This document shows positions 1 to 64,000 of a stretch of 64,000 bases of DNA, piece by piece. Under the pieces are notes generated by a model, which was given only the letters and a program-made list of their open reading frames with translations, made no database searches and was not told the DNA's origin. Location: assembly GCA_913047695.1 (NCBI GenBank), contig CAJWUI010000001.1:62001-126000 (forward strand), read 5' to 3'. How positions within the stretch are numbered: position 1 is the first letter of the stretch; every line of letters starts with the position of its first letter. The DNA is from an uncultured Bacteroidota bacterium. GTDB taxonomy: Bacteria; Bacteroidota; Bacteroidia; Flavobacteriales; Flavobacteriaceae. A program made the position numbers and the translations under genes.

Positions 1-2107
1 CATTTACATTTTTTGCAACAATATTGGAGTAATCGAAATTTGTATATGATAGTCCATAACCAAAAGGATAAGATGTATTAATACCTTCCTTTTCAAAATG
101 TCTGTAGCCAACATATAAGCCTTCTTCATAAATTGTGAAATCTTTATTTTTTGTTTGCTCTGAGAGAGGTTTCTCCTTTTTATCAAACATGAGTGTCATG
201 TCAGATGAAGTACCATCAGTTGGAAAGTTTTTTGTAGACCGATGATCATTTAGTGCTACAGGAAATGTCATAGGAAGTTTACCACTAGGGTTTACTTTTC
301 CATTAAGAATGTCAACAATAGAATTTCCTGATTCCTGGCCTGCCTGCCATGTGAGTAAAATTGCATCTGGTAAATCTTTCCAGCTATGAGTTTCTATGAC
401 ACCACCAATATTTAGAACTACAACTACTTTTTTATTTTTAGAATGGAATACTTTACATGTTTTTTCTATTAATTCTTTCTCTTTTTTACTTAATAAAAAA
501 TCATTTTTTTCAACTCTGTCCTTTCCTTCGCCACTATTTCTTCCTATTGTCAATACAGCTAAATCTGAATTTTCTGCCATGGTATTTAAATCATTATCTG
601 AGTAATTTATTTGTGGTAGTAATTTTGGATTCATCATTAACATCAAATTCTCAATAATTCCTTCCGGTTTTTTTACAGGATTTTTTTTAAAATAATCTTC
701 ATATAAATCCGTAGATGTTTTATTTAGTTTAAAATTAGATTTTATTAGTGCTTCATCAAGATTGACAGTGTAAGCCTCATCAACGTCACCTGAACCAATT
801 CCCCCTGATATAATATTAAATGAGGTTACTCCTATTAGTGAAATAATATGATTTTCTTTTAATGGTAGTACACCACCATTTTTTAATAAAATCATTCCCT
901 CAGAGGCTTTTTCTCTAACAATTTCTGCATGATATTTTAAATCTGGAGAATTGTCATTTTTGCTATTGTTCATCTTATTTGACCTAAGAATCAATTTTAA
1001 TATTCTACCAGCAGCTGTGTTAAGGTCATAGTCACTTAATTTTTGGTTTTCAAGTCCCTTTTCAAGATCCTCTAATACTTTACTTGTTCCGGGTTCTATA
1101 AGATCATTTCCTGCATTAATCGACTCCACGGTATCACCACCCCCAAACCAATCTGTCATTACAGTTCCTTTAAAACCCCAATCTTCCCTTAAAATACTTG
1201 TTAAAAGTCTTTTATTTACAGTTACATATTTCCCATTCAATTTATTATAAGATGACATAATAGCCCAGGGTTGGGATTTTTTAACCATTATTTCAAATCC
1301 TTTCAAATAAATTTCCCTGAGAGTTCTTTCATCTACTTGAGCATTGTTTTTCATTCGGTCAGTTTCTTGATTATTCACAATAAAATGTTTAGGGCAAGCA
1401 CCCACATTATTTTTCTGAATTCCATTAACTATGCCAGCAGCAATATTGCCTGATAAAACCGGGTCCTCTGAAAAGTATTCAAAATTCCTTCCACAAAGTG
1501 GGTTTCTATGTAAATTCATTCCAGGAGCAAGAATTATGTCGACACCATAACTTTTTGCCTCGCTACCCATTGCTTCACCAATTTCAAAAGCTAAATTTTT
1601 ATCCCAAGTTGATGCTATCAAAGAGCCCACGGGAAATGCAGTGCTGTATAATTTTTTATCAGAATTCTTTCTTTTCGATGAAATTCTCAAGCCTGCTGGA
1701 CCATCAGCTAAGTAAAGTTTACTAAGGCCAAACCTTTTGTTACCATAAATTTCACCTGCAGCACCTGGAACACCATTTGAGTTAAAACCTAGCATCGAAC
1801 CTATACCAGTTCCTTTTAAAATAGCAATTTTTTCTTCATTTGTCATTTTGTTTAGCAAATCAGAAACTCTTTCTTCTAGACTTTTAGAATTATCCTCATA
1901 TGTATCAAGAAGATTGTTATTGTTAAAATCATTAAAAGTTAAACCCTTATCGTTTGTAATACTTTTTACTTTTATTTCTCCATAGTTGTTGTTGTCAAAA
2001 TCAAAAAGGAAAGATTTTATATAAAGATATCCACCTAGACCTAAAGCAGATATTATTACAGCTACACCAGTTAATGTAATTAGAAGAATTTTTATAATTT
2101 TTTTCAT
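1..2107 (-). CDS. Glycoside hydrolase family 3 beta-glucosidase-like enzyme, C-terminus beyond left edge
   Basis: The reverse-strand frame opens with ATG at 2107 and stays open to base 1 (702 full codons), so the 3' end lies outside the window. An N-terminal hydrophobic segment (about residues 5-30) looks like a signal anchor or uncleaved signal, so the enzyme probably acts in the periplasm or at the outer surface. GH3 landmarks appear in order: LADGPAGLR near 133-141, GRNFEYFSEDP near 207-216, KHFIVNNQETDR near 240-251, and the nucleophile Asp in MTDWFGGGD near residue 319. The second GH3 domain follows, with AGQESG and the PFGYGLSYTNF fibronectin-III entry near the edge. Family knowledge: GH3 enzymes release terminal beta-linked glucose, xylose or N-acetylglucosamine. 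The substrate here cannot be told. It is divergent from the gene at 2158. Confidence 0.93.
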   Translation of the reverse strand, partial: MKKIIKILLITLTGVAVIISALGLGGYLYIKSFLFDFDNNNYGEIKVKSITNDKGLTFNDFNNNNLLDTYEDNSKSLEERVSDLLNKMTNEEKIAILKGTGIGSMLGFNSNGVPGAAGEIYGNKRFGLSKLYLADGPAGLRISSKRKNSDKKLYSTAFPVGSLIASTWDKNLAFEIGEAMGSEAKSYGVDIILAPGMNLHRNPLCGRNFEYFSEDPVLSGNIAAGIVNGIQKNNVGACPKHFIVNNQETDRMKNNAQVDERTLREIYLKGFEIMVKKSQPWAIMSSYNKLNGKYVTVNKRLLTSILREDWGFKGTVMTDWFGGGDTVESINAGNDLIEPGTSKVLEDLEKGLENQKLSDYDLNTAAGRILKLILRSNKMNNSKNDNSPDLKYHAEIVREKASEGMILLKNGGVLPLKENHIISLIGVTSFNIISGGIGSGDVDEAYTVNLDEALIKSNFKLNKTSTDLYEDYFKKNPVKKPEGIIENLMLMMNPKLLPQINYSDNDLNTMAENSDLAVLTIGRNSGEGKDRVEKNDFLLSKKEKELIEKTCKVFHSKNKKVVVVLNIGGVIETHSWKDLPDAILLTWQAGQESGNSIVDILNGKVNPSGKLPMTFPVALNDHRSTKNFPTDGTSSDMTLMFDKKEKPLSEQTKNKDFTIYEEGLYVGYRHFEKEGINTSYPFGYGLSYTNFDYSNIVAKNVN

Positions 2108-2130
2108 TTGTTATACAATATTATATATTG

Positions 2131-2160
2131 TTTGCTAAATATAAATAATAGTTAATTTTG
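2131..2160 (+). promoter_or_regulatory. Promoter-like motif TTTG-N18-TAATTTTG ahead of the porin/ABC operon
   Basis: TTTG at 2131-2134 and TAATTTTG at 2153-2160, 18 bases apart, match the Bacteroidetes -33/-7 consensus. The -7 box overlaps the TTG codon at 2158 that best starts the next gene. Either this match is chance, or the true translation start lies further downstream. Confidence 0.35.
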
Positions 2161-3288
2161 AACAAGTGCATTCTTTATAATATAATCATATTCGTATGTA
2201 TAAATCTTTTGAATGCACAATCAAATTATGAGTTTGATGGACAGATCTTAGGACAAACGAATGTTGGATTTGGTAAAGAAAGCACAAAATTTTTAGGGAC
2301 AAGATATCTCCCTGAATTTACATTTAACAAAGAAATTGATAGTCTTAGTTCATTTGCTATTGAAACATCAGTTAATATAAGTCTGTCAAAAACAAATATA
2401 CCAGACAATTCATCAGATATAAATTCTAATTTTTCTCCTTACAGAATCTGGTTAAGATATCTGAAAAAAAACTGGGAGTTAAGACTAGGATTACAAAAAA
2501 TTGATTTTGGTTCAGCACAACTTCTTCGTCCAATTCAATGGTTTAATCAAATTGACCCAAGAGATCCGGTAGGTTTGACCAATGGAGTTTATGGTTTACT
2601 GGTAAGACATTATTTCAAAAATAATTCTAATTTATGGTTGTGGGGTCTTTATGGAAATGAGAAACAGAGGGGCTTAGACGCTTTGACAACCTTAAATGAT
2701 TCACCTGAATTTGGTGGAAGATTTCAAACTTTTATTCCAAAAGGTGAAGCGGCATTATCATATCATTACAGAGAGGCTGGAGCTAACAATATTCCATTTT
2801 TTGAAAATTATTCAAGTCCAGAACACAGAATAGGCTTTGATTCGAAAATTGATATTGGATTTGGAATGTGGACAGAATTAACCTATGTACATAGAGCAAA
2901 AAATATAGGTATACTAACTAATCAATTATTGTTAAACTTAGGAGTAGATTACACCTTCAGAATTGGAAATGGTTTAACAGTATCTAAAGAATATTTATTT
3001 TCAAATTCTACAGATAGTATGACCAATGAATCGTTAAGAAGAGGATTTAGTGCGTTGAATTTCAATTACCCTTTGGGTCTTTCATCATCGTTAAGTGGTC
3101 TTATCTATCAACAATGGAATAACAATACTCAAACCTTAATGTTAAATTACCAACAACAATTTAATAGTTTATCAGGATATATTATCTTGTATTATAATCC
3201 GAAAACCGTTGAAGGCATTCAACAAAATGATATCTTCCAAAGTTTTTCTGGGCCCGGGGTACAATTATTAATAGTTTTTAATCATTAG
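2158..3288 (+). CDS. Outer-membrane beta-barrel (porin-like) protein
   Basis: The 376-residue product begins with a signal peptide (basic start, hydrophobic core, likely cleavage after LLNA before QS). A long run of alternating amphipathic strands follows, with frequent aromatic turns, and it ends in a hydrophobic strand. This is typical of a Bacteroidetes outer-membrane barrel. TTG at 2158 is chosen because it gives a complete signal peptide and no ATG lies in frame nearby. The stop is one base before the ATPase gene, so it is the first gene of a five-gene operon with an ABC-type export or sorting machine. It may be the outer-membrane end of that machine, but this is inferred from position. 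No specific family could be named. Confidence 0.75.
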   Translation: MNKCILYNIIIFVCINLLNAQSNYEFDGQILGQTNVGFGKESTKFLGTRYLPEFTFNKEIDSLSSFAIETSVNISLSKTNIPDNSSDINSNFSPYRIWLRYLKKNWELRLGLQKIDFGSAQLLRPIQWFNQIDPRDPVGLTNGVYGLLVRHYFKNNSNLWLWGLYGNEKQRGLDALTTLNDSPEFGGRFQTFIPKGEAALSYHYREAGANNIPFFENYSSPEHRIGFDSKIDIGFGMWTELTYVHRAKNIGILTNQLLLNLGVDYTFRIGNGLTVSKEYLFSNSTDSMTNESLRRGFSALNFNYPLGLSSSLSGLIYQQWNNNTQTLMLNYQQQFNSLSGYIILYYNPKTVEGIQQNDIFQSFSGPGVQLLIVFNH

Positions 3289-3289
3289 A

Positions 3290-3982
3290 ATGAGCAAACC
3301 AATCATACAACTAAAAAATACCTCAAAGAGTTATCCCATTGCAGGAAAAGAATTTATGGCTCTTAAAAAATTAGACTTGTCAATACTAGAAGCTGAATTT
3401 ACTGGAATTGTTGGTCCAAGTGGATCAGGTAAAACAACTCTATTAAATATTATGGGTTCGCTTGATAAACCTTCAACCGGTGATGCTACTGTTTTAGGAA
3501 AAGAAATTAAATCTTTGAGTCATAAAGAAGCTGCTAGCCTTAGAAATTTTAATATTGGTTTTATTTTTCAGGTATTTAATTTATTACCAGTTTATACAGT
3601 TTTCGAAAATGTAGAATTCGCACTTCTGCTTCAAAAAAAATCTGAGCTTGAAAGAAAAAAAGCTGTCATGAAAGCTTTAGAGTGGGTTGGACTTGAAGAT
3701 CAAGCAGATAAAAGGCCAGACAAACTTTCTGGAGGAGAAAGTCAAAGAGTTGCAATAGCAAGGGCTATGGTTAAGACTCCTAAAATTGTTCTTGCAGATG
3801 AGCCCACAGCAAATCTTGACTCAGAAAATGCGCATGGAATTTTAAAAACAATGAAAAAATTAAATAAAGATTTGGGCACTACTTTTCTTTTTTCTACACA
3901 TGACGAAAAGGTAATGGGTTATTTAGACAGAATCATTCATTTAAGGGATGGCAGAATCGAAAAAGATAAAAAAGTAAAATAA
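3290..3982 (+). CDS. ABC transporter ATP-binding protein, LolD/MacB type
   Basis: A 230-residue ABC ATPase with every expected motif: Walker A GPSGSGKTT (about 42-50), the Q-loop in FQVFNLLPVYTVFENV, the signature LSGGESQRVAIARA, Walker B IVLADEPTANLD, and the H-loop STHD. The F-N-L-L-P-x-x-T-V-x-E-N-V pattern is typical of the LolD/MacB/FtsE group, which powers FtsX-type permeases that act on periplasmic substrates rather than moving them through a membrane channel. Its TAA overlaps the ATG of the first permease by one base. Together with the two permeases it should form a mechanotransmission-type ABC complex in the inner membrane. Confidence 0.95.
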   Translation: MSKPIIQLKNTSKSYPIAGKEFMALKKLDLSILEAEFTGIVGPSGSGKTTLLNIMGSLDKPSTGDATVLGKEIKSLSHKEAASLRNFNIGFIFQVFNLLPVYTVFENVEFALLLQKKSELERKKAVMKALEWVGLEDQADKRPDKLSGGESQRVAIARAMVKTPKIVLADEPTANLDSENAHGILKTMKKLNKDLGTTFLFSTHDEKVMGYLDRIIHLRDGRIEKDKKVK

Positions 3983-5136
3983 TGAAATTAGAGTTTAAAC
4001 TTGCATTTAAGAACTTATTTGGTGCAAAACTGAGGACTTTATTAAATGTTTTTGTTCTTTCATTTTCCTTTGTAATTATAATCTTTCTTAATTCAATAAT
4101 GGATGGGTGGGATCAACAAGCTCAGAAAGATAGTGTTGAATGGGAATTCGGAGAAGGACACCTATTACATAACGATTACGACCCTTTAGATTCATATACC
4201 ATTTTAGATGGTCATGGTGAAATACCAAAAAGGAGTATTGGCATGACACCAGTTTTAGAGCGTCAAGCTTCAGTTTATCCACAAGGAAGAATGATTGGTG
4301 TAGTTTTAAAAGGAATTCCATCAGATCAAAAAATACTGAAATTACCTACTAAAAAATTAAATCAAAATAAAGATGAGTTTCCAGTTATAATTGGAAAAAG
4401 ATTTTCTGAGTCTGCAAAGTTGAAAAAAGGAGATAGAGTACAAATAAGATGGAGAGATAAAAACGGTACCTACGACGCTAATACAATCATTATCGAAGAA
4501 ATATTTGATTCTAATGTTCCTAATATTGACAATGGTAAAATTTGGATTGATATAGAGAAACTTTGGAAAATGACTGGTTTAGAAAATCAAGCGACTTATT
4601 TTATTTTAGACCAAAATTTTAGAAAAGGTCCATTTGATTCATGGACTTATAGATCAAAAACGACTCTATTAAAAAACATCAAAGATCTTATTGATCAGAA
4701 AAAGGCAAGCCAGTCTGTAATATTTGGACTTTTATTAGCAATCGCATTGCTCGCAATTTTTGACACACAAATTTTATCAATTTTTAGAAGGCAAAAAGAA
4801 ATCGGCACTTACATTGCTCTCGGAATGACTCGTCTTCGAGTTGTTCGTCTTTTCACAATTGAAGGAAGTGTATACAGTATAATGGCTTTAATTTTTGGGA
4901 GTATTTATGGCATACCTTTTTTTATATATATGTCTAAAGCTGGTTTTCCTATTCCACCTGCTGATCAAAAACTAGGTATTGCTATAGCCGATGTTATCTA
5001 TCCAGTTTATGGACTCAAATTAATTTTACTAACAATTCTTACAGTAATTATATCCGCCACAGTTGTTAGCTATCTTCCTGCAAGAAAAATAGCAAAATTA
5101 AATCCAGTACTTGCACTTAAGGGTAAAAAACAATGA
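3982..5136 (+). CDS. FtsX/MacB-type ABC permease (first of a pair)
   Basis: A 384-residue permease with the FtsX layout: one transmembrane helix near residues 17-40, a large periplasmic domain, then three C-terminal helices (about 240-262, 295-320 and 345-370). The cytoplasmic coupling segment IFRRQKEIGTYIALGMTR between C-terminal helices is a hallmark of LolC/LolE/MacB-type proteins. It overlaps the next permease by four bases (ATGA), so a heterodimer like LolC/LolE is likely. Substrate unknown. The LolA-like gene at the operon end suggests a lipidated or hydrophobic cargo. Confidence 0.9.
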   Translation: MKLEFKLAFKNLFGAKLRTLLNVFVLSFSFVIIIFLNSIMDGWDQQAQKDSVEWEFGEGHLLHNDYDPLDSYTILDGHGEIPKRSIGMTPVLERQASVYPQGRMIGVVLKGIPSDQKILKLPTKKLNQNKDEFPVIIGKRFSESAKLKKGDRVQIRWRDKNGTYDANTIIIEEIFDSNVPNIDNGKIWIDIEKLWKMTGLENQATYFILDQNFRKGPFDSWTYRSKTTLLKNIKDLIDQKKASQSVIFGLLLAIALLAIFDTQILSIFRRQKEIGTYIALGMTRLRVVRLFTIEGSVYSIMALIFGSIYGIPFFIYMSKAGFPIPPADQKLGIAIADVIYPVYGLKLILLTILTVIISATVVSYLPARKIAKLNPVLALKGKKQ

Positions 5137-6407
5137 TAAAATTTATTTTCAAGGGTATTTTAAGGGATAAAAGTAAAAGTGTAATCCCACTTGCCGTAAT
5201 ATCTGTGGGTGTAATGGTTACAGTTATAATGTCTGGCTTTCTTAATGGTGTATTTTCAGATGTAATTAATCAAAATGCAAAGCTTGACACTGGACACGTT
5301 AAAATTATGTCTAAACCTTATTTTGAAAATAAAGAACAACTTCCAAATGACCTTGCATTATTAGAAATTCAAGAATTAATAGATTCACTAAACTTAAATT
5401 ATCCAGATCTTATTTGGACACCCAGAATAAAATTTGGTGGTATTATGGATGTTCCTGACAAAGAAGGTAATACAAAATCTCAAGGTCCAGGAATAGGTTT
5501 AGCATTAGCACTCCAAAATAGTAAATCTGATGAGTTAAAAAGGCTTCAACTAAGTAAATCATTGAGAAAAGGCAACTTACCCGCTGAAAGTGGAGAAATA
5601 CTGTTGAGTGATAATTATGCTAAAAAATTAAAAATTAATCCTGGAGAAAAGATTACATTTTTTGGTTCTACTATGGAGGGCAGTATGGTATTTCAAAGTT
5701 ACAAAATGGTTGGAACAGTTGAGTTTGGTTCTCCACTTATGGATAGAGGTACATTTATAATTGACATTGAAGATGCTCAAAATCTTTTAGACATGGAAAA
5801 TGGTACAGGAGAACTTTTAGGATACTTTAAAGATGGTATTTATAATGATCAAAAAGCATTAGTAATTTCAAACGAATTCAATTCAAAATATTCAAAAAGT
5901 CAAGATGAATATGCACCTGTAATGGTAACTTTGAAAGATCAAAACGGTCTTAGAGAAAGTCTTGATATGGGAGATGCCTTTTCAGGTATATTTATATTTA
6001 TATTTATTTTATCAATGTCACTTGTTCTTTGGAACACAGGACTAATTGGTGGACTAAGGAGATACAATGAGTTTGGTATAAGGCTAGCTTTGGGTGAATC
6101 AAAAAGAAATGTTTTTAAGCTAATGATGGTTGAAGCTACAATAATTGGTTTAATCGGATCAATTTTTGGAACAACTCTTGGAATTATTTTTTGTTATTAC
6201 CTGCAGGAGTATGGAATAGATATTTCAAGTGATATAGAAAATTCAACAATAATTATGCCTTCCGTGATGCGAGCTTATATAACATCTGACCTTTTTTATG
6301 TAGGTTTTATTCCAGGATTATTTTCGATGCTTTTTGGAACAGCTTTAGCGGGAAGAGGAATTTTTAAAAGAGAGACTGCTCGCTTATTTAAAGAATTAGA
6401 AGTTTAA
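5133..6407 (+). CDS. FtsX/MacB-type ABC permease (second of a pair)
   Basis: A 424-residue paralogue-like partner of the preceding permease. It has an N-terminal helix (about 15-38), a periplasmic domain of roughly 250 residues, and three C-terminal helices. The coupling segment GLRRYNEFGIRLALGESKRNVF corresponds to the RRQKEIGTYIALG region of its partner. The start overlaps the previous stop by four bases. The two permeases differ clearly in sequence, which argues for a heterodimer rather than a recent duplication. It sits 12 bases upstream of the LolA-like gene. Confidence 0.9.
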   Translation: MIKFIFKGILRDKSKSVIPLAVISVGVMVTVIMSGFLNGVFSDVINQNAKLDTGHVKIMSKPYFENKEQLPNDLALLEIQELIDSLNLNYPDLIWTPRIKFGGIMDVPDKEGNTKSQGPGIGLALALQNSKSDELKRLQLSKSLRKGNLPAESGEILLSDNYAKKLKINPGEKITFFGSTMEGSMVFQSYKMVGTVEFGSPLMDRGTFIIDIEDAQNLLDMENGTGELLGYFKDGIYNDQKALVISNEFNSKYSKSQDEYAPVMVTLKDQNGLRESLDMGDAFSGIFIFIFILSMSLVLWNTGLIGGLRRYNEFGIRLALGESKRNVFKLMMVEATIIGLIGSIFGTTLGIIFCYYLQEYGIDISSDIENSTIIMPSVMRAYITSDLFYVGFIPGLFSMLFGTALAGRGIFKRETARLFKELEV

Positions 6408-6419
6408 AAAAATACTATT

Positions 6420-7172
6420 ATGAAAAAAAACATTTTATTTTTCACATTTACAATTTTTCTGTCATTATACTCTAGTGCTCAAACAACTAATAATGAAAAA
6501 GCATTAGAAATCATAAAAAAGATAGACAATAACATGTTTTCAAAAACACAAATCGTAACCTCTGAAATGATTGTGTACGGTAAAAGAAAAAAAAGAATAA
6601 TTAGATCTAAAGGTTATTCTAAGGGAAAAGAGAATAATTATACAGAGTATTTATCCCCTGAAAGAGAGAAAGGAACGAAAATGTTAAAACTTGATAAACG
6701 ATTATGGATTTATTCCCCTTCAACCGACAGAACAATTCAACTTTCTGGTCATCTTTTGAGGCAGTCGGTGATGGGATCAGATCTTTCTTATGAAGACATG
6801 ATGGAAGAAAGAAAATTATCACAGGTTTATACTGCTGAAATAGTTAATGAGGAAATATATTTGGACTCTCCAGTTTGGATAATGCAATTAACTTCAAAAG
6901 TTGAGGGATTAGCATATTATAAAAGAACTTTATGGATTGATAAAAATAAATTTGTTCCCTTAAAAGAAAATCTTTACGCTAAAAGTGGTATCCTTTTAAA
7001 AACAACAACATTTACAAATATCAAAAAGATCGATTCAAGGTGGTTTCCAATGAAAATGAACTATAAGGATATGCTCAAAGATGGTAAAGGAACAGACTTC
7101 ATTATTTTAGACATTGCATTTAACACAAAAATCCCAGACAACTATTTTTCAAAAAATATTTTAAAAAAATAA
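6420..7172 (+). CDS. Periplasmic LolA-like outer-membrane lipoprotein-sorting protein
   Basis: A 250-residue protein with a clear signal peptide (about residues 1-21, ending SSAQ). The body matches the Bacteroidetes and proteobacterial family annotated as outer membrane lipoprotein-sorting protein: YLSPEREKGTKMLKLDKRLWIYSPSTDRTIQLSGH followed by SVMGSDLSYEDMM (split here from one continuous stretch around residues 78-127). The fold is a half-barrel that shields an acyl chain or other hydrophobic ligand. As the last gene of the ABC-porin operon it is a natural periplasmic carrier between the permeases and the outer membrane. A separate canonical LolA lies at 30022-30657, so this one probably serves a dedicated substrate. 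Confidence 0.88.
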   Translation: MKKNILFFTFTIFLSLYSSAQTTNNEKALEIIKKIDNNMFSKTQIVTSEMIVYGKRKKRIIRSKGYSKGKENNYTEYLSPEREKGTKMLKLDKRLWIYSPSTDRTIQLSGHLLRQSVMGSDLSYEDMMEERKLSQVYTAEIVNEEIYLDSPVWIMQLTSKVEGLAYYKRTLWIDKNKFVPLKENLYAKSGILLKTTTFTNIKKIDSRWFPMKMNYKDMLKDGKGTDFIILDIAFNTKIPDNYFSKNILKK

Positions 7173-7196
7173 ATCAATTCTTTTTAGGAACAGACA

Positions 7197-7661
7197 TCAA
7201 AGTGTCAGAAAATAAATAATCGTTGGAATAAAGATAAATATTGAAAACATGTCAAAAGTTTTTGAAGTTTTTTCTTTAGAATGCCAATATGCCAAAAGGA
7301 TTAATGGTAACTGGAAAGGAAGTCTTAATAATGCGTCATTTTTGGTTATACCGTAAATTTTCTGAGGAACTTCTGATATATATAAATAAATATTTGCTGG
7401 GAATACTGAAATCAATAATACGATTATTCCAATTCCTGCAAACTTTCTAGTTGACCTTGGAATCAAAAGAAGTCCAAAGATTATTTCAAAAAAACCAGAA
7501 AGATATACTGCTAAATGGGGAAACTTGATGTATGGTGGTACAATTACCAAAAAAAAATCTACATCAGTAAAGTGTTTGACTCCAACAAAAATGTAGAGTA
7601 TACTAAGGGAATAGACGGTAATTATTTTTGTTGTAGAGAATAATTTACTTAAATAAATCAT
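7197..7661 (-). CDS. DoxX-family integral membrane protein
   Basis: A 154-residue protein with four hydrophobic segments (about 13-31, 52-70, 75-97 and 116-132). It carries the DoxX-like pattern YIFVGVKHFTD near the first helix and YLSGFFEIIFGLLLIP in the second. DoxX proteins are small inner-membrane proteins linked to quinone or redox functions, but their biochemistry is poorly known. It is the last gene of the reverse-strand group YHYH-MORN-SCO-DoxX, 42 bases after the SCO gene, and converges on the LolA-like gene. Confidence 0.8.
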   Translation of the reverse strand: MIYLSKLFSTTKIITVYSLSILYIFVGVKHFTDVDFFLVIVPPYIKFPHLAVYLSGFFEIIFGLLLIPRSTRKFAGIGIIVLLISVFPANIYLYISEVPQKIYGITKNDALLRLPFQLPLILLAYWHSKEKTSKTFDMFSIFIFIPTIIYFLTL

Positions 7662-7703
7662 CTAAAAGCAGGAGAAGTTAAAAGTTTTAATTGGCTTCAT
7701 AAT

Positions 7704-8354
7704 TCAAAGTAATGATTTAATATCTTCAATCATACGTGAAGTTTCAAGGGGTAAAGTACCGTTGTAAATCGCCCTTATTCTGCCATTTTGGTCAACAAGA
7801 ATAAAATTTTCAGTATGGATAAAATCGTCCAAATAAGTTACTGATTTTCCAAATCCTTCGTCTGCGAAATAGGATTCTCTTGCTATTTTGTAAATATCAT
7901 GCTTTGGTCCTGTAAGTAAATACCAGAAATTAGAATTTATACTATTCATTTTTCCATACTCATTAAGTTTCTCTTGATCATCAATCCAAGGCATAACGGT
8001 GTGTGATAATATTTTAACTTTTTCATTTGAAGAAAATTCTTTCTGAACTTTTAATAGGTTCGAAGCCATTTTAGGGCAGACTGTACCACAAGAAGTAAAG
8101 AAAAAATTTGCAATGTATATCTTTCCAAATAAATCATTTTGATTGATCCATTTTCCTTCTTGATTTTGAAAATTAAATGATTTTATTCTATGAATTTGGT
8201 CTAATTTTTTATTTGATTGATCTAGCCATATTGGTGTAAATGTAGGTTCATTATAATATGGTAACTCAATATCATTTGAATAGATGTTGTTTGAGTTAAA
8301 CGTTTTTTTGCATGAACAGAGAAAAATCAAAAAAATTAAAATGTTATTTTTCAT
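7704..8354 (-). CDS. SCO1/SenC-family copper-binding lipoprotein
   Basis: A 216-residue lipoprotein with a signal ending in the lipobox LCSC (Cys15). The thioredoxin-like core contains FFTSCGTVCPKM, giving the CxxxC copper ligands Cys89 and Cys93. The third ligand is His180 in DDFIHTENF, placed as expected for the family. SCO proteins deliver copper to the CuA site of cytochrome oxidase or act as thiol redox proteins in the periplasm. The start codon overlaps the MORN gene's stop by four bases (ATGA), so the two are translationally coupled. Its neighbours suggest a local copper or redox task rather than oxidase assembly, as no oxidase gene is near. Confidence 0.92.
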   Translation of the reverse strand: MKNNILIFLIFLCSCKKTFNSNNIYSNDIELPYYNEPTFTPIWLDQSNKKLDQIHRIKSFNFQNQEGKWINQNDLFGKIYIANFFFTSCGTVCPKMASNLLKVQKEFSSNEKVKILSHTVMPWIDDQEKLNEYGKMNSINSNFWYLLTGPKHDIYKIARESYFADEGFGKSVTYLDDFIHTENFILVDQNGRIRAIYNGTLPLETSRMIEDIKSLL

Positions 8355-8977
8355 CTCACAACTATATAAGGATCAATAATTTCTTCCTTGATATTGATTT
8401 TAGTACATCGTTTAATACCTGCAAGTCCATATCTTCTCCCATTTTCTCTTATGATAAAGTTAGATCTTAATTTACCATCTTTTCGCCAAATTTTAGTTGC
8501 GCCAAAAGGCTTACCATTTAAATAATTAATTTCTGAGTATAATTGGCCGTTTTCATACCATTGATAGTGCGTCTCCTCACTTAGTCCTTTGTTAAAAAAA
8601 TATTCAAACTTTTTTTGCCCGTTTATATACCATCCATTATGCGTACCTACTTTTTTTCCACTATGATAATACCTTTTAAATTTTAATTTCCCATTATCAA
8701 AATATCCTACACTTTTTCCTTCAAGATATCCATTCAAGTAACCTTTTTTTTCAATTATATCATTGTTTGAATTTTTTTTAATTACGTATCCTGAAAACAT
8801 TTCCCCATCAAAGATGAGTCTTCCTTTAGAATCAGGATCTAATTTTGATTTATCTAGGGAAATTAATTTATTTGGTATAAGAACTGCTTTAAAGCTAGAG
8901 TTTGTAAAGGATATTATAGATACATATGATATAACTAAAATTAAAACTACAATAATTGCTTTGACCGTGGTTTTCAA
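8351..8977 (-). CDS. MORN/YwqK-type repeat protein, membrane-anchored
   Basis: A 208-residue protein with an N-terminal hydrophobic segment (about 7-25) and at least four repeats of the toxin-antitoxin YwqK/MORN pattern: YFDNGKLKFKRYYHSGKKVG, WYINGQKKFEYFFNKG, WYENGQLYSEINYLNGKPFG and WRKDGKLRSNFIIRENGRRYG. The start codon is TTG at 8977, 17 bases after the YHYH stop. A short basic tail with a single Cys (GIKRCTKI) follows the repeats. Such repeat proteins form extended beta sheets, and their role here is unknown. The fixed neighbourhood with YHYH and SCO proteins suggests one pathway. Confidence 0.8.
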   Translation of the reverse strand: MKTTVKAIIVVLILVISYVSIISFTNSSFKAVLIPNKLISLDKSKLDPDSKGRLIFDGEMFSGYVIKKNSNNDIIEKKGYLNGYLEGKSVGYFDNGKLKFKRYYHSGKKVGTHNGWYINGQKKFEYFFNKGLSEETHYQWYENGQLYSEINYLNGKPFGATKIWRKDGKLRSNFIIRENGRRYGLAGIKRCTKINIKEEIIDPYIVVR

Positions 8978-8993
8978 TTTAAAAGATTTTGAG

Positions 8994-9803
8994 TTATCTA
9001 GTTATGTTACCAGGAGTTCCATAAAAACCATCACCATTTATCCAAGGAAGCTCATCAGTTATGTGGTAGTGATATATACCTTCGGGAAATTCTGGTGTAT
9101 CGTGAATATGACCATGATAATCATCAAGATCATCGTTTGTTAGTCTTATACTATTTTCTACTGGACCATAAACTGGAAATCCGTCTAATAAAAGTCCAAT
9201 AAAAGCATCTTCACCAAGAGTCTGCGTAAGCCAAACGGGTTCAATATGGTAATGATAAATACCACCAGGAGCAGGATGCCCTTCATATTGGTCAAAAGTA
9301 TTTAATTCTTCTAAAATGTCGTCACCTGGGGCAGCCATTTGATTAAATATTGCTACACTATTCACTGCGATTCCCATTGGTCCCATAGGAGTAGCCTCAT
9401 GAGAATTGTCGATTTTTGGAAATCTTGGTATAGTCATAACAATGTCCTGTTCTAATATATTATTTGGATTTAATTTAAAAGAAGGATTATTAGGTTCATT
9501 ATATGATTCATACAATGGATTGTTGGTATTATAATATGCACTTTTGTGATCGGGTAGGTCTTTTGCACTTATAACTAAGTTATCATCATTTACAACGACT
9601 GAAACTGCACTATTGTAGTAAAATTTTTCGGCTAAAATACTAATATCAGTACCGCCTACAGTGGATGTGTTATTAGAAGTTGAATTATTTGATGATGTAG
9701 TGGTTGTATTAGAAGCTTCTGTCGTCTCATTTTGATCTTCATCATCTGAACAAGCAAACAGAATTAGGATAGATAAGGTTACAATAAAGTTTTTATGTGT
9801 CAT
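8994..9803 (-). CDS. YHYH-domain lipoprotein
   Basis: ATG at 9803 is preferred over the upstream TTG at 9830 because it places the signal peptide directly at the N-terminus, ending in lipobox LFAC. A Ser/Thr/Asn-rich linker follows, typical of surface or periplasmic tethers. The globular part contains two YHYH motifs (GGIYHYHIEP and GIYHYHITDE) plus HGHIHDTPEF, an unusually His-rich arrangement fitting metal binding. YHYH proteins are a family of unproven function found in marine bacteria, often beside SCO1 and related genes. It is the first gene of its group, and the three genes downstream follow closely. Confidence 0.9.
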   Translation of the reverse strand: MTHKNFIVTLSILILFACSDDEDQNETTEASNTTTTSSNNSTSNNTSTVGGTDISILAEKFYYNSAVSVVVNDDNLVISAKDLPDHKSAYYNTNNPLYESYNEPNNPSFKLNPNNILEQDIVMTIPRFPKIDNSHEATPMGPMGIAVNSVAIFNQMAAPGDDILEELNTFDQYEGHPAPGGIYHYHIEPVWLTQTLGEDAFIGLLLDGFPVYGPVENSIRLTNDDLDDYHGHIHDTPEFPEGIYHYHITDELPWINGDGFYGTPGNITR

Positions 9804-9970
9804 TCTTTTTGAATAAGTGTTTGATGGCAAATCAATGTAAGTTTAAAAAAACTAACATTTATTTTATTTTATGTAAATCTGCAACAAAATTTATTATTTT
9901 AAATTAAAAGATAAATAAATTGAAGAATTCTTAAAAATGGAAAGGATTTTTAAATTTTAAATAGGTTGAA

Positions 9971-10780
9971 TTGATATCAAAAACTGAACTTTATATTTCC
10001 TCTTATCAAGAAATTGAGCCCTTAATAAATTTCCATTTTTCAAAAAAAGGATTCACTGATCAAACAAAATTAATGTTACTTACTGGTTTACTATCAGCTT
10101 TGAATAAGGCGTACTCTATTTTAAATTTAAACCAAACTGAGAATAATTTAAAAATCCAAACAAGTATAATCTCCGCACCATTTCAAGAAAATAATAATAT
10201 TCTTGAAAAAATTATTTTAGCTAGCCTCAACTATTGGGAAAAAAAAATGATAATTGATGGTCTGAATAATACAGATCTCTATGACAAGATTATTTTTAAT
10301 ATAAAAAAGTATAAAAGTTTTATTTCAACTGATTCAGATAATAAGTCACCAATTGTTAAAAATTACAATAAAATCAATATTAATGACAGAAGCTACGTTT
10401 GGTTAGGGTATAATGTTCAAAAGCAGTTAAATACTCTTTTTGTGAAATTTAAAGAGGAGCTTAATTTAATTGACGAAAAAACAAATTTCATTGATTTTAC
10501 AAGAGTTTTTATGGGTACTAAGCTAAATCATATTAAAAATAAGATTAATTGGAAAGGACCTCTCAGGGCTTTAATTTACTTCATAATACGTGCATGTCAT
10601 AGAGAACACTTGGAAATAGAAAGTAATTTAAGGTGGAAGCAACTTGCAGCAACTTTTTGTTTCAATGGCCATGAACTAAAAAAAGAAGAATTTGAGAAGG
10701 AGTTTTTTAAATTAAGTAATACCGAACACATTCCAAGTGTGGGTCCAGAAATTGATTTGATTTTCAGATCATTTATTTAA
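9971..10780 (+). CDS. Hypothetical protein, weakly RteC-like C-terminal half
   Basis: A 269-residue soluble protein, starting at TTG 9971 (a stop lies just upstream in frame and the first ATG is about 34 codons in). There is no signal peptide or membrane segment. The C-terminal half, with INWKGPLRALIYFIIRACHR followed by a predicted helical segment, is laid out like the regulator RteC of Bacteroides conjugative transposons, where a W-x-G-x-x-x-x-L-I-x-x-L motif precedes a helical tail. That similarity is by eye and weak. No mobilisation genes are adjacent. Function not assigned. Confidence 0.6.
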   Translation: MISKTELYISSYQEIEPLINFHFSKKGFTDQTKLMLLTGLLSALNKAYSILNLNQTENNLKIQTSIISAPFQENNNILEKIILASLNYWEKKMIIDGLNNTDLYDKIIFNIKKYKSFISTDSDNKSPIVKNYNKININDRSYVWLGYNVQKQLNTLFVKFKEELNLIDEKTNFIDFTRVFMGTKLNHIKNKINWKGPLRALIYFIIRACHREHLEIESNLRWKQLAATFCFNGHELKKEEFEKEFFKLSNTEHIPSVGPEIDLIFRSFI

Positions 10781-10815
10781 GATTAATAGATTTACAATAA
10801 AACAGTTAAATAAGG

Positions 10816-10995
10816 ATGATTCAAATTGAGGATGATTATGGTAAAAAATATAAAATTGAAGACTTAAATTCATTTAAACTCCATATTAAAAAATATCATT
10901 CAAAAGGTGGTAAAGGTGATGGTAGTCTACATGAAGAAAATGGATATTGGTTTCGAGTTACAGAAGAGTTTTATGACTATGTAATGGAACTCTAA
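10816..10995 (+). CDS. Small acidic hypothetical protein (59 residues)
   Basis: ATG at 10816 is followed by 59 codons and TAA. The product is hydrophilic with mixed charge. It has a flexible KGGKGDG centre and an aromatic C-terminus (GYWFRVTEEFYDYVMEL), a composition that looks like a real folded small protein rather than random AT-rich sequence. It lies 35 bases after the 269-residue gene and may be its partner. The 10-bp repeat array begins 35 bases downstream. No family recognised. Confidence 0.5.
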   Translation: MIQIEDDYGKKYKIEDLNSFKLHIKKYHSKGGKGDGSLHEENGYWFRVTEEFYDYVMEL

Positions 10996-11030
10996 AAAGA
11001 GTAAAAATCAAAATATCACTTTTCTTATTT

Positions 11031-11108
11031 TTATTCAATTTTCGCTTAGTTTTGTCCATTTTTGATCAATTTTGACCAGTTTTGATCAATTTCTGACCAA
11101 TTTTTGCC
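11031..11108. repeat. Phased 10-bp T-tract repeat array, copy 1
   Basis: Seven to eight imperfect decamers run head to tail: TTATTCAATT, TTCGCTTAGT, TTTGTCCATT, TTTGATCAAT, TTTGACCAGT, TTTGATCAAT, TTCTGACCAA, TTTTTGCCTT. The consensus is ATTTTGAYCA with a short T-tract in every unit. The exact 10-base period puts the T-tracts on one helical face, which usually gives intrinsic DNA curvature. The same unit recurs at 21461-21541 in the same orientation. Confidence 0.8.
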
Positions 11109-11284
11109 TTTTTTTTAAATTTTTCAAAATTGAAATTTTACCATTATTCAAAGAATTTTGTGCTAATTATATTTTATAAATAGCACCCAAAATTTAAAAT
11201 CAATTAATTTAAATAATAAATTAATGAGATTAACCTTTAAAAAATATATTGTAAATTAAATTTTGACAAAAGTTATCGTCTAAA
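11109..11284. other. Intergenic AT-rich stretch with one hairpin
   Basis: There is no coding sequence. The only structure seen is a 6-bp inverted repeat, GTGCTA (11160-11165) with TAGCAC (11181-11186) around an AT loop. It has no T-run on either side, so it is not a convincing terminator. Confidence 0.4.
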
Positions 11285-11449
11285 ATGAAATTAAAAAATC
11301 ACCTTTGTTTATTCGCATTCTTACCTCTTTGCTTAGGTTGTAATGAAAATGTTTTAAAGGTAAAATATTATAGTTGGAACTTATTTGTGTCCTGCGCAGC
11401 ATTTAGTGTCTCTCTAATTTCAATTTTGGAATTAAGCTTAGGAGTTTGA
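11285..11449 (+). CDS. Putative small lipoprotein/membrane peptide (54 residues)
   Basis: The ATG-led frame encodes an N-terminal signal ending in a lipobox-like LCLGC (Cys19), then a hydrophobic stretch (about 31-52) that could be a transmembrane helix. Its TGA stop overlaps the TTG start of the following small gene (TTGA), a layout that fits translational coupling. No family recognised. The combination of lipobox and C-terminal helix is unusual, and the frame may be fortuitous. Confidence 0.35.
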   Translation: MKLKNHLCLFAFLPLCLGCNENVLKVKYYSWNLFVSCAAFSVSLISILELSLGV

Positions 11450-11688
11450 AAAATTTTTATTTGCTTTTACCCATGCTACTGTTTTGTTTTTGTGAAAAAA
11501 CAGATTGTTTTGAAATAACTAGAAAACAGAAAAGTGGGAGTAATTTTTTATTTTTTTTTGAAGATGAGTATAATCCACTCTTTAACAACCCAACTGTACT
11601 TGATCAATATGGGGCAATTCCTTCAGGTGCTGTAAGTGAAGATATATATAATATTTATCAGGTTGGGGATACTTTTTGCGTAGAATAA
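11446..11688 (+). CDS. Putative small secreted lipoprotein (80 residues)
   Basis: A TTG-started frame with a hydrophobic leader and lipobox-like LLFCFC (Cys14 or Cys16). The mature part is about 65 residues, with GSNFLFFFEDEYNPLFNNP and a C-terminal Cys. It overlaps the preceding 54-residue frame by four bases. It converges on the SMP-30 gene. No family recognised. Confidence 0.4.
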   Translation: MKNFYLLLPMLLFCFCEKTDCFEITRKQKSGSNFLFFFEDEYNPLFNNPTVLDQYGAIPSGAVSEDIYNIYQVGDTFCVE

Positions 11689-11724
11689 ATTATTATCCGA
11701 AATCACAATTCGCCTATTAGAATT

Positions 11725-12708
11725 TTATGATTTTAATTTAATTCTTGCAAGCACATTATCTGATGTGAGATATAAATAACTCTCATCACTATCAAAAGCA
11801 CAATTCGCAGTTGCTTTACCTGGCATGATAGTGCCTAGATGCTTTCCTTTAGGATCCAAAAGAAGAACACCGCCGGGTCCAGTTGTGAAGATAATTCCAG
11901 AAGAGTGTAGTTTAAGGCCATCAAAAAGACCAATCCTACTTTTGCTTAACTTATTACCATCAAAAAAAATTCTTTCATTTTTTAGCCCATTATCATTATC
12001 AAAAGCTATAATTACATTATTGTCTTTATCGGAATTACCTACGTAAACTGTTTTTTCATCTTTTGAAAGAATAATTCCATTTGGACGTTTCATACTTATA
12101 GAAAGTAATTCAATTCCCTTTGACTCACTCCATTTATAAATTCCGTTAAAATTAAGTTCTTTAAGTGTGTCATCATCCTTCATTTTCAGTCCATATGGTG
12201 GATCAGTAAAGTAGATTGATCCACTTTTATCAAAAACCAAATCATTTGGACTATTGAGTCTTTTACCTCTGTAGTTGTCTACGATTATTTCAAAGGAAGG
12301 GCTTTTAAAATTCCAATATTTCAGGCGAGCAACTGTTCTGTCTCCATGCTGACACAAGATTAAATTTCCTTTTGAGTCAAGGGCTAGTCCATTGGATCCG
12401 TCTGTTTTACTTGTTGGAGAGTAATTAGTCATACCACTAGGCTCTAGAAAAATACTTAAACCTTCATTTTCATTCCACATATAAATTTTATTATTAGGTA
12501 CATCTGAAAATAAAACTCCATCTAACTTATCCACCCAAACTGGCCCTTCAGCCCAACCAAATCCATCTGCCAGTAATTCAATTTTGGCATTTTTATCTAT
12601 TAGTTTTTCCATCTCTGGGTCCAAGAATTCCAAAGAACCAATTGTATTTTTTTGACTATGTAGGATAAAAAAACCAAATAATAGAAAAATCGATATATAT
12701 TTTTTCAT
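11725..12708 (-). CDS. SMP-30/gluconolactonase-family secreted hydrolase
   Basis: A 327-residue product with a signal peptide (about 1-18). The six-bladed propeller shows the SMP-30 marks: EGPVWVDKLDGVLFSDVPNN (metal-binding Glu at the start), NGLALDSKGNLILCQHGDRTVAR, RLNSPNDLVFDKSGSIYFTDP and RPNGIILSKDEKTVYVGNSD. Family members hydrolyse sugar lactones such as gluconolactone with a divalent metal in the periplasm. It begins the saccharide-related stretch and is divergent from the SGNH gene. Substrate not determined. Confidence 0.9.
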   Translation of the reverse strand: MKKYISIFLLFGFFILHSQKNTIGSLEFLDPEMEKLIDKNAKIELLADGFGWAEGPVWVDKLDGVLFSDVPNNKIYMWNENEGLSIFLEPSGMTNYSPTSKTDGSNGLALDSKGNLILCQHGDRTVARLKYWNFKSPSFEIIVDNYRGKRLNSPNDLVFDKSGSIYFTDPPYGLKMKDDDTLKELNFNGIYKWSESKGIELLSISMKRPNGIILSKDEKTVYVGNSDKDNNVIIAFDNDNGLKNERIFFDGNKLSKSRIGLFDGLKLHSSGIIFTTGPGGVLLLDPKGKHLGTIMPGKATANCAFDSDESYLYLTSDNVLARIKLKS

Positions 12709-12863
12709 ACAGTGAATTTAAAAATTATATTCTTTTTTTAAATACTCTTATTAACTTTTATAATCTAAATAACTAGTTGTAAAATCAGTAAAAAAAATAT
12801 CATAAAACTTGGCATAAGCATTTCAATTAATAAGTATATTGATAATAAATACTATTTCAGCAA

Positions 12864-13991
12864 ATGAAAAAAAACAATCTCAGCCGTCGTAAGTTTAACA
12901 CTCAAATTATTTTAGGAACATTAGGTTTAAGTGGGACCCAAAGTTTAATAGCTCAAAACAATTTCAAATTAAAAGGACAAATTAATTGGTATAATGCTCA
13001 AGATATCGGAGTAGAGGGGAAGGGATGGAAAGACACCAAAAGATATTTCGACCGCTTGCCTGCAAAGGCGGAGGGTGTTGTTCGTGACCCGGTTTGGGAT
13101 CTGTCTCGACATTCAGCTGGAATGTGTTTACGATTTGAAACGGATTCATCAAACATATATATCCGTTATAAATTACATCTAGAAAGCCTTTCGATGTTTC
13201 ATATGCCTGCAACAGGTGTTAGTGGTGTGGATTTATATGGTGAAGATGGTGACGGTATTAGCCGTTGGGTGTCTGTAATAGGACCTGAAGAACAAAAAGT
13301 TGAAAAATCAATAGCTAAAGGATTAGCTCCCGGTTCTCGTAGATATACTTTGTATTTACCTTTGTATAATGGGGTTGATAAAATGGAAATTGGTATTGAA
13401 AAAGGAAGTTTTTTTAATCCATTACATCCCCGAAAAGAAAAACCAATCCTATTTTATGGAACTTCAATTATGCAAGGTGCCTGTGCATCAAGACCTGGAT
13501 TGGCATTTCCTGCGATTTTAGGCAGAAGATTAAAGCGCCCAACGATTAACTTAGGTTTTTCTGGAAATGGTATTATGGAAAACGAAATAGTATCTTTACT
13601 TTCTGAGTTAGATCCATGTATATATGTAATTGATTGCCTCCCAAACATGGATGAAAGTAGCGTTTCAGAAAGAACAATTCCATTGGTTAAAAGGTTGAGG
13701 AAGGCTCATAAAAAAACACCTATACTTTTGGTTGAAGATAGAAGCTTTACCAACACACAATTTTTTCCTTCAATAAAATTACACCACTTCAAAAGTAGAA
13801 TTGCTTTAAAAGACGCATTTGCAGAGTTGAATAATCAAGGTGTTGGTAATTTATATTATTTAGATGGAGATAATTTATTGGGTAGAGACGGAGAAGCTGC
13901 TACCGATGGCTCACACCCTAATGATCTCGGTATGATTCGATATGCAGACGCCTATGAACCTGTTTTAAGATCTATATTGAGGCAGTTTTAA
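12864..13991 (+). CDS. Tat-exported SGNH/GDSL-type hydrolase
   Basis: The 375-residue product starts with a twin-arginine signal (SRRKF followed by a hydrophobic segment ending SLIAQ). It has an N-terminal beta-sandwich (about 35-185, with WDLSRHSAGMCLRFETDS) as in two-domain SGNH esterases, then the catalytic domain: GTSIMQGACASRPGLAFP (nucleophile Ser), GFSGNG (block II), IDCLPNM (block III) and DGSHPNDLGM (catalytic Asp and His). It probably removes acetyl or other acyl groups from carbohydrate in the periplasm. G+C looks slightly higher at its 5' end than in neighbouring genes. It stands alone on its strand between two reverse-strand groups. Confidence 0.88.
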   Translation: MKKNNLSRRKFNTQIILGTLGLSGTQSLIAQNNFKLKGQINWYNAQDIGVEGKGWKDTKRYFDRLPAKAEGVVRDPVWDLSRHSAGMCLRFETDSSNIYIRYKLHLESLSMFHMPATGVSGVDLYGEDGDGISRWVSVIGPEEQKVEKSIAKGLAPGSRRYTLYLPLYNGVDKMEIGIEKGSFFNPLHPRKEKPILFYGTSIMQGACASRPGLAFPAILGRRLKRPTINLGFSGNGIMENEIVSLLSELDPCIYVIDCLPNMDESSVSERTIPLVKRLRKAHKKTPILLVEDRSFTNTQFFPSIKLHHFKSRIALKDAFAELNNQGVGNLYYLDGDNLLGRDGEAATDGSHPNDLGMIRYADAYEPVLRSILRQF

Positions 13992-14026
13992 TATTGAAAA
14001 TAACAGACTATTTTAAATTGTTTTGA

Positions 14027-14887
14027 TTAATTTGTCTTATAAATTGGTGTAATTATATTTCCTTTTTTTAAATATTTTCCCTCTGAGGCCCACCTAAATC
14101 CTCTCATTTGAATATTCATTACCTCTGGTATGTCAAAATCTGATAGGTTGTGACCAATTGAAGAATAAAATATTCTTCCCTTGCCATAATATTTTTTCCA
14201 AACAACAGGCATTACACTGCCCTTAATTTCATTTTCTACATCTATATCTAAATAATCAATTTGTTCTAATTTTAAACTGTCTGATTTATGATATGTATCT
14301 TTCATAAATTCTGAAACGGCAAGGACCTTGATGTTAGGATCAACAAGCATGTAGTACTGTTCGGAGTTTTTCACCAAAAAATTACATATATCTTTGGTAA
14401 TTAGATCTTTAGAATCTATAATTTTTACTTTGTAATTTGTGATACCACCTGGATGTGAAACGAATTGACCACCAACCATAAATTGATATCTCTGATTAAC
14501 CTTATTCGAGGCTCCTAATCCACCATGCCAACCAGAGAAACCAGTACCATTAAGAATTGCTATTTGTAATCCCTTAAATTGTTTATCGTTCATTCTGTTT
14601 TCAATAGGCGTAAAAAAATCGGTAAATGCTTGAATAATAAGATCAGTTTCACTCATCAAGTTTTCATCTTCGTAAACACTAAAATTGTCAAAAACACTTA
14701 CTTTGGCACCTTCTGCTTTTAGAATTGGTACAAAAAGGTCAGCGCTTTCCTTAGGGCTGTGTATTGACCCCCCATAAACAAAAAGGATATTTTTTCCTTT
14801 TAATGAGGGTAAATCATTTTGAGCAAGGCAAACATGTAACTCAAGCAAAAAAAATAGTTGAAGAAAAATAAACTTAAAATATTTCAT
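14027..14887 (-). CDS. ThuA-domain protein, exported
   Basis: A 286-residue protein with a signal peptide (about 1-22). It has the glutamine-amidotransferase-like ThuA fold: ILFVYGGSIHSPKESADLF at the start, FLPIENR-like spacing, GLQIAILNGTGFSGWHGG and PVVWKKYYGKGRIFYSSIGH near the end. ThuA proteins occur in sugar-utilisation loci (named for trehalose utilisation) and usually travel with Gfo/Idh/MocA oxidoreductases, as here, three bases from the neighbouring gene. Exact reaction unknown. Confidence 0.88.
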   Translation of the reverse strand: MKYFKFIFLQLFFLLELHVCLAQNDLPSLKGKNILFVYGGSIHSPKESADLFVPILKAEGAKVSVFDNFSVYEDENLMSETDLIIQAFTDFFTPIENRMNDKQFKGLQIAILNGTGFSGWHGGLGASNKVNQRYQFMVGGQFVSHPGGITNYKVKIIDSKDLITKDICNFLVKNSEQYYMLVDPNIKVLAVSEFMKDTYHKSDSLKLEQIDYLDIDVENEIKGSVMPVVWKKYYGKGRIFYSSIGHNLSDFDIPEVMNIQMRGFRWASEGKYLKKGNIITPIYKTN

Positions 14888-14890
14888 GAT

Positions 14891-16168
14891 TTAAAGTTTT
14901 AATTCATAGGGTTTTCTATAACGCTTTCCTCTTCTAAGATTCGCTTCAAAATCATCAATAAATTCTTCTTTGACAGGATCCCAATTTAAAGGTCTTCTGT
15001 ATTCATATGCCAAATTTGCAATATGGCAAATTGTTGCTGTTCTGTGACCAACTTCAGCATCACATATAGGTTTTGAAACGTTTTTGGCAGAAGTTATCCA
15101 ATCATTTTCATGATTATTAGAAACATAAAGTTTTTTATCTGTTGATTTTAATTTAATATTCAATATTTCTTTGGGGTTAGTTTCGAAAAAGTTCCGACTT
15201 ATATCAAGTGTTCCTTTTGATCCAAAAAAACGAACTGCAAATCCACGTCCAAAATTTCTGTGTTCAACCTCAATCCCATTATCATAATACATCTTGAGTC
15301 CCCTAGATGCGGTAGGCTCAATTGGTGCTTCATATTTAATCGGTCCTGAATGATCCATACCAAGAGCCCATTGAACTATGTCAAACATATGAGCTCCCCA
15401 ATCAGAAAGTATCCCACCTCCAAATTCTCTATACCATCTCCAGTTTGGAAACCAATCCTTCTCAACAATAATATCATGATAAGAACGTAACGGTGCTGGT
15501 CCAAGCCATTTGTCCCAATCTAAGTAATCTGGAGTTTCTTGGAATGGAAGATTGCATGGAGCAGATGGATTACCTACCTCAACCCAAATGCTTTCGATTT
15601 TTCCAATATATCCATTACGAACCAATTCACAGGCCCTTCTAAAATCAGCTCTTGAACGCTGCATACTTCCAGTTTGTAAAACACAATTGTATTTTTTTGC
15701 CGTGTTTTCCATAGCTCTCCCCTCATGTATGGTATGCGACATGGGCTTTTCACAGTATACGTGCTTTCCCGCTTTCATGGCATTAATCGAGGGTATGGCA
15801 TGCCAATGGTCTGGAGTGCTAACTACAACTCCATCAATATTTGGATTTTCAATTAGTTTATAAAAATCCTCATATATTAAAGCTGTACCTTTTATTTTTT
15901 GCTTAACATATTCATTTTCTATCAGTTTGCTAAATCTTTTTAATCTTTTTTTATGAATATCACATCCAGCAATAACCCTAGCATCAGAAATTTTTGACAT
16001 TCGTTCTATCAGTCCACTACTTTGAGCACCCAACCCTATAACCCCAATATTAAATCTATCACTTGGTGGATTGAAACCTTTCCCCATTACGTGCCTGGGA
16101 ATAATTGTTACTCCTAGAGCTGCAGATGTTGTTTTTTCTAAAAATTCTCTTCTATTATTTATCCTCAT
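14891..16168 (-). CDS. Gfo/Idh/MocA-family oxidoreductase, exported
   Basis: A 425-residue protein with a Tat-like N-terminus (NNRREFLEKTTSAALG). The Rossmann fold has GVIGLGAQSSGLIERM, the family signature CEKPMSHTIHEGRAM, and a C-terminal alpha/beta domain with WRWYREFGGGILSDWGAHMFDIVQW and catalytic-type His residues. Family members oxidise or reduce sugars with a tightly bound NAD(P). The Tat signal fits export with cofactor bound. It is three bases upstream of ThuA in one operon and faces the GH2 gene across a 253-base divergent spacer. Confidence 0.92.
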   Translation of the reverse strand: MRINNRREFLEKTTSAALGVTIIPRHVMGKGFNPPSDRFNIGVIGLGAQSSGLIERMSKISDARVIAGCDIHKKRLKRFSKLIENEYVKQKIKGTALIYEDFYKLIENPNIDGVVVSTPDHWHAIPSINAMKAGKHVYCEKPMSHTIHEGRAMENTAKKYNCVLQTGSMQRSRADFRRACELVRNGYIGKIESIWVEVGNPSAPCNLPFQETPDYLDWDKWLGPAPLRSYHDIIVEKDWFPNWRWYREFGGGILSDWGAHMFDIVQWALGMDHSGPIKYEAPIEPTASRGLKMYYDNGIEVEHRNFGRGFAVRFFGSKGTLDISRNFFETNPKEILNIKLKSTDKKLYVSNNHENDWITSAKNVSKPICDAEVGHRTATICHIANLAYEYRRPLNWDPVKEEFIDDFEANLRRGKRYRKPYELKL

Positions 16169-16418
16169 CTTTTTGTGTAGATTTTGACAATTTATTCATT
16201 TAAGCTATACATATTATTTAATATTTCGAAGATTTTTTCAAATAAAAATTGAAGTATGGTAGTCGATCATGAGATATCAACTTGTTTTAATATCAGTTAA
16301 ATTTATATTAAAACGTGACATAGACCTTTTAATATGAGTATATTGTAATAAAAAAATAACAATATCATCCCTTATCTTATAATACCTAGAAAGAGTTGAC
16401 TAGTCCACTAAAATTTAA

Positions 16419-19625
<3,207 letters not shown>

Positions 19626-19729
19626 AAAAAGTTTTAATGGTTTAATAAATAACAAATTGAGTTTAATTTTTCTGCCTAAGGTCAATTTAATTCTTTATGT
19701 TTATTCTTTTTGATGTATTGTGAAGCAAA

Positions 19730-21280
19730 CTATTCAACATCAAATTCGAAGTCTGTGGGGTTGACCCAGTCTGAATCTAATAATTCTCCTTTCATATATC
19801 TATTGTAAAAATTCTTAGTTCGCATGTCAGCGTAGGGATAAAGATCGAATATCTCGGTATCCCCAAGGATTCTAGGGTCTTTATTTTTTGTTAGATCTTC
19901 GATTAAGATTTTTTTTAAGCTGTCCTTGAGAGAATTGTATTTATCATATTCTGCAATATTTTTAATACAGTTAGGATCATTTTTAATATCATACAAAGTT
20001 TCCTTGGGTCTTCTTCCGAATGCATATTGCCAATACTCTTCTTTCTTTCCTTCTTTTCTCAAGTTTAATATTTCAGTTTTAGTTGGACTGCCGTCGGTAT
20101 TGAGATATCCAGTTTCTGGATTTCCCGCCGGCCAACGCTCAGGATTAAAATTTATACTAAAGAAATAATCCCCTGCAATAATTGCACGAACTGGATAACC
20201 TTTGTCATTTTCTCTACCTACATCGTGGCGTTCTTTTCCAATAATCATATAATCTCTTTTTTTGAAAATTGAGTCATTATTGAAAAGATCCTTCCAACTT
20301 ACACCTGAAAAATTTTCCATATCGTGTTTTTCCGAATCAATACCTGCAAGATCAAGAAAGGTTGGAGCAAAATCTGAAAAACTCACATAGTCATTTATAA
20401 TTCTACCTGGATTTTTAATTCCTTTTTCCCAACTTATGGCTAAAGGCAGTCTATTGTCAAAAGGGAAGACCTGTCCTTTTACTCTCGGAAATGGCATACC
20501 ATTGTCTGATGTAACAACTATAATGGTATTTTCTAAAAGATCTCTTTTTTCCAATTCATCAATCATACGTTCCAAATGACTATCAAAATATTCAATCTCG
20601 AATGCGTAATCTAGCATATCTGTTTTAACGTTTTTGGAGCTAGGCCAATAATCAGGAACTTTTTCAATTTCTTCTATTTTTTTATTTCCATATTTAATTC
20701 CTGACTGGTACTCGTAACGCCGATGAGGTTCTAACCCCCCAACCCAGAAAAGGAAAGGTTGTTTATCTTTTTTTCCATCAAGAAAATTTTTAAAATTTTC
20801 GAAATAATTGATATTACTAATAAATTTTGCTGGAGGATTAACTTTTATTTTATTGTAATCTTCACCGATTAAATTCCTCTTTTCCCCATTTTTCAATGCA
20901 ATACCTGGAGCCCATCCTTTTCCAGTTTTTCCAGTTTTGTAACCATTATTTTTTAAAACTTCAGGGAATGTTATGAATTTTTCAGGAAAAAACGGAAAGT
21001 GATTGGCCGCTTCTTCTAGTAGCCAGCTGTCCCGTCCTGTTAAAATGGAAGACCTAGAGGGTGAACACTTTGCATTAGTTGTATAAGCATGGTTAAATAA
21101 CAAGCCCTTCTTTGCTACACGGTCAAAACCAGGTGTTTTTATCCATTTAGTTTCATAAATACTTGCATGTGGATAAGACTGGTCGTCAGAGATAACAAAT
21201 AGTATATTTGGAGGGGTAGAGTCAAAGGATTTGCATCCTGTGGATAGGATAAAAATAAATAGGAGTGATAATTTTCTCAT
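19730..21280 (-). CDS. Family S1 (formylglycine) sulfatase lipoprotein, N-sulfoglucosamine-sulfohydrolase-like
   Basis: A 516-residue lipoprotein (lipobox STGC, Cys16). Metal-binding Asp residues lie in FVISDDQS (about 32-33), and the formylglycine motif CSPSRSSILTGR is at Cys72, which a formylglycine-generating enzyme must convert. PHRRYE, VTSDNGMPFPR and a C-terminal YDIKNDPNCIKNIAE region complete the S1 layout. The whole resembles heparan N-sulfatase-like members of S1. It would desulfate a glycan at the cell surface or in the periplasm. No sulfatase-maturating gene lies in the window. It converges on the beta-galactosidase. Confidence 0.92.
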   Translation of the reverse strand: MRKLSLLFIFILSTGCKSFDSTPPNILFVISDDQSYPHASIYETKWIKTPGFDRVAKKGLLFNHAYTTNAKCSPSRSSILTGRDSWLLEEAANHFPFFPEKFITFPEVLKNNGYKTGKTGKGWAPGIALKNGEKRNLIGEDYNKIKVNPPAKFISNINYFENFKNFLDGKKDKQPFLFWVGGLEPHRRYEYQSGIKYGNKKIEEIEKVPDYWPSSKNVKTDMLDYAFEIEYFDSHLERMIDELEKRDLLENTIIVVTSDNGMPFPRVKGQVFPFDNRLPLAISWEKGIKNPGRIINDYVSFSDFAPTFLDLAGIDSEKHDMENFSGVSWKDLFNNDSIFKKRDYMIIGKERHDVGRENDKGYPVRAIIAGDYFFSINFNPERWPAGNPETGYLNTDGSPTKTEILNLRKEGKKEEYWQYAFGRRPKETLYDIKNDPNCIKNIAEYDKYNSLKDSLKKILIEDLTKNKDPRILGDTEIFDLYPYADMRTKNFYNRYMKGELLDSDWVNPTDFEFDVE

Positions 21281-21460
21281 TTCTTCTTTGTAGTTTTCTC
21301 CTAAAGACGGATTTTAGACATCTAATAAATTTAAAAATTTAAATCTACTTTAGGAATTCAAGAATTTAATGAAAAGGCTTGAAGGGTCATTAAACGGGAT
21401 TCATTTCAAAATTGCTAAAAATCATATAAAACCACATTTTTTAGAAAAATAAACAATTCA
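21281..21460. other. Intergenic spacer upstream of the sulfatase, no gene called
   Basis: This holds the sulfatase upstream region. A 27-codon ATG frame at 21369-21452 (+) lies just before the repeat array but has nothing recognisable and is not called as a gene. No clear promoter match was found. Confidence 0.4.
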
Positions 21461-21541
21461 GTTTTTAGTCATTTTTAGCCATTTTTGATCAATTTTGATT
21501 CATTTTTGATCATTTTTGGTCATTTTTGATCAATTTTTGAC
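21461..21541. repeat. Phased 10-bp T-tract repeat array, copy 2
   Basis: Eight decamers run head to tail: GTTTTTAGTC, ATTTTTAGCC, ATTTTTGATC, AATTTTGATT, (C) ATTTTTGATC, ATTTTTGGTC, ATTTTTGATC, AATTTTTGAC. The period is 10, with one 11-base step. The consensus and orientation match the array at 11031-11108. The right end runs into the last four codons of the PD-(D/E)XK gene, whose stop is at 21530. Confidence 0.85.
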
Positions 21542-22264
21542 GGCTTTTGTCTTTTTTTGATATTCACAAAACTTACAATTTTCATTAAAATCTGGAATAT
21601 CATCTTGATTTATAGTTTGAACTAAATCTTTTAGGGTATTTTCTATCCAACTATCGTTTCCTGTATAATCCAAAAGATAAATTTCAAAGTCTAGCTTTTC
21701 ATCAAATCTTTCTTTTTCTCTTATGCCATTGCAGTAAACAAAGTATCCTGTATCTGAAACTTTAAATCCGTTATTTCTCAATAGATATTGATAGAATTCC
21801 ATCTGTCTTTTATAACCTATCTGCCAGTCTGCATCTAAGTTTATTTCGCTTCCTTTTGATGTTGCTTTATAATCAACAACGATAAGCTCTTCTGTGTCTA
21901 GATTAATCCATAGATCATCGATGGCACCGAATAGATGAAGATTTAACTCTTTATGCTGATAAGTTACTCCACTAAAATTGTGTCTCCATTTATCAAGACT
22001 CTCATGTTGGAATGGAATTGCATTTAAACCTAGCTTCTCAATATAAGGATGAGGTTTCTGAATACTTCTATAATAATCAAATTCATTCTTAAGAAGATTA
22101 TCTACTGCTGAATTAAGGTTAAATGGAAATCCTGGTGGCTGAGCTATACCTAGTCTTCTATCCATGTAAAAGCATCTTGAGCAGTTTAAAAAGAAGTCGA
22201 CCTTTGATCTACTGAGCTTATAGAAATCATCTTTTTCAGGGATATATTTTCCATTATATGGCAT
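21530..22264 (-). CDS. PD-(D/E)XK (RecB/Cas4-like) nuclease with four-cysteine cluster
   Basis: A 244-residue protein. The N-terminal segment LSRSKVDFFLNCSRCFYMDRR carries Cys28 and Cys31. The nuclease core shows the Asp in LFGAIDDLW (116), the D-x-K pair in ELIVVDYKATS (131-133), and the RecB-type QMEFYQYLL motif (Q154-Y158). The C-terminus carries Cys230 and Cys233 in ENCKFCEYQ. The four cysteines resemble the iron-sulfur clasp of AddB/Cas4 nucleases, although Cas4 normally has one N-terminal and three C-terminal Cys. No cas genes or CRISPR are present. Its 3' end lies in the decamer array. A gap of 145 bases separates it from the next upstream gene, so co-transcription is uncertain. Predicted DNA nuclease, partner unknown. 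Confidence 0.85.
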   Translation of the reverse strand: MPYNGKYIPEKDDFYKLSRSKVDFFLNCSRCFYMDRRLGIAQPPGFPFNLNSAVDNLLKNEFDYYRSIQKPHPYIEKLGLNAIPFQHESLDKWRHNFSGVTYQHKELNLHLFGAIDDLWINLDTEELIVVDYKATSKGSEINLDADWQIGYKRQMEFYQYLLRNNGFKVSDTGYFVYCNGIREKERFDEKLDFEIYLLDYTGNDSWIENTLKDLVQTINQDDIPDFNENCKFCEYQKKTKAVKN

Positions 22265-22409
22265 AGGATTAAAGATAATAATTCAACACGTATCCACACA
22301 AACCCCAAACAACTACCCCCTAAAACAGCATTGAGAAATCTTCAGTAAAGAGTTGATTTACAAAGGGTAAAAGGGGAATTGGATTGTATCCATTGGTGTA
22401 AATAAAAAA

Positions 22410-23378
22410 TCAACCTCTATTAATATCTTTTTCCCATTTCAAATAGCCATCCCAATGTTTCTCTACCCATTGTGAACAAAGCCAGTAACCTTGAACTATT
22501 TCATCTTTGTAATATCTATTATTTCCAAATGAATCTTGCCTTGAATTATTTTTTTTTATAAGGACTGGGTAACTTATTTGTAGTGTTTTCTTGCAAAAAG
22601 AAAGATCTTGAAGTTTTGAAATATCAATTTTATTCAATTGATTATTTTGGGATAGGTTGTACATACTATTTTTAACGTACTGACCAATTTTCATACCATC
22701 TTTTGTTCTTTTCTCAGGACTAATTTTATGATTTTTGATTTTTGACATACTAACTCTTCTATCTAACTGATTCAATTTTATAGCCCTCAAATAAAGCTCT
22801 GAAGAGTCATTCTCATTGGAAACTAATGACATAATTGGATCAACAATCTTTTCAAAAAATTCATTATTAGATATGTACTTAATAATTATATCTTCACTAT
22901 TTATTAATTCTGTAGCTTCATCAAAATAGTCCTTAAGCATCGAGTCTAGTTTATTATTGGCTTTTGGAGTTAAAAAACAGGATTCTATGATCTCAAACTC
23001 TGGAAAATATATTTGAGCACTAAATATTGCACGAAAGATTTTTTTCATAACTACTTCACACGTACCATAATTACCATTATAATTTAGACCATTAGAATGA
23101 AAAGCTATATCATAAGCAAATAAACTACTTTCAAGCGTATTTATCCCTAAAACATCTATTTCCGCTTGTTTAATTAGCTGTTCAAAAGAATTATTTTTAA
23201 AGATTGACTTGAATCTTGAACTGCTACCAATTTTATTAAATAAATCCTTTGATCTTGATTTATCTTGCTCACCCATACTCCAGTTCCCAGAAACTTTCCA
23301 ATTTGTCTGTATTATTCTGCATTGTTCAACATGGTTTAAATAACTCGACACTAAAGATTCCCCAATTTCTACTTTCAT
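22410..23378 (-). CDS. Hypothetical protein, possible degenerate nuclease fold
   Basis: A 322-residue soluble protein, start ATG 23378, lying 15 bases after the TerB-domain gene and so in its operon. Residues 71-100 (AEIDVLGIN, then LFAYDIAFHSNGLNY) have the spacing of a PD-(D/E)XK core: Asp75, then D-I-A at 90-92 where a nuclease would have (D/E)-x-K. The lysine is missing, so either the catalytic residue has moved or the fold is inactive. A lysine-rich helix follows (VVMKKIFRAIFSAQ). The C-terminal half contains a basic segment (KNHKISPEKRTKDGMKIGQY) and ends in a Trp-rich tail (QGYWLCSQWVEKHWDGYLKW). Function not assigned. Confidence 0.65.
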   Translation of the reverse strand: MKVEIGESLVSSYLNHVEQCRIIQTNWKVSGNWSMGEQDKSRSKDLFNKIGSSSRFKSIFKNNSFEQLIKQAEIDVLGINTLESSLFAYDIAFHSNGLNYNGNYGTCEVVMKKIFRAIFSAQIYFPEFEIIESCFLTPKANNKLDSMLKDYFDEATELINSEDIIIKYISNNEFFEKIVDPIMSLVSNENDSSELYLRAIKLNQLDRRVSMSKIKNHKISPEKRTKDGMKIGQYVKNSMYNLSQNNQLNKIDISKLQDLSFCKKTLQISYPVLIKKNNSRQDSFGNNRYYKDEIVQGYWLCSQWVEKHWDGYLKWEKDINRG

Positions 23379-23393
23379 TTTAAAATTTAAATA

Positions 23394-26162
23394 TTAAGAA
23401 TAATCATCTCTTTTAGGTTTAAACAATTTAATTTTCACCTTTTGACTAAGTTTATTGAAATCTATTACTTGTAATTCAGATAAACTTTTACAAACCTCAT
23501 TTAAAGAACCCCAAATATCATCTAACTGATAAATACTTCCACCTGAATGAGATGTTATTTCATCATATTTGAAAGGGAAATTATAGATTAATGAGGGCTT
23601 TCCATTTTCTAAGTATTTGAATGGAAATCTTATGCCCATTGTCTCGGTATCTCCTGAATCTTTGTGATTATTAAAGAAACTTAGAAAATCGACTTCATAC
23701 AAATCAAACATTACACTATATGCCTCTTGACCGATTTCCCATCCATCTTTTTCTTCAGACTCATCATACTTTTTAAGAAAAAAATCTCTCCATAGATTGT
23801 ATGCCTCTTTTTTATATTCTTTATGTCCTAAAGTTTCATGAATCCTTCCAAGTTCTTGAATTAAATCTTTCTCATTATTTATTTTTTTTGCATTCTTGGG
23901 AATTTCTTCTTTAGAATCATCTTCATTTTTGATCCACTTTAAATTTTTTGTTTCATTTTCAAAAGAGATATTAATATCAATTTGATTTATAAATCCTTTT
24001 TTTTGAAATAATTCAATGTCTAAAAATTCCTCCTCTAATTCTACTTCATCTCTCAGCTTCTCATACTCATTCACAGAGTAGTTTTTTTCTACATCTTTTA
24101 TAATTTCTTTTGGAGTATTTTCATCCCAAATAATTTTATTATAAAAATTGTAGTCATAGTCTTCATCCGAATCATCACAATCATAGTTTAGACTATGAAA
24201 ATCTAATTCACTAATTTCTTTATTTTTGATATCCTTCAAAAAATCATCTAATTCATTTTTATAACATCCTTTATGTTTAGACCATTTTATTGCAGTACCT
24301 CCATTTAGGGTAAAATCAAATCCTTTAAAGTTTCCTTTATAATTTATTTCTTCAAAAAAAGTCCATTTATCAAAAAGAATGTCAACTGAAAAAGATTTAA
24401 TTTCTGTTAACTTAAATTTATTAAGTTCATCTCTTAGTTTTTTATTTGATGAAACTATTTTCTCTTTAATATTATTTAAATGTTTTGTTTGCTCATTGGA
24501 TAAATCAATAAATTCAATTCTTGGTTCATACCCTTTGTTTTCTCCAAATAGAAAACCAATAAAACAATCCTTTAATTTTGGACCATCTTCACCAAGCGTA
24601 TGTTCTGAATATGGAAGAGAACCATATATTCCCATCCAATCAATTCCTCCTTCTAGATAATCTTTTACAGATTCATATTGTTCATAGTATTCATAATCCT
24701 CTTTAATTGATTCTATGAAATGATTTATATGTTCAATAAATTCCTCCTTTGAAACTTTAAAAACTTGCCATAATTCTAACCTTCCTGATAAGGTTTCTAA
24801 ACTAGAGTATAACTCAGGATTTGCAACATATTTTTCAATGTCAGAATTTTGAGAATAATCAAATGGTTCAGTTTTGCCAAATATTAAATGTTCTTTAAAA
24901 CTCTTTAATTCGGCATATATTTTAAATTCTTCATTGAATTGAAAATCACAATGTAGACTCTCCCCTTGATTAACTTTTATCTCTAATTCATTTTTTTTCA
25001 GCTTTTCTATTATAGCTTCAGCCTCTTTAGTAATAGACTCAATTTTTTCTTGATGATTTAACTCTTTAAGTTCAATTTTATCTTCTTTTTCATTTTCCCA
25101 TATTTGTTCAATGTAATGGTATTCTTTTCCACCGGCCATTCCTCGTTCTAACCCCAATAAACAATCTGCAATCCTTGGACCGTTGTATCCAAGAGTACAA
25201 TCATCGATATCTATATCTGGATCTATAAATTCAGGATAATCCCAATCATAAGTTAAAAAATCTTCCCAAGAAGTGTCTTCATAAGAAATTTCATCATTAG
25301 GATTATTAATATATTCATTCAGTTTCATTATAAGATTTTCCTTCGGTATTTTAAGCACTTCACATATTTCAATTTCTCCACTAAATGTTTTAAGATTTTT
25401 ATTATTTGATAAACCTTTATTAAATGCAATGATATCAGAATTTTCTAGGTCATTATAATCAAATGGTTCCGTCTCCTCGTTGTAAATCATTGAGTGCTTA
25501 AGAAATTCAGCAGACTCTCCATAATTTTTAAACGCTTCATTAAATTGAAATTTGGCCTTCCATAATCCTCCATAAGTGATTCTAATGGTTAATTTGTTAT
25601 CGATTAATTTTTGTCTTATATCTCTAGCTTCTTGAATTTTAGATATAATGTCATCTAGATCGGTTTTAGCCTGATTTTGGTAGTCTTCAAATTTCTTACT
25701 TATTGAATCACTAACTTTGTTGGTTTTAATATACTTTTCAAGTAAATCCTTATTTGCACCAAACTTGTCAACAACAAGGTCATCATCTATTCCCATATCA
25801 CGTGATATTCGAAAAAGAAGTACTACCTCATCATGATTAATTTCATTATCTGAACAAATAATTTCGTATAATTCTTGCAGAATAGTTAATTTCTGAAATT
25901 CATCAAAACTACTTATAATTAAATCATATTGTTCAGACGTTAATTTAGCTGCACTATCTAAAATTGATTCAAGCTCTTCTTTACTTGTTATGCCACAATT
26001 AAGAAGATAATTTTTTAAATACTCTTTCTCTTCAGGCTTTTCAATCCCATCAGCATCTATCATTTGCTTCATTAAAATCAATGTTATCAAGATTTCATCT
26101 TGTTGATCAATTGATAGTTTTGAAACAAATTTTTTCTTTTTATTAAAATTGAAAAATCCCAT
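23394..26162 (-). CDS. Large TerB-domain protein with internal duplication (922 residues)
   Basis: Residues about 18-140 look like a TerB-type helical domain: two acidic helix-loop-helix units (MIDADGIEKPEEKEYL and ICSDNEINHDEVVLLF). A coiled stretch (about 150-190) follows. Two copies of a roughly 185-residue module come next, at about 170-355 and 375-550. They share FQFNE-x-FK-x-Y, TEPFDY...SDI, an L-x-T-x-SG-x-x-E block, and an LG-x-x-GP-x-x-x-DC-x-x-G signature. A third, diverged copy may lie at 560-750. The C-terminal domain (about 770-922) has WEIGQEAYSVMFDLYEVDFL. The protein is strongly acidic with no signal or membrane segment. TerB domains are linked to tellurite and stress or phage responses. 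The repeated module is not one I recognise. Confidence 0.75.
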   Translation of the reverse strand: MGFFNFNKKKKFVSKLSIDQQDEILITLILMKQMIDADGIEKPEEKEYLKNYLLNCGITSKEELESILDSAAKLTSEQYDLIISSFDEFQKLTILQELYEIICSDNEINHDEVVLLFRISRDMGIDDDLVVDKFGANKDLLEKYIKTNKVSDSISKKFEDYQNQAKTDLDDIISKIQEARDIRQKLIDNKLTIRITYGGLWKAKFQFNEAFKNYGESAEFLKHSMIYNEETEPFDYNDLENSDIIAFNKGLSNNKNLKTFSGEIEICEVLKIPKENLIMKLNEYINNPNDEISYEDTSWEDFLTYDWDYPEFIDPDIDIDDCTLGYNGPRIADCLLGLERGMAGGKEYHYIEQIWENEKEDKIELKELNHQEKIESITKEAEAIIEKLKKNELEIKVNQGESLHCDFQFNEEFKIYAELKSFKEHLIFGKTEPFDYSQNSDIEKYVANPELYSSLETLSGRLELWQVFKVSKEEFIEHINHFIESIKEDYEYYEQYESVKDYLEGGIDWMGIYGSLPYSEHTLGEDGPKLKDCFIGFLFGENKGYEPRIEFIDLSNEQTKHLNNIKEKIVSSNKKLRDELNKFKLTEIKSFSVDILFDKWTFFEEINYKGNFKGFDFTLNGGTAIKWSKHKGCYKNELDDFLKDIKNKEISELDFHSLNYDCDDSDEDYDYNFYNKIIWDENTPKEIIKDVEKNYSVNEYEKLRDEVELEEEFLDIELFQKKGFINQIDINISFENETKNLKWIKNEDDSKEEIPKNAKKINNEKDLIQELGRIHETLGHKEYKKEAYNLWRDFFLKKYDESEEKDGWEIGQEAYSVMFDLYEVDFLSFFNNHKDSGDTETMGIRFPFKYLENGKPSLIYNFPFKYDEITSHSGGSIYQLDDIWGSLNEVCKSLSELQVIDFNKLSQKVKIKLFKPKRDDYS

Positions 26163-26445
26163 GAATTAAAATTAATATTTATGTTACAATTAAGCTTTAA
26201 TTTATTTATTATCCAATTGTCCTCGTATTTGGTATGTAATTTGGTTACATATCAAATCTCACATCCTTGCTTCAATAAAAAAACTCTTTCTAAACCTAAT
26301 GCAACGGGGAATACATCATTATATTAACCCTATTCCAAAAAGAAAACTGGATTTAATTTAAGGGTAGGGGGGTATAGCTTTAGAATTTTAGGCTAGATTT
26401 TTTATACTTTTTATATCTGACCGTACAATAATCGTACAAATAATC
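26163..26445. promoter_or_regulatory. Spacer between the TerB gene and tRNA-Ser, with a palindrome
   Basis: A 12-base imperfect palindrome, TTTGGTATGTAA (26228-26239) and TTACATATCAAA (26245-26256), is separated by TTTGG, with one G-T mismatch. It lies 66-94 bases upstream of the TerB-domain start and could be the operator of that operon. A short direct repeat, CGTACAATAAT and CGTACAAATAAT (26422-26444), lies nearer the tRNA. There is a G-run at 26368-26374. No gene is seen here. Confidence 0.45.
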
Positions 26446-26488
26446 AAAACAAAAATCCCTAACATATTGATATTAAATACATTAGGGA
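26446..26488 (-). terminator. Intrinsic terminator of the tRNA-Ser gene
   Basis: On the reverse strand, TCCCTAA and TTAGGGA (arms at 26482-26488 and 26456-26462) form a 7-bp stem with a 19-base AT loop. TTTTTGTTTT follows directly. The position, ten bases after the tRNA 3' end, fits termination of the tRNA transcript. Confidence 0.7.
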
Positions 26489-26497
26489 ATTTACTTG

Positions 26498-26582
26498 CGG
26501 AGAAAGAGGGATTCGAACCCCCGGAGGTGTGACCCTCAACAGTTTTCAAGACTGCCGCATTCGACCACTCTGCCATTTCTCC
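26498..26582 (-). tRNA. tRNA-Ser, anticodon TGA
   Basis: An 85-nt cloverleaf read on the reverse strand. The acceptor stem pairs GGAGAAA with TTTCTCC, discriminator G at 26498. The D-arm has GCAGAGTGGTCGAATGC, the anticodon stem-loop has TGA at 26546-26548 flanked by GCAGT and ACTGT, the long variable arm is typical of class II serine tRNAs, and the T-arm has GGTTCGAATCC. The 3' CCA is not encoded. A false reading frame across it gives the familiar MAEWSNAAVLKTVEG peptide. Confidence 0.97.
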
Positions 26583-26641
26583 GAAATGGTGATAAATATA
26601 CATTGCTTTTTTCGATTAGAAAACATTTCATTAACTCTCTT

Positions 26642-26667
26642 TTGACATAGTTAGAGTCATAGTTTTG
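26642..26667 (+). promoter_or_regulatory. Possible promoter of the TauE gene
   Basis: TAGTTTTG at 26660-26667 matches the Bacteroidetes -7 box TAnnTTTG. TTG at 26642-26644 is a candidate -33 element, but the 15-base spacing is shorter than the usual 18-21. The start codon is 15 bases after the -7 box. Confidence 0.35.
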
Positions 26668-26682
26668 TATATTTAAAATCTT

Positions 26683-27435
26683 ATGGATACTACATTAGAG
26701 CTGGTAATTTTACTTGCTATAGGATTTTTAGCGGGAATAGTAAATACACTTGCAGGAGGGGGATCGTTATTTACACTTCCAATACTCATCTTTCTTGGAT
26801 TGCCTCCTCAAGTTGCAAACGGAACAAATAGAGTTGTAATTGTAGCACAATCTTTAAGTGGTTCAATAGGATATTCTAGTAAAGGAATTTACTCATATCC
26901 ATTTAATATATATCTAGGTATAAGTGCCAGTTTCGGAGCCTATATTGGTGCCAAAATCGCTTTAAATATTGACGGAGAGATTTTCAATAAAATATTGGCT
27001 GTAATAATAATTATTGTTGGAGGACTAATCTTCATCCAAAAGAAAAAATTAACAAACTTTGTAGATGAGCGGACTTCTGGAAAATATTTATGGTTTAGCA
27101 TTTTAGTTTTTTTTATTTTCGGTATTTATGGAGGCTTTATAAATGCAGGAATAGGTTTACTTATAATGTTGTTTCTAAATAGATTTAATCAGATGTCATT
27201 AGTAAAAAGTAACGCGACAAAAGTGTCTGTTGTTTTTATTTACTCATTTTTTGCTTTATTAATCTTTGCTTACAACAATTCAATAGATTGGCAAATGGGA
27301 ATATCTATGGCTACAGGCTCTATTTTTGGCGCTTGGTTCGCGAGCCGTTGGTCTGTTAAAAGAGGTGATAAATTAATTCGTTATGCAATGATTACAAGTA
27401 CTGCAATAATTTCAATAAAACTTTGGTTTTTTTAA
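26683..27435 (+). CDS. Sulfite exporter TauE/SafE-family membrane permease
   Basis: A 250-residue protein with seven to eight hydrophobic helices. It shows the TauE/SafE duplicated signature: GFLAGIVNTLAGGGSLFTLP in the first half and FGIYGGFINAGIGLLIMLFL in the second, followed by NATKVSVVFIYS. The family exports or imports small sulfur-containing anions such as sulfite, sulfoacetate or taurine across the inner membrane. The substrate is not inferable here, though sulfatase activity nearby would release sulfate, not sulfite. It is a single-gene unit converging on ribB. Confidence 0.9.
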   Translation: MDTTLELVILLAIGFLAGIVNTLAGGGSLFTLPILIFLGLPPQVANGTNRVVIVAQSLSGSIGYSSKGIYSYPFNIYLGISASFGAYIGAKIALNIDGEIFNKILAVIIIIVGGLIFIQKKKLTNFVDERTSGKYLWFSILVFFIFGIYGGFINAGIGLLIMLFLNRFNQMSLVKSNATKVSVVFIYSFFALLIFAYNNSIDWQMGISMATGSIFGAWFASRWSVKRGDKLIRYAMITSTAIISIKLWFF

Positions 27436-27437
27436 CT

Positions 27438-28574
27438 CTAGTAGCTTTTATATCCTTCTATGCTGATCCCGTAACCTGTTATAGCAATTCTTCTTTGTTG
27501 TTTTGAATTACTAATAACCTTGAGCCTTGTGATTCCTATGTCATGTAAAATTTGTGCACCTATTCCAAAATCTTTATTATCCATTGGCATTGGAGGAACC
27601 TGATCATGCTTGCCTTTACGTTGCATTTGTTTTAAACTCTTTATTCTAGCTAAAAGGTTTTCTGGATTTTCATCTTGATTTATAAACAAAATCGCACCTT
27701 TTTTTTCATTATTTATTAAATTAAAAATATCATCTAATCTTTGATTTACTGCACCAGTGAGCATTCCCAAAATATCGTTTGTAATTTTTGAAGATTGTAT
27801 TCTAGTTAAAACAACCTCATTTTTTTCCCAATGTCCTTTGCTTAGTGCTAGATGAATATTACCATTTGTAGTTTGATGATATGCTCTTATTCTAAAAATC
27901 CCGTATCGTGTTTTTATCTCATGATCTACTTTTTTTACAATTAGACTGTCATGTTGCATTCTATATGAAACCAAGTCTTCAATAGAAACAATTTTAAGAT
28001 TTAAAGTTTTAGCAACATTAACAAGTTGGGGAAGTCTAGCCATACTACCATCCTGATTCATAATTTCAACGATAACTCCTGCGGGTTCAAAACCAGCTAA
28101 TCTTGCAAAATCAATAGCAGCCTCAGTGTGTCCTGTCCTACGGAGTACACCTCCAGATTTTGCAATTAGGGGAAATACATGTCCAGGTTTAGATAAGTTG
28201 GAAGCTTTTGTTTTTTTACTAATTAGTGCTTTAATTGTTGAGGCCCTGTCAGCAGCAGAGATTCCTGTGGTTACTCCCTTGCCTTTCAAATCAACCGAAA
28301 CAGTAAATGCAGTATCCATAGGATCTGTATTATCAGAAACCATTTTACCCAATTTTAATTCTTGACAACGTTCTTCTGTTAATGGAGTACAAATCAAACC
28401 CCTTCCATGAGTAGCCATAAAATTAATAAGTGTTGGACTAATCTTTTCTGCCGCAGCAACAAAATCTCCCTCATTTTCTCTATTAGCATCATCAACAACT
28501 ATTATAACCTCACCATTTTTGATTGCATTAATTGCTTCTGGAATACTATTTAATTTAATCTTATTTTCAGTCAT
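27438..28574 (-). CDS. ribB: 3,4-dihydroxy-2-butanone-4-phosphate synthase with degenerate GTP cyclohydrolase II domain
   Basis: A 378-residue, two-domain RibBA-type protein. The N-terminal RibB domain (about 10-205) is intact: VDDANRENEGDF, FMATHGRGLICTPL, DRASTIKAL and HVFPLIAKSGGVLRRTGHTEAA with the catalytic His and Glu. It makes the four-carbon precursor of riboflavin from ribulose 5-phosphate. In the C-terminal domain (about 215-378) the zinc-binding cysteines of GTP cyclohydrolase II are absent. Where the family has C-x2-GD and RCDCG, this reads TRIQSSKITNDILGMLTGAV. That half is probably inactive, so a separate ribA must exist elsewhere. It overlaps the LptF/G gene by four bases. Confidence 0.93.
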   Translation of the reverse strand: MTENKIKLNSIPEAINAIKNGEVIIVVDDANRENEGDFVAAAEKISPTLINFMATHGRGLICTPLTEERCQELKLGKMVSDNTDPMDTAFTVSVDLKGKGVTTGISAADRASTIKALISKKTKASNLSKPGHVFPLIAKSGGVLRRTGHTEAAIDFARLAGFEPAGVIVEIMNQDGSMARLPQLVNVAKTLNLKIVSIEDLVSYRMQHDSLIVKKVDHEIKTRYGIFRIRAYHQTTNGNIHLALSKGHWEKNEVVLTRIQSSKITNDILGMLTGAVNQRLDDIFNLINNEKKGAILFINQDENPENLLARIKSLKQMQRKGKHDQVPPMPMDNKDFGIGAQILHDIGITRLKVISNSKQQRRIAITGYGISIEGYKSY

Positions 28575-30016
28575 ACTCTTTTTTGAAAAGGCAGTTTTTT
28601 AAATTGGTTCAAAATTGGTGAATATATGTTATAAAAACTAATAAAACCTTTGTCGGAAGAAGCCCTTCTAGTTAAAATATATGAGAAAGGTGCTAAAATT
28701 AATGTTGAAAGCCAGGTTGCTATCAGCGGGGAAATACTACTATCTTCCGCGGCATTTTTGCTAAACAGACCTATATAATGGTAAGTTAGAAATATAATAA
28801 CGGATATAACTAAAGGAAGACCTAATCCTCCTTTTCGAATTATTGCTCCTAAAGATGCTCCAATAAGAAATAATAATAGTGAAACAAATAGTAATGTATA
28901 TTTTTCTTGAAGAGTAATTTTGTGTAGGTTAATTAATTTTTGGTAAGCAAAAAATTGACCTTTCTTTGCGTTTAAATCATTTAAAGAGTTTCTTATTTTA
29001 TTGATTGCTTGTTTGTAAACAGTACTTTTCTTCCAATTTTCGTCAGTATCTATAAAATCCAAAATTTGTTTGGGTAAAGCAGCTTCTTTATCATACGACT
29101 TTGTTTTACTTATCCAAGATGATATGGGACTTATTTTTGAGAAATTATTGTAAAAAATATTTTTTTCCTCTATGAATGAACTCTCAAGTGTGTCAATACT
29201 AGTTCTTAATTGATTAATTTTTTGCATTCTAAAAGATGTTTTTATATTCTCCTGATTTAAATCAATATTGTTAAATTGAGATAAATCAATATTCATTTCA
29301 TATTCTTCAAAAGAAACTTTCGCATGTGGAATTCTTTTACGTTGTTGGATCTTTTTTGGAATGAATTCTTCATAACGGTTCCCATTGTATAAAACTAACT
29401 TTAGGTTTGGGTCCGTTGGTTCATTTTTCATTTCTCCTCGATCTGCCTTAATAACAATATTATTTTTCTTATCTGGAGTGTATTCATGAATAATAACATT
29501 TTTTAAAAACCTGTTGTTATCACCATATTTTTTTTCAACCTTAATATTGTATTGTCCTATTTCATTAAAAATACCCTCTCTAATTGCAAGTGTAGGCTTT
29601 AATTTTGCGAGATTTTTTCTAAGGTTGTACGATTTAAGTTCACCGTATGGAATTACATGATTTGAAAAATAGAACATTCCAATACCCAACAAAATATGGA
29701 AAATAGATAATCCTAAAAGAGCTCTTTGCAATGAGATGCCGGTAGATTTCATTGCAGCAAATTCGTAGTTTTCAGATAAAGTTCCGAATGTCATAAGAGA
29801 AGCAAGTAAAACAGATAAAGGGAGTACTAGTGGGATTAATTTGGGAGAATAATAAACTAAAAATTGTCCAATTATTATTATATCTAAACCCTTTCCAGCT
29901 AATTCATCAATAAAAAGCCAAAAGGTTTGAATAATAAAAATAAATAAACATATTCCAAATACGCTAATAAGTCTTATGACATAGCTTTTTAACATATATT
30001 TGTCAATAATCTTCAT
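28571..30016 (-). CDS. LptF/LptG-family lipopolysaccharide export permease
   Basis: A 481-residue member of the YjgP/YjgQ family, with two helices near the N-terminus (about 12-35 and 55-75), a third near 100-120, a periplasmic jellyroll domain with coiled insert (about 125-370), and three C-terminal helices (about 375-450). N-terminal IDKYMLKSYVIRL and TFGTLSENYEFAAMKSTGISLQRAL (two separate segments) are typical, the latter being the coupling helix contacting the LptB ATPase. With LptB it lifts lipopolysaccharide out of the inner membrane. It sits in the compact flavobacterial order ftsK-lolA-lptF/G-ribB. Confidence 0.92.
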   Translation of the reverse strand: MKIIDKYMLKSYVIRLISVFGICLFIFIIQTFWLFIDELAGKGLDIIIIGQFLVYYSPKLIPLVLPLSVLLASLMTFGTLSENYEFAAMKSTGISLQRALLGLSIFHILLGIGMFYFSNHVIPYGELKSYNLRKNLAKLKPTLAIREGIFNEIGQYNIKVEKKYGDNNRFLKNVIIHEYTPDKKNNIVIKADRGEMKNEPTDPNLKLVLYNGNRYEEFIPKKIQQRKRIPHAKVSFEEYEMNIDLSQFNNIDLNQENIKTSFRMQKINQLRTSIDTLESSFIEEKNIFYNNFSKISPISSWISKTKSYDKEAALPKQILDFIDTDENWKKSTVYKQAINKIRNSLNDLNAKKGQFFAYQKLINLHKITLQEKYTLLFVSLLLFLIGASLGAIIRKGGLGLPLVISVIIFLTYHYIGLFSKNAAEDSSISPLIATWLSTLILAPFSYILTRRASSDKGFISFYNIYSPILNQFKKLPFQKRV

Positions 30017-30021
30017 CTATT

Positions 30022-30657
30022 CTATTCGTTTATATAAAAATCAGGATATTTACTTTTATCAAAAATAAAAAATTCATCACTGAGCATAATATTAGTATTG
30101 ATATTCTTTAAAGTAAGTGTTGTTCTAGTATTATATCTTCCTATTTCTATCAAGCGATAAATTAGTTTAGTTTTCATATTTATTCCTAAGAGTAAATATT
30201 TTAATTCTTTTTTCTCTTCGTTAGGTATAAGTTTAATGTATTGGACGGGTATACCCATTATGTTTTGTTTTATATCCCATTGATAGGCATAATTTTTTTT
30301 ATAAATCGTCAAAAGCTCTGAAGGATTAATTCCAAATTCAGGTCCCTCTTCGGGGTCACTAATGGTAATTTCTTCATTTTCAGGTATAATAGTATAAGTC
30401 ATTTTACCATCAAATAATTGCTCATATCCTAAAAAATTTACTCTATATAAATTTTTGCTAACAGTTACAGAACCCTTCGTTTCCTGACGAATATTTTCTG
30501 ACCTATTTTCCAATACGTAGGTAAATTCAAACATTATATTGTCAAATGATGAAATTTTATTTGAAACTTCATCTAATAATTTTATTGCGTCTTCTGTACC
30601 TTGTGATAGAACCGGAAAACTTAAAAGAGATATGGAAAGAAATATTATTTTTTTCAT
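30022..30657 (-). CDS. lolA: Outer-membrane lipoprotein carrier LolA
   Basis: A 211-residue protein with a signal peptide (about 1-18, ending VLSQ). The LolA half-barrel has FEFTYVLENRSENIRQETKG, NLYRVNFLGYEQLFDGKMTYTI and LTIYKKNYAYQW (separate segments). It ferries lipoproteins from the LolCDE complex across the periplasm to the outer membrane. It lies 12 bases from ftsK and 5 bases from the LptF/G gene, so all share one transcript. Confidence 0.9.
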   Translation of the reverse strand: MKKIIFLSISLLSFPVLSQGTEDAIKLLDEVSNKISSFDNIMFEFTYVLENRSENIRQETKGSVTVSKNLYRVNFLGYEQLFDGKMTYTIIPENEEITISDPEEGPEFGINPSELLTIYKKNYAYQWDIKQNIMGIPVQYIKLIPNEEKKELKYLLLGINMKTKLIYRLIEIGRYNTRTTLTLKNINTNIMLSDEFFIFDKSKYPDFYINE

Positions 30658-30669
30658 GAAAATAAATTA

Positions 30670-32985
30670 CTAGGTTTGGTCATCTAGAAGACGATTTAAT
30701 GTGGTGAGATCTGATATTAAGACTTGACGAGCTTTACTTCCTTCAAACGGTCCTACTACTCCAGCTGCTTCCATTTGATCTATTATTCTTCCAGCTCTGT
30801 TATATCCCAATTTTAATTTTCTTTGCAACAAAGAAGCTGATCCCTGTTGGGCAGTTACAATCACCTCAGCAGCCTCCCTGAACAATGAATCACGTTCAGA
30901 AGGGTCAATTTCAAGGCCGGAGTTATTTTCCTCACTATTGTACTCTGGAAGAATATGTGCATCAGAATATCCCATTTGGCTTCCTACGTAAGATGAGATA
31001 CTTTCTACTTCAGGGGTATCAACAAATGCACATTGAATTCTTATTAATTTGTTACCTTGTGTGTATAGCATATCTCCTCTTCCGATTAATTGATCAGCAC
31101 CACCACTGTCAAGTATAGTACGTGAATCAATTTTAGATGCAACCCTGAAGGCAATACGAGCCGGGAAGTTAGCTTTGATAATTCCAGTTATTACATTTAC
31201 AGAAGGTCTCTGAGTAGCGATTATAAGATGAATTCCAATAGCTCTTGCTAATTGAGCTAAACGAGCAATCGGAGTCTCCACTTCTTTACCAGCCGTCATA
31301 ATTAAGTCAGCAAATTCGTCAACAACTAGTACTATATAAGGTAAAAAACTATGTCCATCTTTTGGGTTAAGTTTTCTTTCTTTGAATTTTTTGTTGTACT
31401 CTTTGATATTTCTACACATTGCATTTTTAAGAAGTTCATACCTATTATCCATTTCAATACACAATGAGTTAAGTGTATTTATGACTTTTGTATTATCTGT
31501 GATAATAGCTTCTTCTGTTTCAGGCAGTTTTGCTAAATAATGGCGTTCAATTTTGCTATAAATATTTAATTCTACTTTTTTAGGATCAACTAAAACAAAC
31601 TTAATTTCTGCTGGATGTTTCTTAAAAATAAGTGAGGTCAAAACGGTGTTTAGACCAACAGATTTACCTTGACCGGTTGCACCTGCCATTAGTAAGTGAG
31701 GCATTTTCACAAGGTCAACAACAAATGTTTCATTACTTATCGTTTTTCCTAAGGCAATTGGAAGTTCCATTTCTGCATTTTGAAATTTAGCAGATGTAAT
31801 GACGGATCTTATTGATACAACACTTGGGTTTTGATTTGGAACTTCAATTCCAATTGTGCCTTTACCTGGTATTGGTGCTATAATTCTAATACCCAATGCA
31901 GATAGAGAAAGTGCTATATCGTCCTCTAGACTTTTGATTTTTGATATTCGAATTCCAGCATCTGGAACTATTTCATAAAGAGTAACAGTCGGACCAATTG
32001 TAGCTTTTATATTTGAAATCCCTATTTTGTAATTATTTAATGTTTCAACAATTTTATTTTTATTTGCTTCAAGTTCTGCCTGATTTATTGTAATTCCACT
32101 CTCACCATAATTTTTTAAAAGATCTAAATGGGGCATTTTAAAATTCCTAAGTTCCAGTTTTGGATCAAAAAAACCTTGATTTTTCAGAAGTTCATTAGCC
32201 AATTTTACATCTAATGTTTCTTCCTCTTTTGCTGTCTCAACTTCCATCACTAATTCATTTTCGTTTGGTGAATTTTTTTCAGATGAAGTATCTAGTGATT
32301 TTTTTACGGAATAATTAGATGTTCCTCCGCTATTTATTTCTTTTTCATCTTGGTTTAAAACTGAAGAAAGATCATTCTTATTGACATTTTCATTGAGACT
32401 TAAATCTTTATTTTGTTTATTCAAAAATTTGTCCCAGATTATTTTTATTTTTTCGGGTGTCCATTTTAATTGAATAACCACTATACACATGAAAAAGAAA
32501 ATTATAATTGCCAATACACCAATTTCTCCAACGTAGGCTTTTAAAATTAAATTTAATTCATAACCTACAATACCAGAGTATATTGGATTTGAAGTAAATA
32601 GGTACCCCAAAAAAACGCTTAGCCAAATTATTTGTGCAATTCCCCATGACCAATTTAAAAAAATTTTTTCCGTGCTTTGACCAAAAAATAATTTAAAACC
32701 GCTAAGACATAGAAGATAAGAGAAAATTATTGAAGGATACCCCACTCCTTTATAAATGAATAAATGGCTAACGAATGCCCCTACTTTACTTAAAATATTT
32801 TTTGCTGGAACTGATTTGTCAAAAAAATAACCTAGAGTACTATAATCCTCTTTCCAGTTAATTGTGTATGACACAAAAGATATAGCCAGAAGTATACCCA
32901 ATAAAAACAATCCTCCTCCAAATAAAACCTGGCGTTGACGCTTTATTTTTGAATCAATCTGAGATGGTCTTTGCTTTTTTGTCAT
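30670..32985 (-). CDS. ftsK: DNA translocase FtsK/SpoIIIE
   Basis: A 771-residue protein with four N-terminal transmembrane helices (about 22-175), an acidic low-complexity linker (about 190-270), the FtsK alpha and beta motor domains with Walker A GATGQGKSVGLN and Walker B YIVLVVDEFADL, and a C-terminal winged-helix gamma domain (ASLLQRKLKLGYNRAGRIID). It pumps chromosome ends through the division septum and activates dimer resolution. The length is normal for Bacteroidetes FtsK. First gene of the ftsK-lolA-lptF/G-ribB run. Confidence 0.97.
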   Translation of the reverse strand: MTKKQRPSQIDSKIKRQRQVLFGGGLFLLGILLAISFVSYTINWKEDYSTLGYFFDKSVPAKNILSKVGAFVSHLFIYKGVGYPSIIFSYLLCLSGFKLFFGQSTEKIFLNWSWGIAQIIWLSVFLGYLFTSNPIYSGIVGYELNLILKAYVGEIGVLAIIIFFFMCIVVIQLKWTPEKIKIIWDKFLNKQNKDLSLNENVNKNDLSSVLNQDEKEINSGGTSNYSVKKSLDTSSEKNSPNENELVMEVETAKEEETLDVKLANELLKNQGFFDPKLELRNFKMPHLDLLKNYGESGITINQAELEANKNKIVETLNNYKIGISNIKATIGPTVTLYEIVPDAGIRISKIKSLEDDIALSLSALGIRIIAPIPGKGTIGIEVPNQNPSVVSIRSVITSAKFQNAEMELPIALGKTISNETFVVDLVKMPHLLMAGATGQGKSVGLNTVLTSLIFKKHPAEIKFVLVDPKKVELNIYSKIERHYLAKLPETEEAIITDNTKVINTLNSLCIEMDNRYELLKNAMCRNIKEYNKKFKERKLNPKDGHSFLPYIVLVVDEFADLIMTAGKEVETPIARLAQLARAIGIHLIIATQRPSVNVITGIIKANFPARIAFRVASKIDSRTILDSGGADQLIGRGDMLYTQGNKLIRIQCAFVDTPEVESISSYVGSQMGYSDAHILPEYNSEENNSGLEIDPSERDSLFREAAEVIVTAQQGSASLLQRKLKLGYNRAGRIIDQMEAAGVVGPFEGSKARQVLISDLTTLNRLLDDQT

Positions 32986-33065
32986 TAAACTTTAGTTTAC
33001 TTACAAAAGTACAAATTCAATTACAAAAGCCTTGAATCTGGAAATCATGTTGTGTTGATACTTGC

Positions 33066-33098
33066 GTAAAATAAAACCTGGTTTTCAAAGCCAGGTTT
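33066..33098 (-). terminator. Intrinsic terminator of katG
   Basis: AAACCTGG (33074-33081) and CCAGGTTT (33091-33098) form a perfect 8-bp stem with a 9-base loop. On the reverse strand it is followed by TTATTTT. It lies 24 bases past the katG stop. Confidence 0.85.
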
Positions 33099-33121
33099 CA
33101 TTTTTAAAGAAGATATTAGAA

Positions 33122-35245
33122 TTAATTTAAGTCAAAACGGTCAGCATTCATAATCTTATTCCATGCTTTGATAAAGTCGAAGACAAATTTATCATTGTTA
33201 TCATTTTGAGCGTAAACTTCAGCTATAGCACGAAGTTCTGAATTGGATCCAAAAACAAGATCCGTTCTTGAAGCTGTTCTTACTACTTCACCTGTTTCTC
33301 TGCTTTTTGCTGCATAACTATTATAGCCTGTTGAACTCCATTCTACGTCCATTGATAAAAGAATTTTAAACCAAGAGTTGTTTAATTTCCCATCTGTCCA
33401 CACACCTTCTCCTGAGTAGGATATTCCCATAGCACGTAAACCTCCGGTTAAAACTGTCATTTCAGATGGTGTTAAACCTAATAGTTGCGCTTTATCAAGG
33501 AAAATTTCTTCTGGACTGACAGAGAACTCTTTTTCAGAATAATTTCTTAGACCACATGCTTTAGGTTTAAGAAGATTGAAAGATTCAATATCTGTATTTT
33601 TTTGACTAGCGTCACCTCTACCAGTTGTTACCTTTACATATTGTCCACTAGCCATTTCAATACCAACTGCACCACCGATAATAATTAAATCCGCAATGCT
33701 AGTATTGTGTTTTTTGGCTATTTTAACATATACATTTAATACTTTTTCTAGTTCTTTTGGTTTGTTTACATCCCAGCTTTTTTGAGGTTCTAGTCGAATT
33801 CTTGATCCATTTGCCCCACCTCGATTGTCTGATCCTCGAAATGTTACAGCACTTGAGAGGGCTGTGTTGACCATTTCTTGTATACTTAAGCCTGAATCAG
33901 ATATTGTTTTTCTAATTATATCTTCTTCATTTGAAGTTAGTAACTTTCCTGTAGGCGTAGGATCCTGCCAAATGTATTCAACGTCTTTGTAATCGCCACT
34001 GACATAATTGCTTCTTGGCCCCATATCACGATGTAACAATTTAAACCAGGCACGAGCAAAAGTTTCCTCAAACTCCCTAGGGTTATCCAAAAATCTTTCA
34101 CAAATCAATTTATATTTAGGATCAAATTTTAATGACATATCTGCAGTTGTCATCATTGGTAACACTTTAGAATCACTTCCATCAACTTGAGGAACCATAT
34201 CCTCCTCTGCACAGTCAATGGGATGCCATTGCCATGCTCCGGCAGGACTTTTTTTGCATTCCCATTCATATTTAAATAATAATTCGAGATATCCCATGTC
34301 CCATTTTATTGGGTTTGTTGTCCATGGACCTTCTATACCACTGGTAATTGTGTCGACACCAATTCCAGATGCATATTTATTTTTCCAGCCTAAGCCCATC
34401 ATTTCAATTGGGGAACCTTCAGGTTCAGCTTCAACCAGTGCTTCATCACCAGCTCCGTGTGCTTTACCAAAAGTGTGTCCACCAGCAGTAAGAGCGACAG
34501 TTTCTTCATCATTCATCGCCATACGCTTAAAGGTTTCTCTAACATCTTCAGCAGATAATGCTGGATCAGGAATTCCGTTTGGTCCTTCAGGATTTACATA
34601 AATTAACCCCATTTGAACCGCAGCTAAGGGATTTTCAAGTGATTGGCGGGTATCTCCATAACGCTTATCTCCTAGCCATGTATCTTCTGCACCCCAATAA
34701 ATATCTTTTTCTGTTTGCCAAATATCTTCTCTACCCATAACTGTTCCATGGTTTGGTCCTCCCATATCTTCAATAGCAACATTTCCAACAAGGACAAGTA
34801 AATCAGCCCATGACAATTTGTTTCCGTACTTCTCTTTTATTGGCCAAAGTAAGCGTCTTGCTTTATCCAAATTGCCGTTATCTGGCCATGAATTTAATGG
34901 AGCAAATCTTTGTGCTCCTGTCGCTGCACCACCACGTCCATCACCTGTCCTGTAAGTTCCAGCTGCGTGCCATGTCATACGAATAAAAAAGGGTCCATAA
35001 TGATTATAATCAGCAGGCCACCAATCCTTAGAATCCTTAAGCATTATTTTGATATCCTCCTTAACAGCACCAAGATCAAGTTTTTTTACCTCTTCTTTAT
35101 AGTTTATCTCTGAAATTGGATTGCTTCTGTCCCCATGTTGTCTAAGTATATCTAAATTTAATTGATTTGGCCACCAATCTTTATTTTGTGTGCCAAGATT
35201 TGGAGTTGTAGTCGACCCATGGAATGGGCATTTGGTTTCATTCAT
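33122..35245 (-). CDS. katG: Catalase-peroxidase
   Basis: A 707-residue bifunctional haem enzyme. The distal site is Arg89, Trp92 and His93 (in [14 protein letters not shown]). Tyr216 and Met242 lie at the right spacing to form the Trp-Tyr-Met adduct that gives catalase activity. The proximal haem ligand is His257 in [13 protein letters not shown]. The second, haem-less repeat (about 420-700) is complete, including SDNRGGANG and FGSNSELRA. There is no signal peptide, so it is cytosolic. It removes hydrogen peroxide. It stands alone between ftsK and the antiporter gene, with its own terminator and a perfect palindrome just upstream of the start. Confidence 0.97.
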
Positions 35246-35257
35246 AATAGTGTAAAA

Positions 35258-35275
35258 TTTACTAAATTTAGTAAA
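35258..35275. promoter_or_regulatory. Perfect 18-bp palindrome upstream of katG, candidate operator
   Basis: TTTACTAAATTTAGTAAA is identical to its own reverse complement and ends 12 bases before the katG start codon. On the katG strand it contains TAAATTTA, one base off the -7 consensus TAnnTTTG. A protein bound here would block transcription. A Fur/PerR-type or other peroxide-responsive repressor is a reasonable guess, though the sequence is not the textbook PerR box. Confidence 0.55.
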
Positions 35276-35373
35276 CCTGAACTAAGTTTCTAAAATTTTT
35301 GCTTGTAAAATTACTTATTCATTAATAAGTTTTTCCTATAATAAAATTTTGTATAGTTAGTAGTTTTAAAAAA

Positions 35374-36801
35374 CTAACTTTTTTTCAAAATTTTAATATT
35401 TAAAGCAGCATAAAGTAATGTCATAAATGGACTAATCCAATTAAAAATAGCAAAGATAAAATACTCTCCAACTCCAACGTTTAAGACTCCTGACTGATAA
35501 GCGCCACAAGTATTCCATGGTATTAATACTGATGTAACTGTTCCTGAGTCTTCCAACGTACGACTTAAGTTTTCAGGAGCTAACTTTCTTTGCTCATATG
35601 CTTTTTTGAACATTTTACCAGGAATTACTATCGATAAATACTGATCTGAAGCTGTTAAATTTACTGCCAAGCACGAGGCGATAGTACTCGCGAATAACTG
35701 AAAAGTATTTTCAGCCCAATTTAGAAGGGAGGAACTTATTCTACTAAGAGCTCCGATAGCATCCATTATTCCACCAAATACCATTGCACATATAATTAGC
35801 CAAATTGTACCCAACATACCTTTCATTCCACCTGATACAAACAAATCATTTAATAAAATATTAGAAGTAGCTATTTCGGTTGAAACAGTCATTGCATTCA
35901 TTATTGCTTGGTATGCTACAGATGGATATAAAATATCAGATCCAGTTATCTCTAATAGTATTTGGGACTGAAAAAGTAAAGCAAATAAAGCTCCCATTAG
36001 GGTTCCAATGAGTAATGCAATAAGAGGAGGTGTTTTTTTAATAATTAGAACTATTACACTAATTGGTACTGAGAATAACCATATATTGATTGTAAACTTT
36101 TCTTCAATAGCTAATAATAGTTCATTTGTTTCAGTGTTTCCAGTCGTGGTGATCGTAAAACTTATAATGAGAAAAACAAATAATGTTATTAGAATACTAG
36201 GTATTGTTGTATAGGTCATATATCTTATATGCTTAAATAATTCGCCACCAGCCATCGCAGGTGCAAGATTAGTGGTATCTGATAATGGAGAAAGTTTATC
36301 TCCAAAATAAGCACCTGAAATTACAGCACCTGCTATCATCCCCGATGGAATTTCCAAAACAGTTCCTATTCCAACTAATGCTATTCCAACGGTTGCAGAA
36401 GTTGTCCAACTGCTGCCAGTTGCCAGAGAAATTAGTGCACAAATTATAACACTTGCAGGTAAAAAAATTGTTGGATGTAAAATTTTTAGACCAAAGTAAA
36501 TCATCGCTGGTATTATCCCACTTATCAGCCAGGAACCCGCAAGTGCACCAACAAAAAGTAAAATTAATATTGCCCCTGTAACCGACTGAAGGTTTTTGGC
36601 AATTTTTTTTATCATTGTTTTGTAGGGTATATTTTTATAAAAGCCAATTATTGCTGCTACAGCTCCGCCTATTAATAATATAAATTGGTTTGAACCATTT
36701 AAAGCATTATCGCCATATATAAAGACATTGATTGAAAGTAGAAAAACTAAAAAAATTAAAGGAATTGTTGCAAGTCCTAATGAAAGATCATTTTTTTTCA
36801 A
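35374..36801 (-). CDS. nhaC: NhaC-family Na+/H+ antiporter
   Basis: A 475-residue protein with about eleven hydrophobic helices. It has NhaC marks: LLFVGALAGSWLISGIIP, ATGSSWTTSATVGIALVGIG, SGAYFGDKLSPLSDTTNLAP and VNLTASDQYLSIVIPGKMF. The acidic and Ser/Thr residues in these helices line the ion path. It exchanges sodium for protons at the inner membrane, as expected in a marine bacterium. Single gene, divergent from lpd. Confidence 0.92.
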   Translation of the reverse strand: MKKNDLSLGLATIPLIFLVFLLSINVFIYGDNALNGSNQFILLIGGAVAAIIGFYKNIPYKTMIKKIAKNLQSVTGAILILLFVGALAGSWLISGIIPAMIYFGLKILHPTIFLPASVIICALISLATGSSWTTSATVGIALVGIGTVLEIPSGMIAGAVISGAYFGDKLSPLSDTTNLAPAMAGGELFKHIRYMTYTTIPSILITLFVFLIISFTITTTGNTETNELLLAIEEKFTINIWLFSVPISVIVLIIKKTPPLIALLIGTLMGALFALLFQSQILLEITGSDILYPSVAYQAIMNAMTVSTEIATSNILLNDLFVSGGMKGMLGTIWLIICAMVFGGIMDAIGALSRISSSLLNWAENTFQLFASTIASCLAVNLTASDQYLSIVIPGKMFKKAYEQRKLAPENLSRTLEDSGTVTSVLIPWNTCGAYQSGVLNVGVGEYFIFAIFNWISPFMTLLYAALNIKILKKS

Positions 36802-36863
36802 ACGGGATTCAATTAAGTTTCAGTACAAGTTATAACAATTTCAACTAAAAATTGGGTAAAGAA

Positions 36864-36894
36864 TTGAAGTAGGTTGTAAACATTTGTATTTTTG
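36864..36894 (+). promoter_or_regulatory. Promoter of lpd
   Basis: TTG (36864-36866), 20 bases, then TATTTTTG (36887-36894) match the Bacteroidetes -33 and -7 elements. The ATG at 36915 lies 20 bases after the -7 box, leaving a short untranslated leader. Confidence 0.55.
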
Positions 36895-36914
36895 ATTATA
36901 AATTGAATTTAAAT

Positions 36915-38315
36915 ATGAATAATTTTGATGTTGCAATTATAGGCTCTGGTCCAGGTGGCTATGTAGCAGCCATACGTAGTGCTCAGCTAGGTATGAAAAC
37001 AGCGTTAGTTGAAAAATATGATACTCTCGGTGGGACTTGCCTTAACGTAGGGTGTATACCATCTAAATCCTTATTGGATTCATCCCACCATTATGAGGAT
37101 GCCATTAAACATTTTTCAGAGCATGGAATTGAATTTGATGGTAAAGTAAAAGTAAACTTTAAACAAATGATTGATCGTAAAACTGAGGTGGTAAATCAGA
37201 CTACTAAGGGAATTAATTATTTGATGGAAAAAAATAATATTAGTGTATATCATGGTATTGGTAGTTTTATAGATTCAAATCACATTAAAGTAAAATCAGA
37301 TAAGGAACAAATAATTGAAGCTAAAAACATAATTATTGCAACTGGATCAAAGCCTGGTAATTTGCCTTTTATTAAAGTCGATAAAGAAAGAATAATTACT
37401 TCAACAGAAGCATTAAAGTTAAAAGAAATTCCCAAACATATTGTAGTTATTGGTGGTGGTGTAATAGGTTTAGAATTGGGACAAGTTTACCGAAGGTTAG
37501 GTGCTGAAATATCTGTAATCGAGTATGCTGATAGAATTACTCCCGTAATGGATGCATCTTTGTCAAAAGAGCTAAAGAAAGTTATGAAAAAACAAGGAGT
37601 TAAATTTTATTTGTCTCATGAAGTTAAAAAAGTTGAAAGAAAAAGTAAAGAAGTAATTATAACAGCATTAAACAAAACAGGGGAAAATATAAAATTTACA
37701 GGTGATTATTGCTTAGTTTCTGTTGGTAGAAAACCCCACACTAACTTACTAAATATTGAAGCAGCAGGAGTCAAAGTTGATAAATTGGGACGTGTTGAAG
37801 TGAATCAATATTTACAAACAGCTAAACCAAATATTTATGCTATTGGTGATGTAGTTAGAGGTGCTATGTTAGCACATAAAGCTGAAGAGGAAGGAGTAAT
37901 GGTTGCAGAGTTTATTGCAGGACAGAAACCGCATATAGATTATAATTTAATTCCAAATGTTATATATACGTGGCCTGAAGTTGCCTCGGTAGGTAAAACC
38001 GAAGAGCAGCTTAAAAGTGAGGGGAAATCTTATAAATCGGGACAGTTTCCAATGCGTGCTCTAGGTCGAGCAAGGGCAAGTATGGATACAGATGGATTTG
38101 TTAAAATTTTAGCTGACTCAGCAACAGACGAAGTTTTGGGAGTACATATGATAGGAGCAAGAGCTGCTGATCTCATAGCTGAAGCAGTCACAGCAATGGA
38201 GTTTCGCGCTTCTGCCGAGGATATTGCACGTATGAGTCACTCACATCCTACATACGCGGAGGCCATAAAAGAAGCCGCTCTTGCAGCTTCAGAAAATCGT
38301 CCTCTTCATATATAA
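36915..38315 (+). CDS. lpdA: Dihydrolipoyl dehydrogenase
   Basis: ATG at 36915 gives a 466-residue protein that starts straight into the FAD-binding fold (NNFDVAIIGSGPGGYVAA). An in-frame TTG 12 bases earlier is less likely. The redox disulfide is Cys42/Cys47 in GGTCLNVGCIPSK. The NAD site is VVIGGGVIGLELG, and the second FAD motif is AIGDVVRGAMLAHKAEEEG. The catalytic His-Glu pair is in HSHPTYAEAIKEA. It reoxidises lipoamide in 2-oxo acid dehydrogenase complexes. No E1 or E2 genes are adjacent. Confidence 0.97.
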   Translation: MNNFDVAIIGSGPGGYVAAIRSAQLGMKTALVEKYDTLGGTCLNVGCIPSKSLLDSSHHYEDAIKHFSEHGIEFDGKVKVNFKQMIDRKTEVVNQTTKGINYLMEKNNISVYHGIGSFIDSNHIKVKSDKEQIIEAKNIIIATGSKPGNLPFIKVDKERIITSTEALKLKEIPKHIVVIGGGVIGLELGQVYRRLGAEISVIEYADRITPVMDASLSKELKKVMKKQGVKFYLSHEVKKVERKSKEVIITALNKTGENIKFTGDYCLVSVGRKPHTNLLNIEAAGVKVDKLGRVEVNQYLQTAKPNIYAIGDVVRGAMLAHKAEEEGVMVAEFIAGQKPHIDYNLIPNVIYTWPEVASVGKTEEQLKSEGKSYKSGQFPMRALGRARASMDTDGFVKILADSATDEVLGVHMIGARAADLIAEAVTAMEFRASAEDIARMSHSHPTYAEAIKEAALAASENRPLHI

Positions 38316-38362
38316 TTTTTATTATGTTGAACATACTGAGGTAGATTGAGTTATAGATACTA

Positions 38363-39646
38363 TTATAAGAAAGGTTTAATCTTTTCTTTTAATCTATCTA
38401 TTCCTAAATTACCCAAGCTTCCGATATGTTTATGTTTTACTTTTCGATCAGGTTTAAATTTTCCTTTTTCTATAACATTTGCTAAGTACCCATAGGCATC
38501 CCTAAATGTCTTACCTTTTAAAACTTCTTTGTTTAGCGATTCAACTGTGAAAAGATGATCATATTTTTTTTGATCGGTAATATTATTTGAGACCTTGATT
38601 TTGGGTAAACTTAAAAGTAGAATTTCTAAACATACTTTAGTTTCATTAATAGATTCAATTAATGCACCTTTAGCTTGTTGTAGATCTCTATGATAGCCGC
38701 TAGGAAGATTAGATGTTAAAAGGGTTAGCTGATTTGGTAATCCTTTAATCATATTAAATTTTGCCCTTGCTAATTCAAATAAATCTGGATTTTTTTTGTG
38801 AGGCATAATGCTCGATCCTGTAGTCAAATCATTAGGGAATGAAATAAAATCATAATCTTGTCCCATATAAAGACATATATCCATACACAATTTGGAAAGA
38901 GTATCTCCAAAAGATGATAAAGAAATTGCAACACTTTTTTCAAGCTTTCCTCTACTCATCTGTGCAGCAATAGAATTAATCTTGAGCTCCGAAAATCCCA
39001 GTATTTTAGTAGTTAATTCTCTATCTATTGGAAATGAACTTCCGTAACCTGCTGCACTTCCAAGTGGATTTTGATCTGTAATTTTGTATGCACTTTGCCA
39101 AAAGTACAGATCATCTATTAAACATTCAGCATATGCAGAAAACCATAAACCAAAGGATGAGGGCATTGCAATTTGGAGATGTGTATAACCAGGGAGTAGG
39201 TTATCTTGATATTTTTCTGCTAATGACAGAAGTAGATCAAAAAGCTTAATTATTTTCGTTTTAATTTCAATTAATTCTTTTTTAACATAAAGATGCATAG
39301 CAACTAATACCTGATCATTTCTTGATCTTGCAGTATGAACTTTTTTCCCAACTTCTCCAAGTCTTTTGGTTAAAAAATATTCGATTTTTGAATGTACATC
39401 TTCAAATTCCTTTTCAATTTTAAAGGTTTTATTTTTTATTTCTTTTTTAATTTCATCAAAAACTAAACAGAGTTGTTTAACCTCATCATTATTTATTAAT
39501 CCTACTCTTCCGAGCATTTTAACGTGTGCTATTGAAGCTTCACAATCAAATTGTGCAAGCACCATATCATATTCTCGGTCTTTTCCTACAGTAAAAGAGT
39601 CTACTTTTTCGTTTAGGTTATTTCCTTTTTTTTGCCAAAGTTTCAT
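38363..39646 (-). CDS. argH: Argininosuccinate lyase
   Basis: A 427-residue protein with the fumarase/aspartase superfamily signature GSSIMPHKKNPD and ArgH motifs VHTARSRNDQV and GYTHLQIAMPSSFG. It splits argininosuccinate into arginine and fumarate, the last step of the pathway. It is the final gene of the reverse-strand arginine operon and lies one base from argE. Slightly shorter than proteobacterial ArgH (about 460), normal for Bacteroidetes. Confidence 0.96.
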   Translation of the reverse strand: MKLWQKKGNNLNEKVDSFTVGKDREYDMVLAQFDCEASIAHVKMLGRVGLINNDEVKQLCLVFDEIKKEIKNKTFKIEKEFEDVHSKIEYFLTKRLGEVGKKVHTARSRNDQVLVAMHLYVKKELIEIKTKIIKLFDLLLSLAEKYQDNLLPGYTHLQIAMPSSFGLWFSAYAECLIDDLYFWQSAYKITDQNPLGSAAGYGSSFPIDRELTTKILGFSELKINSIAAQMSRGKLEKSVAISLSSFGDTLSKLCMDICLYMGQDYDFISFPNDLTTGSSIMPHKKNPDLFELARAKFNMIKGLPNQLTLLTSNLPSGYHRDLQQAKGALIESINETKVCLEILLLSLPKIKVSNNITDQKKYDHLFTVESLNKEVLKGKTFRDAYGYLANVIEKGKFKPDRKVKHKHIGSLGNLGIDRLKEKIKPFL

Positions 39647-39647
39647 A

Positions 39648-40694
39648 TTAAATTATTTGTTTTAGTAGATTGATATAAATTGAAATACCTTCCTCAATTT
39701 CTTTGATATAAATAAATTCATCAGCAGAATGTGAGCGAGTAGAGTCTCCAGGACCAAGTTTTAAAGAAGGGCAGCTCAATGATGCTTGATCTGATAGGGT
39801 AGGTGAACCATATGTTTTTCTTCCTAACTTTTTTCCGGCTTTTACAATTGGATGATCAATACTTATTGAAGAACTTTTTAGGTGTAGTGATCTTGCTTTT
39901 ACATTACAGGGCAAAGCTTTTTGTATCACTTCATCGATCTCATTATTTTGATAGCATTCATTTACCCTGACATCGAGTACCAATTTGACTTCAGATGGAA
40001 CTACGTTATGCTGACTACCAGCATTAATTTGCGTGAGTGTTAATTTTACGGGACCTAAAATTGGTGACACCTTTTCAAAAGAAATATTTTCAATTTTTTT
40101 AATTATTTCAGGTAATTTCATAAGTGGATTGTCCGTATTAGGATGTGCAGCATGACTCGGTGTTCCTATAATTTCAATATCAAAAACAACCAAACCTTTC
40201 TCTGCAATTGCTAATTCCATTTGAGTTGGCTCTCCGATTATGGCAAAGTCAATCTTAGGCAAGTAGGGTATTAAATAACGTAAACTTTTATCTCCTGCAG
40301 TTTCTTCTTCTGCAGATGCTACCATTAAAAGATTATATTTTAAGTTTGAGTTCTCGTAGAAATAATTAAAGCAAGCCAGAAGAGAAACTAATGCTCCACC
40401 TGCATCATTACTTCCTAGGCCATATAATTTACCATCTAAAATGTCAGCTTTAAAAGGATCTCTACTATAGGCTTTATTTGGAAGAACTGTATCGTGATGT
40501 GAATTAAGTAATATAGTTGGTTTTTTAGGATCAAATGATTTATTTACAGCCCATAAATTATTTTCTTTCCTTTCAAAAGGTATATTAAAATCTTGAAACC
40601 ATTTCTCAAGACGTTTTGCTGTTCCAGATTCATTTTTAGAGAAAGATTCTATTTCAATCAAATCTTGTAATAATTTTATTGCTCTTTGATTCAT
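39648..40694 (-). CDS. argE: M20-family deacylase (acetylornithine/acetylcitrulline deacetylase)
   Basis: A 348-residue zinc peptidase-like protein. Metal ligands are in LLNSHHDTV, GLGSNDAGG and SAEEETAGD, and a dimerisation domain is in the middle. Because the carbamoyltransferase of this cluster acts on an acylated substrate, this enzyme probably removes the acyl group from N-acyl-citrulline rather than N-acyl-ornithine. Whether the group is acetyl or succinyl is not visible. It lies two bases from argB. Confidence 0.88.
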   Translation of the reverse strand: MNQRAIKLLQDLIEIESFSKNESGTAKRLEKWFQDFNIPFERKENNLWAVNKSFDPKKPTILLNSHHDTVLPNKAYSRDPFKADILDGKLYGLGSNDAGGALVSLLACFNYFYENSNLKYNLLMVASAEEETAGDKSLRYLIPYLPKIDFAIIGEPTQMELAIAEKGLVVFDIEIIGTPSHAAHPNTDNPLMKLPEIIKKIENISFEKVSPILGPVKLTLTQINAGSQHNVVPSEVKLVLDVRVNECYQNNEIDEVIQKALPCNVKARSLHLKSSSISIDHPIVKAGKKLGRKTYGSPTLSDQASLSCPSLKLGPGDSTRSHSADEFIYIKEIEEGISIYINLLKQII

Positions 40695-40696
40695 AA

Positions 40697-41470
40697 TTAC
40701 TTTTTAATTTTAGTAAATGGTTTTTTTACCGAAAAAATATTTGAATTTCCAATACGAATTTCTTGAACACCTTTTTCTAAACATTCGAAACAATTATGTA
40801 ATTTAGGTATCATACCTTGGGATATAGTTCCTCTATTTTTTAGTTCATGATATTTTTCCGTATCAATAAAAGGTATAACAGAGTTTTCATCATTAATATT
40901 TTCTAGAACTCCCATTTTCTCGAAGCAATATGTTAGGATAACTTTAAAATTTTTAGATAAAGCTGATGCAATTGAAGCAGCAATCGTATCAGCATTTGTA
41001 TTTAGAAGCTGTCCCTTTCTGTCGTGGGTAACTGAACAACAAACGGGAACAATATTTTGTTTAATTAGCCCTGTAAAAAACGGAATATTTATTTCAGTTA
41101 AATCGCCAACAAAACCAAAATCAATATCCTGTATTGGTCTTTTTATTCCAGAGTAAGCATTTCCGTCTGCACCAGAAATTCCTAAAGCATTACAAGAAAT
41201 TGACTGAAGAAGTGAAACGATTTTTTTATTTACTTTCCCTGCATAGACCATTGTTATAAGATCAAGACTTTCAGAATCTGTAATTCTTCTTCCACCTTCA
41301 ATTTTAATTTCTATACCTATTTTTTTAGAGATATTATTAGCTTCCTTACCACCGCCATGGATTAAAATCTTAGATTCTTCTAGGCTAGCGAAATCTTCTA
41401 AAAATGATCTTAAAGAATCCTTGTTTTCAATTACTTTTCCACCAATTTTGACAACATGTAATTTATCCAT
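40697..41470 (-). CDS. argB: N-acylglutamate kinase (acetylglutamate kinase family)
   Basis: A 257-residue amino-acid-kinase fold with VKIGGKVIE at the start, the substrate and phosphate loop ILIHGGGKEANNIS, and NTNADTIAASIASAL near the nucleotide site. It phosphorylates N-acetyl- (or N-succinyl-) glutamate. The start overlaps the end of argF' by eight bases. It lacks the N-terminal helix of arginine-inhibited hexameric forms, so feedback control by arginine at this enzyme is less likely, consistent with control at the transcript. Confidence 0.93.
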   Translation of the reverse strand: MDKLHVVKIGGKVIENKDSLRSFLEDFASLEESKILIHGGGKEANNISKKIGIEIKIEGGRRITDSESLDLITMVYAGKVNKKIVSLLQSISCNALGISGADGNAYSGIKRPIQDIDFGFVGDLTEINIPFFTGLIKQNIVPVCCSVTHDRKGQLLNTNADTIAASIASALSKNFKVILTYCFEKMGVLENINDENSVIPFIDTEKYHELKNRGTISQGMIPKLHNCFECLEKGVQEIRIGNSNIFSVKKPFTKIKK

Positions 41471-42410
41471 TTTCTAGTATTTTTTTTAATACTAATTGAG
41501 CAGAATATGTCCTATTATTTGCTTGTTCAATAATTAATGAATTATTGCTATCCAAAACATCATCTGACGCGACTATATTTCTTCTAATTGGCAAACAGTG
41601 CATAAATCTTGCATTATTGGTGAGTTTCATTTTTTTTGCTGTTATCATCCAGGTGTCGTCAGTTTTTAAAATTTTTCCATAATCCGAGTATGAACACCAA
41701 TTTTTAGCATAGACAAAATCGGCACCTTCTAATGCTTCTTCTTGACTGTAAACTATAGTGTTGTCGCCTATAATTAGGGGATTCAACTCATAACCTTTGG
41801 GTTGAGCAATAACTAAATCACAATCTATATTGTTTGCCATCCTAACAAACGAATTTCCAACCGCATGTGGTAATGCTTTTGGATGAGGAGCCCATGTAAG
41901 AACAATTTTTGGACGTTTTACTTTATTCTTTTCTTTAATTGTAATTGCATCAGCTAAAGCTTGAAGTGGGTGTGCAGTAGCACTTTCCATGTTAATAACT
42001 GGTATACTCGCATATTTTATAAAACTTTTTAGAACAATTTCGTTCTCATCATTTTCTTTGCTATTTAAACTCGCAAAAGCTCTTATTCCAACCATATCGC
42101 AATATTGTGAAACAACAGCTGCAGCTTCTTTAATATGCTCTGAGCGTAAACCACTCATTTGAGTACCATCCTCAAATTCTAATGCCCATGCTTCATTTGA
42201 AAAATTCATTATCATTGTTTTCAATCCTAAAAGCTGTGCTGCTTTTTGTGAACTTAGACGCGTTCTTAGACTAGGATTAAAAAAAAGCATTCCTAAATTT
42301 TTTTGATTTCCAAGTGATTTAAAAGCAAATGGATTTTTTTTTAGTTCAATTGCTTCATTTACAGCCTCACTAAGGCTAGGCAGATCGTCAAGAGTTAAAA
42401 ATTGTTGCAT
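41463..42410 (-). CDS. argF': N-acylornithine carbamoyltransferase (AOTCase/SOTCase)
   Basis: A 315-residue transcarbamylase. The carbamoyl-phosphate loop reads NPSLRTRLS instead of the S-x-R-T-R of ornithine carbamoyltransferase, and EAWALEFEDGTQM and HCLPIRR match the acylornithine group used by Bacteroidetes and Xanthomonas. The residue at the position that, as I recall, separates succinyl-specific (Pro in Bacteroides fragilis) from acetyl-specific (Glu in Xanthomonas) enzymes is Ser90 here, so the acyl group cannot be assigned. It acts before the deacylase in this version of the pathway. It ends directly at argD's stop. Confidence 0.92.
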   Translation of the reverse strand: MQQFLTLDDLPSLSEAVNEAIELKKNPFAFKSLGNQKNLGMLFFNPSLRTRLSSQKAAQLLGLKTMIMNFSNEAWALEFEDGTQMSGLRSEHIKEAAAVVSQYCDMVGIRAFASLNSKENDENEIVLKSFIKYASIPVINMESATAHPLQALADAITIKEKNKVKRPKIVLTWAPHPKALPHAVGNSFVRMANNIDCDLVIAQPKGYELNPLIIGDNTIVYSQEEALEGADFVYAKNWCSYSDYGKILKTDDTWMITAKKMKLTNNARFMHCLPIRRNIVASDDVLDSNNSLIIEQANNRTYSAQLVLKKILENG

Positions 42411-43550
42411 TCAATAATAGTTTTTTTTCAATTCATTTTCAAGAGACTTGAAAAAGTAGTCAAAATGTTTTTCTTGTATTGTAAGAGGAGGTAATATTCT
42501 TATAACATTTTTGTTACTGCTTCCTCCGGTAAAAATTTTGTGATCATAAATTAATTTTTTTCTTAATGAGGACACTTCAAAATCAAATTCTAAACCTAAC
42601 ATCAATCCCCTTCCTTTAATTTTGTTTATTTTCTTTATTGAAGATGCTTTATTTTTAAAATATTTTTCAAGAGATTTAGTCTTTTCTTGTAGATTATCTT
42701 TTTTAATAATATCTAGAACTGCAAGTGATGCTCTACACGCAAGATGGTTTCCGCCAAACGTAGTTCCGAGAAGGCCGTGAGTTGCCTTTATTTTTGGATT
42801 AACTAAAATCCCACCAATTGGAAAACCATTTCCCATACCTTTGGCCATTGTGATGATATCAGGATTTATTTTGAACTTTTGAAAAGCAAAAAAAGTTCCT
42901 GATCTTCCAAAACCTGATTGGACTTCATCCGCCACCAGAGAGCTACGGTATTTCTCACAAAGTTTTTCCATCCCGCAAACAAATTTTTCATTTGGTTCAT
43001 CCAATCCGCCTACTCCTTGAATTGCTTCAAAAATTACTGCGCAAACATCTCCTTTAGCAAGCTCAACCTCTAAAGATATAAGATCATTAAATGGTAAAAA
43101 AGTAACCAGTTGTTGTTCATTTAATGGGGCAGTAATTTTTGCATTGTCTGTGGCTGCAACGGCTGCAGAGGTTCTTCCATGAAATGAATTTTTAAATGCA
43201 ACAATCCTTCTTTTTTTGGTATGAAATGAAGCTAGTTTTAAAGCGTTTTCAATTGCTTCTGCACCGCTATTACATAAGAAAAGTTCATAATTATCGAGTG
43301 AAGAATGTTCGCCAATTGCATCTGCCAATCTTTTTTGAAGTGGATTTTGAATTGCATTAGAATAAAATGCAATTTGATCTAATTGATTTTTTATTTGTTT
43401 AACATAATGAGGGTGACTATGACCAATAGATATAACTGCATGACCTCCATACAGATCTAGATATTTCGTACCATCATTGTCATAGACATAGACATCTTTC
43501 GCACTGCTAGGCTTTACTTGATAAAGTGGATATACGTCAAATAAATTCAT
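42411..43550 (-). CDS. argD: Acetylornithine aminotransferase (class III, PLP-dependent)
   Basis: A 379-residue class III aminotransferase. Landmarks are YLDLYGGHAVISIGHSHP, the PLP-phosphate site SGAEAIENALKLA, FEAIQGVGG, the Asp in ADEVQSGFGRSG, and the Schiff-base Lys in MAKGMGNGFPIGG. It converts N-acylglutamate semialdehyde to N-acylornithine with glutamate as donor. It sits between argF' (no gap) and proC (14-base gap). Confidence 0.95.
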   Translation of the reverse strand: MNLFDVYPLYQVKPSSAKDVYVYDNDGTKYLDLYGGHAVISIGHSHPHYVKQIKNQLDQIAFYSNAIQNPLQKRLADAIGEHSSLDNYELFLCNSGAEAIENALKLASFHTKKRRIVAFKNSFHGRTSAAVAATDNAKITAPLNEQQLVTFLPFNDLISLEVELAKGDVCAVIFEAIQGVGGLDEPNEKFVCGMEKLCEKYRSSLVADEVQSGFGRSGTFFAFQKFKINPDIITMAKGMGNGFPIGGILVNPKIKATHGLLGTTFGGNHLACRASLAVLDIIKKDNLQEKTKSLEKYFKNKASSIKKINKIKGRGLMLGLEFDFEVSSLRKKLIYDHKIFTGGSSNKNVIRILPPLTIQEKHFDYFFKSLENELKKNYY

Positions 43551-43564
43551 TTATATTGGATTTA

Positions 43565-44359
43565 TTATTGTTTAGCGATTTCATTTATTTTATCAAAAGA
43601 TGCATTAAGACCTCTAATAAGTGATGAGCTCAATCCTTGATGCTCCATTTCATTTAAACCTGTAATTGTACAACCTCTTGGTGTTGTCACTCTGTCTATC
43701 TCTTCTTCAGGGTGTGTACCAGTTTCAATAAGAAGACTGGATGCACCCATTGCAGTTTGCATCGACATTTTTAATGCTATATCTGCATCAAACCCTAATT
43801 GAACACCACCTTGTGTTGTAGCTCTAATTAATCTCATCCAGAAAGCGATTCCACTTGCACATAAAACCGTAGCAGCTTGCATATGGCTTTCCTCGATAAT
43901 TAAAGTTGTTCCTAAGCCATTAAATATTGCCTCCCCAATTGCTAAAACCTTTTTCCCATTTTTGTTACTACACAGGCATGTCATAGATTTTTTTACAGAT
44001 ATAGCTGTATTAGGCATTGATCTTATAATTGGTAATTTATTTCCGATAATTTTTTCTACACGTTCAAGAGTATATCCTGTAACTGTTGATATGACTATAT
44101 GATTATCCTTCAGATCTGGACTAATATTTTCCAAAACATTATCTAACTGGTCGGGCTGTACGGCAAAAATTAAAATATCCGAATTTTTAACTGCCACATT
44201 ATTATCTTTTGTTATAAAAACATTTTTATATTCTTTCATAAATTCAATGGAATCTAAATTCCTTTTTGTTAAATATAAAGTTGTGTGAGTGTTATTAATT
44301 ATTAAGCCCTTAGCAATACTCAGGCCTAAATTTCCAGTTCCAATGACAGCTATTTTCAT
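43565..44359 (-). CDS. proC: Pyrroline-5-carboxylate reductase
   Basis: A 264-residue protein with an N-terminal NAD(P)-binding motif AVIGTGNLGLSIAKGL and the C-terminal ProC signature (GCTITGLNEMEHQGLSSSLI). PNTAISVKKSMTCL marks the cofactor-substrate groove. It makes proline from pyrroline-5-carboxylate. Its place inside the arginine operon is common in Flavobacteria and links proline and arginine supply, which share the glutamate-semialdehyde/ornithine branch. Confidence 0.94.
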   Translation of the reverse strand: MKIAVIGTGNLGLSIAKGLIINNTHTTLYLTKRNLDSIEFMKEYKNVFITKDNNVAVKNSDILIFAVQPDQLDNVLENISPDLKDNHIVISTVTGYTLERVEKIIGNKLPIIRSMPNTAISVKKSMTCLCSNKNGKKVLAIGEAIFNGLGTTLIIEESHMQAATVLCASGIAFWMRLIRATTQGGVQLGFDADIALKMSMQTAMGASSLLIETGTHPEEEIDRVTTPRGCTITGLNEMEHQGLSSSLIRGLNASFDKINEIAKQ

Positions 44360-44368
44360 TTTTTTATT

Positions 44369-45340
44369 TTAAAAAGTTGAGGCCTTTAGTTGAAGTCCCG
44401 CATTTTCTTCCCAGCCCATAATAATATTTGTGTTTTGTATCGCTTGACCTGCGGCTCCTTTGATTAGATTGTCAAGAATACTAGTAATTAATAATATATT
44501 TTCATGTTTGTACAAATGCAAAAAACAGTAGTTACTATTAATTACAGATTTTAAACTAATTTCATTTTCAGATATTAATGTAAATGGATGCTCCTTGTAA
44601 AAATTTTTATAAATCCTTTTGACATCATTAAGGCTCCCATCATATTCAGTGTAGCAAGTTGAAAAAATTCCTCTTGTAAAATTTCCGCGATTAGGAAGAA
44701 AATTAATTTTTGGGTTACTGCCTAATTGATTTACACTTTCATATATTTCTTTTATGTGTTGATGCTTAAATGGCTTATACCATGAAAAGTTATTATTTCT
44801 CCAACTAAAGTGGGATGTTGGATTAAGGCTAATTCCTGCCCCTGTACTCCCGGTTGTAGCATTGATGTGTAAAGTATTTTTTAAATTTTGATTTTGTGCA
44901 AGAGGTAAAATAGACAATTGAATAGCTGTAGCGAAACACCCTGGGTTTGCAACAGAATCTGAGGATATAATTTTTTCTCTTTGTAGTTCAGGAAGACCGT
45001 AAACAAAATTTCGCCCATTAAAACTACTATCCATTTTTAATCTAAAATCATTACCTAAATCAACTATCAATGTCTTTTTGGAGAAATCATTATTTTTTAA
45101 AAATTCTTTTGAGTTACCATGACCTAAACACAAGTAGACAACATCAATATTTTTATTTATTCTTTTTGTAAATTTTATTTCGGTTTGACCCAACAAATCA
45201 GCGTGGCATATTGAAATTTTTTCACCTTCTTTAGACCTACTATAGACAAAATCTAATTCCAAAGAGGGGTGTTGAAGAATTAATCTAATAAGCTCTCCAC
45301 CTGTATAACCAGAACCACCAACAACTCCTACACTAATCAT
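44369..45340 (-). CDS. argC: N-acetyl-gamma-glutamyl-phosphate reductase
   Basis: A 323-residue protein with GVVGGSGYTGGELIRLI (NADP-binding), the active-site Cys in SVANPGCFATAIQLS, and a His-containing dimerisation region (FKHQHIKEI). It reduces acylglutamyl phosphate to the semialdehyde. The start overlaps the end of argG by eight bases, so coupled translation is likely. Confidence 0.95.
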   Translation of the reverse strand: MISVGVVGGSGYTGGELIRLILQHPSLELDFVYSRSKEGEKISICHADLLGQTEIKFTKRINKNIDVVYLCLGHGNSKEFLKNNDFSKKTLIVDLGNDFRLKMDSSFNGRNFVYGLPELQREKIISSDSVANPGCFATAIQLSILPLAQNQNLKNTLHINATTGSTGAGISLNPTSHFSWRNNNFSWYKPFKHQHIKEIYESVNQLGSNPKINFLPNRGNFTRGIFSTCYTEYDGSLNDVKRIYKNFYKEHPFTLISENEISLKSVINSNYCFLHLYKHENILLITSILDNLIKGAAGQAIQNTNIIMGWEENAGLQLKASTF

Positions 45341-46526
45341 CTTTTTTATTTAAATAGTGATATACTTTTGACGAATTTCCAGTTAATTTGATAAATCCTT
45401 TTGCTTCTTCAGCTGTCCAACCTTCATTAATTTCTCCATATTTACCTAATTTTGTTAACATTAAATCGTTTGGAGAATCAATTCCCTCAAGTTCATACCT
45501 GTAAGGATGTAATTTGAGATATACTTTACCGCTAACTTTTTTCTGGCTACTTTCCATAAATGCCTCCAAATCTCTCATAACAGGATCTAAATAATGGCCT
45601 TCATGTAGTTGCATCCCATAAAAATTACTAAGTTGTTCTTTTTGAAAAAGTTGCCATTTACTCAAAGTGTGTTTTTCTAAAAGATGATGCGCTTTAATAA
45701 TTATAATTGGAGCTGCAGCTTCAAACCCAACTCTTCCCTTAATTCCAATGATAGTGTCACCAACATGAATATCACGACCTATTCCAAAATCTTTTGCTAA
45801 AATTTGCAGTCTTTGAATTAGCTTGGATGGTTTACCCCTTTCTCCATTAATAGCAAATAGTTCACCAGTTTTGAATTCTATTTGTAATTTTACTGATTCA
45901 GATTTAATTACTTTACTTGGGTAGGCTGAATCGGGTAAAGGATCCCTAGAGTTTAATGTTTCAGCACCGCCTACACTTGTACCCCATAGTCCAGTATTTA
46001 TTGAGTATTTAGCTTTCTCCCAAGATATATTTATCCCACGTGAATTTAAATATTTAATTTCACTTTCTCTTGAGAGGTTTTGATCTCTAATTAATGAAAT
46101 AATTTCAATTTCTGGAGCTAGAATTTGAAAGATCATATCAAAACGAACTTGATCGTTACCTGCTCCTGTACTACCATGGGCTATATACTTCGCATTTATT
46201 GATTTAGCATAGGATACTATTTCAACAGCCTGAATAATCCTTTCAGCACTTACAGACAAGGGGTAGGTATTATTTTTTAGAACATTTCCAAAAATTAAAT
46301 ATTTGACAATTTTGTTATAAAACGTTTCTAAACCGTTCACGTTTTTATACTTATAGGCACCTATTTCATAGGCTCTTTTCTCCATTAATTTGATATCATT
46401 ATCTGAGAATCCTCCCGTATTTATACAAACTGCATGTACTTCATATTCTTCTTGAGATAATTTCTTAAGTGAATATGAGGTGTCTAATCCACCGCTATAA
46501 GCCAAAACTAGTTTTTTTTGTTCCAT
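45333..46526 (-). CDS. argG: Argininosuccinate synthase
   Basis: A 397-residue ATP-pyrophosphatase with the PP-loop LAYSGGLDTSYSLKKL, GSTGAGNDQVRFD, and the citrulline/aspartate site around NTGLWGTSVGGAETL. It joins citrulline and aspartate. The proximal position, just behind the GNAT gene, differs from organisms where argG lies beside argH at the end. Confidence 0.95.
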   Translation of the reverse strand: MEQKKLVLAYSGGLDTSYSLKKLSQEEYEVHAVCINTGGFSDNDIKLMEKRAYEIGAYKYKNVNGLETFYNKIVKYLIFGNVLKNNTYPLSVSAERIIQAVEIVSYAKSINAKYIAHGSTGAGNDQVRFDMIFQILAPEIEIISLIRDQNLSRESEIKYLNSRGINISWEKAKYSINTGLWGTSVGGAETLNSRDPLPDSAYPSKVIKSESVKLQIEFKTGELFAINGERGKPSKLIQRLQILAKDFGIGRDIHVGDTIIGIKGRVGFEAAAPIIIIKAHHLLEKHTLSKWQLFQKEQLSNFYGMQLHEGHYLDPVMRDLEAFMESSQKKVSGKVYLKLHPYRYELEGIDSPNDLMLTKLGKYGEINEGWTAEEAKGFIKLTGNSSKVYHYLNKKDD

Positions 46527-46538
46527 TTTATTTTTTTT

Positions 46539-47111
46539 TTAAGATAAATTTGATCTAATACTTTTATCCTGTTTAGTCTTTATGTTATTTTGTTCTGGAT
46601 CGTATAACATTCCAGTGCATAAACACATTTGTCTTTCTGTTCTTGTCAAGATGTCATAATTTTTACAAGTTTGACATCCTTTCCAAAATTCTGGATCATC
46701 TGTTAATTCTGAAAAGTGGACTGGCTTATAGCCAAGGTCATAATTTATTTTCATTACAGGCATACCTGTCGTAATTCCGAAGACTTTAGCTTTTGGATAT
46801 TTTTTAAGGGAAAGTTCAAAAACTTGTTTTTTTATTTTTCGTGCCAGACCTTTTCCTCTGTAATTTGGTGCAACTATTAATCCAGAATGTGCTACATATT
46901 TTCCATGTCCCCAAATTTCTATATAACAAAACCCTGCAAATTTTTCTAAATCCAGTGCTATAACAGCATTTCTATTTTCAATTTTTTTAGCAATATATTC
47001 AGGAGTCCTTCGGGCAATACCAGTACCCCTAACCTTTGCTGATTCGTCGATGCAAAGACTTATTTCTCTACAATATATAATGTGTTCCGCTTTTGCGTGT
47101 AAAATTTTCAT
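46539..47111 (-). CDS. GNAT-family N-acyltransferase heading the arginine operon, with Cys cluster
   Basis: A 190-residue protein. Acetyl-CoA site LIVAPNYRGKGLARKIKK (about 78-95) is a clear GNAT motif. After the GNAT core, four cysteines occur as C146-x2-C149 and C163-x-C165 (GCQTCKNYD and MCLCTGMLYD), a metal-site pattern. No argA or argJ is present in the window, so as the first gene of a complete arginine operon this protein is the best candidate for making N-acylglutamate. That is inferred from position and family. Its ATG lies behind the leader/attenuator region. Confidence 0.82.
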   Translation of the reverse strand: MKILHAKAEHIIYCREISLCIDESAKVRGTGIARRTPEYIAKKIENRNAVIALDLEKFAGFCYIEIWGHGKYVAHSGLIVAPNYRGKGLARKIKKQVFELSLKKYPKAKVFGITTGMPVMKINYDLGYKPVHFSELTDDPEFWKGCQTCKNYDILTRTERQMCLCTGMLYDPEQNNIKTKQDKSIRSNLS

Positions 47112-47163
47112 AAATGTTTAAGTGAAATGTAAAATGAGATGAAAGGGGGAGAAGGGCTAACCA

Positions 47164-47218
47164 TACTCCAAAAAAGGCTACACCCCAATGGGGCGATAAC
47201 GCAAGCGAAAGGTTGTAG
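47164..47218 (-). promoter_or_regulatory. Candidate transcription attenuator of the arginine operon
   Basis: Overlaps the leader-peptide gene. On the reverse strand, CTACAACC pairs with GGTGTAG (one bulge; outer arms at 47214-47218 and 47178-47182), and TTTTTT follows two bases later, a terminator-like layout. The competing pairing CGATAAC (47218-47224) with GTTATCG (47194-47200) uses overlapping bases. Arg codons CGC, CGT and CGC lie inside these arms, so ribosome stalling on low Arg-tRNA would disturb the terminator. The block is visibly richer in G+C than its surroundings. Confidence 0.55.
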
Positions 47219-47264
47219 TTATCGTCGAAAATGTAATTAAACTAAAAAATTTGTTTTCTAACAT
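47178..47264 (-). CDS. Putative arginine-operon leader peptide (28 residues)
   Basis: ATG at 47264, 28 codons, TAG at 47178-47180. The peptide ends FRLRYRPIGV, giving three Arg codons within five residues, placed exactly in the arms of the downstream hairpin. A run of Thr and Phe precedes it. The promoter's -7 box ends eight bases before the ATG, so the transcript would begin within a few bases of the start codon (leaderless). Ribosome-mediated attenuation of arginine synthesis is inferred from this layout. Confidence 0.55.
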   Translation of the reverse strand: MLENKFFSLITFSTITTTFRLRYRPIGV

Positions 47265-47271
47265 GATAATA

Positions 47272-47302
47272 CAAAATTCATGTAAAAATTTGAGAAAACA
47301 AA
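47272..47302 (-). promoter_or_regulatory. Promoter of the arginine operon
   Basis: On the reverse strand, TTTG (47299-47302), exactly 19 bases, then GAATTTTG (47272-47279). This matches the Bacteroidetes consensus TTTG-N19-TAnnTTTG except for the first base of the -7 box. Confidence 0.6.
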
Positions 47303-47324
47303 AAAAAAAATCTCTTTTCTCAAA
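47289..47324. promoter_or_regulatory. 10-bp inverted repeat between divergent arg and tilS promoters
   Basis: TTTGAGAAAA (47289-47298) and TTTTCTCAAA (47315-47324) are exact inverted copies 16 bases apart. The left arm fills the spacer between the arg -33 and -7 boxes, and the right arm ends one base before the tilS -33 box. It could be an operator for a dimeric regulator or simply a hairpin. Confidence 0.45.
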
Positions 47325-47325
47325 A

Positions 47326-47358
47326 TTTGAAAAGAAATTACGCTAATTCTTAAATTTG
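47326..47358 (+). promoter_or_regulatory. Promoter of tilS
   Basis: TTTG (47326-47329), 21 bases, then TAAATTTG (47351-47358), a perfect TAnnTTTG -7 box. The tilS ATG is 19 bases further on. Confidence 0.6.
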
Positions 47359-47377
47359 TATTTAGTTAGAAAAATAT

Positions 47378-48682
47378 ATGTCTGAGATTTATTCTGAGAT
47401 TAATTCAAATCTTGAAAAACTTACTAATAAAATTATTCTTTTAGCTCACAGCGGCGGTGTGGATAGTTGTGTCCTTTGTGATATTTTAATTCGGAATAAA
47501 ATTAAATTTTCCGTTGCACATTGCAATTTTCAATTAAGAGGTGAAGAAAGTGATAATGATTTGTTATTTGTAAAAAAGTGGTGCAAAAAAAATAGAATTA
47601 AATTTTATCATAAAATATTTAATTTGAAAGATTATAAACTAAAAAATAAAAAAGGTATTCAAGAGGCGGCCCGTGATTTAAGATATAAATGGTTTAGTCA
47701 ACTCACTACTAACAAGGGTTTTGATTATTTAGTAACTGCACATCATTTAAATGATCAGTTCGAAACTTTTTTAATGAATGCATCAAGGGCGTCAGGTATT
47801 TTTGGTTTGGTAGGAATTCCTGAATCTAACAAACTACTTAGGCCTTTACTTAACGTAACAAAAATGCAAATTCTTGATTACGCAAAAAAAAATAATCTGG
47901 AATGGAGAGAAGACTCATCAAATACTAGTGAAGATTATTTTCGTAATATAATTAGACATCAGATTGTAAAACCTTTCGAGAATCATAAACCAAAAACTCT
48001 TGAAAATTTCAAAAAAACATTAGTACACCTTAAAGATGCTCAAGAATTTATTTCTAATCAATTTGATAAGCTCAAAAAAGAGCTTTTTATTAAAAAAAAC
48101 AAACATACATATGTATTCATTGAATCTTTAAAAAAAATAAAACCATTAAGTTTCAGTCTACACCATTTTTTTTCCCCTTTGGGATTTAATTCTAAAGAAG
48201 TAGAAAAATTAGTATTTTCTTCACCTGGAAAGCTAATTCTTAGTAAAAAATATCGTTTAATTCGGGACAGAAAATATTTAATATTATCCCCCTTACTAAA
48301 AATAAAAATTAATGAAATCTTAATTGATCTCGATAAGAAAAATTCAAAACTACCAATTCCTATTAAGTGGGAATACATTTCAAATTTTGAAAAAAAAGCA
48401 TATAAAAATAATGAGGTATTTTTAGATCGAGAAACTTTGAAAAGTCCAATATCTTTAAGGAAATATAAAAATGGCGATTACTTTTATCCTTCTGGAATGA
48501 AAGGGAAAAAATTACTTAGTAAATTTTTCAAAGATGAAAAATATTCACTTTTGGACAAAGAGGAACAATGGTTACTATGCTCTAAAGGTGAAATTGTATG
48601 GATAATTGGGAAACGTTGTGATAATAGATTTCTGGCAACACCAAACACAAAAAATAAATTACTAATGCGCGATTTGAGATGA
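47378..48682 (+). CDS. tilS: tRNA(Ile)-lysidine synthetase
   Basis: A 434-residue protein with PP-loop LLAHSGGVDSCVLCD, ATP-site segments HCNFQLRGEESDND and TAHHLNDQFETFLMNASRASG, NIIRHQIVKPF, and a C-terminal TilS domain with YPSGMKGKKLLSKFFKDEK. It modifies C34 of the CAT-anticodon tRNA-Ile so that it reads AUA, an essential step. It overlaps dsbD by four bases (ATGA). Confidence 0.95.
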   Translation: MSEIYSEINSNLEKLTNKIILLAHSGGVDSCVLCDILIRNKIKFSVAHCNFQLRGEESDNDLLFVKKWCKKNRIKFYHKIFNLKDYKLKNKKGIQEAARDLRYKWFSQLTTNKGFDYLVTAHHLNDQFETFLMNASRASGIFGLVGIPESNKLLRPLLNVTKMQILDYAKKNNLEWREDSSNTSEDYFRNIIRHQIVKPFENHKPKTLENFKKTLVHLKDAQEFISNQFDKLKKELFIKKNKHTYVFIESLKKIKPLSFSLHHFFSPLGFNSKEVEKLVFSSPGKLILSKKYRLIRDRKYLILSPLLKIKINEILIDLDKKNSKLPIPIKWEYISNFEKKAYKNNEVFLDRETLKSPISLRKYKNGDYFYPSGMKGKKLLSKFFKDEKYSLLDKEEQWLLCSKGEIVWIIGKRCDNRFLATPNTKNKLLMRDLR

Positions 48683-50655
48683 GAAAATGGCTCTTGTTTA
48701 TACTATACAGCACTATTATTAATGCTCAGATAACAGAACCTGTGAAATGGGAAACTTCTTTGAAAAAAGAGAATGATAGTATTTATACTATATATTTTAA
48801 AGCAAAAATATCAGGTGAGTGGCACCTATATTCTCAACTTTCTGATCCTAGTGGAGCAGTTCCTACAGAATTTATTTTTGATAAAAATCCTTCATATAAA
48901 CTTATTAGAAATGTTCAAGAAAGTAAGCCCATAATATCATATGATAATTATTTCGAAATGGAGCTTTCTTACTTTAAATCAAATGCATTATTTACTCAAA
49001 AAGTTCAAAGACTTAGTTCCAGTCTAGAGCCAATCAATATTGAAATAAATTATCAAGCATGTGATGATAAATTGTGCATTTTTAGAACAGAAAACTTTAA
49101 AATCAATTTAGATAGGCTCAATCAATCCACATTCGAAATAGTTGATGATAAAAGTAAAATTCGTTCTGATGCATTAAGACTTGAACTAAAAGAAAAAGCT
49201 TTCTTAAGCGGTCTTGAAATAGAAGAGGGAATATATTCTTATTTTAATATTTTTCTTTTAGGGTTTTTGGGTGGTTTTTTGGCTCTATTGACCCCTTGTG
49301 TATTTCCAATGATACCTTTAACGGTTTCATATTTTTTAAAGCAATCAAGTTCGAATTCACGTGGGCTTATAAATGCTTCAGTATATGCTATTTTCATTGT
49401 ATTAATCTATCTGATTCTTAGTCTCCCGTTTCATTTTATCGATTCACTTAATCCTGAATTTCTAAATACTATTGCTACAAATATTTTCTTAAACCTACTT
49501 TTTTTTGGTGTGTTTATAATTTTTGCTTTTTCTTTTTTTGGGTTTTATGAATTGACTCTACCGACATCTTGGAGTATTCGTACAGATAGTTCTTCGTCAT
49601 TGAATACTTTTATTGGTATCTTTTTTATGGCATTGACATTGGCAGTAGTTTCTTTTTCATGCACAGGCCCTATTTTAGGTTCTTTGTTGGCAGGTTCGCT
49701 TACATCTAAAGGGGGAGCTTTTCAATTATCTATTGGTATGCTAGGTTTTGGATTGGCATTAGGACTACCTTTTGGATTGTTAGCAATTTTTCCCAATTCA
49801 CTTAAAAAATTTCCAAAATCAGGGAGTTGGATGAATTCAGTTAAGGTAATTTTAGGATTTTTAGAATTAGCCCTAGCATTAAAATTTCTTTCAAATGCAG
49901 ACTTAGTTGCTGGGTGGGGTATTCTAAAAAGAGAGATATTTTTAGGCTTATGGGTTATTTTGACCTTTATGCTTACATTATGTCTTCTTGGGATAATAAA
50001 ATTTCCCAACCAGAAAAAAGAAAGCATATCAAAATTTAGATATTTTTTTAGTTCAATTTCTTTTGCATTAACAATATATCTTTTAGTTGGCCTTTTCTCA
50101 AGGGAAAATACCCTAAAATTTTTGAGTGGCTTTCCACCACCAGTATTTTACAGTTTTCAGGCCGACGAATCTGACTGCCCTTTAGGTTTAGAATGTTATA
50201 AGGACTTTGAAATTGGAAGAGAAAAGGCATTTGATTTCAATAAACCAATTCTATTAGACTTTACTGGCTGGGCATGCGTAAATTGCAGAAAAATGGAGGA
50301 AAATGTTTGGTCAGAACCTAGAGTTTATTCCTTACTAAAAGATAATTTTATAATTATTTCACTTTATGTTGATGATAGAAAAAAATTAGATATTTCTGAC
50401 CAATTTAACTATCAATACCCTAACGGATCTATTAGAAAAATAAATACTGTAGGTAAAAAATGGGCTACTTTTCAGGCAATAAACTTTAAGACTGCTTCAC
50501 AACCTTTTTACATACTTATGAACCCTGATGGTACTTTATTAAACACACCAATACAATATGTAGACTCAAAAACTTTCTATAGGTGGCTTGAGATTGGTTT
50601 GCAAAATCAGTCAAAGGTAATTCCCAAAGTGAAGTATTTGAATTTCAGCAATTAA
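48679..50655 (+). CDS. dsbD: Thiol:disulfide interchange protein DsbD
   Basis: A 658-residue protein with a signal peptide, periplasmic DsbD-alpha domain (about 18-160, with CDDKLCIFRTENF holding its Cys pair), eight or so membrane helices (about 190-480) with conserved Cys in LLTPCVFPMIPLT and SFSCTGPILGS, and a C-terminal thioredoxin-like domain with the redox pair Cys533/Cys536 in GWACVNCRKMEENVW. It carries electrons from cytosolic thioredoxin to periplasmic partners. Co-translated with tilS, an arrangement common in Flavobacteria with no obvious functional link. Confidence 0.94.
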   Translation: MRKWLLFILYSTIINAQITEPVKWETSLKKENDSIYTIYFKAKISGEWHLYSQLSDPSGAVPTEFIFDKNPSYKLIRNVQESKPIISYDNYFEMELSYFKSNALFTQKVQRLSSSLEPINIEINYQACDDKLCIFRTENFKINLDRLNQSTFEIVDDKSKIRSDALRLELKEKAFLSGLEIEEGIYSYFNIFLLGFLGGFLALLTPCVFPMIPLTVSYFLKQSSSNSRGLINASVYAIFIVLIYLILSLPFHFIDSLNPEFLNTIATNIFLNLLFFGVFIIFAFSFFGFYELTLPTSWSIRTDSSSSLNTFIGIFFMALTLAVVSFSCTGPILGSLLAGSLTSKGGAFQLSIGMLGFGLALGLPFGLLAIFPNSLKKFPKSGSWMNSVKVILGFLELALALKFLSNADLVAGWGILKREIFLGLWVILTFMLTLCLLGIIKFPNQKKESISKFRYFFSSISFALTIYLLVGLFSRENTLKFLSGFPPPVFYSFQADESDCPLGLECYKDFEIGREKAFDFNKPILLDFTGWACVNCRKMEENVWSEPRVYSLLKDNFIIISLYVDDRKKLDISDQFNYQYPNGSIRKINTVGKKWATFQAINFKTASQPFYILMNPDGTLLNTPIQYVDSKTFYRWLEIGLQNQSKVIPKVKYLNFSN

Positions 50656-50716
50656 TCCTATGTTGATTTAAAATTTTAGTTTATTTCAAAAACACAGAAT
50701 GAAAAAGTACTCCTTC

Positions 50717-51436
50717 CTACTTTGAAAAATAAACTTTCTCTAAAGGAAGACGAAACCTTTCACCATATAAACCATCTTCTTCTCTTACTCCGCAGCCAAT
50801 AACCATACTAATTTCCGCACTTTTAGGTAAATTGAGTAATGATTTTAACCTAACTGAATCAAAACCTTCCATTGGACAAGTGTCATATCCCAAAGCCGCC
50901 ATGCTTATCATAAAACTCTGAGCTGCAAGTGCAGTACTTTTGTGTCCTATAATTCTCACATCAGTACTTCTTACTTCACGATAGGTTACTTTTTTTATAC
51001 CACGATAATAGGTTTTTATTTGATTGAAAAAACCTTTTAAACCTTTACTTCCGCTATATAACTTTGGTATAGCTTTTTGATAATACTCAATGGCGCCCTT
51101 AATTTTTTCTTTGTCTTTTCCTTTGTTAGAATTCTTGATAAAATTAACATTCGAATTAATTCTCTCTGGCCACAAATCCAAACGAACAACTGGGATAACT
51201 AACTCCTGAGCAGTTTTGGCTGCAGGTTGATTAAAACACACTCTCACAACATTTTTCAAAAAATTTTCTGACTTAATATGATAAAATTCCCATAGTTGTA
51301 GATTACTGCTTGATGGAGAGAGAAGTGCTTGTTCAATACATTTTTTGACGAGATTTGAATTTATACTTTTTTTTGGATTGTAAATTCGTACTGATCTTCT
51401 AAATTTCATTGCTTCACTAACAGATTTTTCTTTCAT
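50717..51436 (-). CDS. Nitroreductase-family FMN oxidoreductase
   Basis: A 239-residue protein with the nitroreductase fold: MKFRRSVRIYNPKK at the FMN-binding start, LLSPSSSNLQLWEFY, and the C-terminal MISMAALGYDTCPMEGFDS. These flavoproteins reduce nitro compounds, quinones or other acceptors with NAD(P)H. The middle insert (about 95-150) is longer than in minimal NfsB types. It lies two bases from the aldehyde dehydrogenase gene. Confidence 0.9.
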   Translation of the reverse strand: MKEKSVSEAMKFRRSVRIYNPKKSINSNLVKKCIEQALLSPSSSNLQLWEFYHIKSENFLKNVVRVCFNQPAAKTAQELVIPVVRLDLWPERINSNVNFIKNSNKGKDKEKIKGAIEYYQKAIPKLYSGSKGLKGFFNQIKTYYRGIKKVTYREVRSTDVRIIGHKSTALAAQSFMISMAALGYDTCPMEGFDSVRLKSLLNLPKSAEISMVIGCGVREEDGLYGERFRLPLEKVYFSK

Positions 51437-51438
51437 AA

Positions 51439-52821
51439 TTAAATTTGCTTTAGAATTCTTTTAATAATCCCTAAATATTTTGGGTATGGTGGATAACGTT
51501 GAGGAAGGTCAAACCAAAATGATCTTTTTACAATTGATTTTTTGTGACTGAATAATTTAAAACTATGCTCGGCGTGATAAGAACCTATTCCACTATTTCC
51601 AATTCCGCCAAATGGTAGTTTTTGATTTGTAAAATGAATCAGCGAATCGTTGATTACTCCACCTCCAAAAGAATGATATTTAATAAGTTGGGAAATAAAC
51701 TTCTCATTAGTACTGAATACATAAAACGCTAAAGGATTTTTCAATAATGACAAAATTGAGTCTAAATCCTCTAAATTATCATAACTCAAAATTGGTAAAA
51801 TTGGACCAAAAATTTCTTCTTTGATTAATAAGCTATCAATTTTTGGATTATCGACAATGGTAGGCCCAAAAAATAGTTCATTTTTATTTCTGATTCCACC
51901 ATATAAAATATTTTCACCCTTCAGATAATTTTCCAATTTTTCGAAATGTTTTTTGTGAATTATTCTTCCATAATCTTTTGAATTTTTAACATTTGATCCA
52001 AAAGCATTTTCAATCTCAATGATTAGTGATTTTACAAGCGATTCCTTTGTTTCTGATTTTACTAAAATATAATCAGGTGCAATACACGTTTGTCCACAGT
52101 TCAAAAATTTTCCCCAAATAATCCTCCTTGCTGTTTTTTTAAGAGGTGTGGTTCCGTCAACTATACAGGGACTTTTTCCTCCAAGTTCAAGTGTTATTGG
52201 AGTCAAAAAGTTTGCCGCTGATCTTGCGACAATTTTGCCTACAACTGTGCTTCCAGTAAAAAAGATATAATCCCATTGTTCTTTAAGTAACTCTTGTGCA
52301 ACTTTAGCATCTCCCTCAGCAACAGATACCATTCCTCTAGGAAAAACTTTTGTAAGCAAACTTTTTAAAATTTTAGATGTTTGAGGAGCATACTCTGATG
52401 GTTTTAAAATAACAGTATTTCCAGCTGCAATAGCACCTATTAAGGGCACCAAAGCTAATTGAAATGGATAGTTCCAGGGTGATATCATTAAAATATTTCC
52501 ATATGGTTCGGAAATAATATAGTCTTGGGATGGAAAATTGATAAGGCTTCCCGAGACCTTTACTGGAGCAGATAAAGCTTTTAGATTTTTTATGAAAAAG
52601 TCAATTTCTTTTTGAATCATAAGTGTTTCACTTGCAAATGACTCAAAAATTGGTTTTTTTAAATCTTTATGTAATGCTTCGAAAATTAAATTTTCATTTT
52701 GATCTATCACTCGCTTTAATTTTTTGAGATAATTAATACGAGATTTGATCTTTTGATTTTTATTTGTTTTGAAAAACTCCTGATGTGCCCTTTTTAATTC
52801 AGCAATTTTTAGGGAATCCAT
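51439..52821 (-). CDS. Class 3-type aldehyde dehydrogenase
   Basis: A 460-residue ALDH. It has EPYGNILMISPWNYPFQLAL, the NAD-binding FFTGSTVVGK, the general base Glu in LELGGKSPCIVD, and the catalytic Cys in NCGQTCIAPDY, a class 3 hallmark. A hydrophobic C-terminus (WFDLPQRYPPYPKYLGIIK) suggests membrane association like fatty aldehyde dehydrogenases. It oxidises medium- or long-chain aldehydes to acids. Upstream gene of a pair with the nitroreductase. Confidence 0.93.
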   Translation of the reverse strand: MDSLKIAELKRAHQEFFKTNKNQKIKSRINYLKKLKRVIDQNENLIFEALHKDLKKPIFESFASETLMIQKEIDFFIKNLKALSAPVKVSGSLINFPSQDYIISEPYGNILMISPWNYPFQLALVPLIGAIAAGNTVILKPSEYAPQTSKILKSLLTKVFPRGMVSVAEGDAKVAQELLKEQWDYIFFTGSTVVGKIVARSAANFLTPITLELGGKSPCIVDGTTPLKKTARRIIWGKFLNCGQTCIAPDYILVKSETKESLVKSLIIEIENAFGSNVKNSKDYGRIIHKKHFEKLENYLKGENILYGGIRNKNELFFGPTIVDNPKIDSLLIKEEIFGPILPILSYDNLEDLDSILSLLKNPLAFYVFSTNEKFISQLIKYHSFGGGVINDSLIHFTNQKLPFGGIGNSGIGSYHAEHSFKLFSHKKSIVKRSFWFDLPQRYPPYPKYLGIIKRILKQI

Positions 52822-52943
52822 AAACTTCTTTTATCTAATTCAATCAAATATAGTAGAAAAAAAGAGCGAATTTTTTTAACAAGTTGAATATGTAAAAAAA
52901 AATATGTAAAAATATTGTATATCAATTAGTTACGAATTATAAT

Positions 52944-52970
52944 ATGCCTTTGAGTATAAGACGAGGTTAA
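52944..52970 (+). CDS. Possible 8-residue leader peptide upstream of ilvD
   Basis: ATG at 52944 encodes MPLSIRRG and stops. It contains one Leu and one Ile codon. Ten bases later a hairpin (52981-53015) begins. The reading is short and the amino-acid bias is weak, so an attenuator is only a possibility. Confidence 0.2.
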   Translation: MPLSIRRG

Positions 52971-52980
52971 AACAAATTAA

Positions 52981-53015
52981 ATAAACGACAATTTCAAAAA
53001 TATAATTTCGTTTAT
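52981..53015 (+). promoter_or_regulatory. Hairpin in the ilvD leader
   Basis: ATAAACGA (52981-52988) and TCGTTTAT (53008-53015) form an 8-bp stem with a 19-base AT loop. It ends 12 bases before the ilvD ATG. No T-run follows, so it is not a typical terminator. It may affect initiation or mRNA stability. Confidence 0.4.
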
Positions 53016-53027
53016 ATATCAAAGTTA

Positions 53028-54701
53028 ATGAAACTTAATAAATATAGTCAAGCAGTAACACAGGACCCTTCCCAGCCAGCAGCACAGGCCATGTTACACG
53101 CAATTGGTCTGTCAGATGAAGATTTCCAAAAACCTCTAATTGGTATTGCGTCTACCGGCTATGAAGGTAATCCGTGTAATATGCATTTGAATGGACTTGC
53201 TCAAAAAATAAAAGCTGGTATCAATTCACAATCTTTAGTTGGCCTAATTTTTAATACAATAGGTGTTAGTGATGGAATATCTATGGGAACTTCCGGTATG
53301 CGATATTCCTTACCTTCAAGAGATATTATTGCAGATTCTATTGAGACAGTGGTACAGGGAATGTCTTATGACGGTGTAGTTACCATTGTAGGGTGTGATA
53401 AAAACATGCCTGGAGCACTTATGGCTATGTTACGTTTGAATAGACCTTCTATATTGATGTATGGAGGAACTATTGCAGCAGGATGTCATAACAATAAAGA
53501 GCTTGACGTTGTATCTGCATTTGAAGCTTGGGGTGAAAAGGTTGCAGGAAAAATTGATGACTCCGAATACAAAAACATAATCAAAAATGCTTGTCCAGGG
53601 GCTGGTGCATGTGGGGGTATGTATACAGCTAATACAATGGCGTCAGCTATAGAGGCATGTGGCATGTCTTTACCTTTTAATTCTTCTAATCCTGCTGTAA
53701 GTGATCAAAAAAATGAAGAATGTGAAAATTTAGGTTTTTATCTTAAAAGTTTATTAGAAAAAGATTTAAAACCTCGTGATATTCTTACAAGAAAATCTCT
53801 TGAAAATGCATTACGTTTAATTGCTGTACTTGGCGGATCAACAAACGCTGTACTTCATTTTTTAGCTATATCAAAAGCAGCTCAAATTGATCTAAGTATT
53901 GATGATTTCCAGAAAATTAGTGATTCAACACCATTTTTAGCTGATCTTAAGCCAAGTGGGAAATATTTGATGAAAGATTTGCATGCTGTTGGAGGTGTTC
54001 CAGCAGTGATGAAATATATGTTGGAATTAGGTATGTTACATGGAGAATGTATAACTGTTACAGGTAAGACCTTAGAAGAAAATCTAAAAGAAGTTTCTCC
54101 TCTATCACCAAACCAAGATGTAATACTATCTATTGATAAACCAATTAAAAAAACAGGCCATATTCGAATTTTAAAAGGTAATCTTGCTGAAAAGGGATCA
54201 GTTGCTAAAATTACTGGTAAAGAGGGTTTAGTTTTTAGAGGCCCAGCAAGGGTTTTTGATGGAGAGTTCGCTGCTAATCAGGGAATTAAATCTGGAAAAG
54301 TTTTGTCCGGAGATGTTGTTGTTATACGTTACGAGGGACCCAAAGGAGGACCTGGAATGCCAGAAATGCTTAAGCCCACTGCAGCAATTATGGGTGCAGG
54401 ATTAGGTAAAAGCGTCGCTCTTATTACTGATGGACGTTTTTCAGGAGGTACGCATGGATTTGTTGTTGGGCATATTGTACCTGAGGCTCAAGAAGGTGGA
54501 GTTATAGCAATTATTCAGGATGGAGATCAAATTACCATTGATGCTCAAAAAAATACAATAAATGTTAACATATCCGACAAAGAGATAGAAGTCAGAAAAG
54601 CAAAATGGACAAAGCCACCATATAAATTTGAACAAGGAGTACTATATAAGTATATAAAAAGTGTTGCTACTGCATCAGAGGGTTGTGTAACTGATTCATA
54701 A
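53028..54701 (+). CDS. ilvD: Dihydroxy-acid dehydratase
   Basis: A 557-residue protein with iron-sulfur Cys residues in [25 protein letters not shown] and [16 protein letters not shown], plus GGPGMPEM and [17 protein letters not shown]. It dehydrates dihydroxy acids in valine and isoleucine synthesis. First gene of the ilvD-B-N-C-A operon, with four bases to the next gene. Confidence 0.97.
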
Positions 54702-54705
54702 ACGT

Positions 54706-56439
54706 ATGAAAATTAAAACGAAAAAAAAATCAATGACAAATCATGACAATTCAATTAGAATTTCAGGTGCTGAAGCGGTAATAAGGTGTTTACTCGAAGA
54801 GGGAGCAGATTTGGTTTACGGTTATCCTGGAGGGGCTATAATGCCAATTTATGATGAATTATACAAGTATCAAGATAAACTACACCATGTACTAACTCGT
54901 CATGAACAAGGTGCAGCTCATTCCGCACAAGGTTTTGCTCGAACCTCAGGAAAAGTTGGTGTTGCAATGGCAACATCAGGTCCAGGAGCAACTAACTTAG
55001 TTACGGGTATTGCCGATGCACAAATTGATTCTACACCAATGGTTTGTATTACAGGACAAGTTGCTTCACATCTACTTGGATCTGATGCATTCCAGGAAAC
55101 TGATATTATAGGTATCTCAACTCCAGTTACAAAATGGAATTACCAGATAACTAAAGCGATTGAAATCCCTGAGATTATGGCAAAAGCTTTTTATATAGCT
55201 AGAACTGGTAGACCTGGACCTGTTTTAATAGATATAACTAAAGATGCTCAATTTGATTCTCTTGACTTTTCATATAAAAAGTGTACTGGTATAAGAAGCT
55301 ATACCCCAACAGCAAAACTTTGTAATAAATCAATTGAAGAGGCTTTGGAACTAATCAATCAAGCTAAAAAGCCTTTTGTTGTTTGGGGGCAAGGAGTAAT
55401 ATTGGGAAATGCAGAAAGTGAATTAAAAACATTTTTGGAAAAATCTGGAATACCTGCAGCTTGGACCATTCTTGGACTTTCAGCACTTCCAACCAACCAT
55501 CCCATGAATCGAGGTATGGTTGGAATGCATGGAAATTATGCTCCTAATATACTCACTAACGAATGTGACTTACTAATTGCGATTGGTATGCGTTTTGATG
55601 ACCGTGTGACTGGTGATCTTAACACATATGCAAAACAAGCAAAAATTATACATTTAGAATTAGATCCTGCTGAGGTAAATAAAAATGTTGTTGTGGATGT
55701 AGCCTTAATTTCTGATTGTAAAATTTCATTGCAAGAATTAAATAAAAAAATTAAGACTAAAGTTTACCCAAACTGGATTAAATGTTTTGATGATCTTGAT
55801 AAAATAGAGTATGAAAAAGTAATTAAGTATGATTTACATCCAAAAAAAGAAGGGCTTACAATGGGTGAAAGTATAGAAATGATTAATAAATATTCTAAAA
55901 ACGACGCAATTATAGTGACAGATGTTGGTCAACATCAGATGGTTGCCTGCCGTTATGCTAAGTTTAGCCAAACGAAAAGTAATGTAACTTCTGGAGGCCT
56001 TGGGACTATGGGTTTTGCTCTACCTGCAGCTATTGGAGCCAAAATGGGAGCTCCCAGACGAGAAGTTGTTGCTGTTATAGGAGATGGAGGTTATCAAATG
56101 ACAATACAAGAATTAGGAACCATTTTCCAACAACAAATTGCTGTAAAAATTGTTGTTTTAAATAATGACTTTTTGGGAATGGTTCGCCAATGGCAGCAGC
56201 TTTTTTTTGACAAACGCTATGCTTCGACAGAAATGGTCAATCCAGATTTTGTAACAATTGCTAAAGGCTTTAGGATTAAAGCTAAACGAGTCGAAAAACG
56301 AGATGAACTAGAAACGGCTATAAGCGAAATGATAAATTCAAAAGAACCATATTTCCTTGAAATTTGTGTGGAAAAAGAAGATAATGTATTTCCAATGATA
56401 CCCTCAGGCGCAAGTGTTTCAGACATACGTTTAGAATAA
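54706..56439 (+). CDS. ilvB: Acetolactate synthase large subunit
   Basis: A 577-residue thiamine-diphosphate enzyme. The catalytic Glu is in TRHEQGAAHSAQGFAR, the FAD region is around GMRFDDRVTG, and the ThDP/Mg motif runs from GDGGYQMTIQELGTI to LNND. ATG 54706 follows ilvD by four bases. An in-frame ATG at 54733 would skip a Lys-rich tail and is a fair alternative start. It forms acetolactate and acetohydroxybutyrate with IlvN. Confidence 0.96.
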   Translation: MKIKTKKKSMTNHDNSIRISGAEAVIRCLLEEGADLVYGYPGGAIMPIYDELYKYQDKLHHVLTRHEQGAAHSAQGFARTSGKVGVAMATSGPGATNLVTGIADAQIDSTPMVCITGQVASHLLGSDAFQETDIIGISTPVTKWNYQITKAIEIPEIMAKAFYIARTGRPGPVLIDITKDAQFDSLDFSYKKCTGIRSYTPTAKLCNKSIEEALELINQAKKPFVVWGQGVILGNAESELKTFLEKSGIPAAWTILGLSALPTNHPMNRGMVGMHGNYAPNILTNECDLLIAIGMRFDDRVTGDLNTYAKQAKIIHLELDPAEVNKNVVVDVALISDCKISLQELNKKIKTKVYPNWIKCFDDLDKIEYEKVIKYDLHPKKEGLTMGESIEMINKYSKNDAIIVTDVGQHQMVACRYAKFSQTKSNVTSGGLGTMGFALPAAIGAKMGAPRREVVAVIGDGGYQMTIQELGTIFQQQIAVKIVVLNNDFLGMVRQWQQLFFDKRYASTEMVNPDFVTIAKGFRIKAKRVEKRDELETAISEMINSKEPYFLEICVEKEDNVFPMIPSGASVSDIRLE

Positions 56440-56440
56440 T

Positions 56441-56971
56441 ATGAAGAATATCACATACACAATATCAGTATATGCAGAGAACAATGTGGGTTTGCTCAAT
56501 CGTATTTCTGCAATTTTTCTAAAACGCCACATAAATTTAGAAAGCTTTTCCACATCTGCATCAGAAATTCCAGATGTATTTCGATTTGTGATTGTTGTTA
56601 ATACAGATGCAGATAGGGTTAGAAAAATTGTTCAACAGATTGAAAAACAAGTTGATGTAATTAAGGCTTTTTACCATACTGATGAGGAAACAATCTTTCA
56701 AGAAAATGCATTATATAAAGTAAAGTCAAGCTCATTATTCGAAGAACGCCATATTCAAAATATTATCAAGTCAAGTCATGCAACCATTGTTACAGTTTCT
56801 CCGGAATTCTTTGTAATTGAATTAACTGGCTTTAGAGAAGAAACTGAACAATTAAGAAAAGATTTGACACCATACGGGCTATTACAATTTGTTCGTTCTG
56901 GGAGAATTTCAGTAACAAAAGCAAAGATGGGTATATCAGAAATTTTAAATAAATTTAAAAACACGAAATAG
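56441..56971 (+). CDS. ilvN: Acetolactate synthase small (regulatory) subunit
   Basis: A 176-residue protein. The N-terminal ACT domain has [20 protein letters not shown] and [14 protein letters not shown], the valine-binding region, followed by the small-subunit C-terminal domain with [13 protein letters not shown]-type sequence near 125-140 and [11 protein letters not shown] at the end. It stimulates IlvB and gives feedback inhibition by valine. It starts one base after the ilvB stop. Confidence 0.94.
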
Positions 56972-56979
56972 TAAAAATT

Positions 56980-58452
56980 ATGTCAAATTATTTCAATCAA
57001 TTATCATTGAGAGAGCAACTTCGCCAATTAGGACAATGCAGATTTATGGAATCATCAGAATTTAAAGGAGGTATTTCAGCTCTTAAGGGAAAACAAATTG
57101 TAATTATAGGCTGCGGAGCTCAGGGCTTGAACCAAGGATTAAATATGCGTGATTCAGGGTTAAAAATCAAATATGCGCTCAGAGAGGGTGCTATTAAACA
57201 AAAGAGAGCTTCTTATACCAATGCAACAAAAAACAACTTTGAAGTAGGGCGATATAAGGAACTAATACCATCTGCAGATCTTGTTATTAATCTAACTCCA
57301 GATAAAAATCATACCTCAGTTGTAGAAGAAATTATGCCTTTAATGAAAAAAGGAGCAACGTTGTCATATTCTCACGGATTTAACATCGTTGAAGAGGGTA
57401 TGAAGGTGCGTGAAGATCTGACTGTAATTATGGTTGCACCTAAATGTCCCGGATCAGAAGTAAGAGAGGAATATAAAAGAGGATTCGGTGTACCAACACT
57501 AATCGCAGTACATCCCGAGAATGATCCTAATAGGGACGGACTTGATCAAGCAAAGGCCTATGCATTTGCTACAGGAGGTCATCGTGCTGGAGTTTTAGAA
57601 TCTTCTTTTGTTGCCGAAGTTAAATCCGACTTGATGGGTGAGCAAACAATTCTTTGTGGCGTATTGCAAACCGGATCTATTTTAAGTTTTAATAAAATGG
57701 TAGATGAAGGAATAGATCATGGATATGCAGCTAAATTAATTCAATATGGTTGGGAGACAATCACCGAGGCATTGAAGCACGGAGGAATAACGAATATGAT
57801 GGATCGTTTATCAAATCCCGCGAAGGTAAAGGCATTTGAATTGTCTGAAAGGTTGAAGAAAATTTTGACCCCTTTGTTTCAAAAGCATATGGATGACATT
57901 ATGTCTGGACATTTTTCTAAAACTATGATGCAAGATTGGGATAATAATGACAAAAACTTATTGTCATGGAGAGCTGAAACTGAAAAAACAGCTTTTGAAA
58001 AAACACCAATTACAAATCAGGAAATATCGGAACAGGAGTTTTTTGACAATGGAATTTTAATGGTTGCTTTTGTCAGAGCTGGCGTTGAACTTGCATTCGA
58101 CACAATGGTTGCCGCGGGAATTAAAGAAGAATCAGCATATTACGAGTCATTACATGAAACCCCCTTGATTGCCAATACGATCGCTAGAAAAAAATTATTT
58201 GAGATGAATCGAATAATTTCTGATACAGCAGAATATGGTTGTTACTTATTTGATCACGCGGCAAAACCTATTTTGGCTGAATTTATGAAAGACATTAAAT
58301 CCGATGTTATTGGTAATGGGAACAATTTAGGGCATAATGGTGTCGATAATAAAAAGTTAATTGATATTAATGAAATAATACGTTACCATCCTGTAGAGAT
58401 AATTGGCTATGAATTGAGAACCTCAATGACAGCTATGAAGAAAATTTTGTAA
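56980..58452 (+). CDS. ilvC: Ketol-acid reductoisomerase, class II (long form)
   Basis: A 490-residue protein. It has the NADPH motif [20 protein letters not shown], substrate/Mg residues in [19 protein letters not shown] and [15 protein letters not shown], and the duplicated C-terminal knotted domain that makes class II enzymes about 490 residues rather than 330-340. The second domain carries [14 protein letters not shown] and [14 protein letters not shown]. It isomerises and reduces acetolactate. Confidence 0.97.
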
Positions 58453-59703
58453 ATGCAATCACTTCCATCACTAGAAGGAGTTACCAAAGCGGAAAAAAGG
58501 CTTAAAGGTTTAATACGACTCACTCCTCTGGAGTTTAGTAAACGTTTATCTAATATTACTAACTCGTCTATTCTGTTAAAAAGAGAAGATGTTCAGCAAA
58601 TAAGGTCATTCAAAATCAGGGGTGCGTATAACAAAATTTCATCATTGGATGAGAAAGAATTTAAAAATGGAATTATATGCGCCAGTGCTGGTAACCATGC
58701 GCAAGGTTTCGCTTTTTCATGTAAAAAATTAAAAATAAATGGTGAGGTATATATGCCAGCCACAACTCCGCAACAAAAAATAACACAAGTTAGAATGTTT
58801 GGAGGGGATTATATTGGTATCAAATTAGTTGGAGACACTTACGATGCCTGTCAAACAGTTGCCTTAAATGCAGCAAAAAATTCCAAAAAAATATTTATTC
58901 ATCCTTTTGACGATAAAATTGTCATTGAGGGTCAGGCAACAATTGCATTGGAAATGCTTCAACAAAGCTCAAGAAGTTATGATTACATAATCGTCCCAAT
59001 CGGAGGAGGTGGTCTTGTCTCTGGTATTTTAACAGTACTAAAAAAACTTTCACCAAAAACAAAAGTTATAGGTGTTGAACCAGAGGGTGCTCCAAGTATG
59101 AAATCCTCAATAAATTTAGGGAAAAGAATATCACTCAGTGAGATCGATGGATTTGTAGATGGTGCGGCTGTTCGTCAAGTGGGGAAATTACCATTCAAAA
59201 TTTGTAAAAATCTTCTAGATGAAATTATTTTAGTTCCAGAAGGAAAGGTGTGCCAAACAATTTTGGATCTCTATAGCATGGATGGCATTATTGCTGAACC
59301 TGCTGGAGCATTAGCTATTGCTGCATTAGATATGTTAAAAAATATTATTTGTAAAAAGCATGTTGGTGTTTTACTATGTGGAGGTAATAATGACGTTTTC
59401 CGCATGCCAGAAATTAAAGAACGTGCTTTAGTTTATGGTGGATTAAAACACTATTTTCTAGTAGATTTTCCACAACGCTCTGGTGCGTTAAAACAATTTG
59501 TTACTCAAATACTAGGAAAAAATGATGACATTACCCATTTTGAGTTTTCCAAAAAAAATTTCAGAAACAATGCACCTGCTGTTGTTGGAATTCAATTAAA
59601 AAAAGCTGCTGATTTTGAGCTTTTGGTAGAAAGAATGAAAAAGTATAACTTTCACTTCGATTATTTAAATGATAAACAGAGTTTATTTCAATTTTTAATC
59701 TAA
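58453..59703 (+). CDS. ilvA: Threonine dehydratase (threonine ammonia-lyase)
   Basis: A 416-residue PLP enzyme starting directly at the ilvC stop. The Schiff-base Lys is in [12 protein letters not shown], the PLP phosphate loop is [12 protein letters not shown], and [11 protein letters not shown] binds substrate. The C-terminal ACT-like regulatory part (about 330-416, [14 protein letters not shown]) is a single, short domain, so isoleucine feedback is likely. It makes 2-oxobutanoate for isoleucine synthesis and closes the operon. Confidence 0.95.
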
Positions 59704-59720
59704 AATTGCATAAAAAGAAA

Positions 59721-61301
59721 ATGAAAAATTTTATAACTGAAATACCAGACGAATATAAAATTGAGCCCCTGGCTTGCGAAGAATATTTGGTAAATGGTGA
59801 AATAAAAAAATGGAAAGGAGCCACATCAGAGGTTTTTTCTGTTATACAAACCGACGGGGAACCTACATTACTAGGAACTATTCCAGACATGGAAACTGAT
59901 GCTGCTTTGGAAGCTCTAGAGGCTGCCAAAACAGCCTTTAATCGAGGTCAAGGTTTATGGCCTACAATGAAAGTTGGTGAACGACTAAAATGTATGGAAA
60001 CCTTTGTTGAAAAAATGAAATTCCATCGTGAAGAAGTAGTAAAGCTTTTAATGTGGGAGATTTGTAAAAATAAATCTGACTCATATAAAGAATTCGACAG
60101 AACAATTGACTATATAAATGATACTATTGAAGCTTATAAAGATCTCGATAGAACAGCAGCAAAGTTTGACAAAGAAGGAGGTATTTATGCGCATATAAGA
60201 AGAGGTCCTTTAGGTGTTGTGCTTTGTTTAGGTCCTTACAACTATCCTTTAAATGAGACTTTTTGTTTATTAATTCCTGCAATCATTATGGGTAATACAG
60301 CTATTTTTAAACCAGCAAAACATGGAGTTTTGTTAATAGCGCCATTGCTCAAAGCATTTCAAGAGAGTTTTCCACCTGGAGTTGTAAATATTTTATTTGG
60401 TAGGGGAAGAAAAATTGCTACACCAATAATGAAGACTGGTTTAATTGATGTTCTAGCATTAATTGGTCATAGCTCATCAGCTGTCTCATTACAAGATCAA
60501 CATCCCAATAAGAATCGTTTGAGATTAGTACTTGGTTTAGAAGCTAAAAATCCAGGTATCATTCTTCCTGACGCTGATTTAGATCACACGATTAAAGAGT
60601 GTATATCTGGAACTTTGTCTTACAATGGCCAGAGATGTACTGCTCTAAAGGTATTGTATGTTCATGAATCTATAGTTGATGAATTTAATCATCAATTTGC
60701 TAAGGCTGTGGATAATTTAAAATTAGGAATGCCTTGGGATGATGCTTTTTTGACACCTTTGCCAGAACCTACAAAGCCATCATATATTCAAGAATTGATT
60801 AAGGATGCAATTGGTAAAGGCGCTAAAGTTATAAATAAAAAAGGTGGTCAACTAACTGACAATTATTCCTTTCCTGCAATTTTATATCCGGTCACTGAAG
60901 ATATGAACCTCTATCAAGAAGAGCAATTTGGTCCCGTAATTCCAATTATTCCTTATAAAGAAATTGATGAACCTCTTGACGCTATGGCTGCTTCGGAATA
61001 TGGTCAGCAAGTAAGTCTGTTTGGTAGAGATGTATCTAGACTTGCTCCTCTAGTAGACACACTTGCCAATTTAGTTTGCCGAGTTAATCTTAATTCTGCA
61101 TGTCAAAGGGGTCCGGATGTTTACCCTTTCACAGGAAGAAAAAATTCGGCTGTGAGTACCTTGAGTGTTCACGACGCGTTACGCTCCTTTTCTATAAGAA
61201 CCTTTTTGGCTTCAAAAGATACACCCTCAAATAATAAAATTTTAGAGCGCTTACTCAACTCAGAAAAATCAAACTTTGTTTCTACAGACTATTTGTTATA
61301 A
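59721..61301 (+). CDS. NADP-dependent glyceraldehyde-3-phosphate dehydrogenase-like aldehyde dehydrogenase
   Basis: ATG at 59721 gives 526 residues; an in-frame TTG at 59706 is less likely. Non-phosphorylating GAPDH/ALDH marks are [36 protein letters not shown] (general base Glu), the catalytic Cys in [14 protein letters not shown], and [19 protein letters not shown] near the C-terminus as in GapN. The ELGGK motif reads LEAKN, a variation of this subgroup. It oxidises glyceraldehyde 3-phosphate directly to 3-phosphoglycerate, giving NADPH. Adjacent to ilvA (17 bases), possibly as NADPH supply for IlvC, which is speculation. Confidence 0.88.
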
Positions 61302-61304
61302 TAT

Positions 61305-61919
61305 TCAATTATATTTTCTTTTAAAACTTGAATAAATAAAAGATTGTTCTGTGTTAAATGGAGTTTTATGTATTTTATATTCACAGCCTATTAATTTGAA
61401 GCTATCTTCAAAATTACTTTTTATTGTATCACAATTATATCGAGTAACTTGAAGTCCACTACATTTAAGTGGACCACGATCTGAAAATGTACTAATTAAT
61501 AAGTGATTTTTAACATTCTTTCTTACAACATTCTTATAATAGTCTATATGTTTTGGTTCAGTAAGAAAATGAAAACAAGCCCTATCATGCCAAAGATTAT
61601 ATGTTTTTTGTGGTTTAAAGTTTAAAATATCACATGAAATCCAGTCTATTTTATTTGAGATTTTTCCTAATCTTAGTTTTGCACGATTAAGAGCGTTTTC
61701 TGATATGTCTAAAACAGTAATGTTATCAAACCCTAGTTCTAGAAGTGAATCAACAAAACGACTGTCACCACCACCAATATCAATAATAGGTAAACTTTTA
61801 TCTAAACTTAAACTTTCAATAAATTCTATACTGTAGGATGGATAATCTTCAGTCCAGCTAACTTCAGAAGGTCTCTTTGTTTCATATATATTATTCCAAT
61901 GTTCTACACTTTTACTCAT
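61305..61919 (-). CDS. Class I SAM-dependent methyltransferase
   Basis: A 204-residue protein with motif I PIIDIGGGDSRFVDSLL, motif II acidic residue in ITVLDISENAL, and motif IV WISCDILNF. The opening HWNNIYETKRPSEVSW-type sequence (E-V-S-W) is typical of small thiopurine/tellurite-type methyltransferases of unassigned substrate. It converges on the GapN-like gene. Confidence 0.88.
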   Translation of the reverse strand: MSKSVEHWNNIYETKRPSEVSWTEDYPSYSIEFIESLSLDKSLPIIDIGGGDSRFVDSLLELGFDNITVLDISENALNRAKLRLGKISNKIDWISCDILNFKPQKTYNLWHDRACFHFLTEPKHIDYYKNVVRKNVKNHLLISTFSDRGPLKCSGLQVTRYNCDTIKSNFEDSFKLIGCEYKIHKTPFNTEQSFIYSSFKRKYN

Positions 61920-62282
61920 TTTATAAATTTAACCAATTATTAATTTTTAGTGTTAAACTCCGTGTCCTTGAAGTTTAAGGGGTCTTTATTTTATTGCTAT
62001 TAAATACCAAAAAATATCAGAGGCAGGTCTACAGTGCCATTGGAGCCTAGAGTTAAAATTCTAAACACCTTGTTGTTCATTGTATTGTATTAGGTTTGAA
62101 AAAAAATCTTTTCCTATATCGCATTCTTTCCAAGTTAATTTGTCAATTATATCATCAATTTTAATCTTTTCATTTATTTTTTTATGAGGATCTTGTATTC
62201 TTCAAAATTAATTTGTCATCAAATCAATTTTGAAAACATAAAGAAAAAAAAATCTAACTGTATTCAAGTTAAATTTGATTGT
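61920..62282. other. Spacer of about 360 bases with a coding remnant, no intact gene
   Basis: Apart from the fragment at 62061-62201, nothing recognisable is present. No T-run terminators or promoter matches are convincing. Confidence 0.5.
62061..62201 (-). pseudogene. Probable gene remnant (C-terminal 46 codons)
   Basis: A reverse-strand frame of 46 sense codons ending in TAG reads like real protein (for instance DPHKKINEKIKIDDIIDKL, then TWKECDIGKDFFSNLI). It has no start codon and is preceded in frame by TGA and TAA. It looks like the C-terminal scrap of a deleted gene. The parent family was not recognised. Confidence 0.4.
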
Positions 62283-63419
62283 CTATTTATTTTGTGACAA
62301 ATATTTATCCCACATTGAAGCATACAAAGTCCAGCTATATTTACTAATATTTTTTTTTATGTTATTAGAGTATTCTTTATTTTTTCTTTTTTCTAATAAA
62401 CGAATTATTCCTTTTGCAATAGATTGGGGATCATTTTCAACTACTTCCCCTGTTTTGTCTGTAATGATTGGATTCTTTAATCCATTCACATTTGATATTA
62501 ATATGGGTTTGTTATAATGATAAGCAATGGGAGTCACTCCACTTTGAGTTCCCGTTATGTAAGTTTGTGCAATAATATCGGCTCCAGAAAACAGATTTTG
62601 TATTTGTTTTTTATTCATAAAATTAAAATCAAGAATAATTCTCTTTCTCAACTTAAGTTTGTCCACTAATTTGAAATATTTTTTAGGATTTTCGTAGCAT
62701 TCTCCTGCAACATAAAGTTTAATATTTTTATTCTTTAGAATTTTTGTACTAAAGGATTTTATTAAAAGATCAAGACCCTTATATTTCCGTATTAAACCAA
62801 AAAACAAGACATAACAAGTTGATTGCTCCCAATTAAGTTTTCTACGAATTTCATCTTCATTTATTATGGGAAGAAGATTTTCATTAATAGGATGAAAACC
62901 TGACCATATTGGTTTTTTAAATTGATTGTTTATTTGTTTTGCAACAAACTCAGATAGTGTGGTAAAAAAATCAATTTGTTTTCCGAAGAAATTATTTAAA
63001 CCGTTATCAAAAATATTTTTTTCGTGAGGAATCCAATTATCAACTAAAGCAACTCTTATAATTTTTTTTGAAAGTCTTTTTGCCATCCAGCCGTATGACA
63101 TTGCTAAGAAAGGTGTATAATATCTGAAAACAACAAACTTAGGAGAACAAGATTCAACATATCTTAAAACTCTTCTCCAATATAATGGATTATAAGCGTG
63201 CATTAACTTAGTAATTTTTAATTTTTCTGGAACCATTTCGTTACTAAATTGTGTTTTACCGGGAAATAAAATTTTTGGATAAAGATTCCTAAATGTTAAT
63301 AATTCGACTTTTCTCCCTTTTTCTTGAAGTGCCAAAGCAAGTTGATGTTGTGTTTCAGCAATACCACCTCGGAATGGATATGCAGGACCAATAAGAAGAT
63401 AATCCAAATTTTTTTTCAC
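62283..63419 (-). CDS. GT4-type glycosyltransferase (group 1)
   Basis: A 378-residue GT-B fold protein. The N-terminal motif is LLIGPAYPFRGGIAETQHQL (Gly-rich acceptor loop). FGLIRKYKGLDLLIKSF opens the nucleotide-sugar domain, and the usual E-x7-E region is replaced by QTYITGTQSGVTPIAYHYNKP. The start is GTG at 63419, sharing one base with the TAG of the upstream gene. It transfers a sugar from an activated donor, probably to a cell-envelope lipid or glycan. Co-transcribed with the membrane hydroxylase-like gene. Confidence 0.88.
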   Translation of the reverse strand: MKKNLDYLLIGPAYPFRGGIAETQHQLALALQEKGRKVELLTFRNLYPKILFPGKTQFSNEMVPEKLKITKLMHAYNPLYWRRVLRYVESCSPKFVVFRYYTPFLAMSYGWMAKRLSKKIIRVALVDNWIPHEKNIFDNGLNNFFGKQIDFFTTLSEFVAKQINNQFKKPIWSGFHPINENLLPIINEDEIRRKLNWEQSTCYVLFFGLIRKYKGLDLLIKSFSTKILKNKNIKLYVAGECYENPKKYFKLVDKLKLRKRIILDFNFMNKKQIQNLFSGADIIAQTYITGTQSGVTPIAYHYNKPILISNVNGLKNPIITDKTGEVVENDPQSIAKGIIRLLEKRKNKEYSNNIKKNISKYSWTLYASMWDKYLSQNK

Positions 63420-64000
63420 TATTTGGTTAAAGCTAGTTTTCTTTTTGAAATATTATACTTTGCCCAAATACCCACTCCAATTGTAAAAATAAAGTAAATA
63501 ATTAAAAAATTGGTTAGCCAGAAGTTGGTTTGAAGAATAATTTCTCCTTGCACTAAATAAAACAAAGTTAAAAAAGCAATACCTCTAAAGATTTCAAAAT
63601 TTGGAGCCCAATTGTAATAGTCCATTAGCGATGTGAAGCCAAATACAATAGTAAAAATTAAAATTCCAAAATTGAGCTGAAATACAGGAGTGAAATTGCT
63701 AAAATTAAACAGAAAATAAGCTAAAATCTTAATAAGGACTATAAAATGAAGAGAACCAATTACTTTCCATTTCCAATTGTATTGAGGAGAATATTTATCA
63801 TTAATATCCAACTTACGTTTCATAACCGGGAAACGAATTTGCATATCTTTTGGACGCCACCCAGTAGGTTTAAACCAAAGTAAAAATTTGTCTCTCCATT
63901 TTTCAGTATACCAAGCATCTCTTGCCAATAAAAAAAAATGTTGAAAATTTATCCAAAAGGGGTTCCAGCTCGAAACAGGTTTTAATGTTCCATAAATTGG
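63419..64000 (-). CDS. Sterol desaturase/fatty acid hydroxylase-family membrane protein (alkylglycerol-monooxygenase-like), N-terminus beyond right edge
   Basis: The frame is open to base 64000, so the 193 residues seen are only the C-terminal part. It begins PIYGTLKPVSSWNPFWINF and continues EKWRDKFLLWFKPTGWRPKDM, which matches the conserved end of TMEM195-like members of the fatty acid hydroxylase superfamily. Four hydrophobic helices follow (about 80-185). The histidine-box catalytic region lies outside the window. Such enzymes hydroxylate or cleave lipids. The link to the glycosyltransferase suggests glycolipid modification, as inference. Confidence 0.8.
   Translation of the reverse strand, partial: PIYGTLKPVSSWNPFWINFQHFFLLARDAWYTEKWRDKFLLWFKPTGWRPKDMQIRFPVMKRKLDINDKYSPQYNWKWKVIGSLHFIVLIKILAYFLFNFSNFTPVFQLNFGILIFTIVFGFTSLMDYYNWAPNFEIFRGIAFLTLFYLVQGEIILQTNFWLTNFLIIYFIFTIGVGIWAKYNISKRKLALTK

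Follow-up and report, generated by a model that had tools for sequence, protein, structure and literature searches.

On the minus strand of the window, by which the whole analysed stretch of 64,000 nucleotides is meant, lies an arginine operon whose gene order begins GNAT-argG-argC-proC (Table 1). The divergent tilS gene starts on the plus strand at position 47378, and between tilS and GNAT sits a short reading frame that ends in Arg codons and closes 66 nt before the GNAT start. The assembly from which the window stems comprises 1.96 Mb and is 89% complete; it is one of 42 genomes, among 60 searched, in which GNAT is present. An alignment of nine GNAT sequences shows conserved Cys residues close to the C-terminus; the protein is perhaps an acetylglutamate synthase of the arginine pathway, an assignment offered as a guess. 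Inspection by eye of the region upstream of ilvD in the window revealed no leader like that of the arginine operon.

Table 1. Genes and putative control features of the arginine operon, in window coordinates.
Feature	Position	Strand	Evidence
GNAT acetyltransferase, operon gene 1	46539..47111	-	PF00583 and PF13508 above cut-off
argG	45333..46526	-	PF00764 and PF20979 above cut-off; TIGR00032 slightly under cut-off
argC	44369..45340	-	TIGR01850 above cut-off
proC	43565..44359	-	TIGR00112 above cut-off
argD-like aminotransferase	42411..43550	-	TIGR00707, under its cut-off
N-acetylornithine carbamoyltransferase (argF')	41463..42410	-	NF003384 above cut-off
argB-, argE- and argH-like frames (41470-40697, 40694-39648, 39646-38363)	38363..41470	-	translations read by eye
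Leader peptide gene, 28 codons, MLENKFFSLITFSTITTTFRLRYRPIGV and stop	47178..47264	-	sequence; frame kept in 33/33 measured genus loci
Arg control codons CGC 47207-47205, CGT 47201-47199, CGC 47195-47193	47193..47207	-	sequence
Putative -33 element TTTG	47299..47302	-	sequence
Putative -7 element GAATTTTG, one mismatch to TAnnTTTG	47272..47279	-	TTTG-N7-ATG kept in genus
Hairpin S, CGCCCC-ATT-GGGGTG	47181..47195	-	last Arg codon to base before stop
T-run after S, TTTTTT, possible weak terminator tail	47170..47175	-	passes loose scan, not strict
Hairpin B: GGAGTA, bulge T, GG, loop TTAGC, CC, TTCTCC; one outer-stem mismatch	47148..47169	-	covariation
C-rich, G-poor stretch up to GNAT start	47112..47155	-	base composition; possible Rho loading or unstructured 5' UTR

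The initial annotation had proposed an Arg-codon leader frame here, behind a promoter that places the transcript start almost on its ATG, and both were located in the sequence. The distal TTTG, which we take to be the -33 promoter element, is separated by 19 nt from GAATTTTG, which in turn lies 7 nt 5' of the leader ATG. The consensus of the -7 element is TAnnTTTG according to PMC9723704. A spacing of 7 nt between TTTG and ATG recurs in 28 of the 33 measured loci of the genus, and it is from this promoter spacing that the mRNA is putatively leaderless or nearly so. The G+C-rich block at the end of the frame, for which the annotation had named a dispersed repeat as the competing explanation, is single-copy and thus not a scattered repeat: with up to three mismatches allowed, the 1.96-Mb assembly contains a single copy of a 23-nt core, and a 30-nt core is present once in the window and in none of 100 shuffles. 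The overall stability of the transcribed strand is unremarkable (z -1.57, with equally good values in 13 of 200 shuffles; opposite strand z -3.17), and what exceeds chance at the leader is conservation of the frame and of Arg clusters, not overall fold stability.

Conservation of the Arg-codon leader

Among 35 loci of the genus examined, 33 could be measured, the others being excluded because of a contig end (L038) or because TTTG-N-ATG is lacking (L044). From the ATG to the last Arg codon the frame is open and in register at all 33, and the other two frames contain stops in 22 and 31 of them, so that the peptide conservation on which the initial annotation had made its case depend is borne out. 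The CGCCC of the last Arg codon lies 23 codons from the ATG in 28 loci, 22 in three and 21 in two. The N-terminus of the peptide is variable; its C-terminal end reads, with exceptions, LR...RRPxGV or RRP followed by the stop, and since two leaders (L037, L039) stop directly after RRP, the GV end is dispensable. The leader Arg codons in the genus are CGY in 106 of 111 cases (58 CGC, 48 CGT, five others), as opposed to 130 of 612 in the genes of the window, where CGC accounts for 22 of 612. The window's own leader has only three Arg codons.

Leaders were counted by an Arg-cluster test, which asks for a short ATG frame with at least three Arg within six codons near its end. It is passed by 31 of 34 upstream regions of the genus (shuffle mean 0.2, maximum 2), with six of 34 passing on the opposite strand as well; Thr clusters show a smaller excess (6/34 against 0.8 in shuffles). 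Both these figures and those on frame conservation include L047 (G013:C51), a second GNAT copy with a leader resembling those of another genus (L202, L203, L209), whose contig is perhaps a contaminant, and all loci are related by descent, so that the counts are not independent events.

In named Flavobacteriaceae, among them Zobellia, Maribacter, Cellulophaga, Tenacibaculum, Gillisia, Salegentibacter, Nonlabens and Formosa, Arg frames precede the operon at 63 of 80 loci (shuffles 2.6, maximum 5; opposite strand 13), and 57 of 73 pass if the seven loci assigned to the window's genus are removed. The class was represented by 100 upstream regions out of 109 match rows, the other nine rows being the window's own genome, G040, G053, G343, G227, G339, G082 and the second matches of G263 and G351. 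Arg frames were found in 43 of these regions (shuffles 4.2, maximum 9; opposite strand six), and the other 57 lie below the threshold. The positives, some of which surely arose by chance, span 17 of 31 families, and one of them belongs to f46, a family bearing ArgR. For eight other amino acids, no excess comparable to that of Arg was found in the class regions.

The type of Arg codon differs by family (AGG, CGA or CGY) and so do the stems, from which it follows that the amino acid rather than the base sequence is conserved. Flavobacteriaceae widely retain a Pro behind the Arg run, and in many loci the stop comes directly after RRP; the residues flanking the run are highly variable between families. 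The Arg-codon leader of the arginine operon is thus real and widespread, its conservation extending from the genus through Flavobacteriaceae to other families of the class, and the sensing of arginine by this leader is well supported as a reading of these sequences.

In some genera the leader appeared to lie about 230 nt from GNAT. This distance is only apparent: the frame finder keeps the top-scoring frame, which in 12 picked loci is the first member of a tandem pair of Arg-rich frames (L242, L258, L260, L262, L264, L266, L268, L269, L270, L088, L089, L090). The stops of the two are 129-157 nt apart, and the second frame ends at hairpin S (Table 1) in all 12; it has an ATG at least 30 codons upstream in three of them and GTG or TTG in the rest.

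The arginine repressor ArgR (PF02863) was searched in 80 of the 113 genomes first listed and was found in ten of these GNAT-bearing genomes; by the same model there is none in the window's own genome at its 89% completeness. Nine hits are strong and place argR directly upstream of GNAT on the same strand (G089, G127, G157, G187, G213, G237, G279, G331, G348), and the tenth (G160) lies at the cut-off. A leader score of at least 3 was reached in one of nine ArgR genomes versus 29 of 61 others (Fisher p 0.068), a comparison that is confounded because argR occupies the very region in which a leader would lie. A replacement of ArgR by the leader is therefore suggested.

Hairpins S and B and the stretch before GNAT

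The initial annotation had drawn competing hairpin arms over the Arg codons, followed by TTTTTT. Hairpins over these codons do exist, and the pairing CGATAAC/GTTATCG is present, being kept in the nearest clade only. Its supposed competitor CTACAACC/GGTGTAG is likewise present in the window, yet its arms are not conserved, the nearest relatives (L014-L017) differing in both, and it was dropped as a competing fold. The structures that are conserved are hairpin S and, downstream of it, hairpin B, which the annotation did not contain.

Hairpin S holds the last Arg codons and the stop, many loci having the stop within the loop or immediately behind it; in the window's clade S is lengthened by GTTA/TAGC (47200-47197 with 47180-47177). 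A survey of 118 loci (L191-L196 dropped as genus repeats), 15 of which lack the core of hairpin B, found the arms CGCCC/GGGTG in 72 of the 103 loci bearing B; since the survey maximised pairing, its set of 16 arm pairs is biased and includes some doubtful ones. Salegentibacter (L260) and Christiangramia (L270) show a compensatory change to CGCAC/GTGCG. Folding at the stop is mildly better than in shuffles (mean z -0.48 in the genus, -0.32 in the named set minus its first eight loci and -0.77 in the class, where the stretch upstream as a control gives -0.67). The conservation of S is less strongly shown than that of the frame, the CGY bias or hairpin B.

The T-run behind S is there as annotated and is only loosely kept among relatives. 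A strict U-tailed terminator at S occurs in six genus loci, the window passing a looser criterion only; counted at any position, strict terminators occur in seven of 43 genus-and-order regions (none on the opposite strand) and in seven of 100 class regions (two on the opposite strand). On geometric grounds, moreover, the U-run is so close to S that a coupled ribosome would sit alike whether stalled or not.

In its consensus form, hairpin B consists of N6, then, after 1-2 bulged nucleotides, GG, UGNGY, CC and N6'; the window's own loop, TTAGC, departs from this. The core was found in 97 of 223 upstream regions by a search pattern that demanded it, so that its invariance is partly built in. In 39 distinct B sequences with at least four of six pairs, 200 of 234 cells pair versus 161.9 (maximum 176) with partners shuffled; one bulge class of 29 sequences is 94.0% paired with 40 both-side changes versus 15.2, and one of 16 sequences is 97.7% paired with 14 versus 4.2, the pairing in both bulge classes being inflated by the demand for at least four of six pairs and by the choice of whichever of two bulge lengths paired better. 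A contrary control comes from the class of 16, where further pair types number 8 versus 9.3 in shuffles. Folding over B relative to shuffles gives z +0.48 in the genus, which is no better, -0.71 in the named set and -1.29 in the class.

The position of B is narrowly kept, at 56-69 nt 5' of GNAT in 44 of 45 distinct cases and at 55-75 nt in 64 of 65 named loci. A model built from the 29 sequences and searched in 41 family genomes with E up to 1 gave 33 hits in 26 genomes and none in the other 15; 25 hits precede GNAT-argG and are the top hits of their genomes (25 of 26 genomes), and of the remaining eight the five inspected (L295, L297-L300; E 0.029 and weaker) have no GNAT, argG or tilS nearby. 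In the own genome the model matches window positions 47144-47172 (E 0.004), and in the genus it matches before GNAT in 21 of 23 genomes, G020 having no GNAT match and G011 being missed. A hit of E 0.004 in another family (G038) lies away from GNAT. Outside Flavobacteriaceae the core GG-TGNGY-CC was found in none of 90 regions. In seven of those 90, and in no shuffles, a hairpin capped CC-TNCGY-GG follows the arg leader with differing stems (L098, L100, L116, L127, L131, L142, L168); mimicry of the tRNA-Arg anticodon, considered for such UNCG-like loops of other families, does not fit UGNGY. Covariation and position support B as an RNA element.

A switch in which the 3' arm of S competes with B was rejected. 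Such competition seemed complete in 89 sequences, but the search pattern had demanded both motifs, and the S-to-B swap fails in several loci: L260, L270, L088 and L242 keep the B core with another 3' arm of S.

The last 50 nt before GNAT contain on average 12.8 C and 2.1 G in 34 genus loci, as compared with 5.7 C and 5.9 G in a control of 22 window genes, one of which is GNAT (16 C, 2 G). In the named loci the stretch after B has 18.6% C and 6.7% G (C exceeding G in 63 of 65), and in the class the bias over 90 nt is weak (17.6 C, 13.4 G; C exceeding G in 79 of 100).

Readings of the leader and its hairpins

The region is probably a ribosome-mediated attenuator, an arginine-sensing leader of the arginine operon built on Arg codons, and control by arginine through the ribosome is the most likely mode of action. 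In this model, a near-leaderless mRNA would start just 5' of the leader gene of 28 codons, in the last third of which stand CGY Arg codons that are infrequent in this genome. As long as charged tRNA-Arg is plentiful, the ribosome would reach the stop and depart, S and B could form, and few transcripts would turn into productive arg operon mRNA. With Arg-tRNA short, the ribosome would stall at the CGY codons, cover the 5' arm of S and block its fold, and once S is prevented the operon would be expressed. Translation of the leader, stalling, the direction of the response and an early end of transcription as the controlled step are what we infer from the arrangement; candidates for that end are intrinsic termination at S, Rho-dependent termination, or an end brought about via B.

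How the leader of hisG (L301, G000:C1:364115-364579) is built in the same genome bears on this choice. It encodes a His peptide, MKTLLHHIHQFENCSNEK and stop, behind TTTG-N7-ATG, and by eye a U-tailed hairpin follows, with a leader segment complementary to the 5' arm of that hairpin. Leader and terminator of hisG are textbook-like, and the arg leader, where S and its T-run pass the loose scan only, thus departs from the plain his type. In another family (L130, L135) the Arg leader is followed by a strong, plain U-tailed terminator, to whose 5' arm the leader end CGGCAGGC is complementary by eye; folding with a masked ribosome still favours the terminator there, so that antitermination in these two loci would depend on co-transcriptional timing.

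The same Arg sensor could act through mRNA decay or termination by Rho within the C-rich stretch that follows B, which we regard as possible, if clearly the less probable course. By analogy it may be likened to Salmonella orf34-speF (PMC6386406), which together with the Mycobacterium (Actinobacteria) cys leaders, described without obvious terminators in PMC1262725, would provide precedents. The C-rich, G-poor composition before GNAT in the genus and named loci is consistent with it, as is the fact that strict terminators are few at the arg leader, yet the his leader of the same genome has one. Then again, a G-poor 5' UTR may merely keep the start codon open, the C bias fades in the class set, and a ribosome stalled upstream would leave the C-rich stretch unshielded. 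Hairpin B might instead be the true regulatory element, the target of an arg-specific RNA-binding protein or a ligand-binding RNA that the Arg leader gates. The covarying arms around GG-UGNGY-CC, the placing of the best model hit before GNAT throughout family and genus, and the fixed distance to GNAT in the named loci argue for this; we still hold it to be unlikely, since no partner was found, the core invariance is partly built in, the window's loop is aberrant, the pairing figures are inflated, and folding over B in the genus does not surpass that of shuffles. Somewhat less doubtful, and still put forward tentatively, is an undescribed two-part control of flavobacterial arg operons, in which the Arg leader, perhaps doubled in some genera, and an arg-operon-specific B, with a loop read by a protein or by arginine itself, would stand in for ArgR.

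Two further readings concern the peptide itself. Like the fungal arginine attenuator peptide, a nascent Arg-rich end could arrest the ribosome upon sensing free arginine; the widely kept Pro behind the Arg run would suit such a peptide. It is nevertheless highly improbable, given that flanking residues diverge between families, that the stop comes right after RRP in many loci and that the Arg-Pro bases double as an arm of S. This double use also invites the reverse view, in which G+C-rich hairpins yield the Arg codons as a by-product and the peptide is irrelevant, CGCCC of S being stem arm and Arg-Pro at once. When S was kept and only the 60 nt upstream of it were shuffled, in the 102 B-bearing loci with at least 62 nt upstream, at least two Arg in the last 12 codons of the S-ending frame still occurred in a mean of 62.6 loci (observed 101); at least three occurred in 22.6 (maximum 31) versus 97 observed. 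This difference, the frame held open in the genus despite variable N-termini, and the use of AGG or CGA with other stems elsewhere leave the by-product view disfavoured and scarcely credible.

Relation to known leaders and meaning for the flavobacteria

To our knowledge, the classic operons with leader peptides do not include those for arginine synthesis. With the his and trp attenuators the arg leader shares a short frame with codons for the product just upstream of the biosynthetic operon, and hairpins over these codons; it differs in its Arg codons, the rarity of strict terminators, the additional hairpin B and the stop in or beside S. Also close is the Bacteroid-trp RNA (RF01692), named as a tryptophan peptide leader and listed in PMC2864571, which likewise is a Bacteroidetes leader with its control codons (TGG) inside a hairpin; in the trp loci inspected by eye a U-tailed hairpin follows. 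RF01692 has no match at the arg leader and, under stricter filters, none in the own genome (five of 119 genomes match). At gathering score, Rfam models detect a single tRNA and no T-box in the window, and nothing at the loci of eight relatives; below threshold there are three weak hits, one of which, RF01101, overlaps the leader (E 2.1, 16 bits versus 44) and is taken as chance.

In F. psychrophilum, leader-peptide attenuation was inferred before amino-acid operons, with pheA and hisG among the structured elements (PMC9723704); these flavobacterial 5' regions are of a like kind, no arg operon being named in the accessible main text, and its supplement may list one. Related leaders have been described in other settings. 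In orf34-speF of Salmonella, consecutive Arg codons in an upstream frame sense arginine with involvement of Rho, but the target is an ornithine decarboxylase, the RNA folds are other ones and the host is proteobacterial (PMC6386406). The rare-Arg-codon leader rbfL of Staphylococcus aureus senses arginine shortage and differs from the arg leader in that it blocks the ribosome binding site and in that shortage lowers expression (PMC13009471). The carA leader peptide of Pseudomonas aeruginosa precedes a gene feeding arginine synthesis, its attenuation being tied to pyrimidines and control by arginine to transcription (PMC4997734). Short leader-peptide-like frames have been noted in B. thetaiotaomicron (PMC7366714), and the main text of PMC2965389, as far as accessible, contains no mention of arginine, Bacteroid- or Flavobacteri-. 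In the open-access literature, as searched in articles apart from their supplements, no Arg-codon leader of an arginine operon was found reported in Bacteroidota, nor did the open-access literature yield an account of arginine-synthesis control in Bacteroidota that lack ArgR.

Hairpin B is a candidate new RNA element. Because the genome also carries the his leader, a read-out based on a terminator can be compared with another one within a single organism. The conserved Arg frames make a direct test possible in the cultivated Zobellia, Maribacter and Cellulophaga. In marine flavobacteria and many of their relatives, arginine is probably sensed through a tiny throw-away peptide, rich in Arg codons, encoded right before the arginine genes beside a conserved RNA hairpin.
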